NCBI RefSeq assembly: GCF_023017165.1
Contig: NZ_JALKBW010000001.1
Coordinates: 2,666,001-2,730,000, forward strand
DNA: 64,000 bases
Direction: 5' to 3'
Origin: Gordonia alkaliphila
GTDB taxonomy: Bacteria; Actinomycetota; Actinomycetes; Mycobacteriales; Mycobacteriaceae
How positions within the stretch are numbered: the stretch's first letter is position 1; each line of letters opens with the position of its first letter. The notes beneath the pieces are model-generated. The model did no database searches. It worked only from the letters and a program-made list of their open reading frames with translations, and was not told the origin of the DNA. Position numbers and translations under genes: made by a program. Below, piece after piece: positions 1 through 64,000 of the stretch.

Positions 1-927
1 GATGCGCTCGATCATCTTCTCGCGCAGGCGGTCTGCGGTCTCGGCGCCGACCGGAACGGCCACCGACAGGGCCATGCAGCGCTCGCCGGCGCTGCCGTAG
101 GCCGCACCGAGCAGCGCGTCGGCGACCATGTCGAGGTCGGCGTCGGGCAGCACGATGGCGTGGTTCTTGGCGCCGCCGAAGCACTGCGAGCGCTTACCCT
201 GCGCGGCTGCGCCGGTGTAGATGTACTGGGCGATGTCGGAGCTGCCGACGAAGCCGAGGGCCTTGACGTCGGGGTGCTCGATGAGGGCGTCGACCGACTC
301 CTTGTCGCCGTGCACCACCTGGAAGACGCCGTCGGGCAGACCGGCCTCGGTGAACAGTTCGGCCAGGCGGACAGGGACCGACGGATCGCGCTCGCTGGGC
401 TTGAGGATGAAGGCGTTGCCGCAGGCCAGGGCCGGGCCGGCCTTCCACAGCGGGATCATGGCCGGGAAGTTGAACGGGGTGATGCCGGCGACCACGCCGA
501 GCGGCTGGCGGACCGAGTGCACGTCGATGCCGGAGCCGGCGCCCTCGGTGTACTCGCCCTTGATCAGGTGCGGGATGCCGATCGCGAACTCGATCACCTC
601 GAGGCCGCGCTGGATGTCGCCGCGGGCGTCGGCGAGGGTCTTGCCGTGCTCCAGCGACAGGGTGGTGGCCAGTTCGTCGATCTCGGCGTTCACCAGATCC
701 ACGAAGCGCATCAGGACGCGGGCGCGGCGCTGCGGGTTCCAGCTCGCCCATTCGCGCTGGGCCTTGGCGGCCGAGTCGACGGCGGCGGCGACGTCGGCGG
801 TGGAGGCCAGCGGCACGGTCGCCACGACGGTGCCGGAGTTCGGATCGTAGACATCGGCCTGTCGGGCGTCGGGAGCGTCGACGCGGGTGCCGTTGAGGAA
901 GTGGGGAATGGAACGAAGATCAGCCAT
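1..927 (-). CDS. mmsA: CoA-acylating methylmalonate-semialdehyde dehydrogenase, C-terminus cut by window edge
   Basis: Oxidises methylmalonate or malonate semialdehyde to propionyl- or acetyl-CoA with NAD and CoA, in valine and inositol catabolism. The visible 309 residues begin MADLRSIPHFLNGT and show the aldehyde dehydrogenase plan: PFNFP (151-155), KPSE (177-180), GFVGSS (225-230) and the catalytic cysteine in GSAGERCMA (Cys284). The GSAGERCMA form is typical of MmsA rather than of ordinary aldehyde dehydrogenases. The ATG at 927 is the only good start. The end lies left of the window; family members are about 500 residues, so roughly 190 are missing. A tandem repeat and a quasi-palindrome directly upstream (939-988) suggest specific regulation. 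Confidence 0.93.
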   Translation of the reverse strand, partial: MADLRSIPHFLNGTRVDAPDARQADVYDPNSGTVVATVPLASTADVAAAVDSAAKAQREWASWNPQRRARVLMRFVDLVNAEIDELATTLSLEHGKTLADARGDIQRGLEVIEFAIGIPHLIKGEYTEGAGSGIDVHSVRQPLGVVAGITPFNFPAMIPLWKAGPALACGNAFILKPSERDPSVPVRLAELFTEAGLPDGVFQVVHGDKESVDALIEHPDVKALGFVGSSDIAQYIYTGAAAQGKRSQCFGGAKNHAIVLPDADLDMVADALLGAAYGSAGERCMALSVAVPVGAETADRLREKMIERI

Positions 928-938
928 GCGAGGAAATA

Positions 939-988
939 TACTAGGACATCCAAGTAAATGGAAGGGGGACGTTCGAGTACATGGAAGG
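939..988. promoter_or_regulatory. Tandem 22-bp repeat and quasi-palindrome upstream of mmsA
   Basis: Two imperfect direct copies of a 22-bp unit lie at 944-965 and 967-988, both starting GGAC and ending ATGGAAGG with four mismatches. The first copy overlaps a quasi-palindrome, TACTAGGACATCCAAGTA (939-956, one arm mismatch), just before the mmsA start at 927. On the minus strand this places AT-rich, -10-like sequence next to the gene. A repressor or activator site for mmsA is the likely reading; the regulator is not in the window. Confidence 0.5.
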
Positions 989-1010
989 AAGGCGTCCGGG
1001 TAAACGACAA

Positions 1011-1040
1011 GCGGGGCGCCCACCGCAGTGGACGCCCCGC
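1011..1040 (-). terminator. Hairpin after the DUF3817 operon
   Basis: GCGGGGCG and CGCCCCGC form a GC-rich stem, extended by CCA/TGG with a small bulge, just past the stop of the minus-strand gene ending at 1064. There is no real T-run, so it is a hairpin-type terminator at best. Confidence 0.45.
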
Positions 1041-1063
1041 AGTCGACGGGCTCGAAGAGCAGG

Positions 1064-1444
1064 TCAGGACAGGAAGCGGTCCCGCACCTCGATGTTGCGG
1101 ATGTGCTCGACCCAGAACGACAGCAGCGGAACGGTGCCGGCGAGGACGGTCAGGAAGGTCTTCCACACCGACCAGCGGACCTTCATCGCCAGGTCCAGGG
1201 TCATCAGGAAGTACAGGAAGTAGATGGCGCCGTGCACCGGGCCGATCCACTCGAGGCCCTCCACGCCGAAGCCGTACTTGGCGATCATCTCGGCCACCAG
1301 CACCAGCAGCCAGACGCCGGTGATGTACGCCATCACGCGGAAGCGCTGCAGGGACGTCCGGATCGACGCCGCCGACGCGGTCACGCGCGGCTGGTCGGTG
1401 GACCCGGTGGCGGGCGCGGTGCTGGTTTCGGGCGTGTCGGTCAC
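1064..1444 (-). CDS. DUF3817 integral membrane protein (Rv1342c-like)
   Basis: A 126-residue protein with a polar, Thr/Ser-rich N-terminus of about 35 residues, then three hydrophobic segments (about 36-53, 66-87 and 93-111). The core, with GVEGLEWIGPVHGAIYFLYFLMTLDL, fits the DUF3817 family, whose role is unknown. It starts with GTG at 1444, overlapping the upstream gene's TGA (GTGA), so the two are translationally coupled. In M. tuberculosis the homologue Rv1342c pairs with Rv1343c in the same order, as I recall it. Confidence 0.85.
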   Translation of the reverse strand: MTDTPETSTAPATGSTDQPRVTASAASIRTSLQRFRVMAYITGVWLLVLVAEMIAKYGFGVEGLEWIGPVHGAIYFLYFLMTLDLAMKVRWSVWKTFLTVLAGTVPLLSFWVEHIRNIEVRDRFLS

Positions 1445-1869
1445 TCTTGATCCTTTTCGAGCGGGCGGGCGTCGGACTCGCCGCCGAATCCGGCGAGATA
1501 GCGGTTGTAGTCGGAGCGCGCGTGATCGTCAGCGTCGTCGTCGAGCGCCGCGACCGACGGGTCGGCGGCGGTCGGCCGCTCCGGCAGGATCCCGGCGGGG
1601 ATCTCGGTGGGGCCGCTGCGGCTGCGTTCGGTTTCGACGGAGTCGGGGTCGGCTTCGAGCATGACGAACCGGCGGTAGGCCCACACGAAGGCGATCGCGA
1701 AGACCGGCCACTGCAGTGCGTAACCGAGGTTCTGCGCGGTGCCGGAGGCGGACTCGAAGCGATCGAGCTGCCACCAACCCATGCCGACGCACACCAGCGC
1801 GGCCACCACCACGAGCGCGATCAGCGCCGGGCGGTGCCGCTTCTTCGGCTTCTGGGGGGTGTTCTCCAC
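1441..1869 (-). CDS. Small membrane protein, Rv1343c (LprD)-like
   Basis: A 142-residue protein beginning VENTPQKPKKRHRPALIALV. A basic N-terminus precedes two hydrophobic segments (about 15-35 and 48-64, with LGYALQWPVFAIAFVWAYRRF), followed by an acidic, Pro-rich cytoplasmic tail. The LGYALQWP stretch and the AEIPAG-LLPERP-like tail closely resemble what I remember of mycobacterial Rv1343c. The GTG at 1869 is chosen because the homology begins there; the open frame runs further upstream without similarity. It is coupled to the DUF3817 gene. Function unknown. Confidence 0.78.
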   Translation of the reverse strand: MENTPQKPKKRHRPALIALVVVAALVCVGMGWWQLDRFESASGTAQNLGYALQWPVFAIAFVWAYRRFVMLEADPDSVETERSRSGPTEIPAGILPERPTAADPSVAALDDDADDHARSDYNRYLAGFGGESDARPLEKDQE

Positions 1870-1983
1870 ACCCTCGACGGTACCTGTTGCATGCGTGTGA
1901 CCTGTTCCGCGGCGAGTCCGCCGTCGCCGTGCGCGGTCGGTAGGGTGGCGCCCAGCGACCGGCGGGGAGAAGGAGAGCACGCG

Positions 1984-3702
1984 ATGGCCAGCGATGCGGA
2001 GCGCACGGTGCTGCGTCGGGCGCGACCGGCGTTCGCGCTGTCCGGACTCATTGCGCTGGTGCTCGCAGGCCTGACCGTGCTGCCGCTGGTGCTGTTCGCC
2101 GACCTCGCGCGGGACCTGATCGACGGCGCCGGCCGCGACCGTCTGGTGCGGTTGGCGTCGGTCGGGGCCGGGGTGCTGGTGGTCGGTGTGGCAGCGGGTG
2201 CGATCTTGCTCACCCTGCTCCATTTCTACGACCAATACTTCGCCGCGGCGCTGCGCCGCACGATTCTCGACAAGCTGGTGCGGCTGCCGCTGGCCTGGTT
2301 TCTGTCGCGCCGCCGTGTCCGGCTGCGCACCCTAGTGCACGACGATGTGAACGCGTTGCACTACCTCGTCACGCACGCGGTGGTCGACGTGGTGGTCACG
2401 GTGGTGACGCCGCTGGCGATGCTCGGCTACCTCTTCACGGTGAACTGGACGCTGACCCTGGTGCTGCTGATCCCGGTGGGCGGCTATCTGGTGGCGATGA
2501 TGGTGTTGGCCTTCCGGGATCAGTCGCGGCTGACCGAGATGCTGGAGTGGGACCGGAAGCTCCCGGAGGTCACCGAGGAGTACATCCGCGCGCAGCCGGT
2601 GAGCCGGATCTACGGCGACGACGCCGTGGTGGATCTGCCCGGCGAGCTGTCGCAGATGTCCCGCTTTCTGAAGACCTGGCAGAGCGGGACCTTGGGCAGC
2701 AAGGCGATCCTGCTGCAACTGAATCGCCCGATGACGGCGATGGTGCTGGTGGTGGTGGTCGGCACCGGTCTGATCGTGACGGGGTGGATGTCCGCGGCGG
2801 CGATCGTGCCCTTCCTGATCCTCGGCACCTCGTTCGGCGATCGGATCCTGGCGGCGGCGTACGCGCCCAACGGTCTGCGGGAGGGCCGCGATGCGGCCGC
2901 CCGGCTGGACCGCTTCTTGGCGACGGAGGAACTGGCGCGGGCCGCGCGCCCGGTGGAGCTGCCGCCCGCGGACTGCCCGGCCGTGGTGACCTTGCACGAC
3001 GTGGTGGTGTCGACCGGGGAGGCCGGCGGCCTCGATCACGTGAGCCTGGCCTGCGTGCCCGGCGGTGTGACGGCGATCGTCGGCCCCGCCGACGGCGGCC
3101 GCGAAGCGCTGGCCGCGGTGGCCGCGCGCTGGCGCGACCCGGACGCGGGCGCCGTGGTGCTCGACGGCTCCGATGTGCGCGACTACGACGAATCCGAACT
3201 GCGCCGACAGATCGGCGTCCTGCACCGCAGTGTGCGCGTGGTGCCCGGCACCGTCGCCGACAATCTCGCGGTGAGCAGGCCCGAAGCCACGCGCGCGGAG
3301 ATCGCCGAGGCGGCGCGCGGCGCGCACCTGACCGAACTCATCGACCGACTGCCGGACGGCTTCGACACGGTGGTGGTGCCGGACCGGTTGTCGGCCGGGG
3401 CGCGGCAGCGACTGGCACTGGCACGCGTGCTGCTGGCCGACCCGCGCCTGCTGATCCTCGACGAGGCGGTGACGGCCGCGGATCCGGACTCGACGTGGGA
3501 GGTGCGGGAGGGCATCTCGCGGCTCGTCGTCGGACGCACCGTGCTGGTGTTGGCCGACCGGCTGCGCCCGACGGTCGGGGCCGACCTGATCGTCGTCCTG
3601 GCCGGCGGCCGCATCATGGAGCAGGGCAGCCATGCCGAACTCCTGGCCGCCGACGGGGAGTACGCGCGTCGGTACCGCAGCGAAGTGGGGGAGCTCGCGT
3701 GA
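1984..3702 (+). CDS. ABC exporter half-transporter with degenerate Walker A (IrtA/B-like context)
   Basis: A 572-residue TMD-NBD half-transporter. Membrane segments occupy about residues 15-300. The nucleotide-binding domain follows, with Walker A replaced by GPADGGREA (about 365; the invariant lysine is gone), a weak signature LSAGARQR (about 469), an intact Walker B LLILDEAV with the catalytic Glu (about 488), and an H-loop where histidine has become aspartate (VLADRL). The ATG at 1984 follows GGAGAAGGAG. The next gene overlaps by GTGA, so the two probably form a heterodimer. Homologues of the adjacent small genes lie near irtAB (siderophore transport) in M. tuberculosis, so a siderophore role is possible. 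The siderophore-interacting domain of IrtA is absent. Confidence 0.82.
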   Translation: MASDAERTVLRRARPAFALSGLIALVLAGLTVLPLVLFADLARDLIDGAGRDRLVRLASVGAGVLVVGVAAGAILLTLLHFYDQYFAAALRRTILDKLVRLPLAWFLSRRRVRLRTLVHDDVNALHYLVTHAVVDVVVTVVTPLAMLGYLFTVNWTLTLVLLIPVGGYLVAMMVLAFRDQSRLTEMLEWDRKLPEVTEEYIRAQPVSRIYGDDAVVDLPGELSQMSRFLKTWQSGTLGSKAILLQLNRPMTAMVLVVVVGTGLIVTGWMSAAAIVPFLILGTSFGDRILAAAYAPNGLREGRDAAARLDRFLATEELARAARPVELPPADCPAVVTLHDVVVSTGEAGGLDHVSLACVPGGVTAIVGPADGGREALAAVAARWRDPDAGAVVLDGSDVRDYDESELRRQIGVLHRSVRVVPGTVADNLAVSRPEATRAEIAEAARGAHLTELIDRLPDGFDTVVVPDRLSAGARQRLALARVLLADPRLLILDEAVTAADPDSTWEVREGISRLVVGRTVLVLADRLRPTVGADLIVVLAGGRIMEQGSHAELLAADGEYARRYRSEVGELA

Positions 3703-5192
3703 TCTACTCCGACATCGCCGCCGTCACCGGACCCGCCGGACGCCGGGACCGGGTGGCCTTCGTGGGGTTGACCCTGCTGTCGGCGCTCCTGCAGGCGTCG
3801 TCGGTGATGACGCTGATTCCGGTCCTGCACGCGCTGTTCGGCGCCGCGCCGTCGCAGGCCTGGCCGTGGGTCGGGCTGCTGGTGGGGCAGTTGGTGGCGA
3901 CCTGGCTGGCCGACAATGCGGCGGCGCGGTTCGGGCTGCGCGTCGGCTTCGGGCTGATCGATGCGATCGAGACCGCGGGGCCGGCGGCGATTCGCCGCCT
4001 GGGCGTGGACGAGTTGGCCGGCACGCGGGCCGCGCGCCTGCGGGAACTGTTGGCCACGGCGGTACCGGAATCGGTGACGGCCGTGGTCCTGCTGGGCTCG
4101 CCGCTGCTGCACGCGCTGGCCCTGACGCCGCTGCTGTCCCTGATGCTGTTGGCCGTCGCGTGGCAATTGTCGCTGGTCGCGCTGGTCGGCGGTCTGGCGC
4201 TGGCCGGTGCGGTCGCGGCGACCAGTCGTGCGCTGGCTGCCGCCGAGTCGGCCTTCACCGACGTCGACGACCCGGTGCTCGAGTTCGCGTGGACCCAACC
4301 CGCCCGCCGCGGCGACCAATCCGGCCCGCGCGCGACGGCCGCGGTGGTCAAGGCCTCGCGCCGCCGCAGCCTGCACCTGCTGGCCTGGCAGCTGCCCAGT
4401 CACCTGGTGCTGTCGTCGGTGTTGATCGTGGTCCTGCTGGTCTTCGGCGCGGTGGTGAGTGGGCTGTACCTGTCCGGATCGATGTCCGGGGTCACCGCGG
4501 CGGCGATGGCCGTGGTGCTGTTCCGGGTGGTGGAGACCACCGGCGCACTGTCGTTGTTGAGTGCGCCGTTGGCGTCGGCGACGAGCATGCTGGCGCAGCT
4601 GCGCGCGCTGGTGGAGGCCGAGCGGGCCGAGGCCGTCCTCGCCCCGATCCCGGCGCCGGAACGCCCGTGCGCGGTGACGCTGTCGCAGCTGCGGTTCGCC
4701 TACCCCGGCCGCCCGCCGGCGCTCGACGGGATCGACCTGGAACTGCCCGCCGGCAGTGTCACCGCGGTGGTCGGCGGCTCCGGATCGGGTAAGTCGACGC
4801 TGCTGGAGGTGCTGTCCGGACTGCGCCGCCAGAGCGCGGGCACGGTGCTCTTCGACGGCGAGCCCGCGCTCCTGGCCGAGCGTCGCGCCCGGACCGCGGT
4901 GGCGTTCGCGGACCTCGGTCGGGACCGCGTGCTGGGCAAACCCGCCGGCCTGCTGCTGGTCGACGACGCCGCCGACCCCGCACTGGTCGCGGAAGTGGGA
5001 CGGCTGCGGGGCACGCGGACCGTCGTGCTGGTGACGCGTCGGCCCGCGGTGCTCGCGACCGTCGATCAGGTGGTGGTGCTCGACGCCGGGCGCGTCGTCG
5101 AGACCGGGACGTTCGCCGAGCTGTGGGCCCGCGGCGGTCTGCTGGCCGACCTCGCGCAGCGGTGGGAACAGGCCGAGAACTGGCAGCTGTAG
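3699..5192 (+). CDS. ABC exporter half-transporter with truncated NBD lacking the signature motif
   Basis: A 497-residue partner of the preceding gene (GTG at 3699, GTGA overlap). The N-terminal 300 residues are a transmembrane domain. The NBD has a perfect Walker A, GGSGSGKST (about 357), but only about 60 residues separate it from the Walker B-like LLLVDDA (about 418), where 110-130 are usual. The Q-loop, helical subdomain and LSGGQ signature are therefore missing, and the catalytic Glu is Asp. The reading frame stays open and high-GC throughout, so this is an in-frame loss rather than a frameshift. The two subunits have eroded in complementary ways. ATPase activity is doubtful for this half alone. 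Confidence 0.78.
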   Translation: MIYSDIAAVTGPAGRRDRVAFVGLTLLSALLQASSVMTLIPVLHALFGAAPSQAWPWVGLLVGQLVATWLADNAAARFGLRVGFGLIDAIETAGPAAIRRLGVDELAGTRAARLRELLATAVPESVTAVVLLGSPLLHALALTPLLSLMLLAVAWQLSLVALVGGLALAGAVAATSRALAAAESAFTDVDDPVLEFAWTQPARRGDQSGPRATAAVVKASRRRSLHLLAWQLPSHLVLSSVLIVVLLVFGAVVSGLYLSGSMSGVTAAAMAVVLFRVVETTGALSLLSAPLASATSMLAQLRALVEAERAEAVLAPIPAPERPCAVTLSQLRFAYPGRPPALDGIDLELPAGSVTAVVGGSGSGKSTLLEVLSGLRRQSAGTVLFDGEPALLAERRARTAVAFADLGRDRVLGKPAGLLLVDDAADPALVAEVGRLRGTRTVVLVTRRPAVLATVDQVVVLDAGRVVETGTFAELWARGGLLADLAQRWEQAENWQL

Positions 5193-5217
5193 GCGCCCGC
5201 GTACGCTGGACCGGCAA

Positions 5218-5302
<85 letters not shown>

Positions 5303-5433
5303 GAAGCCCCGTCGGCCACCTTCCCGCGAGACGATTCGGTTCCCGCGGCCCGGCGGGGCGCCCGCGGGAACCAGAACCTTTCGCGGGAACGGCGGCCTCT
5401 CGCGGAAGTGCGTGCCTCTGCGAGGATGGGGGC

Positions 5434-6432
5434 GTGGAGAAGGTTGAGCCCGTCAGTGACCAGGTGCGTACCGTCCGCGCCGCCGCCGTCCAGTTCCAGG
5501 GCGTGGTCGGCGACGTCCGGGAGAACCTGCGGCGCCTGGAGACGCTGATCGCGGAGGCGCTGGATCGGGGCGCGGAGTGGATCGCGATCCCGGAGTTCGC
5601 GACGTCGCCGCTGCCGTTCCTGCCCGACGCCCACCGCAGCGTGCTGCCGCCGGAGAACCCGGCCGTCGACCTGCTGGTACGCACCGCGACGCAGCACGGG
5701 GTGCGGATCGGCGGCTCCCTGCTGATCGCCGACGGCGACGAGATCTACAACCGCTACCACTTCGTCGAACCCGACGGCACCGTGCACCGGCACGACAAGG
5801 ATCTGCCGACGATGTGGGAGAACGCCTTCTACGGACCCGGGCACGACGACGGCCGTTTCGCCACCGCCGACGGCGCGGTCGGGGCGGCGGTGTGCTGGGA
5901 ACTGATTCGCAATCAAACCGCGCGACGTCTGCGCGGCGTCGACGTGGTGATGACCGGCACGCACTGGTGGAGCGTGCCGGAGAACTGGGGCGGCGCGGTG
6001 GACCGCACCTTCGGGCCGCTCGCGCAGTACAACCGCTACCTGTCGGAGAACGCGCCGAGCGAGTTCGCCCGCCGCGTGGGCGCGCCCGTGCTGCAGGCCT
6101 CGCACTGCGGCGAGTTCGCCACCGACTTCCTGCTGGTGCCGGGAATGGCCCGGACCGCGCCGTACACGACCCGCTATGTAGGTGCCACGCAGATCGTCGC
6201 GGCCGACGGCACCGTGCTGACCGCCCGCAACACCGCCGAGGGACCAGGCGTGGTGGTGGCCGACGTCGAGCTCGGCGCGCAGCAGCCGCGCCTGCCCATC
6301 GACGACGACTTCTGGACCCCGCGGCTCCCGCTGGCGCTGCGGCTCTACTGGCACCAGCAGAACGCCTGCGCCACGCGCTACTACCGCGACCGCGGGCGCG
6401 CGTTCGGGCTAGCGGCGGCGGGCCGCGTGTAG
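5434..6432 (+). CDS. Carbon-nitrogen hydrolase (nitrilase superfamily)
   Basis: A 332-residue predicted cytoplasmic amidase or nitrilase. The family's catalytic triad is complete: Glu54 in AIPEFATSP, Lys122 in RHDKDLPTMW and Cys154 in AAVCWELIRN. The GTG at 5434, preceded by GAGGATGGGGG, is the start that fits the family N-terminus (VRAAAVQFQGVVGD). The substrate cannot be read from sequence; the family includes omega-amidases, N-carbamoyl hydrolases and nitrilases. The gene stands alone downstream of tRNA-Leu and ends at a strong hairpin shared with the convergent gene. Confidence 0.88.
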   Translation: MEKVEPVSDQVRTVRAAAVQFQGVVGDVRENLRRLETLIAEALDRGAEWIAIPEFATSPLPFLPDAHRSVLPPENPAVDLLVRTATQHGVRIGGSLLIADGDEIYNRYHFVEPDGTVHRHDKDLPTMWENAFYGPGHDDGRFATADGAVGAAVCWELIRNQTARRLRGVDVVMTGTHWWSVPENWGGAVDRTFGPLAQYNRYLSENAPSEFARRVGAPVLQASHCGEFATDFLLVPGMARTAPYTTRYVGATQIVAADGTVLTARNTAEGPGVVVADVELGAQQPRLPIDDDFWTPRLPLALRLYWHQQNACATRYYRDRGRAFGLAAAGRV

Positions 6433-6442
6433 CGGTTCACCC

Positions 6443-6483
6443 CACCAGCGGCGCGAACTGTTCGCAGGTTCGGGCCGCTGGTG
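6443..6483. terminator. Bidirectional hairpin between convergent genes
   Basis: CACCAGCGGC (6443-6452) pairs perfectly with GCCGCTGGTG (6474-6483), and CGAAC/GTTCG extends the stem inside. It lies between the stop codons of the nitrilase gene and the convergent gene. Confidence 0.6.
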
Positions 6484-6489
6484 TCGGCG

Positions 6490-7764
6490 TCAGCGGCCGA
6501 CGGTCTGCCGCCGGGGCGCGGTGGACGATGCGGTCGACGGCGCTGCGGGATCCCGCTTGTCCTTCTCCGCTCCGAGGCCGGTGCCGGTGGTGTCGTCTTC
6601 GCGCAGGCACATCGACCGCACCACGTCGTGGTAGGTCACCAGGCCGTAGACCAGCGGCACGTTCAGGGCGTTGCCGATGATCCGGAACGGCGAGATCAGC
6701 AGCGCGTCGCCCGCCCGGATCGGGTCGACCAGCGCCGAGCCGATTTCGGTGAACAGGTGCACCGACAGGTAGTAGGTGAAGTACGTGGCGGTGAGCGACT
6801 TGGTGACCGTCAGCTCGGTCATCGGCACCGTCGCGCCCAGGTCGGCGCCCGTACCGAGGTTGTGGCCGAGGCCGATCAGGATGTCCAGCGGCGCCCCGCC
6901 CACGTAGGGGATCGCGCCGCCGATGTAGGAGCCCATCGTTTCGACGGTGGACCAGTCCGCCGGATCGGCCGGAATCAGGTTGTGCGGGATGCGCACCGAC
7001 TTCATCTGCCGCAGCACCTGCTTGGTCTGCGCCTGGATCCGCCGCTTTGCCGCCGCATCGGGGGCCTGCTGCTGTGCGGCATCGCTGACGCGGCCGACGA
7101 TGCGGGCCAGCGTCAGGTCGCCGATCGGCGTGCACGTCTCCGAATCGGCGAGCGCGAGCTGGTCGGCGATGCCGGCGATGATCGGATGGATCGGGATGTC
7201 GTAGACCACGTCCTCGCTGGGTTTACCGGCGAGGGCCTTCTGCTCGGGCGTCACGCGGGCCATGCAGTTGTCCAGAATCGACTCGCTGATGGCCGAGTAC
7301 AGCTGGGTCAGCCCCAGCCGGAACACGGCGAAACCGATGGTCAGCAGCATGCTGTACGACGGGAAGCCGAGCTCCGGGATCACCGCGCCGCTCAGATCGA
7401 AGACGTTGGGCGCCATCTCCACGCCGATGCGGGCCGGCGCCAGCACGCCGAGGAAGAAGTACAGCCACGCCGACTCCACCGCCTGCGACAGGGTGATGTT
7501 GGCGACCGGGATGGCCTCGTTCTGCTTGCCGTCGCGGATCTTGAGCAGCCCCGAGACGATCGCCTGCGACTGCGGCGAACGGTACTTGGTCGACGGGTCG
7601 TCGGCGCTCGCCCCGAGCGTCCGCGGATGCTCGGACAGGGCGAGCGTGGAGACGGTGATCCGTTCCATCTCGGACTTGATCTGCGGGTGCTGCGCGAGGA
7701 CGGTGCTGCGCACCTGCGGCGGCAGGCCGGGCAGCGCGGACTGCACGATCGACTCGTAGATCAC
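6490..7764 (-). CDS. Uncharacterised hydrophobic protein, start uncertain
   Basis: I do not recognise the family. From the GTG at 7764 the product is 424 residues: a soluble N-terminal part, a hydrophobic middle (SAWLYFFLGVLAPARIGVEM and YSMLLTIGFAVFRLGLTQLY) and a C-terminal half with LIPADPADW, GLGHNLGTGADLGA and an amphipathic stretch LTVTKSLTATYFTYYLSVHLF. The start is weak: no Shine-Dalgarno precedes it, and the frame continues upstream through a Ser/Pro-rich stretch that looks like a secreted-protein linker but offers no start codon before it enters the divergent gene. A missed N-terminus or a frameshift near 7800-7950 is possible. Divergent from the methyltransferase gene. Confidence 0.6.
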   Translation of the reverse strand: MIYESIVQSALPGLPPQVRSTVLAQHPQIKSEMERITVSTLALSEHPRTLGASADDPSTKYRSPQSQAIVSGLLKIRDGKQNEAIPVANITLSQAVESAWLYFFLGVLAPARIGVEMAPNVFDLSGAVIPELGFPSYSMLLTIGFAVFRLGLTQLYSAISESILDNCMARVTPEQKALAGKPSEDVVYDIPIHPIIAGIADQLALADSETCTPIGDLTLARIVGRVSDAAQQQAPDAAAKRRIQAQTKQVLRQMKSVRIPHNLIPADPADWSTVETMGSYIGGAIPYVGGAPLDILIGLGHNLGTGADLGATVPMTELTVTKSLTATYFTYYLSVHLFTEIGSALVDPIRAGDALLISPFRIIGNALNVPLVYGLVTYHDVVRSMCLREDDTTGTGLGAEKDKRDPAAPSTASSTAPRRQTVGR

Positions 7765-8010
7765 GCCGAGGGTGGCGAATTCGCCACTGACACAGATGGT
7801 TTCGGTCGACTCGGACGGTCGGGACGGCTGGGTCGGCGACGACGGCGACGAGGGGGCCGAGTGCGGCGCACGATCCGGGCGGGAGCAGGGCGAGACCGGG
7901 GTCGGAAGAACGGCGTCTTCTGCCGGGCGATCCGGTCCTGGCGCTCCTGGTAACTCTCCGGTATGGGCGGAATATTCGGTGAATCTGCGGTGGCCGGTAG
8001 GCTCGGGCCG

Positions 8011-9513
8011 GTGACCTCGCTTCCGCTCCGTGACCAGTCCGTCGTGCAGGCCCTCGGGACCGCGCTCCGCGAGCGCGACTTCACCGCCGCCGGCATTGCC
8101 GATCTGCTCGGTGAGCAGGCGGGTGCGGCGCTGACCGTCGGCACGTGGTGGCCGGCCCTGCGCGCGACCGAGCGCGCCGACGAGGCTCGTCGCCCGTTGG
8201 CCACGCTGATCCGGCTGTTCCTGCTGGGCGGCCTGGAACCCGAGGCGCACGTGCGCGCGGCCTTCGCGCCGATCGCCCCGGCGATCCTGGTGGAACAGGG
8301 CGTCCTCGCCGCCGCCGACGGCGGCTTCCGCGCGGTCCTCGACATCCGGCCGCACGGCAGCGACGATCACGAATACCTGGTGGTCAGCGATCAGGACGCG
8401 CTCCTGAGCGCGGCCACCCTGGCGCACGACCACGTCCTCGGGATCGGGGGCGCGTCGATGTCGTTGGCGCACGCGGTGGTGCGCACCCCGGCCGCGCGCG
8501 CCCTGGACCTCGGCACCGGCTGCGTCATTCAGGCGCTGCACCTGGACTCGCACGCCGAGACCGTCGTCGCCACCGACACCAATCCGCGGGCACTGGCCCT
8601 CGCGCGGGTCACCGCGGAGCTCAACGGCATGTCCTGGGATCTGCGCGGAGGCAGCCTCTTCGAGCCGGTGGCCGGCGAGCGATTCGATCTGATCGTCGCC
8701 AACCCGCCGTTCGTGGTGGGCGCGGGCGGCCAGGATTACATCTATCGCGACTCCGGCATCGCCGGCGACGGCATCAGCCGCCGGCTGATCGAGCAGGTCG
8801 CCGACCACCTCGCGCCCGGCGGCGTGGCCCAGCTGCTCGCGAACTGGGTGGTGCACGACGTCGACGACTGGCAGGCCCGCATCGGGGAGTGGGTGCGGGC
8901 CAGCGGCCTCGACGCCTGGGTGGTGCAGCGCGAGCTGGCCGATCCGATCAGCTACATCTCGCTGTGGATCGCCGACGCGGGCGAGACCCCGGAGGCTGCC
9001 GCCGAACGCGGCGCGCTCTGGCTCGACTGGTTCGAACGTGAACAGATCGTCGGCATCGGGATGGGGCTGGTGACGCTGCGCAAGCCCGATACCGACCGCG
9101 AACCGGACGTGGTGATCGAGGAGATCACCGCGGCCGGCCAGGAAGTGACCGGCTTCGAAGTACAGGCCTGGTGGGCGCGGCGGGACTTCCTGCGCACCAC
9201 GTCCGACGACGACCTGCTGGCCGCTTCGCTCAGCACCTCGCCGGTCTTCCTCGAAGCGCAGTCGCTGCCCGGATCGGACGGTTGGCAGGAGATCTCGGCG
9301 GCGGTGACCCGCCCCGGCGGTCCCGGGGCCGTGCTGCCCGTCGACGAGGTGATGACCGCCCTGCTGGCCGGCTGCCGCGGTGAAGTGCCGCTGAGCGCGC
9401 TGATCGGACTGCTCGCGGACTTCCACGGGGTCGACGCCGACGCGCTCGCCGAGGTGACCCTGCCGGTGGTGCGCGAGGCGATCACCCGCGGCATCCTGTT
9501 CGTCGCCGGATAG
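8011..9513 (+). CDS. Class I SAM-dependent methyltransferase (DUF7059/DUF7782 type)
   Basis: A 500-residue protein with an N-terminal helical domain (1-90), a Rossmann methyltransferase core with motif I LDLGTGCVIQAL (about 165) and the NPPF motif (about 231-234), and a C-terminal wing domain. NPPF/Y is the signature of enzymes that methylate amide or exocyclic amino nitrogens, such as HemK/PrmC or DNA and RNA N-methylases; the actual substrate is unknown. The GTG at 8011 sits 8 nt after TAGGCT, a likely -10, which suggests a leaderless transcript. An in-frame ATG at 7963 lies before that -10 and is disfavoured. Confidence 0.82.
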   Translation: MTSLPLRDQSVVQALGTALRERDFTAAGIADLLGEQAGAALTVGTWWPALRATERADEARRPLATLIRLFLLGGLEPEAHVRAAFAPIAPAILVEQGVLAAADGGFRAVLDIRPHGSDDHEYLVVSDQDALLSAATLAHDHVLGIGGASMSLAHAVVRTPAARALDLGTGCVIQALHLDSHAETVVATDTNPRALALARVTAELNGMSWDLRGGSLFEPVAGERFDLIVANPPFVVGAGGQDYIYRDSGIAGDGISRRLIEQVADHLAPGGVAQLLANWVVHDVDDWQARIGEWVRASGLDAWVVQRELADPISYISLWIADAGETPEAAAERGALWLDWFEREQIVGIGMGLVTLRKPDTDREPDVVIEEITAAGQEVTGFEVQAWWARRDFLRTTSDDDLLAASLSTSPVFLEAQSLPGSDGWQEISAAVTRPGGPGAVLPVDEVMTALLAGCRGEVPLSALIGLLADFHGVDADALAEVTLPVVREAITRGILFVAG

Positions 9514-9518
9514 CCGTC

Positions 9519-9541
9519 GCGCCCGCCGGTTGGAAGGGCGC
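9519..9541. terminator. Short hairpin between convergent genes
   Basis: GCGCCC (9519-9524) and GGGCGC (9536-9541) pair around an 11-nt loop between the methyltransferase stop and the convergent PLP-enzyme stop. Confidence 0.4.
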
Positions 9542-10771
9542 TCAGGCCGGGCCCACGACGGCGTCGAGGGCCGCGGCGAGGTCGGCGCGGAGGTCGTCGA
9601 CGTCCTCCAAACCGACCGAGAAGCGCAGGTGGCCCAGCGTGCGGAAGCCCTCGGGGTAGGCGGCCACGCGCGGCCCGGAGGTGCCCACGTGGACGATGAG
9701 CGACTCGTCGTGTCCCACCGAGACCGCCGAGGTGATCACCCGGAGTTCGTCGACGAACCGGTTCTGCAGGTCGGGGCCGCCGTCGAGCGCGAAGGCCAGG
9801 ATCCCGCCGAAGCCCCGGCCGTCGAACAATCGCTGCGCCGTCGCGTGCTGCGGGTGGCTCTCGAGTCCGGGATAGGCGACGTAGGCGATCCGATCGTCGG
9901 CCTCCAGGAACCGGGCCAGCGTCAGTGCCGACTCCTGGTGGCGGGCCAGACGCAGCGGCAGCGTCACCGAACCGCGGACGATCAGCCAGGCGTTGAACGG
10001 TGACAGCACGCCGCCGACGTCGACCATGGCCTCGGCCCGGATCGGCTCGATGAGTTCGGCGCGGCCGATCACCGCGCCGCCCATGGCGTCACCGTGGCCG
10101 TTGATGTACTTGGTGAGGGAATGCACCACCAGGTCGGCGCCGGCCTCGAGCGGGCGCAGCAGCGGCGGCGGGGTGAAGGTGGAGTCGACCATCAGCAGCA
10201 CGTCGCGGCTGTGCGCCAACGCGGCGAGCGCCGGGATGTCGGCGACCTTGGTGGTGGGGTTGGCGATCACTTCGCACGCGATGAGTCGGGTGGTGGGGCG
10301 GATCGCGGCGGCGACCGCGTCGAGATCGGTGATGTCGACGAAGGTCGCCTCGATGCCGTACTTGCGCGGCAGCAGCGTGGTCCAGAGCTTGTAGGTGGCC
10401 TCGTAGGTGGTGTCGGAGACCACCACGTGATCGCCGGTGCGCAGGTGTGTGAAGAACACCGCGTGCAGCGCCGCCACCCCGGACGCCAGAGCGAGCGCAT
10501 CCTCGCCGTGTTCCATCGCGGCCAATTTCCGTTGCAGCGCAACCTGATTGACACCGGTGTTGCGCGTGTAGACCAGGTGATCGGGATCCGACCAGTCCAT
10601 GGTCGACGGGTCGTAGGGCAGCCGATAGGAGTTGGCCATGGTGATCGGCACCCGGATGGCCTCGCCCTCGCCGTGGACGTGGTTCCCGCCGTGCACGCTC
10701 AGCGTGTCGTCGGCGAGGGTGGCCGGAACGGACCGGTCCGGACGGGGCGTGTGCGGGCGCTGCGGGGACAT
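9542..10771 (-). CDS. Trans-sulfuration family PLP enzyme (cystathionine gamma-lyase / methionine gamma-lyase-like)
   Basis: A 409-residue Cys/Met-metabolism PLP-dependent enzyme. The PLP lysine is Lys221 in HSLTKYINGHGD, the pyridine-binding aspartate is Asp196 in LLMVDSTF, and YTRNTGVNQVALQRKLAAME (68-87) is the usual cofactor and subunit-contact region. The family covers gamma-synthases and beta/gamma-lyases, which cannot be separated here. The ATG at 10771 has a strong GAAGGAG. It lies 22 nt downstream of the acyltransferase gene, so the two may be co-transcribed. Confidence 0.88.
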   Translation of the reverse strand: MSPQRPHTPRPDRSVPATLADDTLSVHGGNHVHGEGEAIRVPITMANSYRLPYDPSTMDWSDPDHLVYTRNTGVNQVALQRKLAAMEHGEDALALASGVAALHAVFFTHLRTGDHVVVSDTTYEATYKLWTTLLPRKYGIEATFVDITDLDAVAAAIRPTTRLIACEVIANPTTKVADIPALAALAHSRDVLLMVDSTFTPPPLLRPLEAGADLVVHSLTKYINGHGDAMGGAVIGRAELIEPIRAEAMVDVGGVLSPFNAWLIVRGSVTLPLRLARHQESALTLARFLEADDRIAYVAYPGLESHPQHATAQRLFDGRGFGGILAFALDGGPDLQNRFVDELRVITSAVSVGHDESLIVHVGTSGPRVAAYPEGFRTLGHLRFSVGLEDVDDLRADLAAALDAVVGPA

Positions 10772-10793
10772 GGCGAACTCCTTCTCGGGTGGA

Positions 10794-11927
10794 TCAGGCC
10801 CGCACGAGAGTCGCCCCTCGCTGCGGGGTCGCGGCGGCGTCGGCCAGGATCGCCGGCAGGCGATGCAGTTTGTCCACACCCCGGTGTCGGCGGAACTCCG
10901 CCCAACCCCAGCAGGTGGCGAAGACCGCCAGGACGATCAGCGTCGACAGGCCCGCACCCCAGGGACGGGGTGCGAACAGGGTCGGGAGGGCCAGGAGGGC
11001 GACGGCCTGGATCACGTAAGCGTCCAGGCTGCGCGTCCCGACCGAGACCAGCGGCCGCAACCAGTCGCGACGCATCCACTGTAGAAGGCGGCCGAAGACG
11101 GCGTACACGCACGCCACCACCAGCCACGACGCGAGCGCGCGCAGCGGGCCCAGCTCCACCTTGCCGAGGAGCTCGGGCGCCTGCCACAGCCAGCGCTCGA
11201 TCCATAGGCCGTGCGCCAGCAGCACGCCGACCAGCACGGTCAACGCCGTCAGGCGGGGGAGCGCAGCGTCGAGACGGCGGCGCACCTGCCACTGCTCCCA
11301 CTGCCAGCCGACCACCATCGCCGGGATGAACAACACCTGCCATGCGGCCCAGTTCTGGATCGGCCCGCCGTCCGGGGCCGCATTGAGATACATCCACCAG
11401 GCCGGTGCGACCTGGCTGACCACGTACAGCGCGCCGGACGCCGCGAGCACCCAGGTCCACCGGCCGCGCATCAGCAACGGCACCACGGCGAAGGCGAACG
11501 TCATCAGCACCAGGTAGACCACCAGGATGTTGCCGCCGCCGGGCAGGAAGCGCAGCGTCAGCGCCCACCAGAGCTGCTGGAAGAACGGCGCGTCGCCGGG
11601 GAGACGCGCGACCAGGAAGTACTCCCGGCCGGATAGCAGGGTGGCCGTCGCCACCGCCGCCAGCGAGATGACGACCTGTGCGACGTAGAGGACCAGCAGG
11701 CGTTGCGCCAGCCGCTGATAGGCGAACTGCAGGCCGTGGCGCTGCGTCCATCCGCGGTACACCAGGCCCAGCACCAGGCCGGAGAGCAGCACGAAAGCGC
11801 TCATACCGTCGACCAGGGGGAAGGCGTGGGTCGGCAGGGCGATCAGCATGCCGTTGGCGAAGTGGAGGCTGATCATGCTCCAGATCGCCAGGCCGCGGGT
11901 GGCATCGATGGCCAGATCTCGACTCAT
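10794..11927 (-). CDS. OpgC-like membrane acyltransferase
   Basis: A 377-residue polytopic protein with about ten hydrophobic segments. It opens MSRDLAIDATRGLAIWSMISLHF, the N-terminal signature of the OpgC/acyltransferase-3-like group, with RGLAI at the first membrane helix and a conserved early histidine. Members transfer acyl groups (often succinyl or acetyl) to glycans at the membrane; the acceptor here is unknown. The ATG at 11927 is the natural start. Confidence 0.78.
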   Translation of the reverse strand: MSRDLAIDATRGLAIWSMISLHFANGMLIALPTHAFPLVDGMSAFVLLSGLVLGLVYRGWTQRHGLQFAYQRLAQRLLVLYVAQVVISLAAVATATLLSGREYFLVARLPGDAPFFQQLWWALTLRFLPGGGNILVVYLVLMTFAFAVVPLLMRGRWTWVLAASGALYVVSQVAPAWWMYLNAAPDGGPIQNWAAWQVLFIPAMVVGWQWEQWQVRRRLDAALPRLTALTVLVGVLLAHGLWIERWLWQAPELLGKVELGPLRALASWLVVACVYAVFGRLLQWMRRDWLRPLVSVGTRSLDAYVIQAVALLALPTLFAPRPWGAGLSTLIVLAVFATCWGWAEFRRHRGVDKLHRLPAILADAAATPQRGATLVRA

Positions 11928-11940
11928 GGTGGCCCGACGG

Positions 11941-11981
11941 TAACGGCGCGCCGCCCCGGTGACCGGGACGACGCGCCGTTA
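11941..11981 (-). terminator. Strong hairpin downstream of the acyl-CoA ligase gene
   Basis: TAACGGCGCG (11941-11950) pairs perfectly with CGCGCCGTTA (11972-11981), with an inner CCCGG/CCGGG stem. It lies 45 nt past the stop of the minus-strand ligase gene and before the acyltransferase start. Confidence 0.65.
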
Positions 11982-12025
11982 CTGGTGTGGCTCGTGTTGC
12001 AGTTGTTACTTATGTGGCCCGATGG

Positions 12026-13813
12026 CTACGAGTACAGGTTCGCGATCGCGACCTTGTAGCTGTCGTGGATCACATTGCGCTTGAGCTTCATCGTCGGCGT
12101 CAGTTCACCGGAGTCGATGGTGAAGTCGGTGGCGAGGACGTCGAACTTCTTGATCTGCTCGGCGGCGGAGACCTTGGCATTAGCCTCGGCCACCGCGGTC
12201 TCGAACTCGGCGCGCAGGTTCGGGTTCTTGGCCAGTTCCTCCATCGAGGTATCGGCGGGCAGGCCGTTGCGCTCGAGCCAGCCGGGGGCGGCCTCCGGGT
12301 CGATGGTGAGCAGCGCGCCGATGAACGGCTTCTGGTCGCCCACCACGAGGCACTGGCTGACCATCGGGTGCGCCCGGATGGTGTCCTCCAGCTGCGCGGG
12401 GGAGACGTTCTTGCCGCCGGCGGTGACGATCAGTTCCTTCTTGCGGCCGGTGATGAAGAGGTAGCCGTCTTCCAGTCGGCCGATATCGCCGGTGTGGAAC
12501 CAGCCGTCGCGGATGGCGTCGGCGGTGGCGGCCTCGTTCTGCCAGTAGCCGGTGAAGACCACCGGTCCGCGGAGCAGCACCTCGCCGTCCTCGGCGATGC
12601 CGATGGACACGCCCGGCACCGGGCGGCCCACCGAGCCGATGCGGCTGTGCTCGACGTTGTTGGCGGTGACCGCCGCGGTGGTCTCACTGAGGCCGTAGCC
12701 CTCGAAGACCGGGATGCCGACGCCGCGGAAGTAGTGGCCGAGGCGCTCACCCATCGGGGCGCCGCCGGAGACCGCCGCTTCGCACTGTCCGCCGAGGGCG
12801 GCGCGCAGCTTGCCGTAGACCAGCTTGTCGAAGAGCGTGTGCTTCAGGCGCAGCATCAGGCCGGGGCCGCCGGAGTCGAGGGAGCGGCTGTACGCGATGG
12901 CCGTGTCGGTGGCCTTGTCGAAGATGTTGCCCTTGCCTCCGTCGACGGCCTTCTGGTGCGCCGAGTTGTAGACCTTCTCGAAGACGCGCGGCACCGACAG
13001 CACGTAGTGCGGCTTGAAGACGCCGAGGTGTTCGACGAGGTTGGGCAGGTCGCTGGTGTGCCCCAGCACCACGCCGTTCTCCATGCAGCCGACCGCGATG
13101 ACGCGGGCGAAGACGTGCGCGAGGGGCAGGAAGAGCAGGGTGGACTTGCCCTCGGCGAGGCCCGGGCCCACCGAGTCGCGCACCGCTGCGGCCTCGGCGA
13201 TGAAGTTGGCGTGCGTGAGGACCACGCCCTTCGGGCGGCCGGTGGTGCCCGAGGTGTAGATCAGGGTGGCCGCGTCGCTGGACTTGGCGGCCTCCTCGCA
13301 CGCGTCGAGGATCGAGTCGGGAATGTCGGCGCCGCGCTTGTACAGCTCGGCGATGGCACCGCCGTCGATCACCAGGGTCTCGTTCAGCGCGTCCGCGGCC
13401 GCGATCACGGCCCCGTGGCGGGTCTGCTGATCGGCATCCTCGACGATCAGCAGCTTGGTGCCCGAGTCGGTGAGGATCCATTCCACCTGGTCCGGGGCGG
13501 AGGTCTCGTAGATCGCCACGGTGGTGGCGCCGGCACGCCAGATGGCGTAATCGATGAGGCTCCACTCGTAGCGGGTCGAGCTCAGCAGCGCGACCCGGTC
13601 GCCGGGGGTGACGCCCGAGGCGATCAGGCCCTTCGCCACCGCGTCGACTTCCTCGGCGAACTGCTGCGCCGTGACCGTGAGCCAGTGGCCGGAGTCGCCG
13701 AGGCGGCGAAACACCGGCATGGCCGGATTGGTGCGGCGGAGCTGCTGAATCCGCGTGATGGTGGTGACGTCGTCGCCGACGGTCAGCGTGGAGGGAGTGG
13801 TGTACTCCTGCAT
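12026..13813 (-). CDS. Long-chain fatty-acid-CoA ligase (FadD15-like)
   Basis: A 595-residue AMP-forming ligase that activates fatty acids to acyl-CoA. The P-loop signature YTSGTTGRPKG is at 186-196. Downstream come YGLSETTA, YLFITGRKKELIVTAGGKNVSP (hinge and A8 region) and a C-terminal GELTPTMKLKR catalytic-lysine region. Length and this C-terminus match the FadD15 type of Actinobacteria. The ATG at 13813 is preceded by GAGGGG at good spacing; an in-frame TTG at 13831 overlaps that ribosome site and is less likely. Confidence 0.92.
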   Translation of the reverse strand: MQEYTTPSTLTVGDDVTTITRIQQLRRTNPAMPVFRRLGDSGHWLTVTAQQFAEEVDAVAKGLIASGVTPGDRVALLSSTRYEWSLIDYAIWRAGATTVAIYETSAPDQVEWILTDSGTKLLIVEDADQQTRHGAVIAAADALNETLVIDGGAIAELYKRGADIPDSILDACEEAAKSSDAATLIYTSGTTGRPKGVVLTHANFIAEAAAVRDSVGPGLAEGKSTLLFLPLAHVFARVIAVGCMENGVVLGHTSDLPNLVEHLGVFKPHYVLSVPRVFEKVYNSAHQKAVDGGKGNIFDKATDTAIAYSRSLDSGGPGLMLRLKHTLFDKLVYGKLRAALGGQCEAAVSGGAPMGERLGHYFRGVGIPVFEGYGLSETTAAVTANNVEHSRIGSVGRPVPGVSIGIAEDGEVLLRGPVVFTGYWQNEAATADAIRDGWFHTGDIGRLEDGYLFITGRKKELIVTAGGKNVSPAQLEDTIRAHPMVSQCLVVGDQKPFIGALLTIDPEAAPGWLERNGLPADTSMEELAKNPNLRAEFETAVAEANAKVSAAEQIKKFDVLATDFTIDSGELTPTMKLKRNVIHDSYKVAIANLYS

Positions 13814-13967
13814 GGCGTGCGATCCCCTCAAAGAGATGTGATGGTGCGTGTGCAGTGCTCGGTTCGGGCGAACCTCGTGAAGGGAACCCTACCAGCGAGT
13901 CAAGTGGTGCATGTCACAGGGCATTCGGGGGGTAGAATCAGCAAACGATGACTACTTATGAGCGCGC

Positions 13968-15704
13968 ATGAGCGGCGCCGACAACACCAGTTCAGCGACC
14001 GGCTCGTTCGACGACTTCGACATCGACGAGCGGGTACGGGCGGCCCTCGACGAGGTCGGCTACGAAACGCCCTCGCCCATCCAGGCGGCCACCATCCCGC
14101 CCCTGCTGGCCGGGCGCGACGTCGTCGGCCTCGCCCAGACCGGCACCGGTAAGACCGCGGCCTTCGCCATCCCGGTCCTGTCCCGACTCGACACATCCGC
14201 GCGGAAGCCGCAGGCACTGGTGCTCGCACCGACCCGCGAGCTGGCCCTGCAGGTGTCCGAGGCCTTCGGACGCTACTCGTCGAAGATGCCCGAGGTGAAG
14301 GTCCTGCCGATCTACGGCGGCCAGAGCTACGGGATCCAGCTGTCCGGCCTGCGCCGCGGCGCGCAGGTGATCGTCGGCACCCCCGGGCGCGTGATCGATC
14401 ACCTGGACAAGGGCACGCTCGATCTGTCCGAGCTGTCGTACCTGGTGCTCGACGAGGCCGACGAGATGCTCAGCATGGGCTTCGCCGAGGACATCGAGCG
14501 GATCCTGGCCGACACCCCCGACCAGAAGCAGGTGGCGCTGTTCTCGGCCACCATGCCGCCGACCATCGGTCGCCTGGCCCGCAAGTACCTCAACGATCCG
14601 CAGGAAGTGAAGGTCAAGGCGCAGACGAGCACCGCGTCGAACATCAGCCAGCGGTATCTGCAGGTCTCGCACCAGCGCAAGCTCGACGCCCTGACCCGCG
14701 TCCTCGAGGTGGAGACGTTCGACGGCATGATCGTCTTCGTCCGCACCAAGTCGGCCACCGAAGAACTGGCCGAGAAGCTGCGCGCCCGCGGCCTGTCCGC
14801 ACAGGCGATCAACGGCGACATGGTGCAGGCGCAGCGCGAGCGCACCATCAACCAGCTCAAGGACGGCACCCTCGACATCCTGGTCGCCACCGACGTCGCC
14901 GCACGCGGCCTCGACGTGGACCGGATCTCGCACGTGGTCAACTACGACATCCCGCACGACACCGAGTCGTACGTGCACCGGATCGGCCGCACCGGCCGCG
15001 CCGGCCGTTCGGGCAACGCACTGCTGTTCGTCTCGCCCCGGGAGCGTCACCTGCTGCGCGCCATCGAACGCGCCACCCGTCAGGAACTGACCGAGATCGA
15101 CTTGCCGTCGGTGGAGGACGTCAACGCCCAGCGCGTGGTGAAGTTCGGCGAGTCGATCACCCGGAACCTGGAGTCCGACGACCTGGACATGTTCCGCGGT
15201 CTGATCGAGGCCTATGCCCGGGAGAACGACGTGGCCCTCGGTGACATCGCCGCGGCGCTGGCGCTCGAGACCCGCGACGGCGGCTTCCTGATGACGCCGG
15301 ACCCGCCCGGCGGCGACCGTCGCGATCGCGGCGACCGTCGGGAGCGTGCACCCAAGGGCGGCGGCAACTTCGCGACCTACCGCATCGCCGTGGGCCGCAA
15401 GCACAAGGTGTCGCCGGGCGCGATCGTCGGTGCCATCGCCAACGAGGGCGGCCTCACCCGCGGCGACTTCGGCAACATCAGCATCCGCGACGACTTCAGT
15501 CTGGTGGAGCTGCCGGAGGACCTCGACAACGAGACGCTGGGGATGCTCAAGCACACCCGGATCGGCAAGCACCCGATCGATATCCGCAAGGACATGGGCG
15601 CCCCGCGTCAGCGCGGCGGTAACAAGGGCGGCTACGGCAAGGGCGGCAAGAAGGACCACTGGGGCAAGCGTCCCCCGCGTGTCGCCGGCCGCGGTCGCGG
15701 CTGA
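13968..15704 (+). CDS. deaD: DEAD-box ATP-dependent RNA helicase
   Basis: A 578-residue RNA helicase unwinding structured RNA, probably in cold adaptation, ribosome assembly or mRNA decay. Motifs in order: Q motif (PSPIQ, 35-39), Walker A AQTGTGKT (56-63), PTREL (88-92), DEAD (162-165), SAT (193-195) and HRIGRTGR near 335. A DbpA-like RNA-binding domain follows (about 460-535) and then a Gly/Lys/Arg-rich tail. The ATG at 13968 lies about 30 nt after TAGAAT (13933-13938), a plausible -10. It is transcribed away from the fadD gene and is not in an operon. Confidence 0.94.
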   Translation: MSGADNTSSATGSFDDFDIDERVRAALDEVGYETPSPIQAATIPPLLAGRDVVGLAQTGTGKTAAFAIPVLSRLDTSARKPQALVLAPTRELALQVSEAFGRYSSKMPEVKVLPIYGGQSYGIQLSGLRRGAQVIVGTPGRVIDHLDKGTLDLSELSYLVLDEADEMLSMGFAEDIERILADTPDQKQVALFSATMPPTIGRLARKYLNDPQEVKVKAQTSTASNISQRYLQVSHQRKLDALTRVLEVETFDGMIVFVRTKSATEELAEKLRARGLSAQAINGDMVQAQRERTINQLKDGTLDILVATDVAARGLDVDRISHVVNYDIPHDTESYVHRIGRTGRAGRSGNALLFVSPRERHLLRAIERATRQELTEIDLPSVEDVNAQRVVKFGESITRNLESDDLDMFRGLIEAYARENDVALGDIAAALALETRDGGFLMTPDPPGGDRRDRGDRRERAPKGGGNFATYRIAVGRKHKVSPGAIVGAIANEGGLTRGDFGNISIRDDFSLVELPEDLDNETLGMLKHTRIGKHPIDIRKDMGAPRQRGGNKGGYGKGGKKDHWGKRPPRVAGRGRG

Positions 15705-15723
15705 GCGGGTCCGGACCCCTCGT

Positions 15724-15772
15724 ACACGGGCCCGGGCGGACATCGTCAATCGATGACCGCCCGGGCCCGTGT
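15724..15772. terminator. Long palindromic terminator between deaD and the sirtuin gene
   Basis: ACACGGGCCCGGGCGG (15724-15739) pairs with CCGCCCGGGCCCGTGT (15757-15772), and CATCG/CGATG extends it past one A-A mismatch to a small loop. It sits between convergent genes and should act in both directions, although it lacks a T-run. Confidence 0.7.
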
Positions 15773-15828
15773 CTGTCGTCGGCCCGAATCGCGTCGTCCG
15801 GTGTGCACGACGCCAGCGGCCTGAACCG

Positions 15829-16560
15829 TCAGGCGAACAGGAGGGGGAGTCCCTCGGCCGCGGTGGTCTTGATCCGCAGGTTCACCCGGGTGAGCTCGGA
15901 GGCCTCCGGATTCACCTCGATCACCTGGACGCCTCGCAGGGCGGCGGTCTCCGGGAGCGAGGCCGCCGGATGGACGACGCCGCTGGTGCCGACCACCACG
16001 ACGAGATCGGCGGTGTCGAAGGCGGCTTCGGCGTAGTCCCACGCGTGGATGGGCAGGGCCTCGCCGAACCAGACGACCCCCGGTCGCACCCGCCCCGGAC
16101 ACGCCGGACACGCGCTGAGCTCGGCGCGCAGGGCCGCGTCGAGGGCGGCGGGGCGGCTGCATTGATCGCAGCGGGGTGCGAAGAGGCTGCCGTGCAGGTG
16201 GCACACTTCGTCCAGGCCTGCGCGTTCGTGCAGATCGTCGACGTTCTGCGTCACCACCCGCACCGATCCGCCGGCGGCGCGGCGGTCCCGGGCGAGCGCG
16301 GCGATCGCGTGGTGTCCCGAGTTGGGTTCGGTGGCGCGCACGCCCGCGGCGCGTTCGGCGTACCAGCGCCACACCAACTCGCTGTCGTGCGCCCAGGCCT
16401 GCGGCGTCGCCAACTGGCTGACGTCGAACTGCGCCCACAAGCCGGTGCCGGCGTCGCGGAAGGTCGGCACACCGCTCTCCGCCGACATACCGGCACCGGT
16501 GAAGACGACGATGTGCTGGGCCTGCGCGATCAGGCGTCGCCCGATGTCCAGGGGGCTCAT
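15829..16560 (-). CDS. cobB: Sir2-family NAD-dependent protein deacylase
   Basis: A 243-residue sirtuin that removes acyl groups from lysines using NAD, releasing O-acyl-ADP-ribose. It shows GAGMSAESGVPTFRD (22-36), TQNVDDLHERAG (104-115), catalytic His123 in HLHGS, and a zinc site from Cys131/Cys134 and Cys151/Cys154. The bacterial class III Tyr-x-x-Arg pair, which marks desuccinylases, was not checked residue by residue, so the acyl preference is open. The start ATG overlaps the stop of the HIT gene (ATGA), so the two are translated together. Confidence 0.93.
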   Translation of the reverse strand: MSPLDIGRRLIAQAQHIVVFTGAGMSAESGVPTFRDAGTGLWAQFDVSQLATPQAWAHDSELVWRWYAERAAGVRATEPNSGHHAIAALARDRRAAGGSVRVVTQNVDDLHERAGLDEVCHLHGSLFAPRCDQCSRPAALDAALRAELSACPACPGRVRPGVVWFGEALPIHAWDYAEAAFDTADLVVVVGTSGVVHPAASLPETAALRGVQVIEVNPEASELTRVNLRIKTTAAEGLPLLFA

Positions 16561-17003
16561 CGCGCGCTCGGTTCGGCGGGACCGGCGTCGTCCAGCGCCG
16601 CACGCAGAACGGCCGCCGTCGCGGCGAGGTCACCGGCTCGGCGAGTGAGGAATCCGGTCACGAAGCGAGCCTTGTCTCCGCGATGGCGCGGGACCACGTG
16701 CAGGTGGGAGTGGAAGACGGTCTGGAAGGCCGCCGCCCCGTCGTTCAACGCCAGGTTCACGCCGTCGGCGGCCAGCGCCGAGGAGCGCATGGCGATGCCG
16801 ACGCGTTGGCCGGCCTGAAAGAGCCGCCCGCCTGTCTCCGGCGGAAGATCGACCAGGCCGTCGGCGTGTGCGCGCGGAACCAGCAGGGTGTGCCCGGGAC
16901 GCACGGGGGCGATGTCGAGGAAGCCGAGGACGTGCTCATCCTCGTAGACGAGGTGCGCGGGCGCGGTACCGGCCACGATCTGACAGAAGATGCAGTGGGT
17001 CAT
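16557..17003 (-). CDS. HIT-family nucleotide hydrolase
   Basis: A 148-residue histidine-triad protein with the active-site HSHLHVV at 98-104 and an N-terminal CIFCQIV typical of the Hint/HinT branch, which hydrolyses adenosine phosphoramidates and related nucleotides. It starts with ATG at 17003 and overlaps the sirtuin start. Pairing with a sirtuin suggests, as inference only, that it handles an adenine-nucleotide by-product. Confidence 0.9.
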   Translation of the reverse strand: MTHCIFCQIVAGTAPAHLVYEDEHVLGFLDIAPVRPGHTLLVPRAHADGLVDLPPETGGRLFQAGQRVGIAMRSSALAADGVNLALNDGAAAFQTVFHSHLHVVPRHRGDKARFVTGFLTRRAGDLAATAAVLRAALDDAGPAEPSAR

Positions 17004-17032
17004 AGTGCTTTCGGCGTGAGGTGCTTTTCGGC

Positions 17033-17054
17033 TCGGCGAGGGGCCCCTCGCCGA
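17033..17054. repeat. Perfect 22-bp palindrome upstream of the HIT gene
   Basis: TCGGCGAGGGG followed at once by its reverse complement CCCCTCGCCGA. It lies 30-51 nt before the HIT start, in the 131-nt gap to the DUF4189 gene. It could be an operator or the distal part of a double terminator; sequence alone does not decide. Confidence 0.5.
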
Positions 17055-17077
17055 ACGTGTCGCGGGCGAAACGCGGA

Positions 17078-17113
17078 CGGCACCCGGAAGAGCGCATTGC
17101 CTTCCGGGTGCCG
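17078..17113 (-). terminator. 13-bp stem terminator after the DUF4189 gene
   Basis: CGGCACCCGGAAG (17078-17090) pairs perfectly with CTTCCGGGTGCCG (17101-17113) over a 10-nt loop, 22 nt past the DUF4189 stop. Confidence 0.7.
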
Positions 17114-17134
17114 TTCGCGGGTCCGTCGGCGCGA

Positions 17135-17527
17135 CTAGGCGGAGTGGCCCGAGGTGCACAGCCAGTCGTAGATGTAGCCGCCGCCCGAGTAGTACAGGGC
17201 GTACGACTGTGCCGTGTAGAGGTCGTCGGCGGCACCGTAACCCCAATAGGCGTCACCGCGGGCGATGGCGCCGCAGCCGTTCACGAAGGCCGCCACCACC
17301 TTGCAGTCGGAGTAGCCGCAGGCCGAGCGGGCGGCGTTGCGGGCGCTCGTGGTGTCGCTGTAGTCCCACGCGCGGCCGGTGGCGCCGGTCGACGGGGAGA
17401 GCGCGAGAGCGCCGTAGTAGTTGGCCGCCTGCGCGGGCGCGGGTTCGATGGCCGACGAGACCGCCAGCACCGAGGCCGCACCGAGTACGGCGAGACCGGC
17501 ACCGGTGAGTCGTGCGCGAAGATTCAT
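17135..17527 (-). CDS. Secreted DUF4189 protein
   Basis: A 130-residue exported protein. A signal peptide of about 34 residues (MNLRARLTGAGLAVLGAASVLAV, cleavage after AQA) precedes a small domain with ALALSPSTGATGRAWDYS and four cysteines (ACGYSDC, NGC and WLC). The layout fits DUF4189, a small secreted domain of unknown role common in mycobacteria and relatives. It follows the lipoprotein gene by 28 nt and probably shares its transcript. Confidence 0.85.
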   Translation of the reverse strand: MNLRARLTGAGLAVLGAASVLAVSSAIEPAPAQAANYYGALALSPSTGATGRAWDYSDTTSARNAARSACGYSDCKVVAAFVNGCGAIARGDAYWGYGAADDLYTAQSYALYYSGGGYIYDWLCTSGHSA

Positions 17528-17555
17528 GTCGTTCTCCTTGGATGAGGCGGCTGAA

Positions 17556-18347
17556 TCAGCCGTCGACCTTGTCGGTGGTGGGCTGGTCGGAGGCCGGGGG
17601 AGTCGAGGGCTTGGCGCTCGGGGTCGCGATCGGGCTCGGAGCCTTGACCTCGCTGGTGGTGTTCCATTTGGAGACGTCGACGGTCAGCTTCAGTTCGTTC
17701 GTGGGGGCCACGATGACGCGGGCGACCTGGTTGTCCTCGGTGATCCACACGGTGGTGTCCACGGCGTCGGTGGAGTCCTTGGCGCTTTCGCCGGTGGCGC
17801 CGGTCAGGCCGGCGATGGCCTTGGCGGGCACGGTGCCGGTGACCTTGGTGGTGGCCACACCGTCGACCTGCTCGTCGCCCGCGGTGGCGGCGCCCTCCAT
17901 GGAGCGCAGCACGTTGGGGATGCCGGTGTCGGGGTTCAGCAGCAGCGCGACGTCGTAGATGGATCGGCCGTCGCCGTAGTTGATCCAGCCCTTGTTGTCG
18001 ACGTTGGCGTAGAAGTTGTCGTTCAGGTAGACGAACGGCGCCTGCACCGAGGTGCCGCCCATGTTCAGGGTGGCGGTGCCCTTGCCCGCGAGGGGCTTGG
18101 TGTTGACGTCGGCTTCCACCGCAGTGGCGTTCATGCTCTGGAAGGAGCCGTCGACGGCCATCGTCACATGGGCGCCGGTGAGGGCGGCGGTGGCGTCGGC
18201 TGCGGAGTTCAGCAACTCGGTCGCCGCGGGGTCCGACGAGGCCGGAGCGGGCTGGGAGTCATCGGAATCGGAACTGCAGGCGGTGAGGGTCAGGGCGGCG
18301 GCTGCGCCGAGCGCCACGACCGCTCCGAGGAGGCGGCGACGTTTCAT
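17556..18347 (-). CDS. LprG/LppX-family lipoprotein
   Basis: A 263-residue lipoprotein. The signal peptide MKRRRLLGAVVALGAAAALT ends in a lipobox LTAC with Cys24. The mature part has the pattern of the LppX_LprAFG family (LNSAADATAALTGAHVTMAVDG, YLNDNFYANVDNKGWINYGDGRSIYDVALLLNPDTGIPNVL). These beta-cup proteins carry lipids such as triacylated glycolipids across the periplasm. The last 35 residues are a Pro/Ser/Thr-rich tail. No P55-like efflux gene lies beside it, so the cargo is unknown. Confidence 0.9.
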   Translation of the reverse strand: MKRRRLLGAVVALGAAAALTLTACSSDSDDSQPAPASSDPAATELLNSAADATAALTGAHVTMAVDGSFQSMNATAVEADVNTKPLAGKGTATLNMGGTSVQAPFVYLNDNFYANVDNKGWINYGDGRSIYDVALLLNPDTGIPNVLRSMEGAATAGDEQVDGVATTKVTGTVPAKAIAGLTGATGESAKDSTDAVDTTVWITEDNQVARVIVAPTNELKLTVDVSKWNTTSEVKAPSPIATPSAKPSTPPASDQPTTDKVDG

Positions 18348-18641
18348 GGAGAGCTCCTATTCGTCAGGTGGTAGCCATTGAATGTAGCAACTGCTAGTGC
18401 AATTTCGAGGGTGTGTACGGTTTTTGGCATCGAGTGCCGGGCACGCCGCACAGATAACGAAATGGTAACGATTTCTGGAGGGTGAAAATCCCTGGTAATG
18501 GCGCTTACTCGCCGTTCTACCAGTGGGTATACGCCCGGGTCGGGCCTAAACATGAGGGAAGCCTCATATTTGGCTGCCATCATTGACCGTGTTCAGCGAG
18601 TCCTCGCTGCCGCCCGCCCGCGCACCCTTTCAGGAGAGCCT
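18348..18641. promoter_or_regulatory. Divergent control region between the lipoprotein gene and fas
   Basis: This 294-bp region has lower GC content than the genes and holds no coding sequence. An inverted repeat ATGAGG-GAAG-CCTCAT lies at 18552-18567, and GAAAT/ATTTC arms lie around 18455-18475. Either could bind a fatty-acid-responsive regulator of fas; FasR does this in mycobacteria, but I have not matched its site. A good ribosome site AGGAG (18632-18636) precedes the GTG at 18642. Confidence 0.5.
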
Positions 18642-21600
18642 GTGACCCTCGATCAGTTCCGTTCCCGTTCGCGTAACGACCGAAGCTCCGCACCGGAACC
18701 GAGTCTGCTCGACCGTCTCACCGCGCGGGTGAGGCCTATGCCGTGAGCTTCGGCGGACAGGGCGGCGGTTGGCTGCCGTCCTTCGCCGAAGTGGTGATCG
18801 ACGCCGACCTCGAAGCGGCCATGGCCGCGATCGTCGAGGACGCGAGCCGCCTGCTGGCGCCGGTCGCGGAGGACCTGGCGCGCGCCGGGACGCGCTCCTT
18901 CGACCCGATCGCCTGGATGCATGCGATCGACGAGGACCCGCAGGCCTTCGCCGACGCCGATCTCGCCGAGGCCGCGGTCTCGCTGCCCGGCGTGCTGCTG
19001 AGCCAGCTCGCCACCATCGCTTCGCTCGCCAAGCAGGGACTGGACACCGTCGCGGTGCCGCCGATCGCCGTCGTCGGCCACTCGCAGGGCGTCCTGGCCA
19101 CCGAGGCGCTCAACGTCGACGGCTCCGACCGGGACGCCGACGATGCCCAGCTGCTGGCGCTGGCCCAGCTGATCGGTGCGGCCGCCGCGCTCACCGCACG
19201 CCGTCGCGGTCTGGCCGGCAACGCCGACACCTCGCCGATGCTGTCGGTGTCGCAGGTGGTGCCCAAGGACATCGAGGTCCTGCTGGCGCAGTACGTGTCG
19301 AACCTGCCCGCCGACCAGCGCCTCGGCGCCCCGGCCATCGCCGTGAAGAACACCCGCCGCGCGCTGGTGCTCTCCGGCGCCCCGCGCCACCTCGCCGCCT
19401 TCCAGGTGCTGTGCGAGGAAGAGGCCGCCCGCTCGGCCGACGAGCACAAGCGCAAGCTGACCGGCGGCTCGCCGTTCGCGCCGGTCTTCGAGAACGTGAT
19501 GACCACGGTGCCCTTCCACCACCCGGACATGACCGACGGCATCGCGCTGGTCACCGAGTGGGCGCAGCGTTGCGGGCTCGACCCCGCACTGGCGCACCGG
19601 TACGCCGACTCCGTGCTCGTGGAGCACGTCGACTGGGTGGCCCAGATCGGTGAAGTGGTCGCCAGCGGCGCACGATGGCTGCTCGACTTCGGTCCCGCCG
19701 ACCTGGCGACCCGCCTGGCGTCGTCGCTGGTGCGCGGTCAGGGCCTGGGCGCCGTGCCCGTCGCCACCCGCGGCGGCCAGCGCAACCTCTTCGTCCCGGG
19801 CAACGTCCCGGAGATCTCGGCGCCGTGGGCGCTGTACGCGCCGCGCCTCGCGCAGCTGCCCGACGGCCGCACCGTCGTCGACACCCCGTTCACCCGCCTC
19901 ACCGGCCGGTCGCCGATGCTGCTGGCCGGCATGACGCCGACCACCGTCGACCCCGCGATCGTCGCGGCGGCCGCCAACGCGGGCCACTGGTCCGAGCTGG
20001 CCGGCGGCGGTCAGGTGACCGAAGCCATCTTCGCCGACAACGTCGCGCGCCTCACCGACCTGCTGGAGCCGGGCCGCGAGGTTCAGTTCAACTCGCTGTT
20101 CCTGGATCCGTACCTGTGGAAGCTGCAGCTCGGCGGCAAGCGCCTGGTGCAGAAGGCGCGCGCCACCGGTGCGCCGATCGACGGCGTCATCATCACCGCG
20201 GGCATCCCCGAACTGGAGGAGGCCGTCGACCTGGTGCACGAGCTGAACGACGCTGCGCTGCACTACGTCGCGTTCAAGCCGGGCACCGTCGAGCAGATCC
20301 GCGCCGTGGTGCGCATCGCCAACGAAGTGCCCGCTTTCCCGATCATCGTGCAGGTCGAGGGCGGCCGCGCCGGCGGTCACCACTCGTGGGAGGACCTCGA
20401 CGATCTGCTGCTGGCCACCTACGGCGAGCTGCGTGACCGCCCGAACGTGGTGGTCTGCGTCGGCGGCGGCATCGGTACGCCCGAGCGGGCCGCCGACTAC
20501 CTCACCGGTGAGTGGTCCACGCGGCACGGTTACCCCCTGATGCCGCTGGACGGCATCCTGATCGGCACCGCCGCCATGGCGACGCTGGAGGCGACCACCG
20601 CGCCCGAGGTGAAGCAGCTGCTGGCCGACACCCGCGGCTGCGACGCCTGGATCGGCGCCGGCCACAGCGAGGCCGGCATGGCCTCCGGCCGCAGCCAGCT
20701 CGGCGCGGACATCCACGAGATCGACAACACCGCCTCGCGCTGCGGTCGCCTGCTCGACGAGGTGGCCGGCGACGCCGACGCCGTCGCCGAACGCCGCGAC
20801 GAGATCATCGCCGCGATGGCCGGCACCGCCAAGCCGTACTTCGGCGACGTGGCGACCATGACCTACCGCGAGTGGCTCGGCCGGTACGCCGACCTCGCCG
20901 TCGGCCCCGACACCGCCGAGGCCCTGCCGTGGGCCGACGTGACCTGGGCGCAGCGCTTCACCGACATGCTGCACCGCACCGAGGCGCGCATGCACCACCT
21001 CGACTCGGGCGAGTTCGACTCGCTCTTCGACGGTGACGTCGACAACCCGCACACCGCGATCGCGGAGCTGGCGCAGGCCTACCCGGCGATCGAGGCCGAC
21101 GTGCTGCACCCGGCCGATGTGGCCTTCTTCCTGGAGCTGTGCCGCACCCCGGGCAAGCCGGTGAACTTCGTGCCGGTGGTCGACAAGGACGTGCGCCGCT
21201 GGTGGCGCAGCGACTCGCTGTGGCAGGCTCACGACGCCCGCTACGGCGCCGACGAGGTCTGCATCATCCCGGGCCCGGTGGCCGTGGCCGGCATCACCGA
21301 GGTCGACGAGCCGGTCGGCGACCTTCTGAACCGCTTCGAAGCGCACGTCGTCGACGTCCTGCGCGCGGGCGGCGAGCACTCGTGGCCCGCGGATGCGCGT
21401 CGTCGTACCGGCGCGGTGCCCTCGGCCGGGCCCATCACCATGCTGCTGGAATCGGCCGACGTCTCGTGGGCCGGTCGCATCGTGGCCAACCCGATCGCGC
21501 TGCTGGGCGACCTCGCGGGCTGGGAGGTGTACGACGGCCAGGTGGCCGACCACCTCCCGACCGGCGCCCGCCTGGTGCAGGTGTCCGACGTCGACGAGTA

Positions 21601-24600
21601 CCCGGCGGTCTTCGAGCTGTCGGTCCCGGTGGCCGGCACCGCCGTGCGGATCCCGCTGACGGTGGACGCGGGCTGCCTCGACGGCGCCGTGCCGAGCGTC
21701 GGCATCGCCGCCGCCGCCGGCGCCATGCGCGAACTGCTCACCGTGGCCGCGGGCGGGTCGCTGACCCCCGTCGCCGACGGCGTCGCGACCACCACCATCG
21801 CCTGGCACGCCGACTCGGTGGCCGACCACAGCGGCGTCACCGCCGCCACCCTGCCGCGTCGGTACGCGCCGGTCACCCCGGCCGAGCCGCTCGGCTTCGC
21901 CGTGCCCGACACCCTCGTGACGGCCTGCTGGCCTGCCGTGTTCAGCGTCCTCGGCGCCGCCACCACCGAGGCCGGCGTGCCCGTGGTGGAAGGTCTGCTC
22001 GACCTCGTGCACCTCGACCACGCCACCGCGCTGGCCGGTGCCGTTCCCGCCGCGGACACCGACCTGACCGTCGTCGCCCGCCTCGCCGACGTCTACGACA
22101 GCTCGGCCGGTCGCGTGGTGGAGGTCGACGTCGAACTGACCGACGCCGACGGCACCCCGGTCGCCACCCTCGCCGAGCGCTTCGCCATCCGCGGACGCAG
22201 CGGTGCGGCCGACCTGACCGACCCCCGGCGCGCCGGCGGCGCACCGACCGACGAGGTCAGCGCCGTCCGCAAGCACGTGCGCACCACCACGATCGTGGCC
22301 CCGGCCGACATGACCGGTTTCGCCGTGGTCTCCGGTGACCGCAACCCGATCCACACCGATGCGCTGGCCGCGAAGCTGGCCGGCCTCGGTGAGCCGATCG
22401 TGCACGGCATGTGGCTGTCGGCCGCCGCCCAGCAGGTGGTCACCGCCGCCGACCTGGACAACCCGGTGCCCTCGCCGCGCGCCATCCGCGGCTGGACCGC
22501 CCGCTTCCTCGGCATGGTCCGCCTCGGCGACACCATCACCGTGCGCGCCGACCGCGTCGGCATGGACGCCGGCCGCGACGTCATCGAGGTGACCGCGAAG
22601 GTCGGCGACGACCTGGTGATGGCCGCGACCGCGCTGCTCGACGCACCGCGCACCGTGTATGCCTTCCCGGGCCAGGGCATCCAGAGCAAGGGCATGGGTC
22701 TGGCCGCGCGCTCGCGCAGCAAGGCCGCCCGCGCCGTCTGGGACCGCGCCGACGCGCACACCCGCGAGGCGCTCGGCTTCTCGATCCTGGCCGTGGTGCG
22801 CGACAACCCGACCACCCTCGTCGCCCACGGCGAGACCTACCACCACCCGGACGGCGTGCTGTTCCTGACGCAGTTCACCCAGGTCGCCATGGCGACGCTG
22901 GGCGTGGCGCAGGTCGCCGAACTGCGCGAAGCCGGCGGCTTCGTCGACGGTGCGATCACCTGCGGCCACTCGGTCGGCGAGTACAACGCCCTCGCGGCGT
23001 GCGCCGGGGTGTTGCCGCTCGAGGCCGTCCTCGAGGTGGTCTTCCAGCGCGGCTCGGCCATGCATCACCTGGTCCCGCGCGATGAGCAGGGCCGCAGCGA
23101 CTACCGCATGGCGGCCATTCGCCCCAGCCAGTTCGGGCTCGACGACGCGCAGGTCATCGGCTTCGTCTCCGGTCTGGGCGAGCAGGTGGGCGAGTACCTG
23201 GAGGTGGTGAACCTCAACCTGCTGGGCTCGCAGTACGCGATCGCCGGCACCGTCCGCGGCCTGGAACTGCTCCAGGAGGAGGTGGAGCGTCGCGTCGCCG
23301 AGCACGGCGGCAAGCGTGCCTTCATCCTGGTGCCCGGGATCGACGTCCCGTTCCACTCCACCGTGCTGCGCGCCGGTGTGCCGGAGTTCCGCGGCAAGCT
23401 CGACGAGCTGCTGCCCGCGCACATCGACCCGGCCATCCTGGTGGGCCGGTACATCCCGAACCTGGTGCCGCGCCTGTTCAACCTGGAGCGCGAGTTCATC
23501 GCCGAGATCGCCGATCTGGTGCCGTCCGAGCCGCTCGACGCGGTGCTCGCGGACTGGTCGTCGTGGTCGTCCCGCCCGGCCGAGCTGACCCGCGTGGTCC
23601 TCATCGAGCTCCTGGCCTGGCAGTTCGCCAGCCCGGTGCGGTGGATCGAGACGCAGGATCTGCTGTTCTCGGCCCCCGAGCAGGGTGGTCTGGGCACGCA
23701 GCGCTTCGTCGAGGTCGGCGTCGCCACCGCGCCCACGCTGAGCGGCCTGGCGCGCAACACGCTGAAGCTGCCCGACTACGCCACCGCGGCCACCGAGGTG
23801 GTCAACGCCGAGTCCGATGCCGCGCTGCTCACCGCCCAGGATGCGGGCGCCGAGCCGGAGGCGGAGGAGCTCGACGAGCCCGCCGCTCCCGCCGCCGAAG
23901 CTGCCGCACCGGCCGCCCCCGCCGCTGCCGCCGCACCCGTGGCGACCGCCGCCGCGACCGGCCCGCGCCCGGACGACATCGCGTTCGGTCCCACCGACGC
24001 GGTCCGCGCCGTGATCGCGCTCTGGACCAAGATGCGGACCGACCAGATCGGTGCCGCCGACACCATCGAGGCCCTGTGCGACGGCGTGTCCTCGCGCCGC
24101 AACCAGCTGCTGCTGGACGTCGGTGCCGAGCTCGGCCTCGGAGCCATCGACGGCGCGGCCGAAGCCGACATGACGGCCCTGTCGACCACGGTGAACTCGC
24201 TGGCCCGCGGCTACCGCCCGCTGGGCGATGTCCTCACCGATGCCGTCGGTGATCAGTTCCGCAAGATCGCCGGCCCGGTCGGCAAGCGCCAGTCGCACGT
24301 CATCGACCGCGTCACCGGCACCTGGCAGCTGGGCCCGGGCTGGGCGCAGCACGCGCTCGTGGCCCTCGCCCTGGGCACCCGCGACGGCGCTAGCGTGCGC
24401 GGCGGCGACCTCGGTGACCTGCTCGACGGCCCGGTCGGCAACGTCGATGCCCTCGACGCCGTGATCGACCGCGCCGTGCGCAGCGTCGGCGCCGCCCGCG
24501 GCACCGCCGTGGAGATCCCGGCCGCCGCCGGTGGCGGCGGGGCAGCGGTGGACGCCGCGGCCCTCGGCGAGTTCGCCGAGCAGATCACCGGCCCGGATGG

Positions 24601-27600
24601 TGTGCTGGCCGCGGCCGCGCAGACCGTGCTGGCCAAGCTGGGTCTGACCGACGCCGCGTCGGCGCCGGAGTCGGACACCGAGGCCGCCGAACTGGCCGAT
24701 CGCGTCAGCGCCGAGCTGGGGGCGGACTGGCAGCGCGCCGTCGCTCCCGTCTTCGACGCCGAGCGCGCCGTGCTGATCGACGACCGCTGGGCCACCGCCC
24801 GCGAGGACCTCGCGCGGCTGTGGCTGACCGAGGTCGACGCGACCGTCGTCGACCGTTTCGCGGACGCCGGCGAGACCGTCGCCGAGCACGCGACCTGGTG
24901 GGCCGGCAAGGCCCGCGCCGAGGGACGCGCGGCGCACGCCGACGTCTACGCGGGCATCGCCGAGGCCGCTCGCCGCACCGTGGTCGGCGAGTTCGCCGAC
25001 GACATCGCGGTGGTGACCGGCGCTTCGGCCGGCTCGATCGCGGCCGCCGTCGTCGGCCGACTCCTGGCCGGCGGCGCCACCGTGGTGGCCACCACCTCGC
25101 GCCTGAACGGCGAGCGCCTGGACTTCTACAAGAAGCTCTACCGCGAGCACGCCGCCACCGGCGCCGCACTGTGGGTGGTACCGGCGAACATGGCGTCATA
25201 CACCGACGTCGACGCGCTGACCGAATGGCTCGGCTCCGAGCAGACCGAGAACCTCGGTGCCAGCACCGCGGTGGTCAAGCCGGTCCTGCGGCCGAGCCTG
25301 CTGTTCCCGTTCGCCGCACCGCGCGTGGCCGGTGACCTCACCGATGCCGGCGCCCGCGCCGAGCTGGAGATGAAGGTGCTGCTGTGGTCGGTGGAGCGGC
25401 TGATCGGTGGTCTGTCGGCCATCGGCGCCGATCACGACATCAACGGTCGCCTGCACGTGGTCCTGCCGGGCTCGCCCAACCGCGGCATGTTCGGCGGCGA
25501 CGGTGCCTACGGCGAGAGCAAGGCCGCCCTGGACGCGCTCGTCACCCGCTGGGGTGCCGAGGACTCGTGGAACGGCCGCACCAGCCTGGCGCACGCGCTG
25601 ATCGGGTGGGTGCGCGGCACCGGCCTGATGGGCGGCAATGACGTGATGGTCGACGCCGTCGAGGCCGCCGGCGTGCGCACCTGGAGCACCGAGGAGATGG
25701 CCGCCAACCTGGTGGACCTGTGCACTCGGGCGGCCCGCACCCAGGCGCAGACCGCGCCGCTGCTGGCCGACTTCACCGCGGGCCTGGACGGGGCTTCGCT
25801 GGACATGAAGGCGCTGGCCGAGCAGGCCCAGGCCGCCGCGGACCGCGTCGACGAGGCGCCCGCGGAGGCCGAGGTCACGCAGGTCGCCGCACTGTCGGCA
25901 CCGGCGCGCGCCGAGCTGGGCCACCGCATCGACTGGGCCGAGCTGGACACCCGCCCCGAGGACCTGGTGGTCATCGTCGGCGCCGGCGAGGTGGGCCCGT
26001 ACGGTTCGGCCCGCACCCGCTTCGAGATGGAGGTGGACGAGAAGCTGTCCGCCGCCGGTGTGCTGGAGCTGGCGTGGAGCATTGGCCTGGTGCAATGGGA
26101 CACCGCGCCCAAGCCCGGCTGGTACGACGTCGAGTCCGGTGACCCGGTCGCCGAGTCCGACATCGCCGAGCGCTACCACGACGCCGTGCTCGAGCGCTGC
26201 GGCATCCGCCGCTACGCCGACGACGGGGCGATGGTCGACAACGCCGCGCCGCTGCTCGAGTCGGTCTTCCTGGACCAGGACCTGAGCTTCTCGGTGCCGT
26301 CGGAGGCACAGGCTCGCGCCTTCGCCGCCGCCGACCCCGAGCGCACCCGGATCACTCCGGCCGGCGACACCGGCGACTGGACGGTGACCCGCCTGGCGGG
26401 CACCGAGATCCGCGTGCCGCGTCAGTTCGAGCTCTCGCGCACCGTGGGCGGCCAGATCCCCACCGGCTTCGACCCGGTTCGCTGGGGCGTCTCGCCGGAC
26501 ATGGCCGAGTCGGTCGACCGCGTGGCCCTGTGGAACCTCGTCGCCACCGTCGACGCGTTCATCACCGCGGGCTTCTCGCCGTCCGAGCTCATGCGCTGGG
26601 TGCACCCGAGCCTGGTGGCCAACACGCAGGGCACCGGCATGGGTGGCATGACCTCGATGAGGTCGCTGTACATCGACACGCTGCTGGGTGAGGCCAAGGC
26701 CAACGACATCCTGCAGGAGGCGCTGCCGAACGTGGTGGCCGCGCACGTGGTCCAGTCGTACATCGGCTCCTACGGCGCCATGATCCACCCGGTCGCCGCG
26801 TGCGCCACCGCCGCCGTCTCGGTGGAGGAGGGCGTCGACAAGATCCGCCTCGGCAAGGCGCTGTTCGCCGTCGCCGGCGGGTTCGACGACATCGGTATCG
26901 AGGGCATCGTCGGCTTCGGCGACATGTCGGCCACCGCCGACTCGGCCAAGATGACCGCCCGCGGCATCGAGGAGCGTCGTTTCTCGCGCGCCAATGATCG
27001 ACGACGCGGCGGCTTCGTGGAGTCCGCCGGCGGCGGCACCGTGCTGCTGGCCCGCGGCGACGTCGCGGCCCAGATGGGTCTGCCGGTCCTCGGTGTGGTG
27101 GCGTGGGCGCAGAGCTTCGGCGACGGTGTCCACACCTCCATCCCGGCGCCGGGTCTGGGCGCCCTGGGCGCCGCGCGCGGCGGGGTCGACTCGCCGCTGG
27201 CCGCGTCGCTGGCCGCGCTGGGCGTGACCCCGGACGAGGTCGCCGTCGTCTCCAAGCACGACACCTCGACCCGGGCCAACGACCCGAACGAGTCGGAACT
27301 GCACGAGCGTCTGGCGTCGGCCATCGGCCGCACCGAGGGGGCGCCGCTGTTCGTGGTCTCGCAGAAATCGCTGACCGGTCACGCCAAGGGCGGCGCCGCC
27401 GCCTTCCAGCTGATCGGTCTGTGCCAGGTCCTGCGCGACGGCGTCATTCCGCCCAACCGCAGCCTGGACTGCGTCGACGAGAAGATGGCCGAGTACCCGC
27501 ACCTGGTCTGGCCGCGCACGCCGATCGCGATGGGCGAGCGCTTCGGGCTCAAGGCCGGTCTGCTGACCAGCCTCGGTTTCGGACACGTCTCCGGACTGAT

Positions 27601-27850
27601 CGCCGTCGTCCATCCCGAGGCCTTCCTGGCGAGCCTGCCCGCCGAGCAGCGCGAGCAGTACCGCGCGCAGTCCGCCGAGCGTCTGCGCGCCGGTCGCCAG
27701 CGTCTGCTGGAGGCCATGTGCGGTGGTGACGCGGCGTACGTGCGTCCGCCGAACCGTCGGTTCGACGACGCCGTCGACGAGCACGACGCCGAGGCCGCGC
27801 TGCTGCTGGATCCGCAGGTCCGCCTCGATCAGGCCGGGTCGTACCGATGA
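18642..27850 (+). CDS. fas: Type I fatty acid synthase, with an apparent frameshift near residue 30
   Basis: Cytosolic multidomain FAS-I making C16-C26 acyl-CoAs, the primers for mycolic acids. From the GTG at 18743 the frame has 3035 residues: acetyltransferase GHSQG (about 112), enoyl reductase/DUF1729 (from about 390), hotdog dehydratase PIHTD (about 1196), malonyl/palmitoyl transferase GHSVGEY (about 1409), Ala/Pro-rich linker then ACP with CDGVSSRRNQL (about 1780), ketoreductase VVTGASAGSIAA (about 2089) and ketosynthase Cys in HPVAACATAA (about 2686). The true start is probably GTG 18642 with AGGAG: residues LLDRLTA there align with mycobacterial FAS LVDRLMAGEPYAVAFGGQ, but the frame shifts by two bases in the CGCG run near 18721-18727 before GEAYAVSFGGQ resumes. 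acpS overlaps the end. Confidence 0.93.
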
Positions 27851-28236
27851 GCGTGGTGGGCGTCGGGATCGACGTGGTCAGTGTGCCCGGCTTCGCCGAG
27901 CAGTTGGAGCAGCCGGGTTCGACGATGCTGATGAGCTTCCGCGTCGGTGAACGACGGGACGCGGCCGCCGGCAGCGGTGCGGATGCGCAGCACCTCGCCG
28001 CCCGGTGGGCGGCGAGGGAAGCGGTCATCAAGGCGTGGTCGTCGAGCCGGTACGCGCAGACGCCGGTGCTGCCGGAGACGGCGGTCAACGACGTCGAGAT
28101 CGTCTCGGACAACTGGGGTCGCCCCAAGGTGCGCCTGCACGGCGACCTGGCGCGCTACCTCGCCGACGTGACGATTCACATCTCGCTGACGCACGACGGC
28201 GACACCGCCGCCGCCGTCGCGATCCTGGAGGCCTGA
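27847..28236 (+). CDS. acpS: Holo-[acyl-carrier-protein] synthase
   Basis: A 129-residue phosphopantetheinyl transferase that attaches the 4'-phosphopantetheine arm to the ACP domain of the upstream FAS. It shows the AcpS motifs GIDVV (Asp9, metal binding) and AARWAAREAVIKAW (Glu58 and Lys62). The ATG overlaps the fas stop (ATGA), so enzyme and activator are translationally coupled, as in mycobacteria. The C-terminus HISLTHDGDTAAAVAILE is complete. Confidence 0.95.
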   Translation: MSVVGVGIDVVSVPGFAEQLEQPGSTMLMSFRVGERRDAAAGSGADAQHLAARWAAREAVIKAWSSSRYAQTPVLPETAVNDVEIVSDNWGRPKVRLHGDLARYLADVTIHISLTHDGDTAAAVAILEA

Positions 28237-28250
28237 GCCTCGACGAATCG

Positions 28251-28883
28251 CTAGCCGCCGGCTGTCTCCTCCAAGAGGAGATAGCCGGCGAGCATGCGTT
28301 TGAGCTCCTGCACGGTCAGTTCGTGATCGTGGCCGTCCTGCACCGAGAAGCTCAGCAGCGAGTACGCGGTGTGCACCAGCACCTGCGCCATCATCTCGCG
28401 GCGTGCGCGCTGCGACGGCGTGAGCGGCGCCAGGATCCGGGCCACCTGCTCGGCCAGGATCTGCTCGTTCAACGACGCGGTGAGGCGGGTGGCCGGGGTC
28501 GACTGCACCGCCAGCCACACCGCCCGCCGGGACGGGTCGTTGCGCCACAGCGCGGCCAGGTGGTCGAGGAACTTCTCCAGCAGCGCCGGCCATTCCAGCG
28601 ACGGGATCGCGCCGGCGAACTCGGTCAGCTCGTCGCGCACGGACGCGGTGTCGACGCGATCGAGCTCGCACACGATCACGTACTTGTTCGCGAAGTACTG
28701 GTACAGCGTGCCGATCGGCACGTCGGCGCGCGTCGCGATCTGCTCGCAGGTGAGCGAGTCGAAACCGTCGTCGATCAGCACCTCGCGGGCGGCGGTGAGG
28801 ATGTCCTCGAACTTGCGTCGGCTGCGCTCCTGCGCGGGCCGCTTGCGGGGGACCAGCGGTTGCGCCGCGGCATCAGCGGTCAT
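28251..28883 (-). CDS. TetR-family transcriptional regulator
   Basis: A 210-residue repressor. The helix-turn-helix is at about 25-70 (ILTAAREVLIDDGFDSLTCEQIATRADVPIGTLYQYFANKYVIV). The C-terminal ligand-binding part resembles regulators with a TetR_C domain for hydrophobic ligands. It is convergent with acpS and sits just after bcp on the same strand (9 nt), so bcp and this gene may share a promoter. The target is unknown; the neighbouring fatty acid genes make a lipid signal plausible. Confidence 0.88.
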   Translation of the reverse strand: MTADAAAQPLVPRKRPAQERSRRKFEDILTAAREVLIDDGFDSLTCEQIATRADVPIGTLYQYFANKYVIVCELDRVDTASVRDELTEFAGAIPSLEWPALLEKFLDHLAALWRNDPSRRAVWLAVQSTPATRLTASLNEQILAEQVARILAPLTPSQRARREMMAQVLVHTAYSLLSFSVQDGHDHELTVQELKRMLAGYLLLEETAGG

Positions 28884-28892
28884 GGCGGGCGG

Positions 28893-29366
28893 CTACAGGG
28901 ACAGGTCGCGACGGATCTTCGCGACGTGCCCGGTGGCGCGCACGTTGTACATCGCCGCGGCGATGCGGCCCTCTTCGTCGATCAGGAAGGTGGAGCGGAT
29001 CACGCCGGTCACCACCTTGCCGTACAGCTTCTTCTCGCCGAACGCGCCGTACGCGGTGAGGACTTCCTTCTCCGGATCCGACAGCAGCGGAAAGTTCAGT
29101 TCGTCGCGCTCGACGAACTTGGCGAGCTTGGCAGGCTTGTCCGGGGAGATACCGACGACGGCGACGCCCGACTCGTTCAGCTCGGCCAGATTGTCGCGGA
29201 AGTCGCAGGCCTGCTTGGTGCATCCCGGGGTCATCGCGGCGGGGTAGAAGTACACCAGCACCTTGCGTCCGGCGTAGTCGGACAGCGAGACGGGGTTGCC
29301 GTCGGCATCGGGCAAAGTGAACTGGGGGGCGAGGTCGCCGACTTCGAGTCGTCCATTGGCTGCCAT
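28893..29366 (-). CDS. bcp: Thiol peroxidase, BCP/PrxQ type
   Basis: A 157-residue peroxiredoxin reducing hydrogen peroxide and organic or lipid hydroperoxides. The peroxidatic Cys49 is in TPGCTKQACDF with the resolving Cys54 five residues on, the PrxQ arrangement. Thioredoxin-fold strand KVLVYFYPAAM and YGAFGEKKLYGKVVTGVIRSTFLID are intact. The ATG at 29366 is clear. Its place near fas matches the Rv2521 position. Confidence 0.93.
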   Translation of the reverse strand: MAANGRLEVGDLAPQFTLPDADGNPVSLSDYAGRKVLVYFYPAAMTPGCTKQACDFRDNLAELNESGVAVVGISPDKPAKLAKFVERDELNFPLLSDPEKEVLTAYGAFGEKKLYGKVVTGVIRSTFLIDEEGRIAAAMYNVRATGHVAKIRRDLSL

Positions 29367-29501
29367 GCATCAACCCTAACCGGACCGACGGGCCGACCGA
29401 ACGCGAGCGTGTCAACTGCTCTTTCGCGGCGGGTGGGTAGGCTTCTGCTCATGCGGGTGAGATCCCCGTGCGAACATCCGACCCATCTTTTGGAGGACCG
29501 C

Positions 29502-29726
29502 GTGGCCGACGAGACCCAACGTATCGAGCAGGAGATCGCGCGGGCGCGCGAAGAGCTGGCGACGACCCTGGACCAGCTGGCCGAGCGGGCCAACCCGCAG
29601 CGACTGGCCGACGACTTCAAGACCAAGGCGCTGACCTTTCTGGCCAGCCCGCCGGTCAAGTTCTCGCTGATCGGCGCCGGCGCCCTCACCGTGGTGATCG
29701 TGGTCCGCAAGATCGTCAAGAACTGA
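29502..29726 (+). CDS. DUF3618 small membrane protein (Rv2520c-like)
   Basis: A 74-residue protein: a charged coiled-coil-like N-terminus ADETQRIEQEIARAREELAT, the DUF3618 motif LDQLAERANPQRLADDFKTK, and one membrane helix (about 48-68) with a basic end VVRKIVKN. The GTG at 29502 has TTGGAGGA 6-10 nt upstream; an in-frame ATG at 29451 lies before it without a site. The function of the family is unknown. The position beside bcp matches mycobacteria. Confidence 0.85.
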   Translation: MADETQRIEQEIARAREELATTLDQLAERANPQRLADDFKTKALTFLASPPVKFSLIGAGALTVVIVVRKIVKN

Positions 29727-29833
29727 CGATCCGCGCGAAGAGGCCCCCGCAGCGCAGCGCGAGAAACCGTCTCTGACCAGGCGATTTCATATTCCGGCAG
29801 ATGTGCTGTTAATGTTTCTTCTCGCAAGGCCAA

Positions 29834-29906
<73 letters not shown>

Positions 29907-29911
29907 CAGTG

Positions 29912-29945
29912 AATCCCCTCCCACCAGTCGGTGGGAGGGGATTTT
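29912..29945 (+). terminator. Intrinsic terminator of tRNA-Lys
   Basis: AATCCCCTCCCACC pairs perfectly with GGTGGGAGGGGATT around AGTC and is followed by TT, six bases past the tRNA end. Confidence 0.9.
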
Positions 29946-30277
29946 CGCATGTCGCGACCCTGTTCGCGGGTCGCGGTCGGGGCTCGGGTCGCGCGGCGGC
30001 AGACGGGTCGCGACACGCCAGCCAGGGACGTGGGCGCGTGGGGCGGGTGTGAAAACGGGGTGCGGCGGCGAATTACCCGCGTGTGATTCGGCCGACTTCC
30101 GCGTGGCGGGGCGGGCGCGGAGAGTGTACTCTGAGCGCCGTGCGATGCGGGTGTGATGCCCGCGCGCGGGAATGCGTCAGCGTCGATGGTTCCCTACAAT
30201 GGCAATATCCGGGTGACCGGTCCGTTTAGTCGGGGCCTAGACGTGCTGCGTCCGGGGCGATTTCAGGTTGGAGCAAA
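29946..30277 (+). promoter_or_regulatory. Long leader/promoter region of the L,D-transpeptidase gene
   Basis: A 332-bp stretch without a convincing gene. It contains clustered GGGTCGCG/GTCGCGAC repeats (29953-30020), an inverted repeat AGAGT-GT-ACTCT (30121-30132) and a possible -10 TACAAT (30195-30200) about 80 nt before the gene. The Shine-Dalgarno is TTGGAGC ahead of the ATG at 30278. The length leaves room for cell-wall-stress control. Confidence 0.4.
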
Positions 30278-31501
30278 ATGGGGATCAGTCGTCTGCGTCA
30301 TCGCCGCGCCCGCAGAGGGGCGATGGCGGTCAGCACGCTCGTGGCGGCCGCGGTGGTGCTCACCGCGTGCGGCAGCCAGTACAGCGACGTGGTTCACGCC
30401 TCGGGTGAGTTCACCGACATGGTCAAGCCGGCCATCTCGGTGACTGATGAAGCGGGCAAGCCGCTCGACAAGGACGCCGTCGGCGTCCAGCCGGGCAAGC
30501 CGATCGTGGTCAAGGCCTCCGAGGGCGCGCTGTCGAACGTCACCATCCCCAAGGCCGACGGTAAGCCGCTCAAGGGCAGCTTCAGCGACGACAACGCCAC
30601 CTGGACCAGCACCGAACCCTTCGGCTACGGCCGCGAGTACACGGTGACCGCGGACGCGGTGGGCGTCGGCGGGCAGACCACGTCGAGCCAGTCGTTCACC
30701 ACGCAGGCGCCGAACAACCTGACCCAGGCGTACATCCTCCCGGGCAAGGGTGAGGACGTCGGCATCGCGCAGACCGTCGGCGTGCGCTTCGACGAGGCGA
30801 TCCCGGACCGCAAGGCCGCGCAGGATGCCATCAAGGTCACCACGACTCCCGAGGTCAAGGGCGCCTTCTACTGGATCAGCGACCGGGAGGTCCGCTGGCG
30901 TCCGGAGCACTTCTTCGCGCCCGGCACCAAGGTCGACATCGCGGTGAACACCTACGGCGTCGACCTCGGCGACGGCATGTTCGGCCAGGAGAACGTGAAG
31001 TCGAACTTCACGGTCAAGCGCGCCATGGAGCTGTTCGCCGACGACCGGACCAAGACCGTCGTCATCAAGAAGGACGGCAAGGTCGTCCGCACCATGCCGA
31101 CGTCGTTCGGCAAGCCCGGGCACGACACCCCCAACGGCATTTACATGATCGGCGATCGCGTCGACCACATCATCATGGACTCGTCGACCTACGGCGTTCC
31201 GACGTCGGCGGCGGAGGGCTACCGCACCCCGGTCGACTGGGCGGTCCAGATGTCCTACAGCGGCATCTACCTGCACGGTGCGCCGTGGTCGGTCTGGGCA
31301 CAGGGCAACACGAACACCAGCCACGGTTGCCTGAATCTGAGCCCGGAGGACGCGCAGTGGCTCGTCCGCAACACCCTGCGCGGTGACCCCGTCACGGTCC
31401 GCTACACTGGCGGCGAGACGCTGTCCGGCTTCGACGGCCTCGGCGACTGGAACGTGCCCTGGTCCACCTGGCTCAAGGGCAACGCGACCGACAACAGCTG
31501 A
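30278..31501 (+). CDS. ldtB: L,D-transpeptidase lipoprotein, LdtMt2 (LppS) type
   Basis: Makes 3-3 cross-links between peptidoglycan stem peptides outside the membrane, the route that resists most penicillins. The 407 residues hold a signal peptide with lipobox LTAC (Cys31), two Ig-like domains (about 45-250, with FDEAIPDRKAAQDAIKVTTTPEVKGAFYW) and a YkuD catalytic domain with His333 in IYLHGAPWSVW and SHGC (348-351, nucleophile Cys351). M. tuberculosis LdtMt2 is 408 residues and also lies near fas. All active-site residues are present. Confidence 0.93.
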   Translation: MGISRLRHRRARRGAMAVSTLVAAAVVLTACGSQYSDVVHASGEFTDMVKPAISVTDEAGKPLDKDAVGVQPGKPIVVKASEGALSNVTIPKADGKPLKGSFSDDNATWTSTEPFGYGREYTVTADAVGVGGQTTSSQSFTTQAPNNLTQAYILPGKGEDVGIAQTVGVRFDEAIPDRKAAQDAIKVTTTPEVKGAFYWISDREVRWRPEHFFAPGTKVDIAVNTYGVDLGDGMFGQENVKSNFTVKRAMELFADDRTKTVVIKKDGKVVRTMPTSFGKPGHDTPNGIYMIGDRVDHIIMDSSTYGVPTSAAEGYRTPVDWAVQMSYSGIYLHGAPWSVWAQGNTNTSHGCLNLSPEDAQWLVRNTLRGDPVTVRYTGGETLSGFDGLGDWNVPWSTWLKGNATDNS

Positions 31502-31530
31502 CCTCGCGCGGAACCACCCGCTCTACGTTT

Positions 31531-31564
31531 TTCGGCCGATCCTCCGCCTGGAGGGTCGGCCGAA
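31531..31564. terminator. Stable hairpin after the L,D-transpeptidase gene
   Basis: TTCGGCCGATCCTCC and GGAGGGTCGGCCGAA form a 15-bp stem (one G-T) around GCCT, 30 nt past the ldt stop. The T-rich run precedes rather than follows the stem, so termination efficiency is uncertain. Confidence 0.6.
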
Positions 31565-31670
31565 TTCGTCGGGTGGGCCGACTGCAACGTTGACAACGGT
31601 CGTTGGTTAGGATTCCGAAGGAGTTTCACCCGAGACATCATTCACCGAGTTCTAGTTAGGCAGGCAAGAC

Positions 31671-32810
31671 ATGGGCAAGCCCTCCTGGGAGACCGAGGAA
31701 CTGACGGCGCTGCGCGAGATGGCGCGCGCGTTCTGCGAGAAGGAGATCGCTCCGAACAGCGAGCGGTACCTTGAGCAGCATCACGTCGATCGGGACCTGT
31801 GGACCAAGGCCGGTGAACTCGGCCTGCTGTGCATGTCCATCCCGGAGGAGTACGGCGGCGGTGGCGGCACCTTCGCGCACGAAGCGGTGCTCATCGAGGA
31901 GCAGGCGCGGGTCGTCGACTCGTCGTGGGGCCAGAGCCTGCACAACGGCATCATCGCGCACTACATCCTCGCCTACGGTTCCGAGGAGCAGAAGAAGCAC
32001 TGGCTGCCCAAGCTCGCCTCCGGCGAAGTGGTCGGCGCCATCGCGATGACCGAGCCCGGCACCGGCTCGGACCTGCAGAACGTCAAGACCAAGGCGGTCA
32101 AGGACGGCGATGACTACGTGATCGACGGCAACAAGACCTTCATCACCAACGGCGGCCAGGCCGACCTGGTGATCACCGTGGTCAAGACCGACACCGGTGA
32201 GGGTGCCAAGGGCATCTCGCTGGTGCTGGTGGAGACCGACCGGGAGGGCTTCAGCCGCGGCCGCATCCTCGACAAGGTCGGCATGAAGGGCCAGGACACC
32301 GCCGAGCTGAACTACACCGGCGTCCGGGTGCCGCAGTCGAACCTGCTCGGCGACCAGGAGGGCCTCGGCTTCATCCAGCTCATGACCCAGCTGCCGCAGG
32401 AACGCCTGATCATCGCCGTCGCAGCGGTGGCCGGCATGGAGGTCGCACTCGCCAAGACCATCGAATACACCAAGGACCGCACCGCCTTCGGCAAACCGGT
32501 CTTCGCCTTCCAGAACACCAAGTTCAAGCTGGCCGAGGTCGCCACCGAGGCGCACGTGGCTCGCGTCTTCCTCGACGACTGCATGGAGAAGCACCTGCGC
32601 GGCGAGCTGGACATTCCGACGGTCGCCATGGCCAAGTGGTGGACCACCGACCGTGCGATGGCGGCCGCCGACACCTGCCTGCAGCTGTTCGGCGGCTACG
32701 GCTACATGAACGAGTACCCGATCGCCCGCCTGTGGGCCGACAACCGCGTGCAGCTGATCTACGGCGGCACCAACGAGATCATGAAGGAGATCATCTCGCG
32801 CTCGCTGTAG
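31671..32810 (+). CDS. Acyl-CoA dehydrogenase, long-chain (LCAD-like)
   Basis: A 379-residue flavoprotein catalysing the first step of beta-oxidation. FAD and substrate regions are clear: AMTEPGTGSDLQ, NGNKTFITNG-like and RTAFGKPVFAFQ. The usual C-terminal catalytic Glu position (YEGT) is glycine here (YGGTNEI), while QLPQERLIIA carries Glu244 at the alternative site used by long-chain and isovaleryl dehydrogenases; the enzyme is therefore expected to be active and LCAD-like. The ATG at 31671 starts a gene with its own upstream region, in which TTGACA occurs at 31590-31595. Confidence 0.9.
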   Translation: MGKPSWETEELTALREMARAFCEKEIAPNSERYLEQHHVDRDLWTKAGELGLLCMSIPEEYGGGGGTFAHEAVLIEEQARVVDSSWGQSLHNGIIAHYILAYGSEEQKKHWLPKLASGEVVGAIAMTEPGTGSDLQNVKTKAVKDGDDYVIDGNKTFITNGGQADLVITVVKTDTGEGAKGISLVLVETDREGFSRGRILDKVGMKGQDTAELNYTGVRVPQSNLLGDQEGLGFIQLMTQLPQERLIIAVAAVAGMEVALAKTIEYTKDRTAFGKPVFAFQNTKFKLAEVATEAHVARVFLDDCMEKHLRGELDIPTVAMAKWWTTDRAMAAADTCLQLFGGYGYMNEYPIARLWADNRVQLIYGGTNEIMKEIISRSL

Positions 32811-32895
32811 TGCCATCCCGGCGCGCCGGAATGGGGAAGAATGGGCACGTCGAGCCGCGGGGCGCGGCCGACGACTCGTTCGAAGGGGAGTGCGC

Positions 32896-35148
32896 GTGGT
32901 GGAAGCGATCGTGTTGGCGGACGTGCGAACGGACGCTGAGCAGGCGGTGATCGCCGATTGGGCGGCCATCAATCATCCGGACGCGCGGGTGTCGACGCTG
33001 GAGCAGATCGACTTCGCTGCGCAACCGGACTCCACCGAGCTGATCCCGGTGCGCGTGGTCTGGCTGCCTCCGGTCCGGCGCGGCGAACGCCGCGTGTCTC
33101 TCGCCGACGCGGTGGTGCTGTCGAATCCGCGGAAGCCGCCGGCCTGGCGGCAGCCGAGCATTCGACGGCGCCACCCCGACCGGGTGCGCGTCGTCGAAGG
33201 CGCGTCGGCCACGATCGCCGAACTCGACGAGGCCTATCAGCGGCAGCAGGCTGAAGGGGAGTCGTTCGCGGCCTTCGTCGGCATGCGGGCGGCGCTCTCG
33301 GCCGAGCGTTCCGAGTTGGCACTGGTCGGCGATCGCTACAAGGTGCCGCGGCTGGTGGCCGAGCAGATCTCCTCGTCCGCACGGTTCCAGGCGTCCATCG
33401 CCGAGCTCGCCGCCGAGTTGGGCCGACCGGCCTCGTCGGTCGCCCGTGAGGCGACCGACAAGATGAGCACCTTCGTCGCGACCCAGAGTCGCCTGATGCG
33501 CGACGTCTTCAACTCCACCTTCCGCGGCCTCTACGAGCGGGCCTGGACGGTGTCGGTGGACCTGGACACGCTGGGCCGCCTCCGCACGCTGAACAAGTCC
33601 ACGTCGCTCGTCTTCCTGCCGTCGCACCGCTCCTACGTGGACCCGCTGGTGCTCAGCGGCGCTCTGGATCAGCACGACTTCCCGCCCAACCTGGTGCTCG
33701 GCGGCAACAACCTGGCGTTCTGGCCGATGGGACCCATCGCCCAGCGCGCGGGCACCATCTTCATCCGCCGCCAGTTCGGCTCCGATCCCGTCTACAAGCT
33801 GGCGATGCGGTCGTACCTGTCGTTCATCGTGGAGAAGCGCTTCAACCTGGAGTGGTACATCGAAGGCGGGCGCAGTCGGACCGGGAAGCTGCGTCCCCCG
33901 ATGCTGGGCCTGCTGTCGTACGTGGCCGAGGCCGTCGAATCGCTCGACGACGCCGACGTGACCGTGGTGCCCACCTCCATCGTCTACGACCAGTTGCCCG
34001 AGATCACCGCGATGGCGCAGGAGGCGGCGGGCGGCACCAAGCGGCCCGAGGACCTCAAGTGGCTGCTGCGCTATGCGCGCGGTCAACGCGTGCACCGCGG
34101 TGAGGCCCGGGTCCGGTTCGGCGAGCCGTTCTCGCTGCGCGAGCAGCTGGCCGCTTCCGGCCAGGGGCGGGCGCGCCTGGAGAAGGTGGCGTTCCGGGTG
34201 ATGGACGAGATCAACACCGCCACGCCCATTTCGTCGACGTCGCTGGCCGGTTTCGCGGCGCTCGGAGCGGCCGACCGCGCGTATACGGCGGCCGAGATCG
34301 AGGTGATCCTGGCGCCGCTGCTGACTTACATCGCCGATCGTGGCCTGCCCGGGCCGGATCCGTCCCGCTGTCGTGGGCTGGGCCTGCTGGTGACGCTCGG
34401 CGAGCTGACCGAGGCCGGCGTGCTCTCCACCTACGACGGCGGTCCCGAGAAGGTATGGGGCATCGCTCCCGACAACCACGCGATCACCGCGTACTACCGC
34501 AACGGTGCGCTGCATCACTTCGTCGACCGGGCGATCGTGGAGGTGGCCATGCTGGCCGTCGCCGACGGCACGGTGAGCCCCGCGAGCTCGGACGACATGC
34601 TGGCCGTCTCGCAGGCCGAGGCGTTGCGTATCCGCGATCTCCTCAAGTTCGAGTTCTTCTTCCCGCCGAAGAAGGAGTTCCTGCATCGCCTCGGCGCCGA
34701 ACTCGACCTGCTCGCACCGGGGTGGCGGACCACGGTTCCCACGCAGCAGTGGGTGCACCAGTCGCTGCTGGCCAATGCGGGCAAACTGTTCGCGCGCCGG
34801 ACCCTGCAGACCTTCTTCGACGCCCAGCTGGTGGTGGCCACGCTGCTGGCCGACCGCGGCAACGCACCCATCGACAAGGCCGAGTTCTTGATGGAATGCC
34901 TCGGGCTGGGGCGGCAACTGTCGCTGCAGGGCGTGGTGCAGAGCAAGGATTCGGTCTCGCGCGAACTGTACGACGCCGCGTTCCGGCAGGCGGAGAACAT
35001 GGGCGCCATCGGCGGCGCCGAGGACGAGCAGGAGCGCATCCGCGCCGAGTGGCTCGCGGAAGTACACGAACTGCGTGACCGGTTGGCGCGCATCGCTGCG
35101 ATCGAGGCCGAACAGGCCGCCGCGGCGGGACAGGAGGAAGATCGATGA
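32896..35148 (+). CDS. plsB: Glycerol-3-phosphate acyltransferase (PlsB2-like)
   Basis: A 750-residue membrane-associated enzyme that acylates glycerol-3-phosphate, the first step of phosphatidate and triacylglycerol synthesis. The GPAT blocks are present: LPSHRSYVDPL (HX4D, about 241-251), ILGGNNLAFWPMG, TIFIRRQFG and YIEGGRSRTGKLRPP (about 320). A C-terminal alpha-helical region is as in PlsB. Of the tandem GTG codons at 32890-32899, 32896 has the best spacing from AAGGGGAG. It overlaps the next gene (ATGA). The order plsB-plsC-WS/DGAT matches Rv2482c-Rv2484c. Confidence 0.9.
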   Translation: MVEAIVLADVRTDAEQAVIADWAAINHPDARVSTLEQIDFAAQPDSTELIPVRVVWLPPVRRGERRVSLADAVVLSNPRKPPAWRQPSIRRRHPDRVRVVEGASATIAELDEAYQRQQAEGESFAAFVGMRAALSAERSELALVGDRYKVPRLVAEQISSSARFQASIAELAAELGRPASSVAREATDKMSTFVATQSRLMRDVFNSTFRGLYERAWTVSVDLDTLGRLRTLNKSTSLVFLPSHRSYVDPLVLSGALDQHDFPPNLVLGGNNLAFWPMGPIAQRAGTIFIRRQFGSDPVYKLAMRSYLSFIVEKRFNLEWYIEGGRSRTGKLRPPMLGLLSYVAEAVESLDDADVTVVPTSIVYDQLPEITAMAQEAAGGTKRPEDLKWLLRYARGQRVHRGEARVRFGEPFSLREQLAASGQGRARLEKVAFRVMDEINTATPISSTSLAGFAALGAADRAYTAAEIEVILAPLLTYIADRGLPGPDPSRCRGLGLLVTLGELTEAGVLSTYDGGPEKVWGIAPDNHAITAYYRNGALHHFVDRAIVEVAMLAVADGTVSPASSDDMLAVSQAEALRIRDLLKFEFFFPPKKEFLHRLGAELDLLAPGWRTTVPTQQWVHQSLLANAGKLFARRTLQTFFDAQLVVATLLADRGNAPIDKAEFLMECLGLGRQLSLQGVVQSKDSVSRELYDAAFRQAENMGAIGGAEDEQERIRAEWLAEVHELRDRLARIAAIEAEQAAAAGQEEDR

Positions 35149-36653
35149 GCGCGCTCGCCGACCGTCTACAGGAGATCAAGGATGCGCCCGCCGGCGACCG
35201 GGTCTGCGCGTTCTTCGACTACGACGGCACGCTGATCGAGGGCTTCTCGGCGACGGCCATCCTCCGGGCCCGCCTGCGCAGCCTGGAGTTCACCACCGAA
35301 GAGGTGACCGACGCCCTGCTCATCGCGCTGCGCGGCTGCACGTCCGAACAGGACTACGCCGAGGTGCTGGCCGCGACCCGACCGGCCTTCGCGGGCAAGA
35401 CCTACGACGAGCTGCTGGCCTTCGGGGAGACGCTGTTCAAGACCGAGACCGCGGCCAAGCTGCGGCCGCAGATGTGGCAGGTGATCCGCGCGCACCGCGA
35501 GCGGGGGCACCGGATCGTCATCGCCTCGTCGGCCACCCGGTTCCAGATCGAGCCGATCGCCAAGGAGATCGGCGCCGACCGCGCCCTCGCCACCGACGTG
35601 GAAGTGGTCGACGGGATCGTCACCGGTGAGATCAAGGGCCGACCGCTGTGGGGCCCGGGCAAGGCCGCCGCCGTCCGCAGGCTGGCCCGCGAATGGGACC
35701 TGGACCTGGACGCATCGTTCGCCTACAGCGACGGCAACGAGGACGTCCCCTACCTCGAAGCGGTGGGACACCCGGCCGCGGTCTCGCCGCAGCGCGGGCT
35801 GCGCGGGGTGGCGGAAGCGCGCGGCTGGCCGATCCTGGACCTGCGCAATCCGTCGGCCAATCCGCTAGCGATGGCGGTGCGGACCGGCGCCTTCTACGGC
35901 ACCTTCCTGGGTTCGGCGGCCGTCGGGTTCGCGAGCGGCCTGCTGGGCCGCGACCGTACCGAGGCCATGCAGGGTGCCGTCGCGAGCGGCCTTGACGCCG
36001 GGCTGGCGCTGGCCGGGGTCGACGTCGCGGTGCTCGACGGTGAGCAGTACCTGACCTCGGACCGACCGTGCGTATTCGTCTTCAATCACCAGTCCAAACT
36101 CGATCTGCCGGTGCTGATCCACCTGGTGCGCGGGCAGGCGACGGGGGTGGCGAAGAAGGAGATCCGCGACCTGCCGCTGTTCGGCTCCATCCTGTCGGCC
36201 GGCGGCGTGGTCTTCATCGACCGCGGCGACGCGGGTAAGGCGATCGAACAGCTGGAGCCGGTGGTCCGCAAGATTCAGGACGAGAAGTTCTCGCTGGTCG
36301 TCGCCCCGGAAGGCACCCGCTCGGCCACGCCGCGGATCGGCCCGTTCAAGAAGGGGCCCTTCCACATCGCCATGCAGGCCGGCGTCCCGGTGGTGCCGGT
36401 GGTGCTCCGCAACGCGGGCGAGATCATGTGGCGCGGTTCGCAATTGATCAAACCGGGCACCGTCGAGGTGCAGGTGCTGCCGCCGATCGACACCTCGGTT
36501 TGGCGCCCGGAGACGGTCGACGAGCACGCCGAGGAAGTGCGCCAGCAGTTCATCTCCACGCTCACCGACTGGCCGGTCACGGCCTTCGACGACGGGCGGA
36601 TGACCAGAACGATGGGGATCTTCGAGTGGCGGGACAATTCCGATGACCAGTGA
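35145..36653 (+). CDS. plsC: HAD-phosphatase / 1-acylglycerol-3-phosphate acyltransferase fusion (PlsC, Rv2483c-like)
   Basis: A 502-residue two-domain protein. The N-terminal HAD-IB domain (1-235) has FFDYDGTL (24-31), IASSAT and YSDGNEDVPYL. The C-terminal PlsC domain has NHQSKLD (HX4D, about 313), VFIDRGD and APEGTRS (about 386). It acylates lysophosphatidate to phosphatidate; the HAD half may dephosphorylate a serine- or lipid-phosphate, as annotated for the mycobacterial homologue, but its substrate is unproven. The ATG at 35145 overlaps the plsB stop. Confidence 0.9.
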   Translation: MSALADRLQEIKDAPAGDRVCAFFDYDGTLIEGFSATAILRARLRSLEFTTEEVTDALLIALRGCTSEQDYAEVLAATRPAFAGKTYDELLAFGETLFKTETAAKLRPQMWQVIRAHRERGHRIVIASSATRFQIEPIAKEIGADRALATDVEVVDGIVTGEIKGRPLWGPGKAAAVRRLAREWDLDLDASFAYSDGNEDVPYLEAVGHPAAVSPQRGLRGVAEARGWPILDLRNPSANPLAMAVRTGAFYGTFLGSAAVGFASGLLGRDRTEAMQGAVASGLDAGLALAGVDVAVLDGEQYLTSDRPCVFVFNHQSKLDLPVLIHLVRGQATGVAKKEIRDLPLFGSILSAGGVVFIDRGDAGKAIEQLEPVVRKIQDEKFSLVVAPEGTRSATPRIGPFKKGPFHIAMQAGVPVVPVVLRNAGEIMWRGSQLIKPGTVEVQVLPPIDTSVWRPETVDEHAEEVRQQFISTLTDWPVTAFDDGRMTRTMGIFEWRDNSDDQ

Positions 36654-36663
36654 GGAGACGGCC

Positions 36664-38121
36664 GTGGCCCACACCGACGACACGGTGGACAAGCCGATCG
36701 CATGGGGCGAAGCGACTGAGATGAGCCCGGTCGACACGGTGATGTGGCGCGGTGACGCCGATCGTCGCCTGCGTTCGACCATCTGCATGCTCGAGATCTA
36801 CGACACCGCACCGGGCTGGGACCGGCTGGTCGCCGCGCACGAGTGGGGCAGCCGCATGGCCCCGCGCTTCCGCGAGCGGGTGATCGAGTCGCCGCTGCGC
36901 ACCGGTACCCCGAGCTGGGCCGTCGACCCCGACTTCGACCTGCATTATCACGTCCGACGGCTCCGGCTGGGCGGGGACAACAGCATGCGGGAACTGCTGA
37001 GCACCTGCGAGCAACTCGGCATGACGCCGCTGGATCCGGCCCGTCCGCCGTGGGAGGGCTACCTGATCGAGGGCCTGCCCGGCGGTCAGGCCGCCTACTT
37101 CCTGAAGGCGCACCACGCGCTCACCGACGGCTTGGGTGCGATCCTGGCGCTGGCGCAGCTGCATTCGACCAGTCGCGATCCCATCCCGGGCAAGCCGCAG
37201 CCGCCGGCCCCGCCGATCGTCGAACCGACCGCGCTGGAGGTGCTGCGGCGTCAGCTCGGCGAGGAGGCGCGACGTGTGCCGCGGCTGGCCGAGATGGCGG
37301 TCGACGGGGCGCTGGCCCTCACCTCGCCGCGTCGCGCGCTCAGCAGGGTGCTGCGGTACGGGCGCTCGGTGCCGCGGGTGGCCGGGATGATCAGCCCGCC
37401 CGGATCGCCGCTGCTCGCCGAGCGCGGGGTGGCGCGCCGCTTCAGCGCCTTCGAGGTGCCGTTCACCGCGCTCAAAGCCGCGGCTGATGCCACCCGCGCC
37501 TCTATCAACGACGTCTACCTGGCCGGTCTGATCGGCGGCTTCCGCCGCTACCACGAGCAGATGGGCACCATGGTGGAGGCCATTCCGATGGCGATCCCGA
37601 TCTCGGTGCGGCAGCCCGACGACCCGGCCGGCGGCAACCGCATCGCGGTGGGTCGCCTGGCCGGCCCGGTCGGCATCGACGATCCGTTCGAGCGGGTGCT
37701 GACCATTCGCGAGCAGGTGCGGGCCGCCCGCAACGAGCCCGCGGTGGACATCTTCAACACCGCTGGACCGCTGCTGGCGTGGCTGCCCGGGCCGGTGCTG
37801 GCCCAGTTCAGCGGCACCACGGCGCAGAACGATCTGCAGGCGAGCAACGTGCCGGGCATTCCGTGGGAGACGTTCGTGGCCGGGGCGCGCGTGGAGCGGA
37901 TGTTCCCCTTCGGTCCGCTGCCGGGCTGCGCGGTGATGGCCACCATGATCACCCACAACGGCGTCGCCTGCCTCGGGCTGAACTCGGACGCGGCGGCGAT
38001 CGTCGATCTCGATCTGTTCGCGCAGTGCCTGGTGGAGGGCTTCAACGAGGTGATCGACCTGGCCGTCGACCCGGACGATCCGGACGTCGAGCCGCTGCCG
38101 CGGATGACCCGGTTCGGCTGA
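36664..38121 (+). CDS. Wax ester synthase / diacylglycerol acyltransferase (Rv2484c-like)
   Basis: A 485-residue WS/DGAT that esterifies diacylglycerol or a fatty alcohol with acyl-CoA to store neutral lipid. The catalytic HHALTDG (about 149-155) fits HHxxxDG, and the C-terminal SNVPG-like block is NVPGIPWETFVAG. The GTG at 36664 is chosen over the ATG at 36643 because GAGGAG lies at correct spacing; the earlier ATG lies inside plsC with no site. Third gene of the plsB-plsC operon, so triacylglycerol synthesis is encoded end to end. Confidence 0.9.
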   Translation: MAHTDDTVDKPIAWGEATEMSPVDTVMWRGDADRRLRSTICMLEIYDTAPGWDRLVAAHEWGSRMAPRFRERVIESPLRTGTPSWAVDPDFDLHYHVRRLRLGGDNSMRELLSTCEQLGMTPLDPARPPWEGYLIEGLPGGQAAYFLKAHHALTDGLGAILALAQLHSTSRDPIPGKPQPPAPPIVEPTALEVLRRQLGEEARRVPRLAEMAVDGALALTSPRRALSRVLRYGRSVPRVAGMISPPGSPLLAERGVARRFSAFEVPFTALKAAADATRASINDVYLAGLIGGFRRYHEQMGTMVEAIPMAIPISVRQPDDPAGGNRIAVGRLAGPVGIDDPFERVLTIREQVRAARNEPAVDIFNTAGPLLAWLPGPVLAQFSGTTAQNDLQASNVPGIPWETFVAGARVERMFPFGPLPGCAVMATMITHNGVACLGLNSDAAAIVDLDLFAQCLVEGFNEVIDLAVDPDDPDVEPLPRMTRFG

Positions 38122-38158
38122 GCCCGCTCGTACGCGCCGGTACGACGACGCGGCTCAG
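38118..38158. terminator. Bidirectional hairpin between WS/DGAT and the decarboxylase genes
   Basis: CTGAGCC (38118-38124) pairs with GGCTCAG (38152-38158), and CGTAC/GTACG forms an inner stem. It covers the stop codons of both convergent genes. Confidence 0.6.
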
Positions 38159-39639
38159 GGGTTGGCGTACGACGCGAGGAACTCGGTCAGCATCTTCGCG
38201 GTGACCGGGCGCGGCAGCAGTTCGATGGCCGCGATGATCGCCGGCAGGTCGAGCGCGTCGCCCGCGACGGCGGGATCGGTGTGCGGATCGATACCGGCCG
38301 CCACCAGCGCAGCTTCGGTGGACGCCGAGTCGAGGGCGAGTGCATCGTCGACGGTGAGGGCGCCGGCGTCGAAGGCCTGCGCCAGCCCGGCGAGCGCTTC
38401 GGGAGCGGCGGCGCGGTCCTGACCGCGGGCCTGCGCGGCGCCGTCGGTCAGGGCGGCGATCAAGTCGTCGAGCACTGCCGCGGTCACCGGGGTCACCGTC
38501 AGGTGCGTGCTGGCCGGCAGTACGGTGCCGTCGTTCTGGGTGTAGCTCGGCTGTTCCTGCAGGGTGAAACCGTGGTCGGCCACCGCGGCCGACCAGCGGT
38601 GCGGGTCGATCGGTGCGGCCGACGTCGGATCGGCCACCACCGCGAAGACCGGTCCGTCCGGAGCTCCGACCACCACGAGACCGTCGATGGCATCGACGGC
38701 GGCGCGCAGGGAAGCGGTGGCCCGAGCGATGGGCGCGACCAGTGCGGCGAAACCGTCGGGGCCGAGGTAGTCGGTGATGGCCCATGCGGACGCGAGTCCG
38801 GCCGCCGACCGCGATCCGAGCAGCGTCGGATTCACGATCGGATAGCCCGGCCACTCGGTGGTGGCGAAGAAGCCGGCGCGGTGCCGGTCGCGGTCGGTGT
38901 GCAGGATCACCGACGCACCCTTGGGGGCGTAGCCGTACTTGTGGAAGTCGGCCGAGATACTGGTGACCCCCGGAACGCGGAAGTCCCAGGCGGGCAACGG
39001 CTCCGGCCACCAGGCGAGAGCGAAGCCGCCCAGACAGGCGTCCACGTGCAGCGGCAGGTCGCGGGCCCGGGCCAGGTCGGCGATCTCGGCGATCGGATCC
39101 AGGGCGCCGGTCGGGTAGTTGGGGGCCGACGCGATCAGCAGGAAGGTGTCGTCGTCGATCGCCGCAGCCAGATCGGCGGGGCGCACGCGCGTGGTGGCCG
39201 GGTCGACGGGGACTCGCACGGCGCGGACGCCGAGGAGGCGGGCCGCCTTGTCGAAGGCGGCATGCGCGGTCGCGGGGAGCACGATGGATCCGGTGCCGGG
39301 GGTCGGGCCGGCGTGGTCGCGGGCCGCCTTCACGGCCAGCACGCAGCTCTCGGTGCCGCCGGAGGTCACCGAGCCGACGGCATCGGGACCGTGAAAGGCG
39401 GTGCGCGCGAACGCGATCAGGTCGCGTTCCATGGTGGCCACCGACCCGAAGACGGTGGGGTCGAGGCCGTTGACCGGCTGCACCAGTTTCGCGGCGGCGC
39501 CGGCGAGATCGTCGAGTTCGGCCAGCCCGGAGTCGTACACGTACGACAGGACGCGGCCGCCGTGGGTCGGTGCGTCGGTGGCGCGACGTCGAGCCAGCTC
39601 GGCGAGGGTGCGATGGTACTGCTCGGAATGGGTGCTCAT
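38155..39639 (-). CDS. PLP-dependent decarboxylase/lyase (group II decarboxylase / sphingosine-phosphate lyase-like)
   Basis: A 494-residue fold-type I PLP enzyme. SVTSGGTESCVLAVKAARD is the cofactor-phosphate loop, LHVDACLGGF gives the pyridine-binding Asp, and SISADFHKYGYAPKGASVIL holds the PLP lysine (about 233). This pattern is shared by aromatic amino acid and glutamate decarboxylases and sphingosine-1-phosphate lyases; LHVDACLGGF and FHKYGYAPKG lean toward the lyase-like group. The C-terminal 100 residues are a helical extension. Its ATG overlaps the transporter stop (ATGA), so it is the last gene of a three-gene operon. Confidence 0.83.
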   Translation of the reverse strand: MSTHSEQYHRTLAELARRRATDAPTHGGRVLSYVYDSGLAELDDLAGAAAKLVQPVNGLDPTVFGSVATMERDLIAFARTAFHGPDAVGSVTSGGTESCVLAVKAARDHAGPTPGTGSIVLPATAHAAFDKAARLLGVRAVRVPVDPATTRVRPADLAAAIDDDTFLLIASAPNYPTGALDPIAEIADLARARDLPLHVDACLGGFALAWWPEPLPAWDFRVPGVTSISADFHKYGYAPKGASVILHTDRDRHRAGFFATTEWPGYPIVNPTLLGSRSAAGLASAWAITDYLGPDGFAALVAPIARATASLRAAVDAIDGLVVVGAPDGPVFAVVADPTSAAPIDPHRWSAAVADHGFTLQEQPSYTQNDGTVLPASTHLTVTPVTAAVLDDLIAALTDGAAQARGQDRAAAPEALAGLAQAFDAGALTVDDALALDSASTEAALVAAGIDPHTDPAVAGDALDLPAIIAAIELLPRPVTAKMLTEFLASYANP

Positions 39640-40967
39640 GCGGGCTGCTCCGATCGGCGGTAGCGGGACAGGATCACCAGGCTCACCGCGATCAGGGCGG
39701 CGGGGACGAGGGCGAACCCGACGGTGATGCCGGTGAGAGCACCGTCGGTCTGGACCACCACTTCGTCGCCGGTGGAGGAGCGGAAGCCGGCGGCCGCTAG
39801 GACCAGCAGGTACAGGCCGGGTCCGATCGCCAGCCCCATCGTCTCCGACGCGGTCCACAGCCCGGAGAGGGCGCCGCCCTGATCGCGGCCCACAGCGGCG
39901 GACTGCTCGTCGATCACGTCCGGCAGCATGGCCAGCGGGAAGGTCTGCATGCCCGCGTAACCGATGCCGGCCACCGCGACCGAGGCGTAGATCCAGACAC
40001 CGGGCGTCACGATGGCCGCGCCGAGTGAGGCGGCGGCGAGCATGAACAGGACCGACGCGGCAGCCAGTGCGCGCTGCTTGCCGAAGCGGCCGCCGATCCG
40101 CACCCACAGCGGCATGATCAGGATCGCGGGGGCCACCAGCGCGATGAACAGCGGTGTCAGTGCGTCCTTGTCCTCGAGGATGTACGTCGCGACGTACTGC
40201 GCGCCGGCCAGCATCACGGCGGTCGCCAACGCCTGCATCACGTAGACCAGCAACAGGATTCGGTAGTGGTGGTTGTGCTTGAGCGCCTCGAAACCGTCCC
40301 GGGTGCGCGAGGTGGCGAGGGGGATCGTCGGGTCCACCGCGGTGGCGCCGGCGCGGCCGGCCCAGTGCGTCGCGGCCGCCATGCCGAGCGCCATCAGCGC
40401 GGTGGTGGCCACCGCCATGGCGAGGTAGCCGCGGAAGCCGCCGTCGAACGCGTTGCGGATGGCGGGTGCGCCGGCACCGACCACCAGAATGGTGAGCGCG
40501 AGGACCACGATGCGGTCGGAGATCAGCTTGGTGCGTCCGTGATAGTCCGTGGTCAGGTCGGCCGGAAGCGCGATGTAGGGGACCTGGAACAGCGCGTAGG
40601 CCACCGCGGTCAGGGAGAAGAAGATCAGCACCCACAGTGCCGCGCCGCCGGACGACAGGCTGGTGGGGGTGGCGAAGGTGGCGATGAACAGCGGGACGAT
40701 GGTGATCGCGCCCCACCACATCAGGCGGGTGCGGCGGCCGGTGGTGCCGAAGTCACGGTCGCTGCGGGCGCCGACCATCGGGTTGATCATCACGTCGATG
40801 ATCTTGGGGAAGACCACCACGAACGACGCGAGTAACGGGCCCACGCCGAGAGTGTCGGTCAGGTAGTACGCCAGCACCAGACCCGGCAGGACGCCGAAGG
40901 TGCCGGTGCCGACGCTCCCGGCGGCGTACCCGAGGGACGTGCCGCGCGAGAGCGTCGGAGCGGTCAT
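39636..40967 (-). CDS. GPH-family (glycoside-pentoside-hexuronide) cation symporter
   Basis: A 443-residue inner-membrane transporter with 12 predicted helices. VVVFPKIIDVMINPMVGARSDR in the first helices is the hallmark of the GPH/MelB group of the major facilitator superfamily, with TGRRTRLMWWG next and YIALPADLTTDYHGRTKL later. It starts at ATG 40967 (MTAPTLSRG), overlapping the stop of the secreted hydrolase gene, and the decarboxylase start overlaps its own stop. Actinobacterial relatives may carry non-sugar substrates, so cargo should be inferred from the operon. Confidence 0.85.
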   Translation of the reverse strand: MTAPTLSRGTSLGYAAGSVGTGTFGVLPGLVLAYYLTDTLGVGPLLASFVVVFPKIIDVMINPMVGARSDRDFGTTGRRTRLMWWGAITIVPLFIATFATPTSLSSGGAALWVLIFFSLTAVAYALFQVPYIALPADLTTDYHGRTKLISDRIVVLALTILVVGAGAPAIRNAFDGGFRGYLAMAVATTALMALGMAAATHWAGRAGATAVDPTIPLATSRTRDGFEALKHNHHYRILLLVYVMQALATAVMLAGAQYVATYILEDKDALTPLFIALVAPAILIMPLWVRIGGRFGKQRALAAASVLFMLAAASLGAAIVTPGVWIYASVAVAGIGYAGMQTFPLAMLPDVIDEQSAAVGRDQGGALSGLWTASETMGLAIGPGLYLLVLAAAGFRSSTGDEVVVQTDGALTGITVGFALVPAALIAVSLVILSRYRRSEQPA

Positions 40968-42850
40968 CGCTGATAGGACTCCACGGTCGCCCACTGATCC
41001 ACCTTGCTGTTCGCGGCCCGGTACATGTCGGCCACCAGTGTGTCACCCTGCGCGCCGGCTTCCAGACGCATGCTCTGGATCCAGTCGGGGATCAGCCCGT
41101 AGTGGGCGTTGCCGTCGACGTTGACGTCGAACGACTTGGTGCCGGAGACCTGCCGGTACATCAGCGTGCCGTTCTCCGAGCGGTACGGGTAGCGGACCGG
41201 GTCGGCCGCGGCGTTCTCGCGCGGGGAGCCCTGGGTGCCCAGGCCGTTGGTGTCGGCGCCGAACGACAGTCCGAGGGGCGCGGCGCCCGACTTCAGGTGG
41301 CTGCGGAGGGTCCGCCAGTCCTGCACGAAATCCTCGGGTGCGCCGCCGTACAGTCCGACGGTGCCGCCGAGTGCGAGGATCCGGTTGTACACCGACTTGT
41401 CGGTCCACGAGTGGGTGCTCGTGACGCCCGGGTACTTGTGGGCCTCGGCGATCTGCAGGACCCGGTTGAGCGACTTCACCGACAGGTGGTCGACGTCGAT
41501 CATCATGTTCCGCTTGATGGCGCCTTCCACGGCGTACGCGCCGAGAGCGGTCAGGCCCATCGCGTTGCAGCGATCGGGGCCGTCGAGCGGCGCCTGGTTG
41601 TCGCGCAGCGGGGTGCGGCAGGGTTCGGTCTGCCACGGGACGGCGGTGGCCAGCACCTGGCCGATGCCCACGGCGGCGCCGGTGAGATCGCTGTCGATGC
41701 GGGAACCGCCGAGCGCGTTGTCGAACTTGTGGGTGAGGATCATCTGCCGCACGCCCATCGCCTTGAGCTCGTCCATGCCGCGGTCGATGTCACCCTTGTC
41801 GCACTGTGGGACGTTGTTGATGATGCGGCAGCCGAAGGGCTCGGAGATCTCGATGCCCAGCGACACGGCGAGCTTGCCGGAGGCGATCACCGCGCGCGCC
41901 TCGGCGGCGCTGCGCACGATCCGCATGAAGCCCTTGCCGGGTCCGCCGGCCTGGGCGTCGATGTAGTCGATGAGCTTGTTGAGGCGACGGTGCTGCACGC
42001 GCACCGACTCCATCTCATCGCACGTCTCGTCGCCGAGCGGGTACAGCTCGCAGAGCACCCGGTTCTGGACGTAGTAGTTGTTGATCAGCCGCACGCCGCC
42101 GCGCCACGCGCGCTCGACCCACCGGTAGTAGGTCTGCTCGTGGGTCAGCGAGTACCACTTGGGCCAGCCCTCGAAGGTCGGCCAGCCGTCGCTGCTGTGC
42201 GGGCCCGGCGTGGACAGGACGTGCTCGAGCAGGGCGGGCATGCCGTCGGTGCCGTGGTCGGCGCAGTCCTTCAGTGCCACCGTGATGCCCAGCGGGCTGT
42301 ACGGCTTGCCGCAGTGGATGCCGCCGCCGAGGAACTGCTCGGCCATCAGGTGGGCGTGGCCGTCGACGAAGCCGGTCAGCTCGCCCTGTGCGTTCACGCC
42401 GGGCGTCGGGCCGCCGTCGACGTTCAGCTGCGCCTCGGGGAAGGTGCGGCAGCCCTGCGCGGGGGTCAGCGCGACGGTGCGGGCGGTGGACCGCTGCGTC
42501 GTCGACGTCATCCGGTAGCCGTCGCCGGTTGCGCGCACCGACCAGATCGCGTCGTTGGACAGCTGGTGCTGCGCGGCGACGGTCTTGCCCGCGGCGGTCA
42601 GCACGCGTCCGGCGGTGTCGTAGAAGAGGAATTGGCCCAGGTCCGCGGCCTTGGCGTAGTACTTGCCCGCGGGCACCTTGGGGCCGGTCAGCTGGTAGCA
42701 CTTGCCGGCCAGCGAGTAGGCGGGTGACCCGGTGGGCTCGGCCTGGGCCGGGCCGGTGAGAGCGCCCGGCACGGACGCGGCGACCAGCACCGTGATGACG
42801 CTTACCAAGAGGATACGAAGGTGTCGCGCCACTCCCCGAGATTCATTCAT
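40964..42850 (-). CDS. Secreted metal-dependent hydrolase (amidohydrolase/M19-like)
   Basis: A 628-residue exported enzyme. A signal peptide (HLRILLVSVITVLVAASVPGALT, cleavage near AQA) precedes a beta-rich N-terminal part, then an amidohydrolase-like TIM barrel with the metal motif FVDGHAHLMAEQ, later MILTHKFDNALGG, MIDVDHLSVKS, VTSTHSW and LSFGADTNGLG. The substrate is unknown; membrane dipeptidases (M19) share the barrel and the DVDH pattern. The ATG at 42850 is preferred to a TTG at 42856. A KstR-type palindrome lies 13 bp upstream. It leads the operon with the transporter and decarboxylase genes. Confidence 0.78.
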   Translation of the reverse strand: MNESRGVARHLRILLVSVITVLVAASVPGALTGPAQAEPTGSPAYSLAGKCYQLTGPKVPAGKYYAKAADLGQFLFYDTAGRVLTAAGKTVAAQHQLSNDAIWSVRATGDGYRMTSTTQRSTARTVALTPAQGCRTFPEAQLNVDGGPTPGVNAQGELTGFVDGHAHLMAEQFLGGGIHCGKPYSPLGITVALKDCADHGTDGMPALLEHVLSTPGPHSSDGWPTFEGWPKWYSLTHEQTYYRWVERAWRGGVRLINNYYVQNRVLCELYPLGDETCDEMESVRVQHRRLNKLIDYIDAQAGGPGKGFMRIVRSAAEARAVIASGKLAVSLGIEISEPFGCRIINNVPQCDKGDIDRGMDELKAMGVRQMILTHKFDNALGGSRIDSDLTGAAVGIGQVLATAVPWQTEPCRTPLRDNQAPLDGPDRCNAMGLTALGAYAVEGAIKRNMMIDVDHLSVKSLNRVLQIAEAHKYPGVTSTHSWTDKSVYNRILALGGTVGLYGGAPEDFVQDWRTLRSHLKSGAAPLGLSFGADTNGLGTQGSPRENAAADPVRYPYRSENGTLMYRQVSGTKSFDVNVDGNAHYGLIPDWIQSMRLEAGAQGDTLVADMYRAANSKVDQWATVESYQR

Positions 42851-42862
42851 ATGCAAGAACCT

Positions 42863-42880
42863 ACTAGAACGCGTTCTAGT
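42863..42880. promoter_or_regulatory. KstR-type operator palindrome
   Basis: ACTAGAACGCGTTCTAGT is a perfect 18-bp palindrome. Its core TAGAACGCGTTCTA fits the published KstR consensus TNNAACNNGTTNNA at every fixed position. KstR represses cholesterol-catabolism genes in Mycobacteriales until a CoA-thioester ligand binds. The site lies between divergent genes (starts at 42850 minus and 42946 plus) and could control both. Confidence 0.75.
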
Positions 42881-42945
42881 CAGATGGGAGGGTCCGTTCG
42901 TCGGAATGTCCGCGGTTTCCCCGCGCGGGGAGATAGCGTGCGGTA

Positions 42946-43446
42946 GTGACCGATTCCCTGGCCGAACGAGTGGCGAATCTCGAGGCGATAGAACAGATCA
43001 AGGCCCTGAAGTACCGGTATTGGCGAGCGTGTGACGGTAAGGATCCCGCCGGATTCTCCGCCTGCTTCGTGTCAGAAGACGCGGTGATCGACTACGGCCG
43101 GATGGGTTCCTTTACCGATGCGGCGCCGATGGTGGACGTCTTTCGGCGGTTCGCCTGCGCGGAGGTCGACGAGCAGTACGTGGTGCTCGACATGCACCAC
43201 GGCACGCACCCCGACATCGAGATCACCGGGGACGGCACCGCGCGCGGCCGGTGGTCGCTGCAGTTCCGCCAGATCAACGTGATGAACCGCACCGAGACGT
43301 TGGCCGTCGGCGAGTACGTCGACGAGTACGTGCGCGTGGACGGTCGCTGGCTGATGTCGGTCTGCCGCTTCACCGAACAGTGGTGGCACGTCCGCGCGCT
43401 CGGCGAGGATGAGAAGGTCATGCAAGGCCAGGTTTCGGTGAACTAG
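42946..43446 (+). CDS. SnoaL-like (NTF2-fold) protein
   Basis: A 166-residue alpha+beta-barrel protein: LANLEAIEQIKALKYRYWRACDGKD-type N-terminal helices, then strands DMHHGTHPDIEITGDGTARGRWSLQF and DEYVRVDGRWLMSVCRFTEQWW. SnoaL_4-type members are isomerases, dehydratases or small hydroxylase-like proteins in steroid and polyketide pathways; the activity here is unknown. The GTG at 42946 follows TAGCGT by a few bases, so the mRNA may be leaderless. It heads the plus-strand cluster behind the KstR-like box. Confidence 0.82.
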   Translation: MTDSLAERVANLEAIEQIKALKYRYWRACDGKDPAGFSACFVSEDAVIDYGRMGSFTDAAPMVDVFRRFACAEVDEQYVVLDMHHGTHPDIEITGDGTARGRWSLQFRQINVMNRTETLAVGEYVDEYVRVDGRWLMSVCRFTEQWWHVRALGEDEKVMQGQVSVN

Positions 43447-43454
43447 GCGTACCC

Positions 43455-44216
43455 ATGAGCGTCGCGCCGAAGACCTTCGATGCGCACATGCACATCATCG
43501 ACGCGGCGCACCCGCTGGTGGAGAACAACGGCTATCTGCCCGACGAGTTCACCGTCGCGGACTACCGCGCGCGCATCGACGGACTGGGCGTGACCGGCGG
43601 AGCGGTGGTCTCCGGGTCGTTTCAGGCCTTCGACCAGGGCTACCTCATCGACGCGCTGGACGAGCTCGGCCCGAGTTACGTGGGCGTCACGCAGATTCCC
43701 GTCGACACCGACGATGCGCGGATCCGGGCTCTGCACGACGCCGGGTTCCGCGCGGTGCGGTTCAACGTCGCGCGCGGCGGCTCGGCCGATCTCGACGATC
43801 TGGAACTGCTCGCCCGCCGGGTCCATGCCCTCGCCGGCTGGCACGCCGAGTTCTACATCGACGCCGCCACCGTCGACGACGACCTGGCCGAGCGCATCGC
43901 GGGCCTGCCCGCGGCGAGCATCGACCACCTCGGCATGCGCGCCGAGGGCCTGCCGCGGCTGCTGCGGCTGGTGGAGCGTGGGGTCAAGGTGAAGGCCACC
44001 GGGTTCGGCCAGATCGAGCTCGACCCGGCGGCGGCGATCGCGGCGATCCTGGCCGTCGACCCCACCGCGCTCATGGTCGGCACCGATCTGCCGTCCACAC
44101 GGGCCCGTCGCCCGTTCCGCGACGACGACTTCGACCGCATCGCGCAGGCGGTCGGGTCCGGGCACCTCGACGACGTCTTCTGGAACAACGCTGCGGCCTT
44201 CTACCTGGGTGAATAG
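43455..44216 (+). CDS. Amidohydrolase-2 family hydrolase/decarboxylase
   Basis: A 253-residue TIM-barrel enzyme with the metal motif FDAHMHII (His11 and His13), an internal SIDHLGMRAEG, LMVGTDLPST and the C-terminal NNAAAFYLGE that typify PF04909. The family includes hydrolases of lactones and pyrones (2-pyrone-4,6-dicarboxylate lactonase) and non-oxidative decarboxylases. It lies 8 nt after the SnoaL-like gene and 40 nt before the broken LLM oxidoreductase gene, so the three form one catabolic operon. Confidence 0.83.
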   Translation: MSVAPKTFDAHMHIIDAAHPLVENNGYLPDEFTVADYRARIDGLGVTGGAVVSGSFQAFDQGYLIDALDELGPSYVGVTQIPVDTDDARIRALHDAGFRAVRFNVARGGSADLDDLELLARRVHALAGWHAEFYIDAATVDDDLAERIAGLPAASIDHLGMRAEGLPRLLRLVERGVKVKATGFGQIELDPAAAIAAILAVDPTALMVGTDLPSTRARRPFRDDDFDRIAQAVGSGHLDDVFWNNAAAFYLGE

Positions 44217-44256
44217 GCGAGGGAATGAACCGGACCGCGGTTCGGTTAGTTCGAAT

Positions 44257-44508
44257 ATGAAGAAGATTGGCTTTCTGTCCTTCGGTCACTGGCCCGACTC
44301 GCCGGGGTTGCAGACCCGTTCCGCCTCCGATACGCTGCTGCAGTCCATCGACTTGGCGGTCGCCGCCGAGGAGTTGGGCGCCGACGGCGCCTACTTCCGC
44401 GTGCACCACTTCGCGCAGCAGCTCGGTTCGCCGTTCCCGCTGCTGTCGGCGATCGGCGCCAAGACGTCGAACATCGAGATCGGCACCGGCGTGATCGACA
44501 TGCGTTAG
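44257..44508 (+). pseudogene. 5' part of a split LLM flavin-dependent oxidoreductase
   Basis: 83 residues starting MKKIGFLSFGHWPDSPGL and ending EIGTGVIDMR before a TAG created at the junction. This is the N-terminal beta-alpha part of a luciferase-like, flavin-dependent monooxygenase (FRVHHFAQQLGSPFPLLSAIGAKT is typical). The family continues MRYENP, which reappears at 49864 after the inserted element. On its own the fragment cannot form the barrel. Confidence 0.88.
44498..44504. repeat. Left direct repeat ACATGCG at the element boundary
   Basis: ACATGCG occurs here and at 49864-49870. Fusing the two copies restores the uninterrupted reading IDMRYENP of the LLM gene, so this marks the recombination point. 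It is followed by TTAG and its own inverse CGCATGT (44509-44515). Confidence 0.75.
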
Positions 44509-44541
44509 CGCATGTCTGAGTTATGGCGTTGGACGGAACAC

Positions 44542-46446
44542 CTATTGCTTGCGGGCACGCGCAGCCCGCAGTCCGTTGGCGATGACGACGACTTCGGCGA
44601 CCTCGTGCACGAGGACGACCGCTGCCAGGCCGAGCACGCCGGTGATCGCCAGCGGCAGCAGCACAGTGATGATCGCCAAGGACAGCACGATGTTCTGGTT
44701 GATGATCCTGCCGCCGCGGCGGGCGTGGCGCAGAGCCTGCGGGATGAGGCCGAGGTCGTGGCCGGTGAAGGCGACGTCGGCGGACTCGATCGCGGCGTCG
44801 GAGCCGGTCGCGCCCATCGCGATGCCCACGGTCGCCCCGGCCAGGGCGGGCGCGTCGTTGATGCCGTCGCCGATCATCGCGGTCGGCGACGTCTCCGAGA
44901 ACCCGGCGACGATGCGAGCCTTGTCCTCGGGACGCAGCTCGGCGTGCACGTCGCCGATCCCGGCCAGCTTCGCCAGCGCAGCAGCGGTGCGGGAGTTGTC
45001 GCCGGTGAGCATGCTCACCTCGACGCCCTGGTCGCGCAGGGTCCGCACGACCTCGGGGACCTCGGGGCGCAGCTCGTCGCGGACGCCGATCGCCCCGGCC
45101 AGGAAGCCGTCGACGGTGACGAGCACGCAGGTCTGCCCCTCGGCCTCCAGGTCCTCGACCCGGGCCTTGAGCGGACCGGCGTCGATCCAGCGCGGACTGC
45201 CCACCGCCACCCTGCGGCCGTCGACCAGGCCACCGATGCCGTGCCCGGCCTCCTCGGCCACGTCCTGCGCGGCGGGGGTTCCCCGGCCCGCGGCGGCGAT
45301 GGCGGCGGCGAGTGGGTGCGTCGAGTGCTGCTCCACGGCGGCAGCCCAAGCAAGCACCTGCGCATCGTCGAACCCATGGGCGGCGACGATGGCGGTTACC
45401 TCGGGCCGGTTGCGGGTCAGAGTGCCGGTCTTGTCCACGGCCAGGTGCCGGATGCCGCCGAGGCGCTCGAAGGCGGCCCCGCTCTTGATGACGACGCCGA
45501 ACTTGGTCGCCGCGCCGATCGCGGAGACCACGGTGACGGGCACCGCGATCGCCAGCGCGCAGGGGCTGGCCGCGACGAGGACGACCAGGGCGCGGGTGAT
45601 CCAGGTCTCCGGGTCGCCGAGCAGGGACCCGAGCACGCCGACGAGGACGGCGAGGACCATCACGCCGGGCACCAGCGGGCGGGCGATCCGGTCAGCGATC
45701 CGGGCTCGGTCGCCCTTCTCGGCCTGGGCCTGCTCTACCAGCTCCACGATCGTGGTCAGCGAGTTGTCGGTGCCCGCGGCGGTCGCCTCGACCTCCAGCA
45801 CGCCGGCGCTGTTGATCGCGCCCGCCGACACCGCTTCTCCGGGCGCGACCTCGACCGGGATCGATTCACCGGTGATCGCCGAAGTGTCCAGGCTCGACCG
45901 GCCCGAGCGGACCAGCCCATCGGTCGCGACCCGCTCGCCAGGGCGGACCAGCAGCACGTCGCCGACGGCGATCTCCCTGGCCGGGACCGAGGCGGAGGTC
46001 CCGTCGCGCAGCACGGTCGCGGTCTCCGGCACGAGCTTCAGCAGCGCGCGCAGCCCGCCGCGGGCGCGGTCCATCGCCTTGTCCTCCAGGGCCTCGGCGA
46101 TCGAGTAGAGGAACGCCAGCGCGGCCGCCTCCTCGACGTAGCCGAGGATCACCGCGCCCACGGCGCTGATCGTCATCAGCAGCGCGATCCCGAGCTTGCG
46201 CTTCACAACGAGATTCCGGATCGCACCGGGCACGAACGTATACGCGCCCAGCAGCAGGCCCGCCCAGAACGCGACCAGCGCCGCGATGTGCAGCCCCGAC
46301 CACTCCAGCGCCAGGCCGGTGCCGAACGCGACGCCGGAGAGGATCGGCACGACCAGGCCGGGATCACGCCACCACGGGCGCTCTGCCTCCTCTGCCTCGT
46401 CCGCGGGGCTGGTCGTCGGCTCGTCGCAGCCGCAGGCGGCGCTCAC
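44542..46446 (-). CDS. P1B-type heavy-metal ATPase, SPC class (CtpG/CadA-like)
   Basis: A 634-residue metal exporter for Cd/Pb/Zn-type ions, acting with the CmtR repressor upstream. No heavy-metal-associated domain; a short N-terminal AACGC could bind metal. Motifs: ITGES (about 193), transmembrane metal site SPCALA (about 295, SPC in place of CPC), DKTGT (about 336), HP motif STHPLA, MLTGDN (about 480) and GDGINDAPALA (about 526). The C-terminal helix has LVHEVAEVVVIANGL, as in mycobacterial CtpG. The GTG at 46446 overlaps the cmtR stop (GTGA). It ends 37 nt from the element's left edge. Confidence 0.9.
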   Translation of the reverse strand: MSAACGCDEPTTSPADEAEEAERPWWRDPGLVVPILSGVAFGTGLALEWSGLHIAALVAFWAGLLLGAYTFVPGAIRNLVVKRKLGIALLMTISAVGAVILGYVEEAAALAFLYSIAEALEDKAMDRARGGLRALLKLVPETATVLRDGTSASVPAREIAVGDVLLVRPGERVATDGLVRSGRSSLDTSAITGESIPVEVAPGEAVSAGAINSAGVLEVEATAAGTDNSLTTIVELVEQAQAEKGDRARIADRIARPLVPGVMVLAVLVGVLGSLLGDPETWITRALVVLVAASPCALAIAVPVTVVSAIGAATKFGVVIKSGAAFERLGGIRHLAVDKTGTLTRNRPEVTAIVAAHGFDDAQVLAWAAAVEQHSTHPLAAAIAAAGRGTPAAQDVAEEAGHGIGGLVDGRRVAVGSPRWIDAGPLKARVEDLEAEGQTCVLVTVDGFLAGAIGVRDELRPEVPEVVRTLRDQGVEVSMLTGDNSRTAAALAKLAGIGDVHAELRPEDKARIVAGFSETSPTAMIGDGINDAPALAGATVGIAMGATGSDAAIESADVAFTGHDLGLIPQALRHARRGGRIINQNIVLSLAIITVLLPLAITGVLGLAAVVLVHEVAEVVVIANGLRAARARKQ

Positions 46447-46811
46447 GAGGCGTCCCCCGAACTGCTCGCGGCGCAGCAGCCCGGCACCGAGCAGGCCGGG
46501 TCGATGCACGGCGCGCTCTCGTCCACGGCGAGGGTCACATCGACCAGTGCCGTCAGCGCCGCGGCCAGGTGCGGGTCGGCGATCTCGTAGCGAGTCTGGC
46601 GGCCCTCGGGCTCGGCGACCACGATCCCGCAGTCGCGCAGGCAGGTCAGGTGGTTGGACACGTTCGAGCGGGTCAGCCCCAGCTCGCGCGAGAGCACCGC
46701 GGGGTGGCTCGGGCTGTCGAGCAGGGACATCAGGATGCGGGAGCGCGTCGGGTCGGCCATGGCCCGGCCGAGCCGGTTCATGACGTCAAGACGCGAAGCA
46801 ATGGTCAGCAT
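46443..46811 (-). CDS. cmtR: CmtR-like ArsR/SmtB metal sensor
   Basis: A 122-residue winged-helix repressor that leaves DNA when it binds Cd(II) or Pb(II). Its ligand set matches M. tuberculosis CmtR residue for residue: Cys57 and Cys61 in LTCLRDCG on the recognition helix, and Cys102 in ESAPC near the C-terminus. More cysteines follow (DPAC and VPGCC). GLTRSNVSNHLTCLRDCG is the DNA-reading region. The ATG at 46811 is close behind TATAGT, a -10-like sequence on the minus strand, so the transcript may be almost leaderless. It is coupled to the ATPase gene. Confidence 0.93.
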   Translation of the reverse strand: MLTIASRLDVMNRLGRAMADPTRSRILMSLLDSPSHPAVLSRELGLTRSNVSNHLTCLRDCGIVVAEPEGRQTRYEIADPHLAAALTALVDVTLAVDESAPCIDPACSVPGCCAASSSGDAS

Positions 46812-46813
46812 GC

Positions 46814-46850
46814 ACTGAACTATACAGCAGCCGCTGACCTAACGTTCAGT
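46814..46850 (-). promoter_or_regulatory. cmtR promoter/operator region
   Basis: ACTGAAC (46814-46820) and GTTCAGT (46844-46850) form inverted arms around a -10-like TATAGT (minus strand, 46819-46824) and degenerate AT-rich sequence. A repressor at this spot would block cmtR-ATPase transcription. The exact CmtR contacts are not known here. Confidence 0.5.
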
Positions 46851-46899
46851 TGTCGCGGCTGCCGCACGCGCTGCGCGCGCTTGCCCTCGTGAGGCGTGA

Positions 46900-47805
46900 T
46901 CACCTCTTGCGCCAGCGGGGCCACTTCGGCATCCCGCGGCCCTTCCAGGTCTCCACGAGACCCGCAACCCAGCGGACGGACGCGAAGAGCCCGTAGCCGG
47001 CCCCGGCGAGGCCAGCGCCGACCACGAGCCACCGGCCGATGCCGAGCCATACGCTCCCGTCCACGTCCAGCGCCCACTGAACACCCGTGATGAGCCCGGC
47101 GATGCCCATCCAGAGACCGGCGACGACCACGGCCACCGGCAGTAGAACGAGGCACATCGCGGCGGCGGCGGACCAGAGCTGTCGCGCCTCCAGCTTCGCC
47201 GTCGCGGCGATGATCCGCTCCGCCCGCGCGTTCGAGGCGTCGAGGCTCGCGGTCATCGTGGCCGAAGCCTCCCCGGCGACCTGCTCGACAGCCTTCTCGA
47301 CCCGTTCCTCGGTGCGCTTCTCGATCCGCTGGACCGCGCCGCCGACCTGGCTCACGAGCTTCTGGTTCGCTGTGACCTGCGCCTTCAGACCCTCAATCGC
47401 CGAGGCCGTAGCCGCGCGATTCTTCTGCGCCTCCGCGACCAAGCTCCGCGACGCGGCGTTCAAGCTCTCGCCGTTGAGACTCTGCGCGAACTCGCCGAGC
47501 GTGCTCGCGATCTCGTTCTGCCTGCTCTCGATACTCGCGATCCTCGCGGACACGTCGCTGGAGGGCGAGGAGGTCGACGCCGGGGCCGTGATCCGCTCCA
47601 GCCGCCTCGTCGTCTCCTCGTCCATGACCTTCACGAACCCCGCGAGCTTCTTCTGCTGTTCGGTCAGCGTGGCGATCCTCGTGTTCTGCGCCTCGACGGC
47701 GGCGAGGATCGAGGTCAACAGCTCCATCGTCTCCGGACTGCCGAGCTGCTGCTGCGACTGCTCGGGCTCGTTCTGCTGCTTCAGCCTGTCGAGCGCTGCG
47801 CTCAT
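46900..47805 (-). CDS. MobB/MbeB-like mobilization protein with C-terminal membrane domain
   Basis: A 301-residue protein. A Gln/Glu-rich, heptad-like coiled coil covers about 20-190 (AAVEAQNTRIATLTEQQKKL, IASIESRQNEIASTLGEFAQ), followed by two or three hydrophobic segments (about 200-270) and a basic tail PKWPRWRKR. This build resembles accessory proteins that anchor relaxosomes to the membrane. The ATG at 47805 has a strong AAGGAGAAGGAAC. The first 413 bp overlap the 3' part of the relaxase gene in another frame, like mbeB inside mbeA of ColE1 plasmids. Confidence 0.72.
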   Translation of the reverse strand: MSAALDRLKQQNEPEQSQQQLGSPETMELLTSILAAVEAQNTRIATLTEQQKKLAGFVKVMDEETTRRLERITAPASTSSPSSDVSARIASIESRQNEIASTLGEFAQSLNGESLNAASRSLVAEAQKNRAATASAIEGLKAQVTANQKLVSQVGGAVQRIEKRTEERVEKAVEQVAGEASATMTASLDASNARAERIIAATAKLEARQLWSAAAAMCLVLLPVAVVVAGLWMGIAGLITGVQWALDVDGSVWLGIGRWLVVGAGLAGAGYGLFASVRWVAGLVETWKGRGMPKWPRWRKR

Positions 47806-48679
47806 GTTCCTTCTCCTTCTGCTGCTGGTGGTAGTCGAAGAACGCCTGCGCGCCCTCCGGGGTGAAGTCCGCCGAGAGGGCGCTCGCGCGCTTGCGGCGC
47901 TCGGCGCGGCCGGACTCGCCGCGGCGATCCTCGATGTAGAGCGTCCAGGTCTCTTGCCCGGCGCGCTTGCCCTTCTTGCTGACGGGGCTGTGCAACCGCA
48001 TCCGCGGCACCCGCTCCCCGTCATCGCCGAGCCGCTGGTTCTGCTCCTCGATCACCGAGACCAGACCGGCCTTGTCCACCGCCCGGGGATCGGCCAGCGC
48101 CGCGCTCATCCGGTCGCCCATCTCGCGGTCGAGCGATCCCTCGGCGAAGTCCTCGCGGCGCAGCTCCCAGTCCTTCGGTGCGTGCTCCAGCCGCTTCACG
48201 ACCGAGAGCCCGTGTTCTCGCATCAGCTGGTCGTTCGCCGACTGGACGCCCCGCTGATTCCCGGCCTTGCGGTCGTGGAACGTGCGATAGTCCGAGAGCG
48301 CCTTCCCCGTCCGGTTGTTGTGGTTGATGACCAAGATGTGGTTGTGCGGCTTCTTGCCCCGCCCATCCACATGACTGACTACGAGGCAGTCGGAATCCGG
48401 GTGCATCTTCTTCGCGAGCTGATAACCGAGATCGTTCACCCGCTGCACGTCCTCCGGACTCTTCGGGTCGAACTCCTCGTCGCTGAACGACTGGCGGTAA
48501 TGCACCGCCTCGACCTCGCGCGTCGTGTTCTGCGTGAGCGACCGAGCGCGCGCCGAGAACGCGCCGGGGCCTCCCGGCACATCGCACGTGATCGCGATGC
48601 CCCGCTCGTCCTCCTTGCCACGGATATCGCGCTCCGTGTCGGCGGCGCTGGCGCTCGGGCTGTAGTGCGTGGTGCTCAT
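47393..48679 (-). CDS. Relaxase / mobilization nuclease (MOBP-like)
   Basis: A 428-residue relaxase that nicks the plasmid at oriT and leads the strand into a recipient. N-terminal Tyr residues (MSTTHY and VHYRQSF) are nucleophile candidates; the metal-binding motif III is SHVDGRGKKPHNHILVIN (His103, Asp105, His112, His114). NNRTGKALSDYRTFHDRKAGNQRGVQSANDQLMREHGLSV continues the PF03432 domain. The C-terminal third is charged and overlaps the mobB-like gene. The ATG at 48679 overlaps the mobC stop (ATGA). Confidence 0.88.
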   Translation of the reverse strand: MSTTHYSPSASAADTERDIRGKEDERGIAITCDVPGGPGAFSARARSLTQNTTREVEAVHYRQSFSDEEFDPKSPEDVQRVNDLGYQLAKKMHPDSDCLVVSHVDGRGKKPHNHILVINHNNRTGKALSDYRTFHDRKAGNQRGVQSANDQLMREHGLSVVKRLEHAPKDWELRREDFAEGSLDREMGDRMSAALADPRAVDKAGLVSVIEEQNQRLGDDGERVPRMRLHSPVSKKGKRAGQETWTLYIEDRRGESGRAERRKRASALSADFTPEGAQAFFDYHQQQKEKEHERSARQAEAAERARAVAAAARQSGDDGAVDLDPRRRRGAEHEDRHADRTAEEARGVREGHGRGDDEAAGADHGPGVDLLALQRRVREDREYREQAERDREHARRVRAESQRRELERRVAELGRGGAEESRGYGLGD

Positions 48680-49266
48680 GAGGCCGCCCGATCCCCGAGC
48701 AGGGCGCGGACCTCGCGCAGCAACTCGATCAGCTCGGGCACCTCCGCCGACAGCGCCACTGACTCACCAGCCCGCGCCCGGCGGTCGAGGTCGTTGACGT
48801 TGATCGCCAGCGGGCGAATCTGCGCGGCCAGCTCGCGAGCATCCGCCGACGCCTGCACCCGCGCCTCGACCCCGAGCAGGTGCGCGGCCACGGCGGCGTC
48901 CAACTCCTCGCTCCGAGAGGCGTGGAGGGCATCCCGGACGACGGTCCGCACCCACGTGCTCGGAGCCAGCCCGAGCCGCTTCGCACGAGTGCGAAGCGCC
49001 GCGAGCGTCTCCTCTCCGAAGTCGGTATCGAGCTTCGCGCGGCCCCCACGACGACGCTTCGCGCCGCCGTGACTCTGACGCACAGCCTCCGCATCAGCCC
49101 GACCGCTGTTCACCTGGGAGTCGGTCTGCTGCTCCACCTGTACGCCAGAGTGGCAAGCAGTAGCCGTGTCGGACATTTCGCTGGCGCTCATGTCCTCCCC
49201 GGCTGCTTGCGAGGGGCCTCCGGCCCCCTCGACCCCCTGGAAGAGCGCATCGCGTTCGGTGCTCAT
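48676..49266 (-). CDS. mobC: MobC-like relaxosome accessory protein
   Basis: A 196-residue protein with a disordered, Ser/Gln-rich first 70 residues, then GGRAKLDTDFGEETLAALRTRAKRLGLAPSTWVRTVVRDAL (ribbon-helix-helix-like DNA binding) and the MobC segment AAQIRPLAINVNDLDRRARAGE. MobC opens and presents oriT to the relaxase. Its start overlaps the rep stop and its stop overlaps the relaxase start, so rep-mobC-relaxase-mobB read as one operon. Confidence 0.83.
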   Translation of the reverse strand: MSTERDALFQGVEGAGGPSQAAGEDMSASEMSDTATACHSGVQVEQQTDSQVNSGRADAEAVRQSHGGAKRRRGGRAKLDTDFGEETLAALRTRAKRLGLAPSTWVRTVVRDALHASRSEELDAAVAAHLLGVEARVQASADARELAAQIRPLAINVNDLDRRARAGESVALSAEVPELIELLREVRALLGDRAAS

Positions 49267-49863
49267 GCGGCACCTCCGATCAGCGCCTGCGGCACGTCAG
49301 GGCTCCGCACCGCGAGCCCGCCCAGCAGCTCAGCAACCGCGCCCTCAGCGTCATGTTCCGCCGAGGTCTCCGGACCGTAGGTCAGTTCCCGCGACCCGAC
49401 GTTCTGGTGATACGCGTTGCCGTACATGCCGGGCGTGTGTGCGGCGGTCGGGATGCTGCACTGGTGCCACTCGTAGGGCTCGATCTTCCCAATGTGCTGC
49501 ACGAGGTAACGATTGATGTCGTCGGCACGATAGACCTTCACGACCGAGGCCAAGCGGCGGAAGAACTGGTCCAACGCCTCGTCCACGTTGCCCTTCTGGC
49601 GGGCGTAGTAGAAGAACTCGACAGGCTCGATCGTCGCCGTGATGACGATAAGGCGCGGGGCCACCTCGCCCTTGTTCTTGTACCGAGCCTTCGCAGGCGA
49701 GGCGTTGTACGGATCAAGCAGCAGCAGCCAGTCGTTCGCATCCATCGCCGAGGCCCGCAGATCGTCCAGCAGCAGCAGCACCTCCTCGCCTCGCCAGTCA
49801 TCAAGCGGGTTCCCCGTCGCGGCCCGGTAGACCTGCCACCGCTCGCCGGGTGTTGCAACCGCT
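49263..49863 (-). pseudogene. Plasmid replication initiator, 5' end lost at the element boundary
   Basis: About 200 residues of open frame, from ATPGERWQVYRAATGNPLDDW near the boundary to the stop at 49263. EEVLLLLDDLRASAMD is a Walker B-like strand of a Rep/helicase ATPase, followed by LLLLDPYNASPAKARYKNKGE and LIVITATIEPVEFFYYARQ, a pattern of actinobacterial plasmid Rep helicase domains. No start codon and no Walker A are present; the frame runs into the LLM gene. The replicon is therefore inactive here. Confidence 0.8.
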
Positions 49864-49870
49864 ACATGCG
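49864..49870. repeat. Right direct repeat ACATGCG at the element boundary
   Basis: Second copy of the 7-bp repeat. The LLM codons ATG CGC TAC GAG AAT CCG (MRYENP) begin inside it. Confidence 0.75.
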
Positions 49871-50602
49871 CTACGAGAATCCGCCGGCGGCCGGCTGCAG
49901 CTGGGCATCTCGCGGGGATCGCCCGAGCAGGTGGTGGAGGGTTACAAGTACTTCGGCTACGTACCCGGCGAGGGGGAGACCGACGCCGATCTCGCGCGCC
50001 AGCACACGTCCGTGTTCCTCGACGTGGTGTCGGGGCGCAAGTTCGCCCAGCCGAGTCCTCGGCCGATGTTCCCCAACCCGCCCGGTCTGCTGCGCGTGGA
50101 GCCGTACTCGCACGGACTGCGGGAGCGGATCTGGTGGGGTTCGGCCTCGCGCGCCACGGCCAAGTGGACCGCGGAGCAGGGCATGAACATGATGTCGTCG
50201 ACGCTGCTCACCGAGGACACCGGCGTGCCGTTCCATCAGCTGCAGGCCGAGCAGATCCAAGTCTTCCGCGATGAGTGGGCGCAGCAGGATCACGGTTTCG
50301 AGCCGCGAGTCTCGGTGAGCCGCAGCATCTTCGCGCTCGTCGACGACCGGGACCGCGCCTACTTCGGTCCTCGCGGCGACGATCAGGACCAGATCGGGTA
50401 CATCGAGGGCGACGTCGCGCGCTTCGGCAAGTCGTACGCGGCCGAGCCGGACGTGCTGATCGAGCAGTTGCGGGAGGACGAGGCGATCGCCGCGGCCGAC
50501 ACGCTGCTGCTGACCGTTCCGAACCAGTTGGGCGTGGAGTACAACGCCCACGTGATCGAGTCGATCCTGACCCACGTCGCGCCCGCCCTCGGCTGGCGCT
50601 AG
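49864..50602 (+). pseudogene. 3' part of the split LLM flavin-dependent oxidoreductase
   Basis: The frame reads MRYENP at the junction, then shifts: the conserved GGRLQLGISRGSPEQVVEGYKYFGY and the rest of the barrel continue in another frame to the stop at 50602 (VPNQLGVEYNAHVIESILTHVAPALGWR). The family has about 14 residues between ENP and GGRLQL, so roughly 40 bp are missing. A GTG at 49850 inside the element opens a fused frame of 250 residues, but it would lack the N-terminal strands. The gene is inactive unless complemented elsewhere. Confidence 0.87.
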
Positions 50603-50620
50603 TACGCGGGACTCGGCCGA

Positions 50621-51196
50621 TCAGCCGCGGTCGGCGAGAAAGGCGGTGATCCACGCGTGGATCACCGCCTTCTCGCGTTCCGGGCGGTCGCGCAGGACTG
50701 CGCCGATGGCGAGGCCGCGGAGCAGACTCAGCAGACCGTCGACGAAGACGTCGCGGTTGTCGTCGGACAGGTCGCTGGTCAGTGGGCCGAGGATCTCGCG
50801 GATCTGCTCGAGGAGTCGATGGGCGCCGGGTCGCAGGGCGTCGCGCAGTTCGGGCTGAGTGCGCGCGGCGGTCCACAGTTGCAGGCCGGCGATGAACGTC
50901 GGTCGGCGGGTGATCTGGTGGATCACCTCGACGGCGCTGTCGAGGGACTGGCCGGGGGTCAGCGCGGCGCGGACTTCGGCGGCCTGCGTGTCGGCCAGAT
51001 GGTCGACGGCCGCCACCGCGATCGCCGACATGGAACCGAAGTGGTGGGTCAGCGCGCCCCGGGTGACGCCGGCCGCGGTCTGCACCCGCTGCATCGTCAT
51101 CCCCGCGTAACCGTGGTCCACCAGCACGTTGACGGCGCCGAGCACGATCGCTTCGCGGGTGCGCAGCGCTCGCTCTTGACGGGGTGGGGTGGTCAC
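50621..51196 (-). CDS. TetR-family regulator of the fadD/enoyl-CoA hydratase genes
   Basis: A 191-residue repressor with a helix-turn-helix at about 12-58 (AIVLGAVNVLVDHGYAGMTMQRVQTAAGVTRGALTHHFGSMSAI) and a helical ligand domain. It is divergent from the acyl-CoA synthetase gene, with a strong inverted repeat between them, so it most likely represses itself and that operon. The ligand is probably an acyl-CoA of the pathway (inference). Confidence 0.88.
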   Translation of the reverse strand: MTTPPRQERALRTREAIVLGAVNVLVDHGYAGMTMQRVQTAAGVTRGALTHHFGSMSAIAVAAVDHLADTQAAEVRAALTPGQSLDSAVEVIHQITRRPTFIAGLQLWTAARTQPELRDALRPGAHRLLEQIREILGPLTSDLSDDNRDVFVDGLLSLLRGLAIGAVLRDRPEREKAVIHAWITAFLADRG

Positions 51197-51215
51197 GGCA
51201 GAATCATGTCACAAG

Positions 51216-51241
51216 CAAAACAGACCAAATGATCTGTTTTG
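51216..51241. promoter_or_regulatory. Operator between the TetR gene and the acyl-CoA synthetase gene
   Basis: CAAAACAGA and TCTGTTTTG form perfect 9-bp arms with an 8-bp centre, 20 bp from the TetR start and 27 bp from the synthetase start. The position and symmetry fit a TetR dimer site controlling both genes. Confidence 0.7.
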
Positions 51242-51267
51242 AATCCGGAGAGATGAGGACTGACGCA

Positions 51268-52797
51268 ATGGCGATGGCAGTGACCCATATCCGCAGGGGA
51301 GCGGCGGCGCACGCCGACCGCACCGCGGTGTACTTCGGCGACGACGCATTGACCTTCCGCGAGGTCAACGACCGCGCCAACCTGATCGCCCATCACCTGC
51401 TGGCGGCCGGTGTCGCGAAGGGCGCGCACGTCGCGCTGCTGGTGAACAACGGTCTGGACTCGATTCCGATGGACTTCGCGGCCATCAAGACCGGTGTGGT
51501 CCGCGTCCCGCTGAACGCGCGGCTGTCGCTCGACGAGCACGCCGCGATGCTGGAAGGCTCGCGTGCGACCGTCGTCGTCGCCGATGCCTCGCTGATCGAC
51601 CGGGCCGAGGAACTGCGCGAGCGGTTCCCGGAGCTGACGGTGCTCGGGCTCGGTGTCGTTGCGCCGGCTTCCGGGGTGGATCTGCTCGCGCCGACGTCGG
51701 AACCGGTGGGCGAACCGGACGTCGAGTTGGTTCCCGAGGATCCGACGCTCATGCTCTACACCTCCGGGACCACCGGCAAGCTCAAGGCCGTGATCCACAC
51801 CCAGGCGTCCTACGGTGCGGTCGGTGCCAACATTCTGGCCAACCTGCTCGATCCCAAGCACGACTCGGTGATGCTGCACGCGGCCTCATTGATCCACGCC
51901 AGCGGCACCTTCGTGCTCCCGTACTGGATTCGCGGCGGTGCCTCGGCCATCCTCCCGGCCTTCGATCCGGCCGCGTTCGCCGCGGCCGTCGGCCGGTATC
52001 GCGTCACCGAGCTGAACCTGGTGCCCACCATGTTCGCGATGCTCCTGAGTACCGGCGTGCTCGACGACGCCGATCTGAGTTCGCTGCGCAAGGTGATCTA
52101 CGGTGCGAGTCCGATGCCCGCACCGGTGCTGGAGCGGTCGATCGCCGCGTTCGGCCCGATCCTGGCGCAGTACTACGGCCAGACCGAAGCGCCGCTGGTG
52201 ATCGCCGCGCTGAGCGAAGAAGATCACGCGGATCGCTCGCTGTGGGGCGCCTGCGGCATTCCGTCCGCCGACCTGGAACTGAAGCTCCTCGACGAAGACG
52301 GCAACGAGGTGGCGCCCGGCGAGATCGGCGAGATCACGCTGCGGGCACCGTTCCAGATGGCCGGCTACTACGACGCCGATGAGCTCAACGCGGCCACCTT
52401 CACGGCGGACGGCTGGATCAAGACCCGTGACCTCGCCCGCTTCAACGAGCGCGGCTACCTGGTGTTGGTCGACCGCACCAGCGACATGATCATCACCGGT
52501 GGTTACAACGTGTATCCGCGCGAGGTGGAGGACGCCCTCGCCAGCCATCCGGCCGTCGCCGAATGTGCCGTCGTCGGCGCCCCGGACGCCACCTGGGTGG
52601 AGGCCGTGACCGCGTTCGTCGCCGTCAACCCCGGCGCCGAAGTCACCGAGGCCGAGCTGATCGCGCACGTCCGCGACCAGATCGCCGCGCACAAGGCGCC
52701 CAAGAGCGTGCACTTCGTCGACGCGATCCCGAAGTCGGCGGTGGGCAAGATTCTGCGCCGCGCGCTGCGCGAGCCGCTGTGGGAGGACGCCCGATGA
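51268..52797 (+). CDS. AMP-forming acyl-CoA synthetase
   Basis: A 509-residue ligase activating a carboxylic acid to its CoA thioester. Motifs: LMLYTSGTTGKLKAV (about 163), YYGQTEAP, GWIKTRDLARF, RTSDMIITGGYNVYPREVE (hinge) and PKSAVGKILRRAL (catalytic Lys). The P-loop lacks the usual PKG (KLKA), a mild departure. The ATG at 51268 (MAMAVTH) is chosen because GAGGA lies 8 nt upstream; an ATG at 51253 overlaps the other possible site. The substrate is likely a catabolic intermediate rather than a common fatty acid, given the neighbours. Confidence 0.88.
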   Translation: MAMAVTHIRRGAAAHADRTAVYFGDDALTFREVNDRANLIAHHLLAAGVAKGAHVALLVNNGLDSIPMDFAAIKTGVVRVPLNARLSLDEHAAMLEGSRATVVVADASLIDRAEELRERFPELTVLGLGVVAPASGVDLLAPTSEPVGEPDVELVPEDPTLMLYTSGTTGKLKAVIHTQASYGAVGANILANLLDPKHDSVMLHAASLIHASGTFVLPYWIRGGASAILPAFDPAAFAAAVGRYRVTELNLVPTMFAMLLSTGVLDDADLSSLRKVIYGASPMPAPVLERSIAAFGPILAQYYGQTEAPLVIAALSEEDHADRSLWGACGIPSADLELKLLDEDGNEVAPGEIGEITLRAPFQMAGYYDADELNAATFTADGWIKTRDLARFNERGYLVLVDRTSDMIITGGYNVYPREVEDALASHPAVAECAVVGAPDATWVEAVTAFVAVNPGAEVTEAELIAHVRDQIAAHKAPKSVHFVDAIPKSAVGKILRRALREPLWEDAR

Positions 52798-53561
52798 ACG
52801 ACGTGCGGATCGAACGCGACGGCGACGTATTCCTGGTGATCATGGCGCGGCCGGAACGGCACAACGCCGTCGACGGTCCGATGGCCGCCGAACTGGCTGC
52901 GGCCTTCCGCGAGTTCGACGACTCCGACGCGAAGGTCGCGGTGCTGGCCGGCGACGGCCCGTCGTTCTGCGCGGGCGCCGACCTCAAGGGGGTGGGCACC
53001 GAACGCAGCAACGTGGTGGCCGTCGACGGCGACGGCCCGATGGGCCCCACCCGGCTGGACCTGGACAAGCCGGTGATCGCGGCGATCCACGGCAACGCGG
53101 TGGCCGGCGGTCTGGAACTGGCGATCTGGTGCGATCTGCGCGTGGCCGACGACGACGTGACGCTCGGCGTGTTCTGTCGTCGCTGGGGCGTGCCGCTGAT
53201 CGACGGCGGCACCATCCGCCTGCCGCGCCTGATCGGGCACAGCCGCGCGATGGACCTGATCCTCACGGGCCGCCCGGTGGACGCCGCCGAGGCGCTGTCG
53301 TTCGGCCTGGTCAATCGCGTGGTTCCGGCCGGTACGGCGCGGGAGGCCGCAGTGGCCCTGGCCCACGAGATCGCCCGGATGCCGCAGACCTGCATGCGTG
53401 GGGATCGTCGGTCGGCGCGGGAGCAGTGGTCGCTCGACGAGCCGGCCGCCCTCGAGCGCGAGTACCACCAGGGCGTCGCGTCGCTGACTGCCGACGGGCT
53501 CACCGGTGCCGGTCGCTTCGCGTCGGGCAAGGGCCGCGGCGGCGACTTCACCGATATCTGA
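52794..53561 (+). CDS. Enoyl-CoA hydratase/isomerase
   Basis: A 255-residue crotonase-fold protein. FCAGADLKG gives the first oxyanion-hole strand, AAIHGNAVAGGLELAIWCDLRVA the second with the usual Glu, and FGLVNRVVPAG follows. The equivalent of the second catalytic Glu region reads RWGVPLIDGGTIRLPRLIG, so Asp replaces the Glu often seen; hydration, isomerisation or hydrolysis cannot be chosen. The ATG overlaps the synthetase stop (ATGA). Confidence 0.88.
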   Translation: MNDVRIERDGDVFLVIMARPERHNAVDGPMAAELAAAFREFDDSDAKVAVLAGDGPSFCAGADLKGVGTERSNVVAVDGDGPMGPTRLDLDKPVIAAIHGNAVAGGLELAIWCDLRVADDDVTLGVFCRRWGVPLIDGGTIRLPRLIGHSRAMDLILTGRPVDAAEALSFGLVNRVVPAGTAREAAVALAHEIARMPQTCMRGDRRSAREQWSLDEPAALEREYHQGVASLTADGLTGAGRFASGKGRGGDFTDI

Positions 53562-53590
53562 CCGCGCCGTTCGCGGCAGTGCCGCACACG

Positions 53591-53631
53591 GGCGGCTCCC
53601 CACCCCACAGGCGGCAGCCGGGGGAGCCGCC
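53591..53631. terminator. Strong hairpin between convergent genes
   Basis: GGCGGCTCCCC (53591-53601) pairs perfectly with GGGGAGCCGCC (53621-53631). It separates the enoyl-CoA hydratase and GNAT genes, which point toward each other. Confidence 0.7.
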
Positions 53632-53686
53632 TGGGGGGTCGGGTGCCGCCTTCGTGTCCGGGTGACGCCTTTGCGTCGCGGTGGCA

Positions 53687-54142
53687 CTAGGGCTGCAGCT
53701 GCAGGTGGAGGATCGGGTAGGGGCGGCCGTCGCCGTCGAGGTCGTCGCGCCCGACCTGGGTGAAGCCGTGGTGGAGATAGAAGCCGAGCGCGCCGGGGTT
53801 CTGTTCGTTCACGTCGACGGCGCGGACGCCGAGGTCGGCGATCGTCGCGCGCAGCAGCGCGGTACCGACGCCGGTGCCGCGGGCGTCGTCGGTCACGAAG
53901 AGCATTTCGAGATTGCCGTCGGCCACTCCGGCGAAGCCGACGGGCGTGCCGCGCCGTTCGGCCACGAGCAGGGTCACGGCGGGGAAGTACAGCGCGGCGA
54001 GACTGCCCTCGATGCGTGCGAAGTCGGACTCGGCGAGGAAGTCGTGCGTCGCACGCACCGCACTGCGCCAGATGTCGACGAGGGCCGGGTACTCCTCGGT
54101 GCCTCGGGAAGCGCGAATCTCGGTGTCGTGCGGGTTCGGCAT
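53687..54142 (-). CDS. GNAT-family N-acetyltransferase
   Basis: A 151-residue acetyltransferase with the acetyl-CoA loop VTDDARGTGVGTALLRA and a C-terminal DVNEQNPGALGFYLHHGFTQVGRDDLDGDGRPYPILHLQL. The last part (FYxxxGF and GRPYPILHL) resembles the YjaB/elaA-like branch. The substrate is unknown. Single gene with its own promoter region to the right. Confidence 0.88.
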   Translation of the reverse strand: MPNPHDTEIRASRGTEEYPALVDIWRSAVRATHDFLAESDFARIEGSLAALYFPAVTLLVAERRGTPVGFAGVADGNLEMLFVTDDARGTGVGTALLRATIADLGVRAVDVNEQNPGALGFYLHHGFTQVGRDDLDGDGRPYPILHLQLQP

Positions 54143-54486
54143 GGAAGGCTTCCTTGTCGTCCGAGTCGACAGCGCGAGACTGGTCGGCAGCTCATGACCG
54201 GTCAGCAGAATGTCGTGTTGTGGTTGTCAGAGCCCCACAACCCTACACTCTGTGACCGACTGGACGCGGCGCTCGTAGGGCAAAAGCGCTGGTAGTGGGC
54301 TTTGGAAAACTATTCGAAAAAAGTTTCGACGAACGGTTGTGCTAATCGAATATGAGGCGTAACTTGGAGTTAGACGATGCGGATACCTCTGCCTGTCTGC
54401 CGAATCGAGTGGCTGCTCTGACCGACCGTCACCGCAGCTCGACCGGTTCATCGCTGTAACTACTCTCCGACCCGGAGGTGTCCCAG
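54143..54486. other. Intergenic region with an AT-rich core
   Basis: 344 bp without a gene. GC content drops around 54295-54380, with an A-rich run at 54316-54322. Inverted arms TATTCGA (54311-54317) and TCGAATA (54346-54352) stand 28 bp apart. It contains the divergent promoters of the GNAT and HNH genes. Nothing else was recognised. Confidence 0.5.
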
Positions 54487-55866
54487 GTGGACGCAGCAGG
54501 CTTGACCGAACTCGCCGACTTCATGGTCGACGACGTCACCGACAACGACGACACCGTCGACAATCTCGCACGCTTCTTGGCGCGGGTTCGCGCGGTGGAC
54601 GACGACCGGGAACTCCTCGCGGTGGCCGCAGCCGTGTTGCGGCTGCGCAACGTGGTCGATTACTCGCTGGCTGCGGTGTGCGCGGCGATCGAGCGGAGTG
54701 GCCTGCCCGCCCGCAAGCACGTACGGTCCGCCGCGTCGATCGTGACCGAGCTCGGTGCGGCACCAGCGGTTGCGTACCGGGCGGCCCGCATCGCATGGGC
54801 GATCGCTGATGAGGGCCTACGCGCGGTGACCCGTGGGATCCGCGACGGTGCGGTGTCGGCGGAGAAGGGCGATGCCGTCGTGACCGGTGTGGGTCACGTG
54901 GAAGGTCGCGTCGTGGATCTCTCCGAGGAGGATCGTGCGCGGGTGGTGCACTCGCTGATGGTGCAGACCACCCCGGCGCGGGTGAAGGAGAAGGCGCGCG
55001 CGTGGGCGATCAAGCTCGCGCCGGTCGAGCTCGGTGAAGGTCAGGTGCCGCTCGCTGAGCGCGACGATCTCAACGAGATGACCATGGATCGGACCGACGA
55101 TGGACGCGTGGCCGTGACCATCGATCTGGACACCGTGGCGGCCGAGGAGTTGTTCGCGGCGCTGGATCCGTTGACGCGGCCTGTTCCCGAGCCGGACGGC
55201 TCGAATGACAAGCGGTCCGCCAAGCGGCGCCGAGCCGACGCGATGACCCAGGTGGTCCGCACCTATCTCGCGCACTCCGAACGCCCGGAGAGCGGGGGAG
55301 TGCTGCCGCACGTGACCCTGTCGGTGCCGGCGGCGGTGGTGATGAACGGTCAAGTGCTCGATTCGGTTGCCGGACAGACGATCTCGATCCCGTTCGCGGA
55401 TTCCGACACCTCGGTGCCGTGGCTCGGGTTCGGTGGGCCGATCTCCGCGCGCACCGCGGAACTGATCATGTGCGAGGCGTCGGTGGCGATCGCGCTGCTC
55501 GATGACAACGGTGCGCCCCTGAACGTGGGCCGTGAGAAGCGACTGTTCACGCCGGCCATCCGCAAAGCGCTGGTGCTCCGTGATCGCGAGTGCGCGTTCC
55601 CTGGTTGCGGGTTGCCGCCGTCGTGGTGCGACGGCCACCACGTCGAGCATTGGGAGCACGGCGGGCAGACCTGCCTGGATAACGGCGTCCTGCTCTGCCG
55701 TCGCCACCACATGCTGATCCATCAGAGCGGGTGGGAGGTGTTCATCGGGCACGACCGGCACCCGTGGTTCGTGCCGCCGGCCGATCCGGAGCATCCGAAG
55801 CGCTTCCGGGAACCGATCCCATCCAACGCCCGGCGCACGCTGACGTTATTGCCCGGCGCGGCCTGA
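54487..55866 (+). CDS. DUF222 / HNH endonuclease protein (13E12 repeat family)
   Basis: A 459-residue protein: DUF222 domain (about 30-330) and a C-terminal HNH nuclease with two zinc knuckles, RECAFPGCGLPPSWCDGHHVEHWEHGGQT and LDNGVLLCRRHHMLIHQ (about 365-411). Genes of this type occur in many copies in actinobacterial genomes and may be remnants of mobile introns or defence elements; their role is unproven. The GTG at 54487 has GGAGG at 8-nt spacing; the GTG at 54478 overlaps that site. Confidence 0.88.
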   Translation: MDAAGLTELADFMVDDVTDNDDTVDNLARFLARVRAVDDDRELLAVAAAVLRLRNVVDYSLAAVCAAIERSGLPARKHVRSAASIVTELGAAPAVAYRAARIAWAIADEGLRAVTRGIRDGAVSAEKGDAVVTGVGHVEGRVVDLSEEDRARVVHSLMVQTTPARVKEKARAWAIKLAPVELGEGQVPLAERDDLNEMTMDRTDDGRVAVTIDLDTVAAEELFAALDPLTRPVPEPDGSNDKRSAKRRRADAMTQVVRTYLAHSERPESGGVLPHVTLSVPAAVVMNGQVLDSVAGQTISIPFADSDTSVPWLGFGGPISARTAELIMCEASVAIALLDDNGAPLNVGREKRLFTPAIRKALVLRDRECAFPGCGLPPSWCDGHHVEHWEHGGQTCLDNGVLLCRRHHMLIHQSGWEVFIGHDRHPWFVPPADPEHPKRFREPIPSNARRTLTLLPGAA

Positions 55867-56043
55867 GCCCGCGCTGCGCCGCCTGTTTCCTGAACTGAAG
55901 TCCCAACAGCCACACGAACGCTGTCCACCAACGACTCTCGCCTCGAGCGAGATCTAGAACATTCCAGAATGCAGTGTCGGGAGCGGGTCCCGGTGCGATG
56001 TGTTGTTTGAGAATTCCATAGAGAGTGGGTTGCCCCGGCGTCG

Positions 56044-57735
56044 TCAGGTCAGGAACGACGACGCCGAGGCAGCCAGGTCGAGGAGCGGCTGGGGGAAGAC
56101 GCCGAGCACCATGGTCACCGCGACGCCGATGGCGATCGGCACCGAAGTCAGTGGGCTCGGCGTCACCACCAGCGGCGCGTCGTCGCGTGCCGGGCGGAAG
56201 AACATGGACACGATCACCTGCACGTAGAAGTAGGCGGCGATCGCGCTGCACAGCACGCCCACGATCACCAGCGCCCATGCGCCGGTGGCGCCGGCGGCGG
56301 CGAAGACGACGAACTTGCCGAGGAAGCCGCTGGTGAGCGGAATGCCCGCGAACGACAGCAACAGCAGAGACATCAGCACGCCCACCAGGGGCCGTCGTCG
56401 ACCCAACCCGGCCCACGCGTCGAGCGCGGCTTCTTCGCGCCCAGCCTCGTCGCGCACCACCGCCAGCAACGCGAAGGCGGCGAACGCGGCGAAGGCGTAC
56501 GCGGTCAGATAGAAGAGGGTGCTGCTCACGCCGTCCTCGGTGAGGGTGATGACGCCGACCAGCGCGAAGCCGACGTGACTGACCGACGAATAGGCCAGCA
56601 TGCGCTTGATGTCCTGCTGCGTCACCGCCATGATCGTCGCGAGCACCATGGTGGCGATGGCGATGGTCCACAGCGCCGGCCGCCAGTCGTCCTGCAGGCC
56701 GGGGAAGGCCACGTGCAGCACGCGCAGCAGCGCGCCGAAGGCGGCGACCTTGGTGGCCGACGCCATCAGCGCGGTCACCGGGGTCGGGGCGCCCTGATAG
56801 ACGTCGGGCACCCACGACCCGAACGGCACGGCGCCGACCTTGAACAGCAGCCCCACTGTCACCATCACCACCGCGATCAACGCGAGGGTGTGGTCGGCGG
56901 TGCCGTCGGCGACGGCCCGCCCGATCCGGTGCAGCGACAGCGAGCCGGTCGCCCCGTAGGCGAAGGCGGTGCCGAACAGGAAGATCGCCGACGCGAACGC
57001 GCCCAGCAGGAAGTACTTGAGCGACGCCTCCTGCGACAGCAGTCGACGACGCCGCGCCAACGCGCACAGCAGATACAACGGCAGCGACAGCACCTCGAGG
57101 GCGATGAACATGGTCAGCAGGTCGCCGCTCGCGCCGAACAGCATCATGCCGCCGACGGCGAACAGCGCGAGCGGGTACACCTCGGTGGTGTACCAGCGGG
57201 CCCGTCCGGCCCGCAGTTCGTCGACCGAGCCGGGCACGGTGGAGCCGGCCGGGGTGAACGCATCGGCCGGCAGCTCCCGGTCGTCGGTGTCGTCGGCGCC
57301 GGAACCGACTTCCGCGCCGGGCCCGCCGCCCACAGCGATGCGCGCGCCCGCGGCCGACTGCACCTGCGCCGACGCCCAGACCCGGTCCAGACGACGTTCG
57401 CCCATGAACGCCACCGACGCGGCCGCGACCAGCAGGATCACCCCCTGCAGGAAGAGAGCGGGGCCGTCGATGATCACCGCCCCGGCCATCGTCACGTGCG
57501 GCTGCGACCCGTCGACGACGGCCACCGCCACGGTCATGCCGAACGCGGCGAGCAGCCCGCCCAGGCCGAGGCCCAGTTGCGTGCGGTAACGCGCGGCGAC
57601 GTCGGGCAGCAGTGCTTCGACGAGGACCCCGAGCACCGCGACACCGAACACGATCAGCATCGGGGAGAGGCGGAAGTAGTCGATGCTGGGCGCGTCGACG
57701 GCGAGGGTGACGGTGTTCCGTGCGAAAGAGCTCAT
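56044..57735 (-). CDS. nuoN: NADH-quinone oxidoreductase subunit N
   Basis: A 563-residue antiporter-like proton-pumping subunit of complex I, with 14 expected helices. The core FKVGAVPFGSWVPDVYQGAPTPVTALMASATKVAAF carries the conserved lysines, and QQDIKRMLAYSSVSHVGF follows. A hydrophilic insert of about 75 residues (about 115-190, rich in Gly, Asp, Ala) lies between early helices, longer than in most bacteria. Last gene of the nuo operon; its ATG overlaps the nuoM stop (ATGA). Confidence 0.93.
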   Translation of the reverse strand: MSSFARNTVTLAVDAPSIDYFRLSPMLIVFGVAVLGVLVEALLPDVAARYRTQLGLGLGGLLAAFGMTVAVAVVDGSQPHVTMAGAVIIDGPALFLQGVILLVAAASVAFMGERRLDRVWASAQVQSAAGARIAVGGGPGAEVGSGADDTDDRELPADAFTPAGSTVPGSVDELRAGRARWYTTEVYPLALFAVGGMMLFGASGDLLTMFIALEVLSLPLYLLCALARRRRLLSQEASLKYFLLGAFASAIFLFGTAFAYGATGSLSLHRIGRAVADGTADHTLALIAVVMVTVGLLFKVGAVPFGSWVPDVYQGAPTPVTALMASATKVAAFGALLRVLHVAFPGLQDDWRPALWTIAIATMVLATIMAVTQQDIKRMLAYSSVSHVGFALVGVITLTEDGVSSTLFYLTAYAFAAFAAFALLAVVRDEAGREEAALDAWAGLGRRRPLVGVLMSLLLLSFAGIPLTSGFLGKFVVFAAAGATGAWALVIVGVLCSAIAAYFYVQVIVSMFFRPARDDAPLVVTPSPLTSVPIAIGVAVTMVLGVFPQPLLDLAASASSFLT

Positions 57736-59270
57736 CGCGTGACCTCCGTGCTGACGGTGGCCTCGACGGCCGGATCGACGAAGTCGAGCACCAGGCCGGG
57801 GAAGAAGCCGAGCACCAGCAGCGCCGCCACCAGCGGGGCGAGAACCGACTTCTGCCGCAGCGTCAGGTCGCGCAGCGGACCCGGCTGCCGCACCGCGCCG
57901 CCGAACATCCGCTGGTACGTCCACAGGATGTACAGCGCCGACAGCACCAGGGCGAGCGCCGCGAGGATCGCCGCCGCCGGATAACGCAGGTAGGTGCCGA
58001 TCAGGACCAGGAACTCACTGACGAACGGCGCGAGCCCCGGCAACGACAGCGTCGCCAGCCCGGCCACCAGGAAGGTGCCGGCCAGCACCGGCGCCACCTT
58101 CGCCACACCGCCGTAGTCGGCGATGAGCCGACTGCCGCGCTGGGTCACCAGGAACCCGGCCACCAGGAACAGCGCGGCCGTGGAGATGCCGTGGTTCACC
58201 ATGTACAGCGTCGACCCGCTCTGGCCCTGCGCGGTCAGCGCGAAGATCCCCAGCACGATGAACCCGAAGTGGGAGATCGACGTGTAGGCGATCAACCGCA
58301 TGAGGTCGGTCTGGCCGATCGCCAGCACCGCGCCGTAGAGGATCGAGATCACCGCGAGCACCGACACCAGCGGCGCGAAGGTCTCCGCCGACTCGGGGAA
58401 CAGGCCGAGGCAGAAGCGCAGCATGGCGAAGGTGCCGACCTTGTCCATCACCGCCATCATCATCACCGCGCTCGCCGGGGTGGCCGACACGGCGGCGTCG
58501 GGCAGCCAGCCGTGCAGCGGCCACAGCGGTGCCTTGACCGCGAAGGCGAACAGGAAACCCAGGAACAGCCAGTTCAACGTCGTCGACGAGGCATCCAACC
58601 CCTCGCCGGCCGCCAGCTCGCTGAGGGCCGTGAACGAGAACGTCCCGTCGCCGCTGCGGGTGGTCACCACGTAGAGGCCGATTAGGGCGGCCAGCATGAT
58701 CAGGCCGCCGAGCAGGTTGTACAGCAGGAACCGCACCGCGGCGCGGGACCCGAAGGTGTCCGACGGCCCGTCGTGCCCGCGGTGGGGACGGTCGGCGCCG
58801 TAGCTGCCGATGAGGAAGTACATCGGGATGAGCATGGCCTCGAAGACGAGGTAGAACAGCAGCAGATCGACGGCGACGAAGCTCATCAGCACCATCGACT
58901 CGACGGCCAACAGCAGCGCGACGTAGGCGTGCACGCTGCGCGCGGACCGCCCGCCGTCGTGCCAGCCGGCCAGCAGCAGCAGGGGAGCCAGGCACGCGGT
59001 CAACAGCACCAGCGCCAACCCGATGCCGTCCAGGGCCAGCGAGTAGCGCGCACCGATCGCCGGGATCCAGCTGACGTCCTCGGTCAGTTGGAAGCGATCG
59101 CCGCCGGCGTCGAAGGCGACGGCCAGACCGATCGCCCACCCGGCGGTGATCAGTGCCGCGCCGATCCCGACCTGCTTGGCCGCGGTGGCACGCGCGGACG
59201 GCAGGAACAGCACGACGACGGAGGCGACGGCCGGAAGCAGCCAGAGCACGGTGAGCCAGGGCATCGTCAC
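57732..59270 (-). CDS. nuoM: NADH-quinone oxidoreductase subunit M
   Basis: A 512-residue proton-pumping membrane subunit of complex I. Key stretches: [19 protein letters not shown] (conserved Glu in helix 5), [39 protein letters not shown] (conserved Lys), and [22 protein letters not shown]. The GTG at 59270 overlaps the nuoL stop (GTGA); an ATG two codons later is an alternative. Confidence 0.94.
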
Positions 59271-61177
59271 AGCGCGCTCACCACCCAGGTCACGACACCG
59301 ATCACGGCCGTGCCGACCAGGATCGACGCCGCATACGACCGCACGAAACCGGTCTGCAGCCCGCGGCTGAGCCGGGACAGCCCGGTCACGCCCGCACCCA
59401 CCCCGTCCGGAATTCGCGCCAGCACCTCGTCCTCCACCAGCACCGCCGTCGCGGTGAGCGCCCGACCGGAGCCCTCGAAGACCGCCTCGTTCACGGCGTC
59501 GCCGTACAGGTCGCGCCGCGCGGCGGCGGTGAGCACGCCGACGTCCTGCGGCGCGACGGTCGGCACCGGCCGCATGCCGTACTGCCGCCAGGCCAGCGCG
59601 ATGCCGGCGCCGACCACCACCAGCACGATGACGGTCACCGCCACCGCCGACAACGGCGACTCGTGGTGCTCGGGTGTCCCGACCACCGGCGCCAGCCAGT
59701 CGGCGAGGGTGCCGCCGATCACCAGCAGTCCGCCCGCGAGCAGCGAACCGATCGCCAGCACCACCATCGGCGCGGTCATCACCGCGGGCGACTCGTGCGG
59801 GGTCGGGGCGTCGGGGGCGTCGGCCCACCGTCGCTCGCCGAAGAAGGTCATCGCCATCACCCGGGTCATGTAGTACGCGGTCAGTCCGGCGCCGAGCACG
59901 GCCACGGTGAACAGCAGCGGGCCACGGATCCCGCCCGCGGCCAGCGCGGTCTCGATGATGCCGTCCTTGGTGAAGAAGCCGGAGAACGGCGGAATGCCGA
60001 TCAGTGCGAGATAGCCGAACCCGAAGGTGACGAAGGTGATCGGCATGAGGCGCGCCAGCCCGCCGTAGCGGCGCATGTCGGTCTGCTCGTTCATCGCGTG
60101 CATCACCGAACCGGCGCCCAGGAACAGGCCGGCCTTGAAGAAGCCGTGCCCGATCAGGTGCGCGATGGCCAGCGCGTAGCCGGCCGGTCCCAGTCCGGCG
60201 GCCAGCACCATGTAGCCGATCTGACTCATGGTCGACGCCGCGAGCGCCTTCTTGATGTCGTCCTTGGCGCAGCCGATGATCGCGCCGAACAGCAGGGTCA
60301 CCGCCCCGACGACGAGCACCGCGGTCTGGGCGCCCGGCGCCGCCTCGAACAGCGGCCCCGATCGGGTGATCAGGTAGACGCCCGCGGTGACCATGGTGGC
60401 CGCGTGAATCAGCGCCGACACCGGGGTGGGGCCCTCCATCGCGTCCAGCAGCCACGACTGCAGCGGTACCTGCGCCGACTTGGCGCACGCCGCCAGCAGC
60501 AGGCACAGGCCGATCCAGGTGAGCGTCGACTCGCTCGTGGCGTCGACGCCGCCCAGTACGTCGCCGAAGCCGACCGAACCGAAGGTCGCGAACATGATCA
60601 TCAGCGCGATGACGAAGCCGATGTCGCCGACGCGGTTCACCACGAACGCCTTCTTGGCGGCGGTCGCCGCGGTCGGCTTGTGCTGCCAGAAGCCGATCAG
60701 CAGGTACGACGCCAGACCGACGCCCTCCCAGCCCAGGTAGATGCCCAGGTAGCCGTCGGCCAACACCAGCACGAGCATCGCGGCGAGGAACAGGTTGAGG
60801 TAGGCGAAGAAGCGACGACGGTTCGGGTCGTCGGCCATGTACCCGATCGAATAGACGTGGATCAGCGTGCCGACCACCGTGATCAGCAGGACGAAGCACA
60901 CCGACAGCTGGTCCAGTCGCAGCGCCGCGTCGACCTGGAAACCGCCGGAGTCGATCACCTGCCAGCCGGTGGAGACCACGGTGCGCGTGGCCTGGTCGCG
61001 GGTGATCATCGCCGCGACGGACGCGATCCCGGCGATCGCGGCCATCCCCGAGAGGGCGGTCGCCAGCAGGTGGCCCCACGTGTCGGTGCGTCGACCGCCG
61101 AGCAGCAGCACGGCCGCGCCGACCGCGGGCAGGCCGGGAATCCACCACAGCAGCGCGGCCCAGAATCCGCTCGTCAC
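59267..61177 (-). CDS. nuoL: NADH-quinone oxidoreductase subunit L
   Basis: A 636-residue proton-pumping subunit with the long lateral helix at its C-terminus. Conserved parts: [61 protein letters not shown] and [21 protein letters not shown]. The GTG at 61177 begins [11 protein letters not shown], 4 nt after the nuoK stop. Confidence 0.94.
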
Positions 61178-61181
61178 CTGC

Positions 61182-61481
61182 TCACCGCCTCAACAGATCG
61201 GCGTCGTCGACGGACGCGGAACGACGGGTCCGGAAGATCATCATGATGATCGCCAGGCCCACCACCACTTCGGCGGCGGCCACCACCATCGTGAAGAACG
61301 CGATGACCTGCCCGTCCAGACTCGAATGCATGCGCGCGAAGGTGACGAACGCCAGGTTCGCCGCGTTGAGCATCAGCTCCACGCACATGAACACCACCAG
61401 CGCGTTGCGGCGCAGCAGCACCCCGGACGCGCCGATCGCGAACAGGATCGCCGCCAGGTACAGGTAGTTGGCCGGGTTCAC
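61182..61481 (-). CDS. nuoK: NADH-quinone oxidoreductase subunit K
   Basis: A 99-residue membrane subunit with three helices. It has the conserved buried glutamates in [15 protein letters not shown] and [13 protein letters not shown]. The GTG at 61481 overlaps the nuoJ stop. Confidence 0.95.
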
Positions 61482-62284
61482 GCGTCCTCCTCCGATCCCG
61501 GCGTCAGCCGCGGCGACTCGTCGAGCAGATGCGGCAGCGATCGCGGGGTGAGCATCGCGTTCACCGACGCCCGCGACGGGCGGCCGTCCGGCTCGCGCGC
61601 CGGGACGTCCACCGCGTTGTGCCGGGCGAAGACGCCGGGCGGCGGCAGCGGGGTCACCTGGCGACCGGCCCGCACCCGCGCGATCGACAGTTCACGCTGC
61701 CCGCGGCGCGGGCCGAGTTGCTGCCGGTGCGCCAGCACCATCGCGCCGAGCGTGGCGGTGATCAGCAGCGCACCGGTGAGCTCGAACGCCCACAGATAGT
61801 CGACGAAGATCAGCTCGGCCAGCGCCCGGATGTTCGCGTTGCCGCCGCCCGGCTCGGTGCCGCCGCTGAAGTCGGGGGCGCCGCGGAACGGCGCCAGGGT
61901 GGCGGTGCCGATGGCCGCGACCAGCAGGATCGCGAAACCGACGCCCAGTCCGGCGCCCAGCCAGCGCTGCCCCCGGATGGTCTCGGTGAGCGACTCCGAC
62001 GAGTCCACGCCGATCAGCATGAGGACGAACAGGAACAGCATCATCACCGCGCCGGTGTAGACCACCACCTGCACCACCCCGAGGAACAGTGCGCCCTGCA
62101 GCACGTAGAACACCGCGAGAATGATCATCGTCATCGCGAGGAAGACCGCCGAGTAGACGGCGCGGGGGCTGAGCACCACGCCGAGTGCGCCGATCACCAC
62201 GATCACCGCCAACACCCAGAAGGTGACCGCCTCGCCGGTGCCGGTGCGCGTGAGCTCGGCGGCCGCGAGCAGTGCCGACGTCAT
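61478..62284 (-). CDS. nuoJ: NADH-quinone oxidoreductase subunit J
   Basis: A 268-residue membrane subunit with five helices and the conserved [20 protein letters not shown]. The final 80 residues are a soluble, Arg/Pro-rich tail ([23 protein letters not shown]) as in other Actinobacteria. The ATG at 62284 overlaps the nuoI stop (ATGA). Confidence 0.94.
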
Positions 62285-62808
62285 TGCGGCCCCACTTCGC
62301 CGCGATAGTAGTTCTCCGGCCGGGTGCCCGGCGCCATCGGATGCGGCGGCGCGTCCATGCCGTCGGAGAGCGGCGCGAGGAGCTGGTCCTTCTCGTAGAT
62401 CATTCCGGCCCGGCTGGGGCCGGTCATCTCGTAGTCGTCGGTCATCGTCAGCGCGCGGGTGGGGCACGCCTCCACGCACAGCCCGCAGCCGATGCACCGC
62501 AGGTAGTTGATCTGGTAGACGCGGCCGTACCGTTCGCCCGGCGAATAGCGCTCGGCCTCGGTGTTCTCCGCGCCCTCGACGAGGATCGCGTCGGCGGGGC
62601 ACGCCCACGCGCACAGTTCGCAGCCGATGCACTTCTCCAGGCCGTCGTCGTACCGATTGAGTTGGTGGCGGCCGTGATAGCGGGCCGCGGTCGGCGTCTT
62701 CTGCTCCGGGTACTCCTCGGTGATCGGCTCGTGGAACATGGAACCGAAGGTGAGACCGAAACCGGCGACACTCTTGGGCAGTCGTGAGCTCTTCGGCGAG
62801 TCAGACAT
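62281..62808 (-). CDS. nuoI: NADH-quinone oxidoreductase subunit I
   Basis: A 175-residue ferredoxin-like subunit that carries electrons to the quinone site. It has two 4Fe-4S motifs, [12 protein letters not shown] (60-71) and [12 protein letters not shown] (about 105-116). The ATG at 62808 lies 8 bp inside the nuoH end. Confidence 0.95.
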
Positions 62809-64000
62809 CGGTGGCCTCCTTCGCTGGCGGCAGGACCTGTCCGGGGAGCGGCGGCACCGGGAAGCCGCCGGCGAACGGATCGAACGGGGCGGTCGGGTCG
62901 GGCGGCACCGGACCGGGGACCGTCGACGATGTGGCGCCGACGACGCGGCCGATGGCCACCACCATCAGTGCGGTCACCACCAGGCCGACCCCGCCGAAGA
63001 TCAGCCCAGACGTCCACGCGGCCATGCCGCGGGTGGCCTCGGCGATCACCGCGACCACCATCACCCACCCGAGGGCGAACGGGATCAGCACCTTCCAGCC
63101 CAGCTTCATGAACTGGTCGTAGCGCAGCCGCGGCAGCGTGGTGCGCAGCCAGATGAAGACGAACAGGAAGGCCCACATCTTGATGACGAACCACAGCAGC
63201 GGCCACCACCCGGAGTTGAGGCCGCCGATCAGGCTCAGCGGCCACGGGATCTGCCAGCCGCCCAGGAACAGGGTGGTGGCCAGCGCCGACACCGTCGCCA
63301 TGTTGATGTACTCGGCGAGCATGAACATGGCGAATTTGAGCGACGAGTACTCGGTGTGGAAGCCGCCGACCAGCTCGCCCTCGGCTTCGGGCAGGTCGAA
63401 GGGCGCGCGGTTGGTCTCGCCGACCATCGAGATCGCGTAGATCACGAACGACGGCAACAGCACCAGCACGTACCAGCGACCGGCCTGCCCGGCGACGATG
63501 CCCGACGTCGACATGGTGGCCGAGAGCAGGAAGACCGCGGCGAAGCTCAACCCCATCGCGATCTCGTAGGAGATCACCTGGGCGGTGGACCGTAGCCCGC
63601 CGAGCAGCGGATAGGTGGAGCCCGACGACCAGCCGGCCAGCACGATGCCGTACACCCCGATGGACGTGATGGCCAGGACGTACAGCACGGCGACCGGCAG
63701 ATCGGTCAACTGCAGCGGCGTGTGGTGGCCGAAGACCGACACCGACGGCCCCATCGGGATCACCGCGAACGCCATGAACGCGGGCACCACCGCGATGACC
63801 GGGGCCAGCAGATACAGCACCTTGTCCACGCCGAACGGCGTCATGCCCTCCTTGAGGGCCAGCTTCACGCCGTCGGCCAGGCTCTGCAGGATCCCGTGCC
63901 AGCCGACCCGGTTCGGGCCGAGGCGTTTCTGCATGCGCGCCATGATCTTGCGTTCGGCGAGGATCGCGATCAGCACGGTGAGCACCAGGAAGGCGAAGAT
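62801..64000 (-). CDS. nuoH: NADH-quinone oxidoreductase subunit H, N-terminus beyond the window
   Basis: About 399 visible residues of the quinone-channel subunit. They include [38 protein letters not shown], the cytoplasmic loop [24 protein letters not shown] and [22 protein letters not shown]. The C-terminus is a Pro-rich tail ([22 protein letters not shown]) of about 45 residues, common in Actinobacteria. The first 15-25 residues lie right of the window. Confidence 0.95.

Follow-up and report, generated by a model that had tools for sequence, protein, structure and literature searches.

A metal-resistance insert in an LLM gene of Gordonia alkaliphila as a very probable stranded copy of a widespread actinobacterial IME

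The insert that splits an LLM gene in Gordonia alkaliphila is, with a probability of roughly nine in ten, a stranded copy (a deletion derivative) of a widespread actinobacterial IME. It was found in the window, i.e., the whole stretch of 64,000 nucleotides analysed, and very similar blocks occur elsewhere: six elements in six other species are 99.6–99.7% identical to it over 5.34–5.37 kb. The intact element measures 8,645 bp in the five siblings for which the first search found both LLM junctions, and contains a large serine recombinase, two small ORFs, Rep (with Rep_OBD and RNA_helicase domains when full-length), MobC, a relaxase, a MobB-like protein, CmtR and a P1B ATPase. The recombinase (478 aa, adjoining the LLM junction in L017–L020) has a Resolvase domain (PF00239, E = 1.6e-23) and a Recombinase domain (PF07508, E = 3.3e-12), which identify it as a large serine integrase. 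In L058, an HTH-like ORF of 82 aa (11831–12079) located between integrase and rep is a candidate excision factor. Compared to these siblings, ~3.28 kb are missing from the window copy: the integrase, both small ORFs and the 5′ portion of rep. A sequence-only reading of this DNA had left the route of entry unexplained and possibly new, a point settled differently by the large serine recombinase that intact siblings carry at the same LLM site; its view that the insertion was recent is supported by the identity to the other copies. What looked like a plasmid remnant without a way in is thus best seen as one stranded representative of a mobile family, by which metal-resistance genes appear to pass with hardly any change between actinobacterial genera that are far apart.

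The LLM gene lies in two parts on the plus strand, with a rep fragment, mobC, relaxase, mobB-like, cmtR and P1B ATPase genes, all on the minus strand, between them. The 5′ part (44257–44505) matches Bac_luciferase (PF00296) at E = 7.6e-11, and the 3′ part (49872–50602) at E = 4.7e-4 with 20.1 bits, below the cut-off of 27.9. An intact Gordonia LLM protein aligns with the two halves over residues 1–85 (86% identity) and 101–339 (77%), so that the splitting of this gene by an insert, as first proposed, is borne out. Comparison with the relatives places the insert at 44506–49871 (5,366 bp), within a few bases of the limits given earlier (44498–49873), and the crossover dinucleotide TA, which has no strand, at 44506–44507 (attL) and 49872–49873 (attR). 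The 5′ part ends with an Arg codon, and reading on across the left junction gives TAG, a stop codon. The 3′ part begins at a Tyr codon, and ~40 bp are missing a few bases past the junction, out of frame, in an alignment read by eye. The repeat search at the insert ends gave no long repeats, those listed being imperfect and scattered. A tRNA att site was rejected, since the window has only two tRNAs, at 5218 and 29834.

The copy is bordered by complete attP half-sites of 25 bp. The distal one (44508–44532, no strand) is identical in sequence to the same end of L056, L058 and L065, and the integrase-side one (49847–49871, minus strand) stands where the internal deletion stops, at its outer edge. 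Between them, the Cd-family P1B ATPase ORF (44542–46509; TIGR01512, 494.6 bits against a cut-off of 313.5) and cmtR (46443–46811), which codes for a Cd/Pb-sensing regulator of the ArsR family (NF047906, 175.6 bits against an equivalog cut-off of 150), are 99.8 and 100% identical to those of L058. The relaxase (47393–48679; PF03432, E = 2.8e-13) has 99.5% identity to that of L058. Its 3′ end is overlapped by the mobB-like ORF (46900–47805, no Pfam family above cut-off), and the mobC-like ORF (48676–49266) gave a weak NikA-like match only and no clear Pfam match. Finally, the 3′ part of rep (49263–49846) remains, its 5′ part having gone together with the integrase. The earlier description of a mobilizable element with metal-resistance cargo and a truncated rep therefore stands, the break in rep being one end of the ~3.28-kb internal deletion. 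With the remaining genes, the window copy should have an intact relaxase region and an efflux pump induced by Cd/Pb, and it may confer metal tolerance on its host. As in other pairs of cmtR and a Cd/Pb P1B ATPase, a CmtR above the equivalog cut-off lies next to a Cd-family ATPase; related pairs on actinobacterial plasmids have 75–82% DNA identity among the matches listed. Here the pair is interchangeable cargo, a mercury-type block at that place being common to 15 of the 37 mapped siblings.

The window copy has specific att junctions, and mob genes with a PF03432 relaxase; among the ORFs scanned, a set that did not take in every small ORF, none belonged to a conjugation-pore or coupling-protein family. 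We class it as a derivative of an IME because the integrase is absent from it and present in near-identical intact siblings. The host's own genome gave no integrase of the sibling family at E ≤ 1e-100 or 1e-60, and the integrase-bearing state of this insertion was not seen in the host species (one genome per species). A full integrase was present in three of the four Gordonia genomes with a split LLM gene, the fourth being the window host; in another Gordonia genome (G024) the LLM gene is intact, and a 141-residue part of the integrase lies at the end of a contig. The more distant integrases G006 and G084 (41–45%) were rejected as members, their 4.4-kb loci having no LLM piece at E ≤ 0.001 and stretches of 12–18 kb giving matches at chance level only. 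The integrase alignment picked out 64 pattern stretches in viral contigs, none of them a relative, and a search of the PDB with the relaxase gave no match.

The target site is strongly conserved across the integrase loci of named genomes: 46 of the 48, from many genera, have a piece of the same LLM gene that breaks at one shared codon boundary (in L073 it amounts to 14 residues at the end of the locus). Of the other two, L051 begins at the TA and is not judgeable, and L082, from a Gordonia MAG, has its integrase-side junction in an ABC-transporter region, with an intact LLM gene in the same assembly. In L046 LLM adjoins one end only, and in the genome of L060 the LLM halves are ~19 kb apart; because of these three deviations (L082, L046 and L060) LLM targeting is not absolute. 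The TA was read in all 41 attL and all 38 attR sites, and likewise at the off-target junctions of G319, G414 and L082 and at one end of L046. The attP is ~52 bp long and near-palindromic, with the TA at the center of two 25-bp half-sites. From these junctions, strand exchange would take place at the TA, between the Arg and Tyr codons.

The elements face both ways within the LLM gene (20:25), and in five lineages copies of opposite orientation are >99.3% identical, including copies from different genera. The asymmetric central dinucleotide that usually, if not by definition universally, fixes the orientation of large serine integrases is replaced here by TA, which is its own reverse complement and so makes either orientation possible. 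We think it likely that the siblings form a widespread family of actinobacterial IMEs, so far undescribed, with an integrase that is naturally orientation-blind by virtue of a palindromic TA in a near-symmetric attP, entering the same LLM gene either way, with elements that might flip in place and a window copy that may still be excised in trans. In the searchable open-licence literature we found no description of a widespread IME for metal resistance whose integrase is naturally orientation-blind and uses a TA core (a weak negative), and the portions of the literature examined have orientation-blind serine integration only from altered att sites. Integration might instead run one way only, the second orientation arising later by inversion in place between attL and attR. 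The symmetric core permits this too, and A118 sites with symmetric cores yielded deletions and inversions, according to the available part of PMC3556126. However, inversion alone demands an extra rule, since a TA core leaves the attP × attB step without an orientation cue, and both states were seen at no locus; we regard it as unlikely. The family would offer a natural system for studying the rule that the central dinucleotide alone sets the orientation of integration.

The rep, mobC and relaxase genes are of plasmid type and the window has no integrase, as would be expected if a single event of illegitimate or homologous recombination had brought all or part of a free small plasmid into the chromosome. 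In the notion of a mobilizable metal-resistance plasmid remnant, the mobilizable nature and the metal cargo were confirmed and the plasmid was not, no matching one having been found. The plasmid database search proposed with it returned no PLSDB record covering at least 80% of the block: 61 records matched, the 20 listed all in the ATPase–cmtR part. The relaxase had <60% identity in all 190 plasmid records, the integrase had no match in PLSDB at E ≤ 1e-40, and no circular replicon with the same block was detected in PLSDB or, by way of a joined attP of the consensus type, in 47 carrier genomes. Together with the shared codon boundary across many genera, the defined 25-bp arms and the integrase of the siblings, this makes a single plasmid integration very improbable. 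Some relaxases integrate DNA, and the presence of a relaxase in all intact elements mapped would suit integration by this enzyme at a sequence resembling a nick site. Yet L053, L054 and L063 carry a different, Mob_Pre/MobV-like relaxase with the same integrase, LLM site and arms, so the site goes with the integrase and not with the relaxase, and we give this mechanism hardly any credence. An assembly or contamination artefact could be suspected from near-identical 8.6-kb blocks in distant taxa and from loci that are MAG contigs or stop at the element; against this, the loci sit in LLM sequences of differing divergence from the query, with host-specific flanks, and the contig of the window is 3.64 Mb long, so that an error of this kind is scarcely conceivable.

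For the stranded IME copy, lineage, site, TA junctions, deletions and the two orientations across the family are read from sequence comparison, and catalysis by the integrase and transfer of the element would complete the history. The element would have entered the host by mobilization, and its recombinase would have joined the ~52-bp near-palindromic attP to the LLM site, as the junctions suggest, in this case with the integrase end toward the LLM 3′ half. The integrase, both small ORFs and the beginning of rep would later have been lost in an internal deletion, and the LLM 3′ half would have been damaged by another, small deletion, leaving a copy presumably unable to excise by itself. As both its 25-bp arms are complete, the integrase of a sibling might conceivably excise it in trans, and the near identity of copies between genera suggests that excision and transfer in trans may occur. 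The conserved landing site in one gene might serve actinobacterial genetics as an integration site.

IMEs with serine integrases are a known kind. The family shares with those that use large serine recombinases the integrase, the att junctions, the relaxase and mob genes, the small size and the absence of conjugation genes among the ORFs identified; it differs in its Rep_OBD-type Rep, its LLM target and its two orientations, and the window copy in having no integrase. The best NCBIfam resemblance of the sibling integrase is to CcrB, and identity with the Ccr recombinases was rejected on the equivalog cut-offs (CcrB 89.7 of 900 bits, CcrA 44.6 of 700, CcrC 49.9 of 900); Ccr systems differ as well in cargo and site. 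Another actinobacterial mobilizable element that combines replication genes with a serine recombinase is the 14.3-kb IME2287 of Rhodococcus equi (PMC10669575); compared by description only, it has other replication genes and, in the available part of that source, no reported relaxase. The PDB sequence relatives of the sibling integrase are those of the phages A118 (4kis) and TP901-1 (3bvp), with which it shares the Resolvase and Recombinase domains. In the available parts of the A118 papers, the attP is ~50 bp long with 25-bp half-sites, like that of the element (PMC3783163, PMC3556126), and an asymmetric GG core sets the orientation (PMC3556126), whereas the core of the element is the symmetric TA.

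The split LLM gene of the window, with a rep fragment, mob genes, cmtR and a P1B ATPase gene between its halves, is real. The window belongs to contig 1 of a two-contig genome of 3.85 Mb, and the two halves of this oxidoreductase gene match residues 1–85 and 101–339 of an intact Gordonia LLM protein. The insert between them (44506–49871; 5,366 bp) carries, all on the minus strand, the rep fragment, a MobC-like gene, a relaxase gene, a MobB-like gene, cmtR and the gene for a Cd-family P1B ATPase. The LLM fragment is itself decayed, because about 40 bp (read by eye) are gone from its 3' half, a few bases past the junction. Among 59 Gordonia genomes, including the window host, LLM was full-length in 50 (including two at just 56–57% identity), split in four, partial in one and unmatched in four.

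The window block is 99.6–99.7% identical over 5.34–5.37 kb to elements of six other species, i.e., Arachnia propionica (locus L058), Pauljensenia hongkongensis (L065), Brevibacterium epidermidis (L056), Propionibacterium oral taxon 192 (L055), Actinomyces massiliensis (L049, its far junction placed by a weak LLM match at the corresponding position) and A. bowdenii (L057). In five of the six, 8,645 bp lie between the LLM junctions. Compared with these intact siblings the window copy has a deletion of ca. 3.28 kb that starts within rep and reaches the outer boundary of the att arm on the integrase side (the 25-bp attP half-site). Gone with it are the integrase gene, a pair of small ORFs of 70 and 82 aa, and the 5' part of rep. 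The sequence-only reading had left the route of entry unexplained and perhaps new; the explanation is rather a lost integrase, a 478-aa recombinase that the intact siblings carry beside the LLM junction. The mob and cargo proteins are 99.5–100% identical to their L058 counterparts over the full length, and the rep fragment is 98.5% identical to the L058 Rep with one gap. The 82-aa ORF, located in L058 at 11831–12079 (+) between integrase and rep, has a weak helix-turn-helix match and is a candidate excision factor or regulator. The deletion join, at window 49846/49847, falls precisely on the outer boundary of the 25-bp integrase-side arm, which is complete like the opposite one; this coincidence may be due to chance, there being a 2-bp overlap at the join. 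The copy in genome G414 is also internally deleted, from the integrase into rep.

Searching 61 genomes at the DNA level with the complete region as query, we found, among the matches listed, four other genomes (G014, G020, G038 and G053) whose LLM pieces are separated by several kb holding related element genes; in many more (for example G007) the pieces are ca. 50 bp apart. In each of the first four loci the 478-aa ORF adjoins one LLM junction. In the one copy tested, Resolvase and Recombinase domains mark the protein as a large serine recombinase; its best NCBIfam resemblance, far below cut-off, is to CcrB, and the PDB relatives of the L058 integrase include the TP901-1 and A118 integrases. 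Scanning named genomes with an alignment of seven integrases, we found 48 loci, 89–100% identical over the best segment and, judging from the organism names, all from Actinomycetota. Of 397 genomes drawn evenly from the order, eight had matches at E<=1e-60, two of them only 41–45% identical. The integrase relatives at that level of identity in L089 (G006) and L090 (G084) had no LLM piece adjoining. Within Gordonia, three of the 59 genomes had the integrase at E<=1e-100, precisely the three with a split LLM besides the window host. Genome G036 contains a cmtR-ATPase block 81% identical to that of the window (L024, C1:261408-263684), located outside LLM, which is intact there.

When the 5' and 3' parts of LLM were run as separate queries against the 48 integrase loci, the gene was found to adjoin the element in 46, of which 45 were placed at the same codon boundary by this two-part query; the other, L073, was added because its contig, starting 42 bp outside the TA crossover, ends in 14 LLM residues. 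The contig of L051 starts at the TA, so this locus was counted neither for nor against LLM. In L082 the element is inserted outside LLM, its integrase-side junction (6597–6641) lying at a TA in an ABC-transporter region. The L082 genome (G492, a Gordonia) is likely the same as G024, given the same contig, coordinates and E-value of the LLM match; in G024, a fourth Gordonia genome with integrase sequence, a fragment of 141 residues (97%, E=3.3e-81) lies where a contig ends, and LLM is intact in the same assembly. As it stands L082 speaks against strict LLM targeting, but it is a MAG and mixed binning is possible. In L046 (Kocuria carniphila, ends at ~9955 and ~18499) LLM adjoins the far side only, another gene lies on the integrase side and the LLM 5' part was not found in the genome at the search threshold; ends in different genes indicate a rearrangement or misassembly. 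In L060 (G471, C2:156634-176989) ~19 kb separate the LLM halves, which is more than one 8.6-kb element would account for, and there is one integrase. LLM is further broken in L049, L053 and L077. In the last (Brevibacterium sp. S22, 7419–9956) the 3' part is in two pieces ~1.7 kb apart and the element sequence occurs as two blocks that overlap, which may reflect an insertion that was nested or duplicated.

The junction dinucleotide was TA in 41/41 attL and 38/38 attR of the named loci; as sites were located by an LLM match starting with the Tyr codon, the attR value follows in part from the method, unlike that of attL. The base preceding TA was C (24), G (10) or T (7) in attL, on the host side, and C (31) or G (7) in attR, on the element side; the following base was G (40) or C (1) in attL (element) and C (29) or T (9) in attR (host). 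Outward from TA both attP arms mostly start G-C-G-C-A-T and share GGTT at positions 12–15, which makes attP a near-palindrome; in the distal arm conservation falls off past position 25. At four junctions outside LLM (G319, G414, L082 and, in L046, the integrase side) the break is again at TA, with few neighboring bases in common. A search at E<=1e-10 gave no LLM homologue in G319, and those of G414 are only 27–33% identical.

The integrase is the constant module of the family, because cargo, relaxase and Rep vary among the 37 mapped elements. cmtR was present in 20, 18 of them also with the P1B ATPase and some with lspA, a DF-family protein or CadD. A mercury-type block is common to 15 by DNA similarity, with MerA above cut-off in L019 and merA apparently missing from L069; L063 carries both types of cargo, and L048, L064 and L072 carry other ORFs. 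A Mob_Pre/MobV-like relaxase (Mob_Pre above, MobV below cut-off) was found in L053, L054 and L063, and a different Rep in these three plus L052 and L083. L039 (Brevibacterium sp. W7.2) and L018 (G053) have two cmtR copies each, one adjoining CadD and the other the P1B ATPase with lspA.

The integrase was not found in plasmids at E<=1e-40 nor in the viral contigs scanned. A consensus search of the 47 carrier genomes, which variant forms would escape, gave no joined attP of consensus type; the three matches within two mismatches were attL sites. Judging from their near-identity, elements have probably been transferred between genera. The siblings of the window copy are a widespread family of integrative and mobilizable elements, probably orientation-blind and strongly but not strictly targeted, and this family outside the window is of more interest than the window copy itself. 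It is apparently undescribed, on the limited evidence that we found no account of it in the open-licence literature.

The integrase lies beside the LLM 5' half in 20 of the 45 first-placed loci and beside the 3' half in 25 (two-sided binomial p=0.55); L073, outside this count, would add one to the former group, and the window copy has its integrase end toward the 3' half. Near-identical pairs are a stronger test since loci are not independent. Pairwise comparison of the 37 elements (one end of L046, L049 and L060 being trimmed manually) gave 38 pairs with >95% identity and coverage, 22 of them oppositely oriented. Five lineages, each across genera, had both orientations at >99.3% identity, and the oppositely oriented elements of Gulosibacter (L043) and Tessaracoccus (L045) are 99.95% identical. 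The second orientation could arise either at integration or by later inversion. In published work it is the asymmetry of the central dinucleotide that orients att sites, symmetric cores recombining both ways; this is described for A118 (PMC3556126) and, with GC cores, for phiBT1 (PMC3836970), and stated in general (PMC3783163). Under this published dinucleotide rule the natural TA core of the present family leads one to expect both orientations, as observed.
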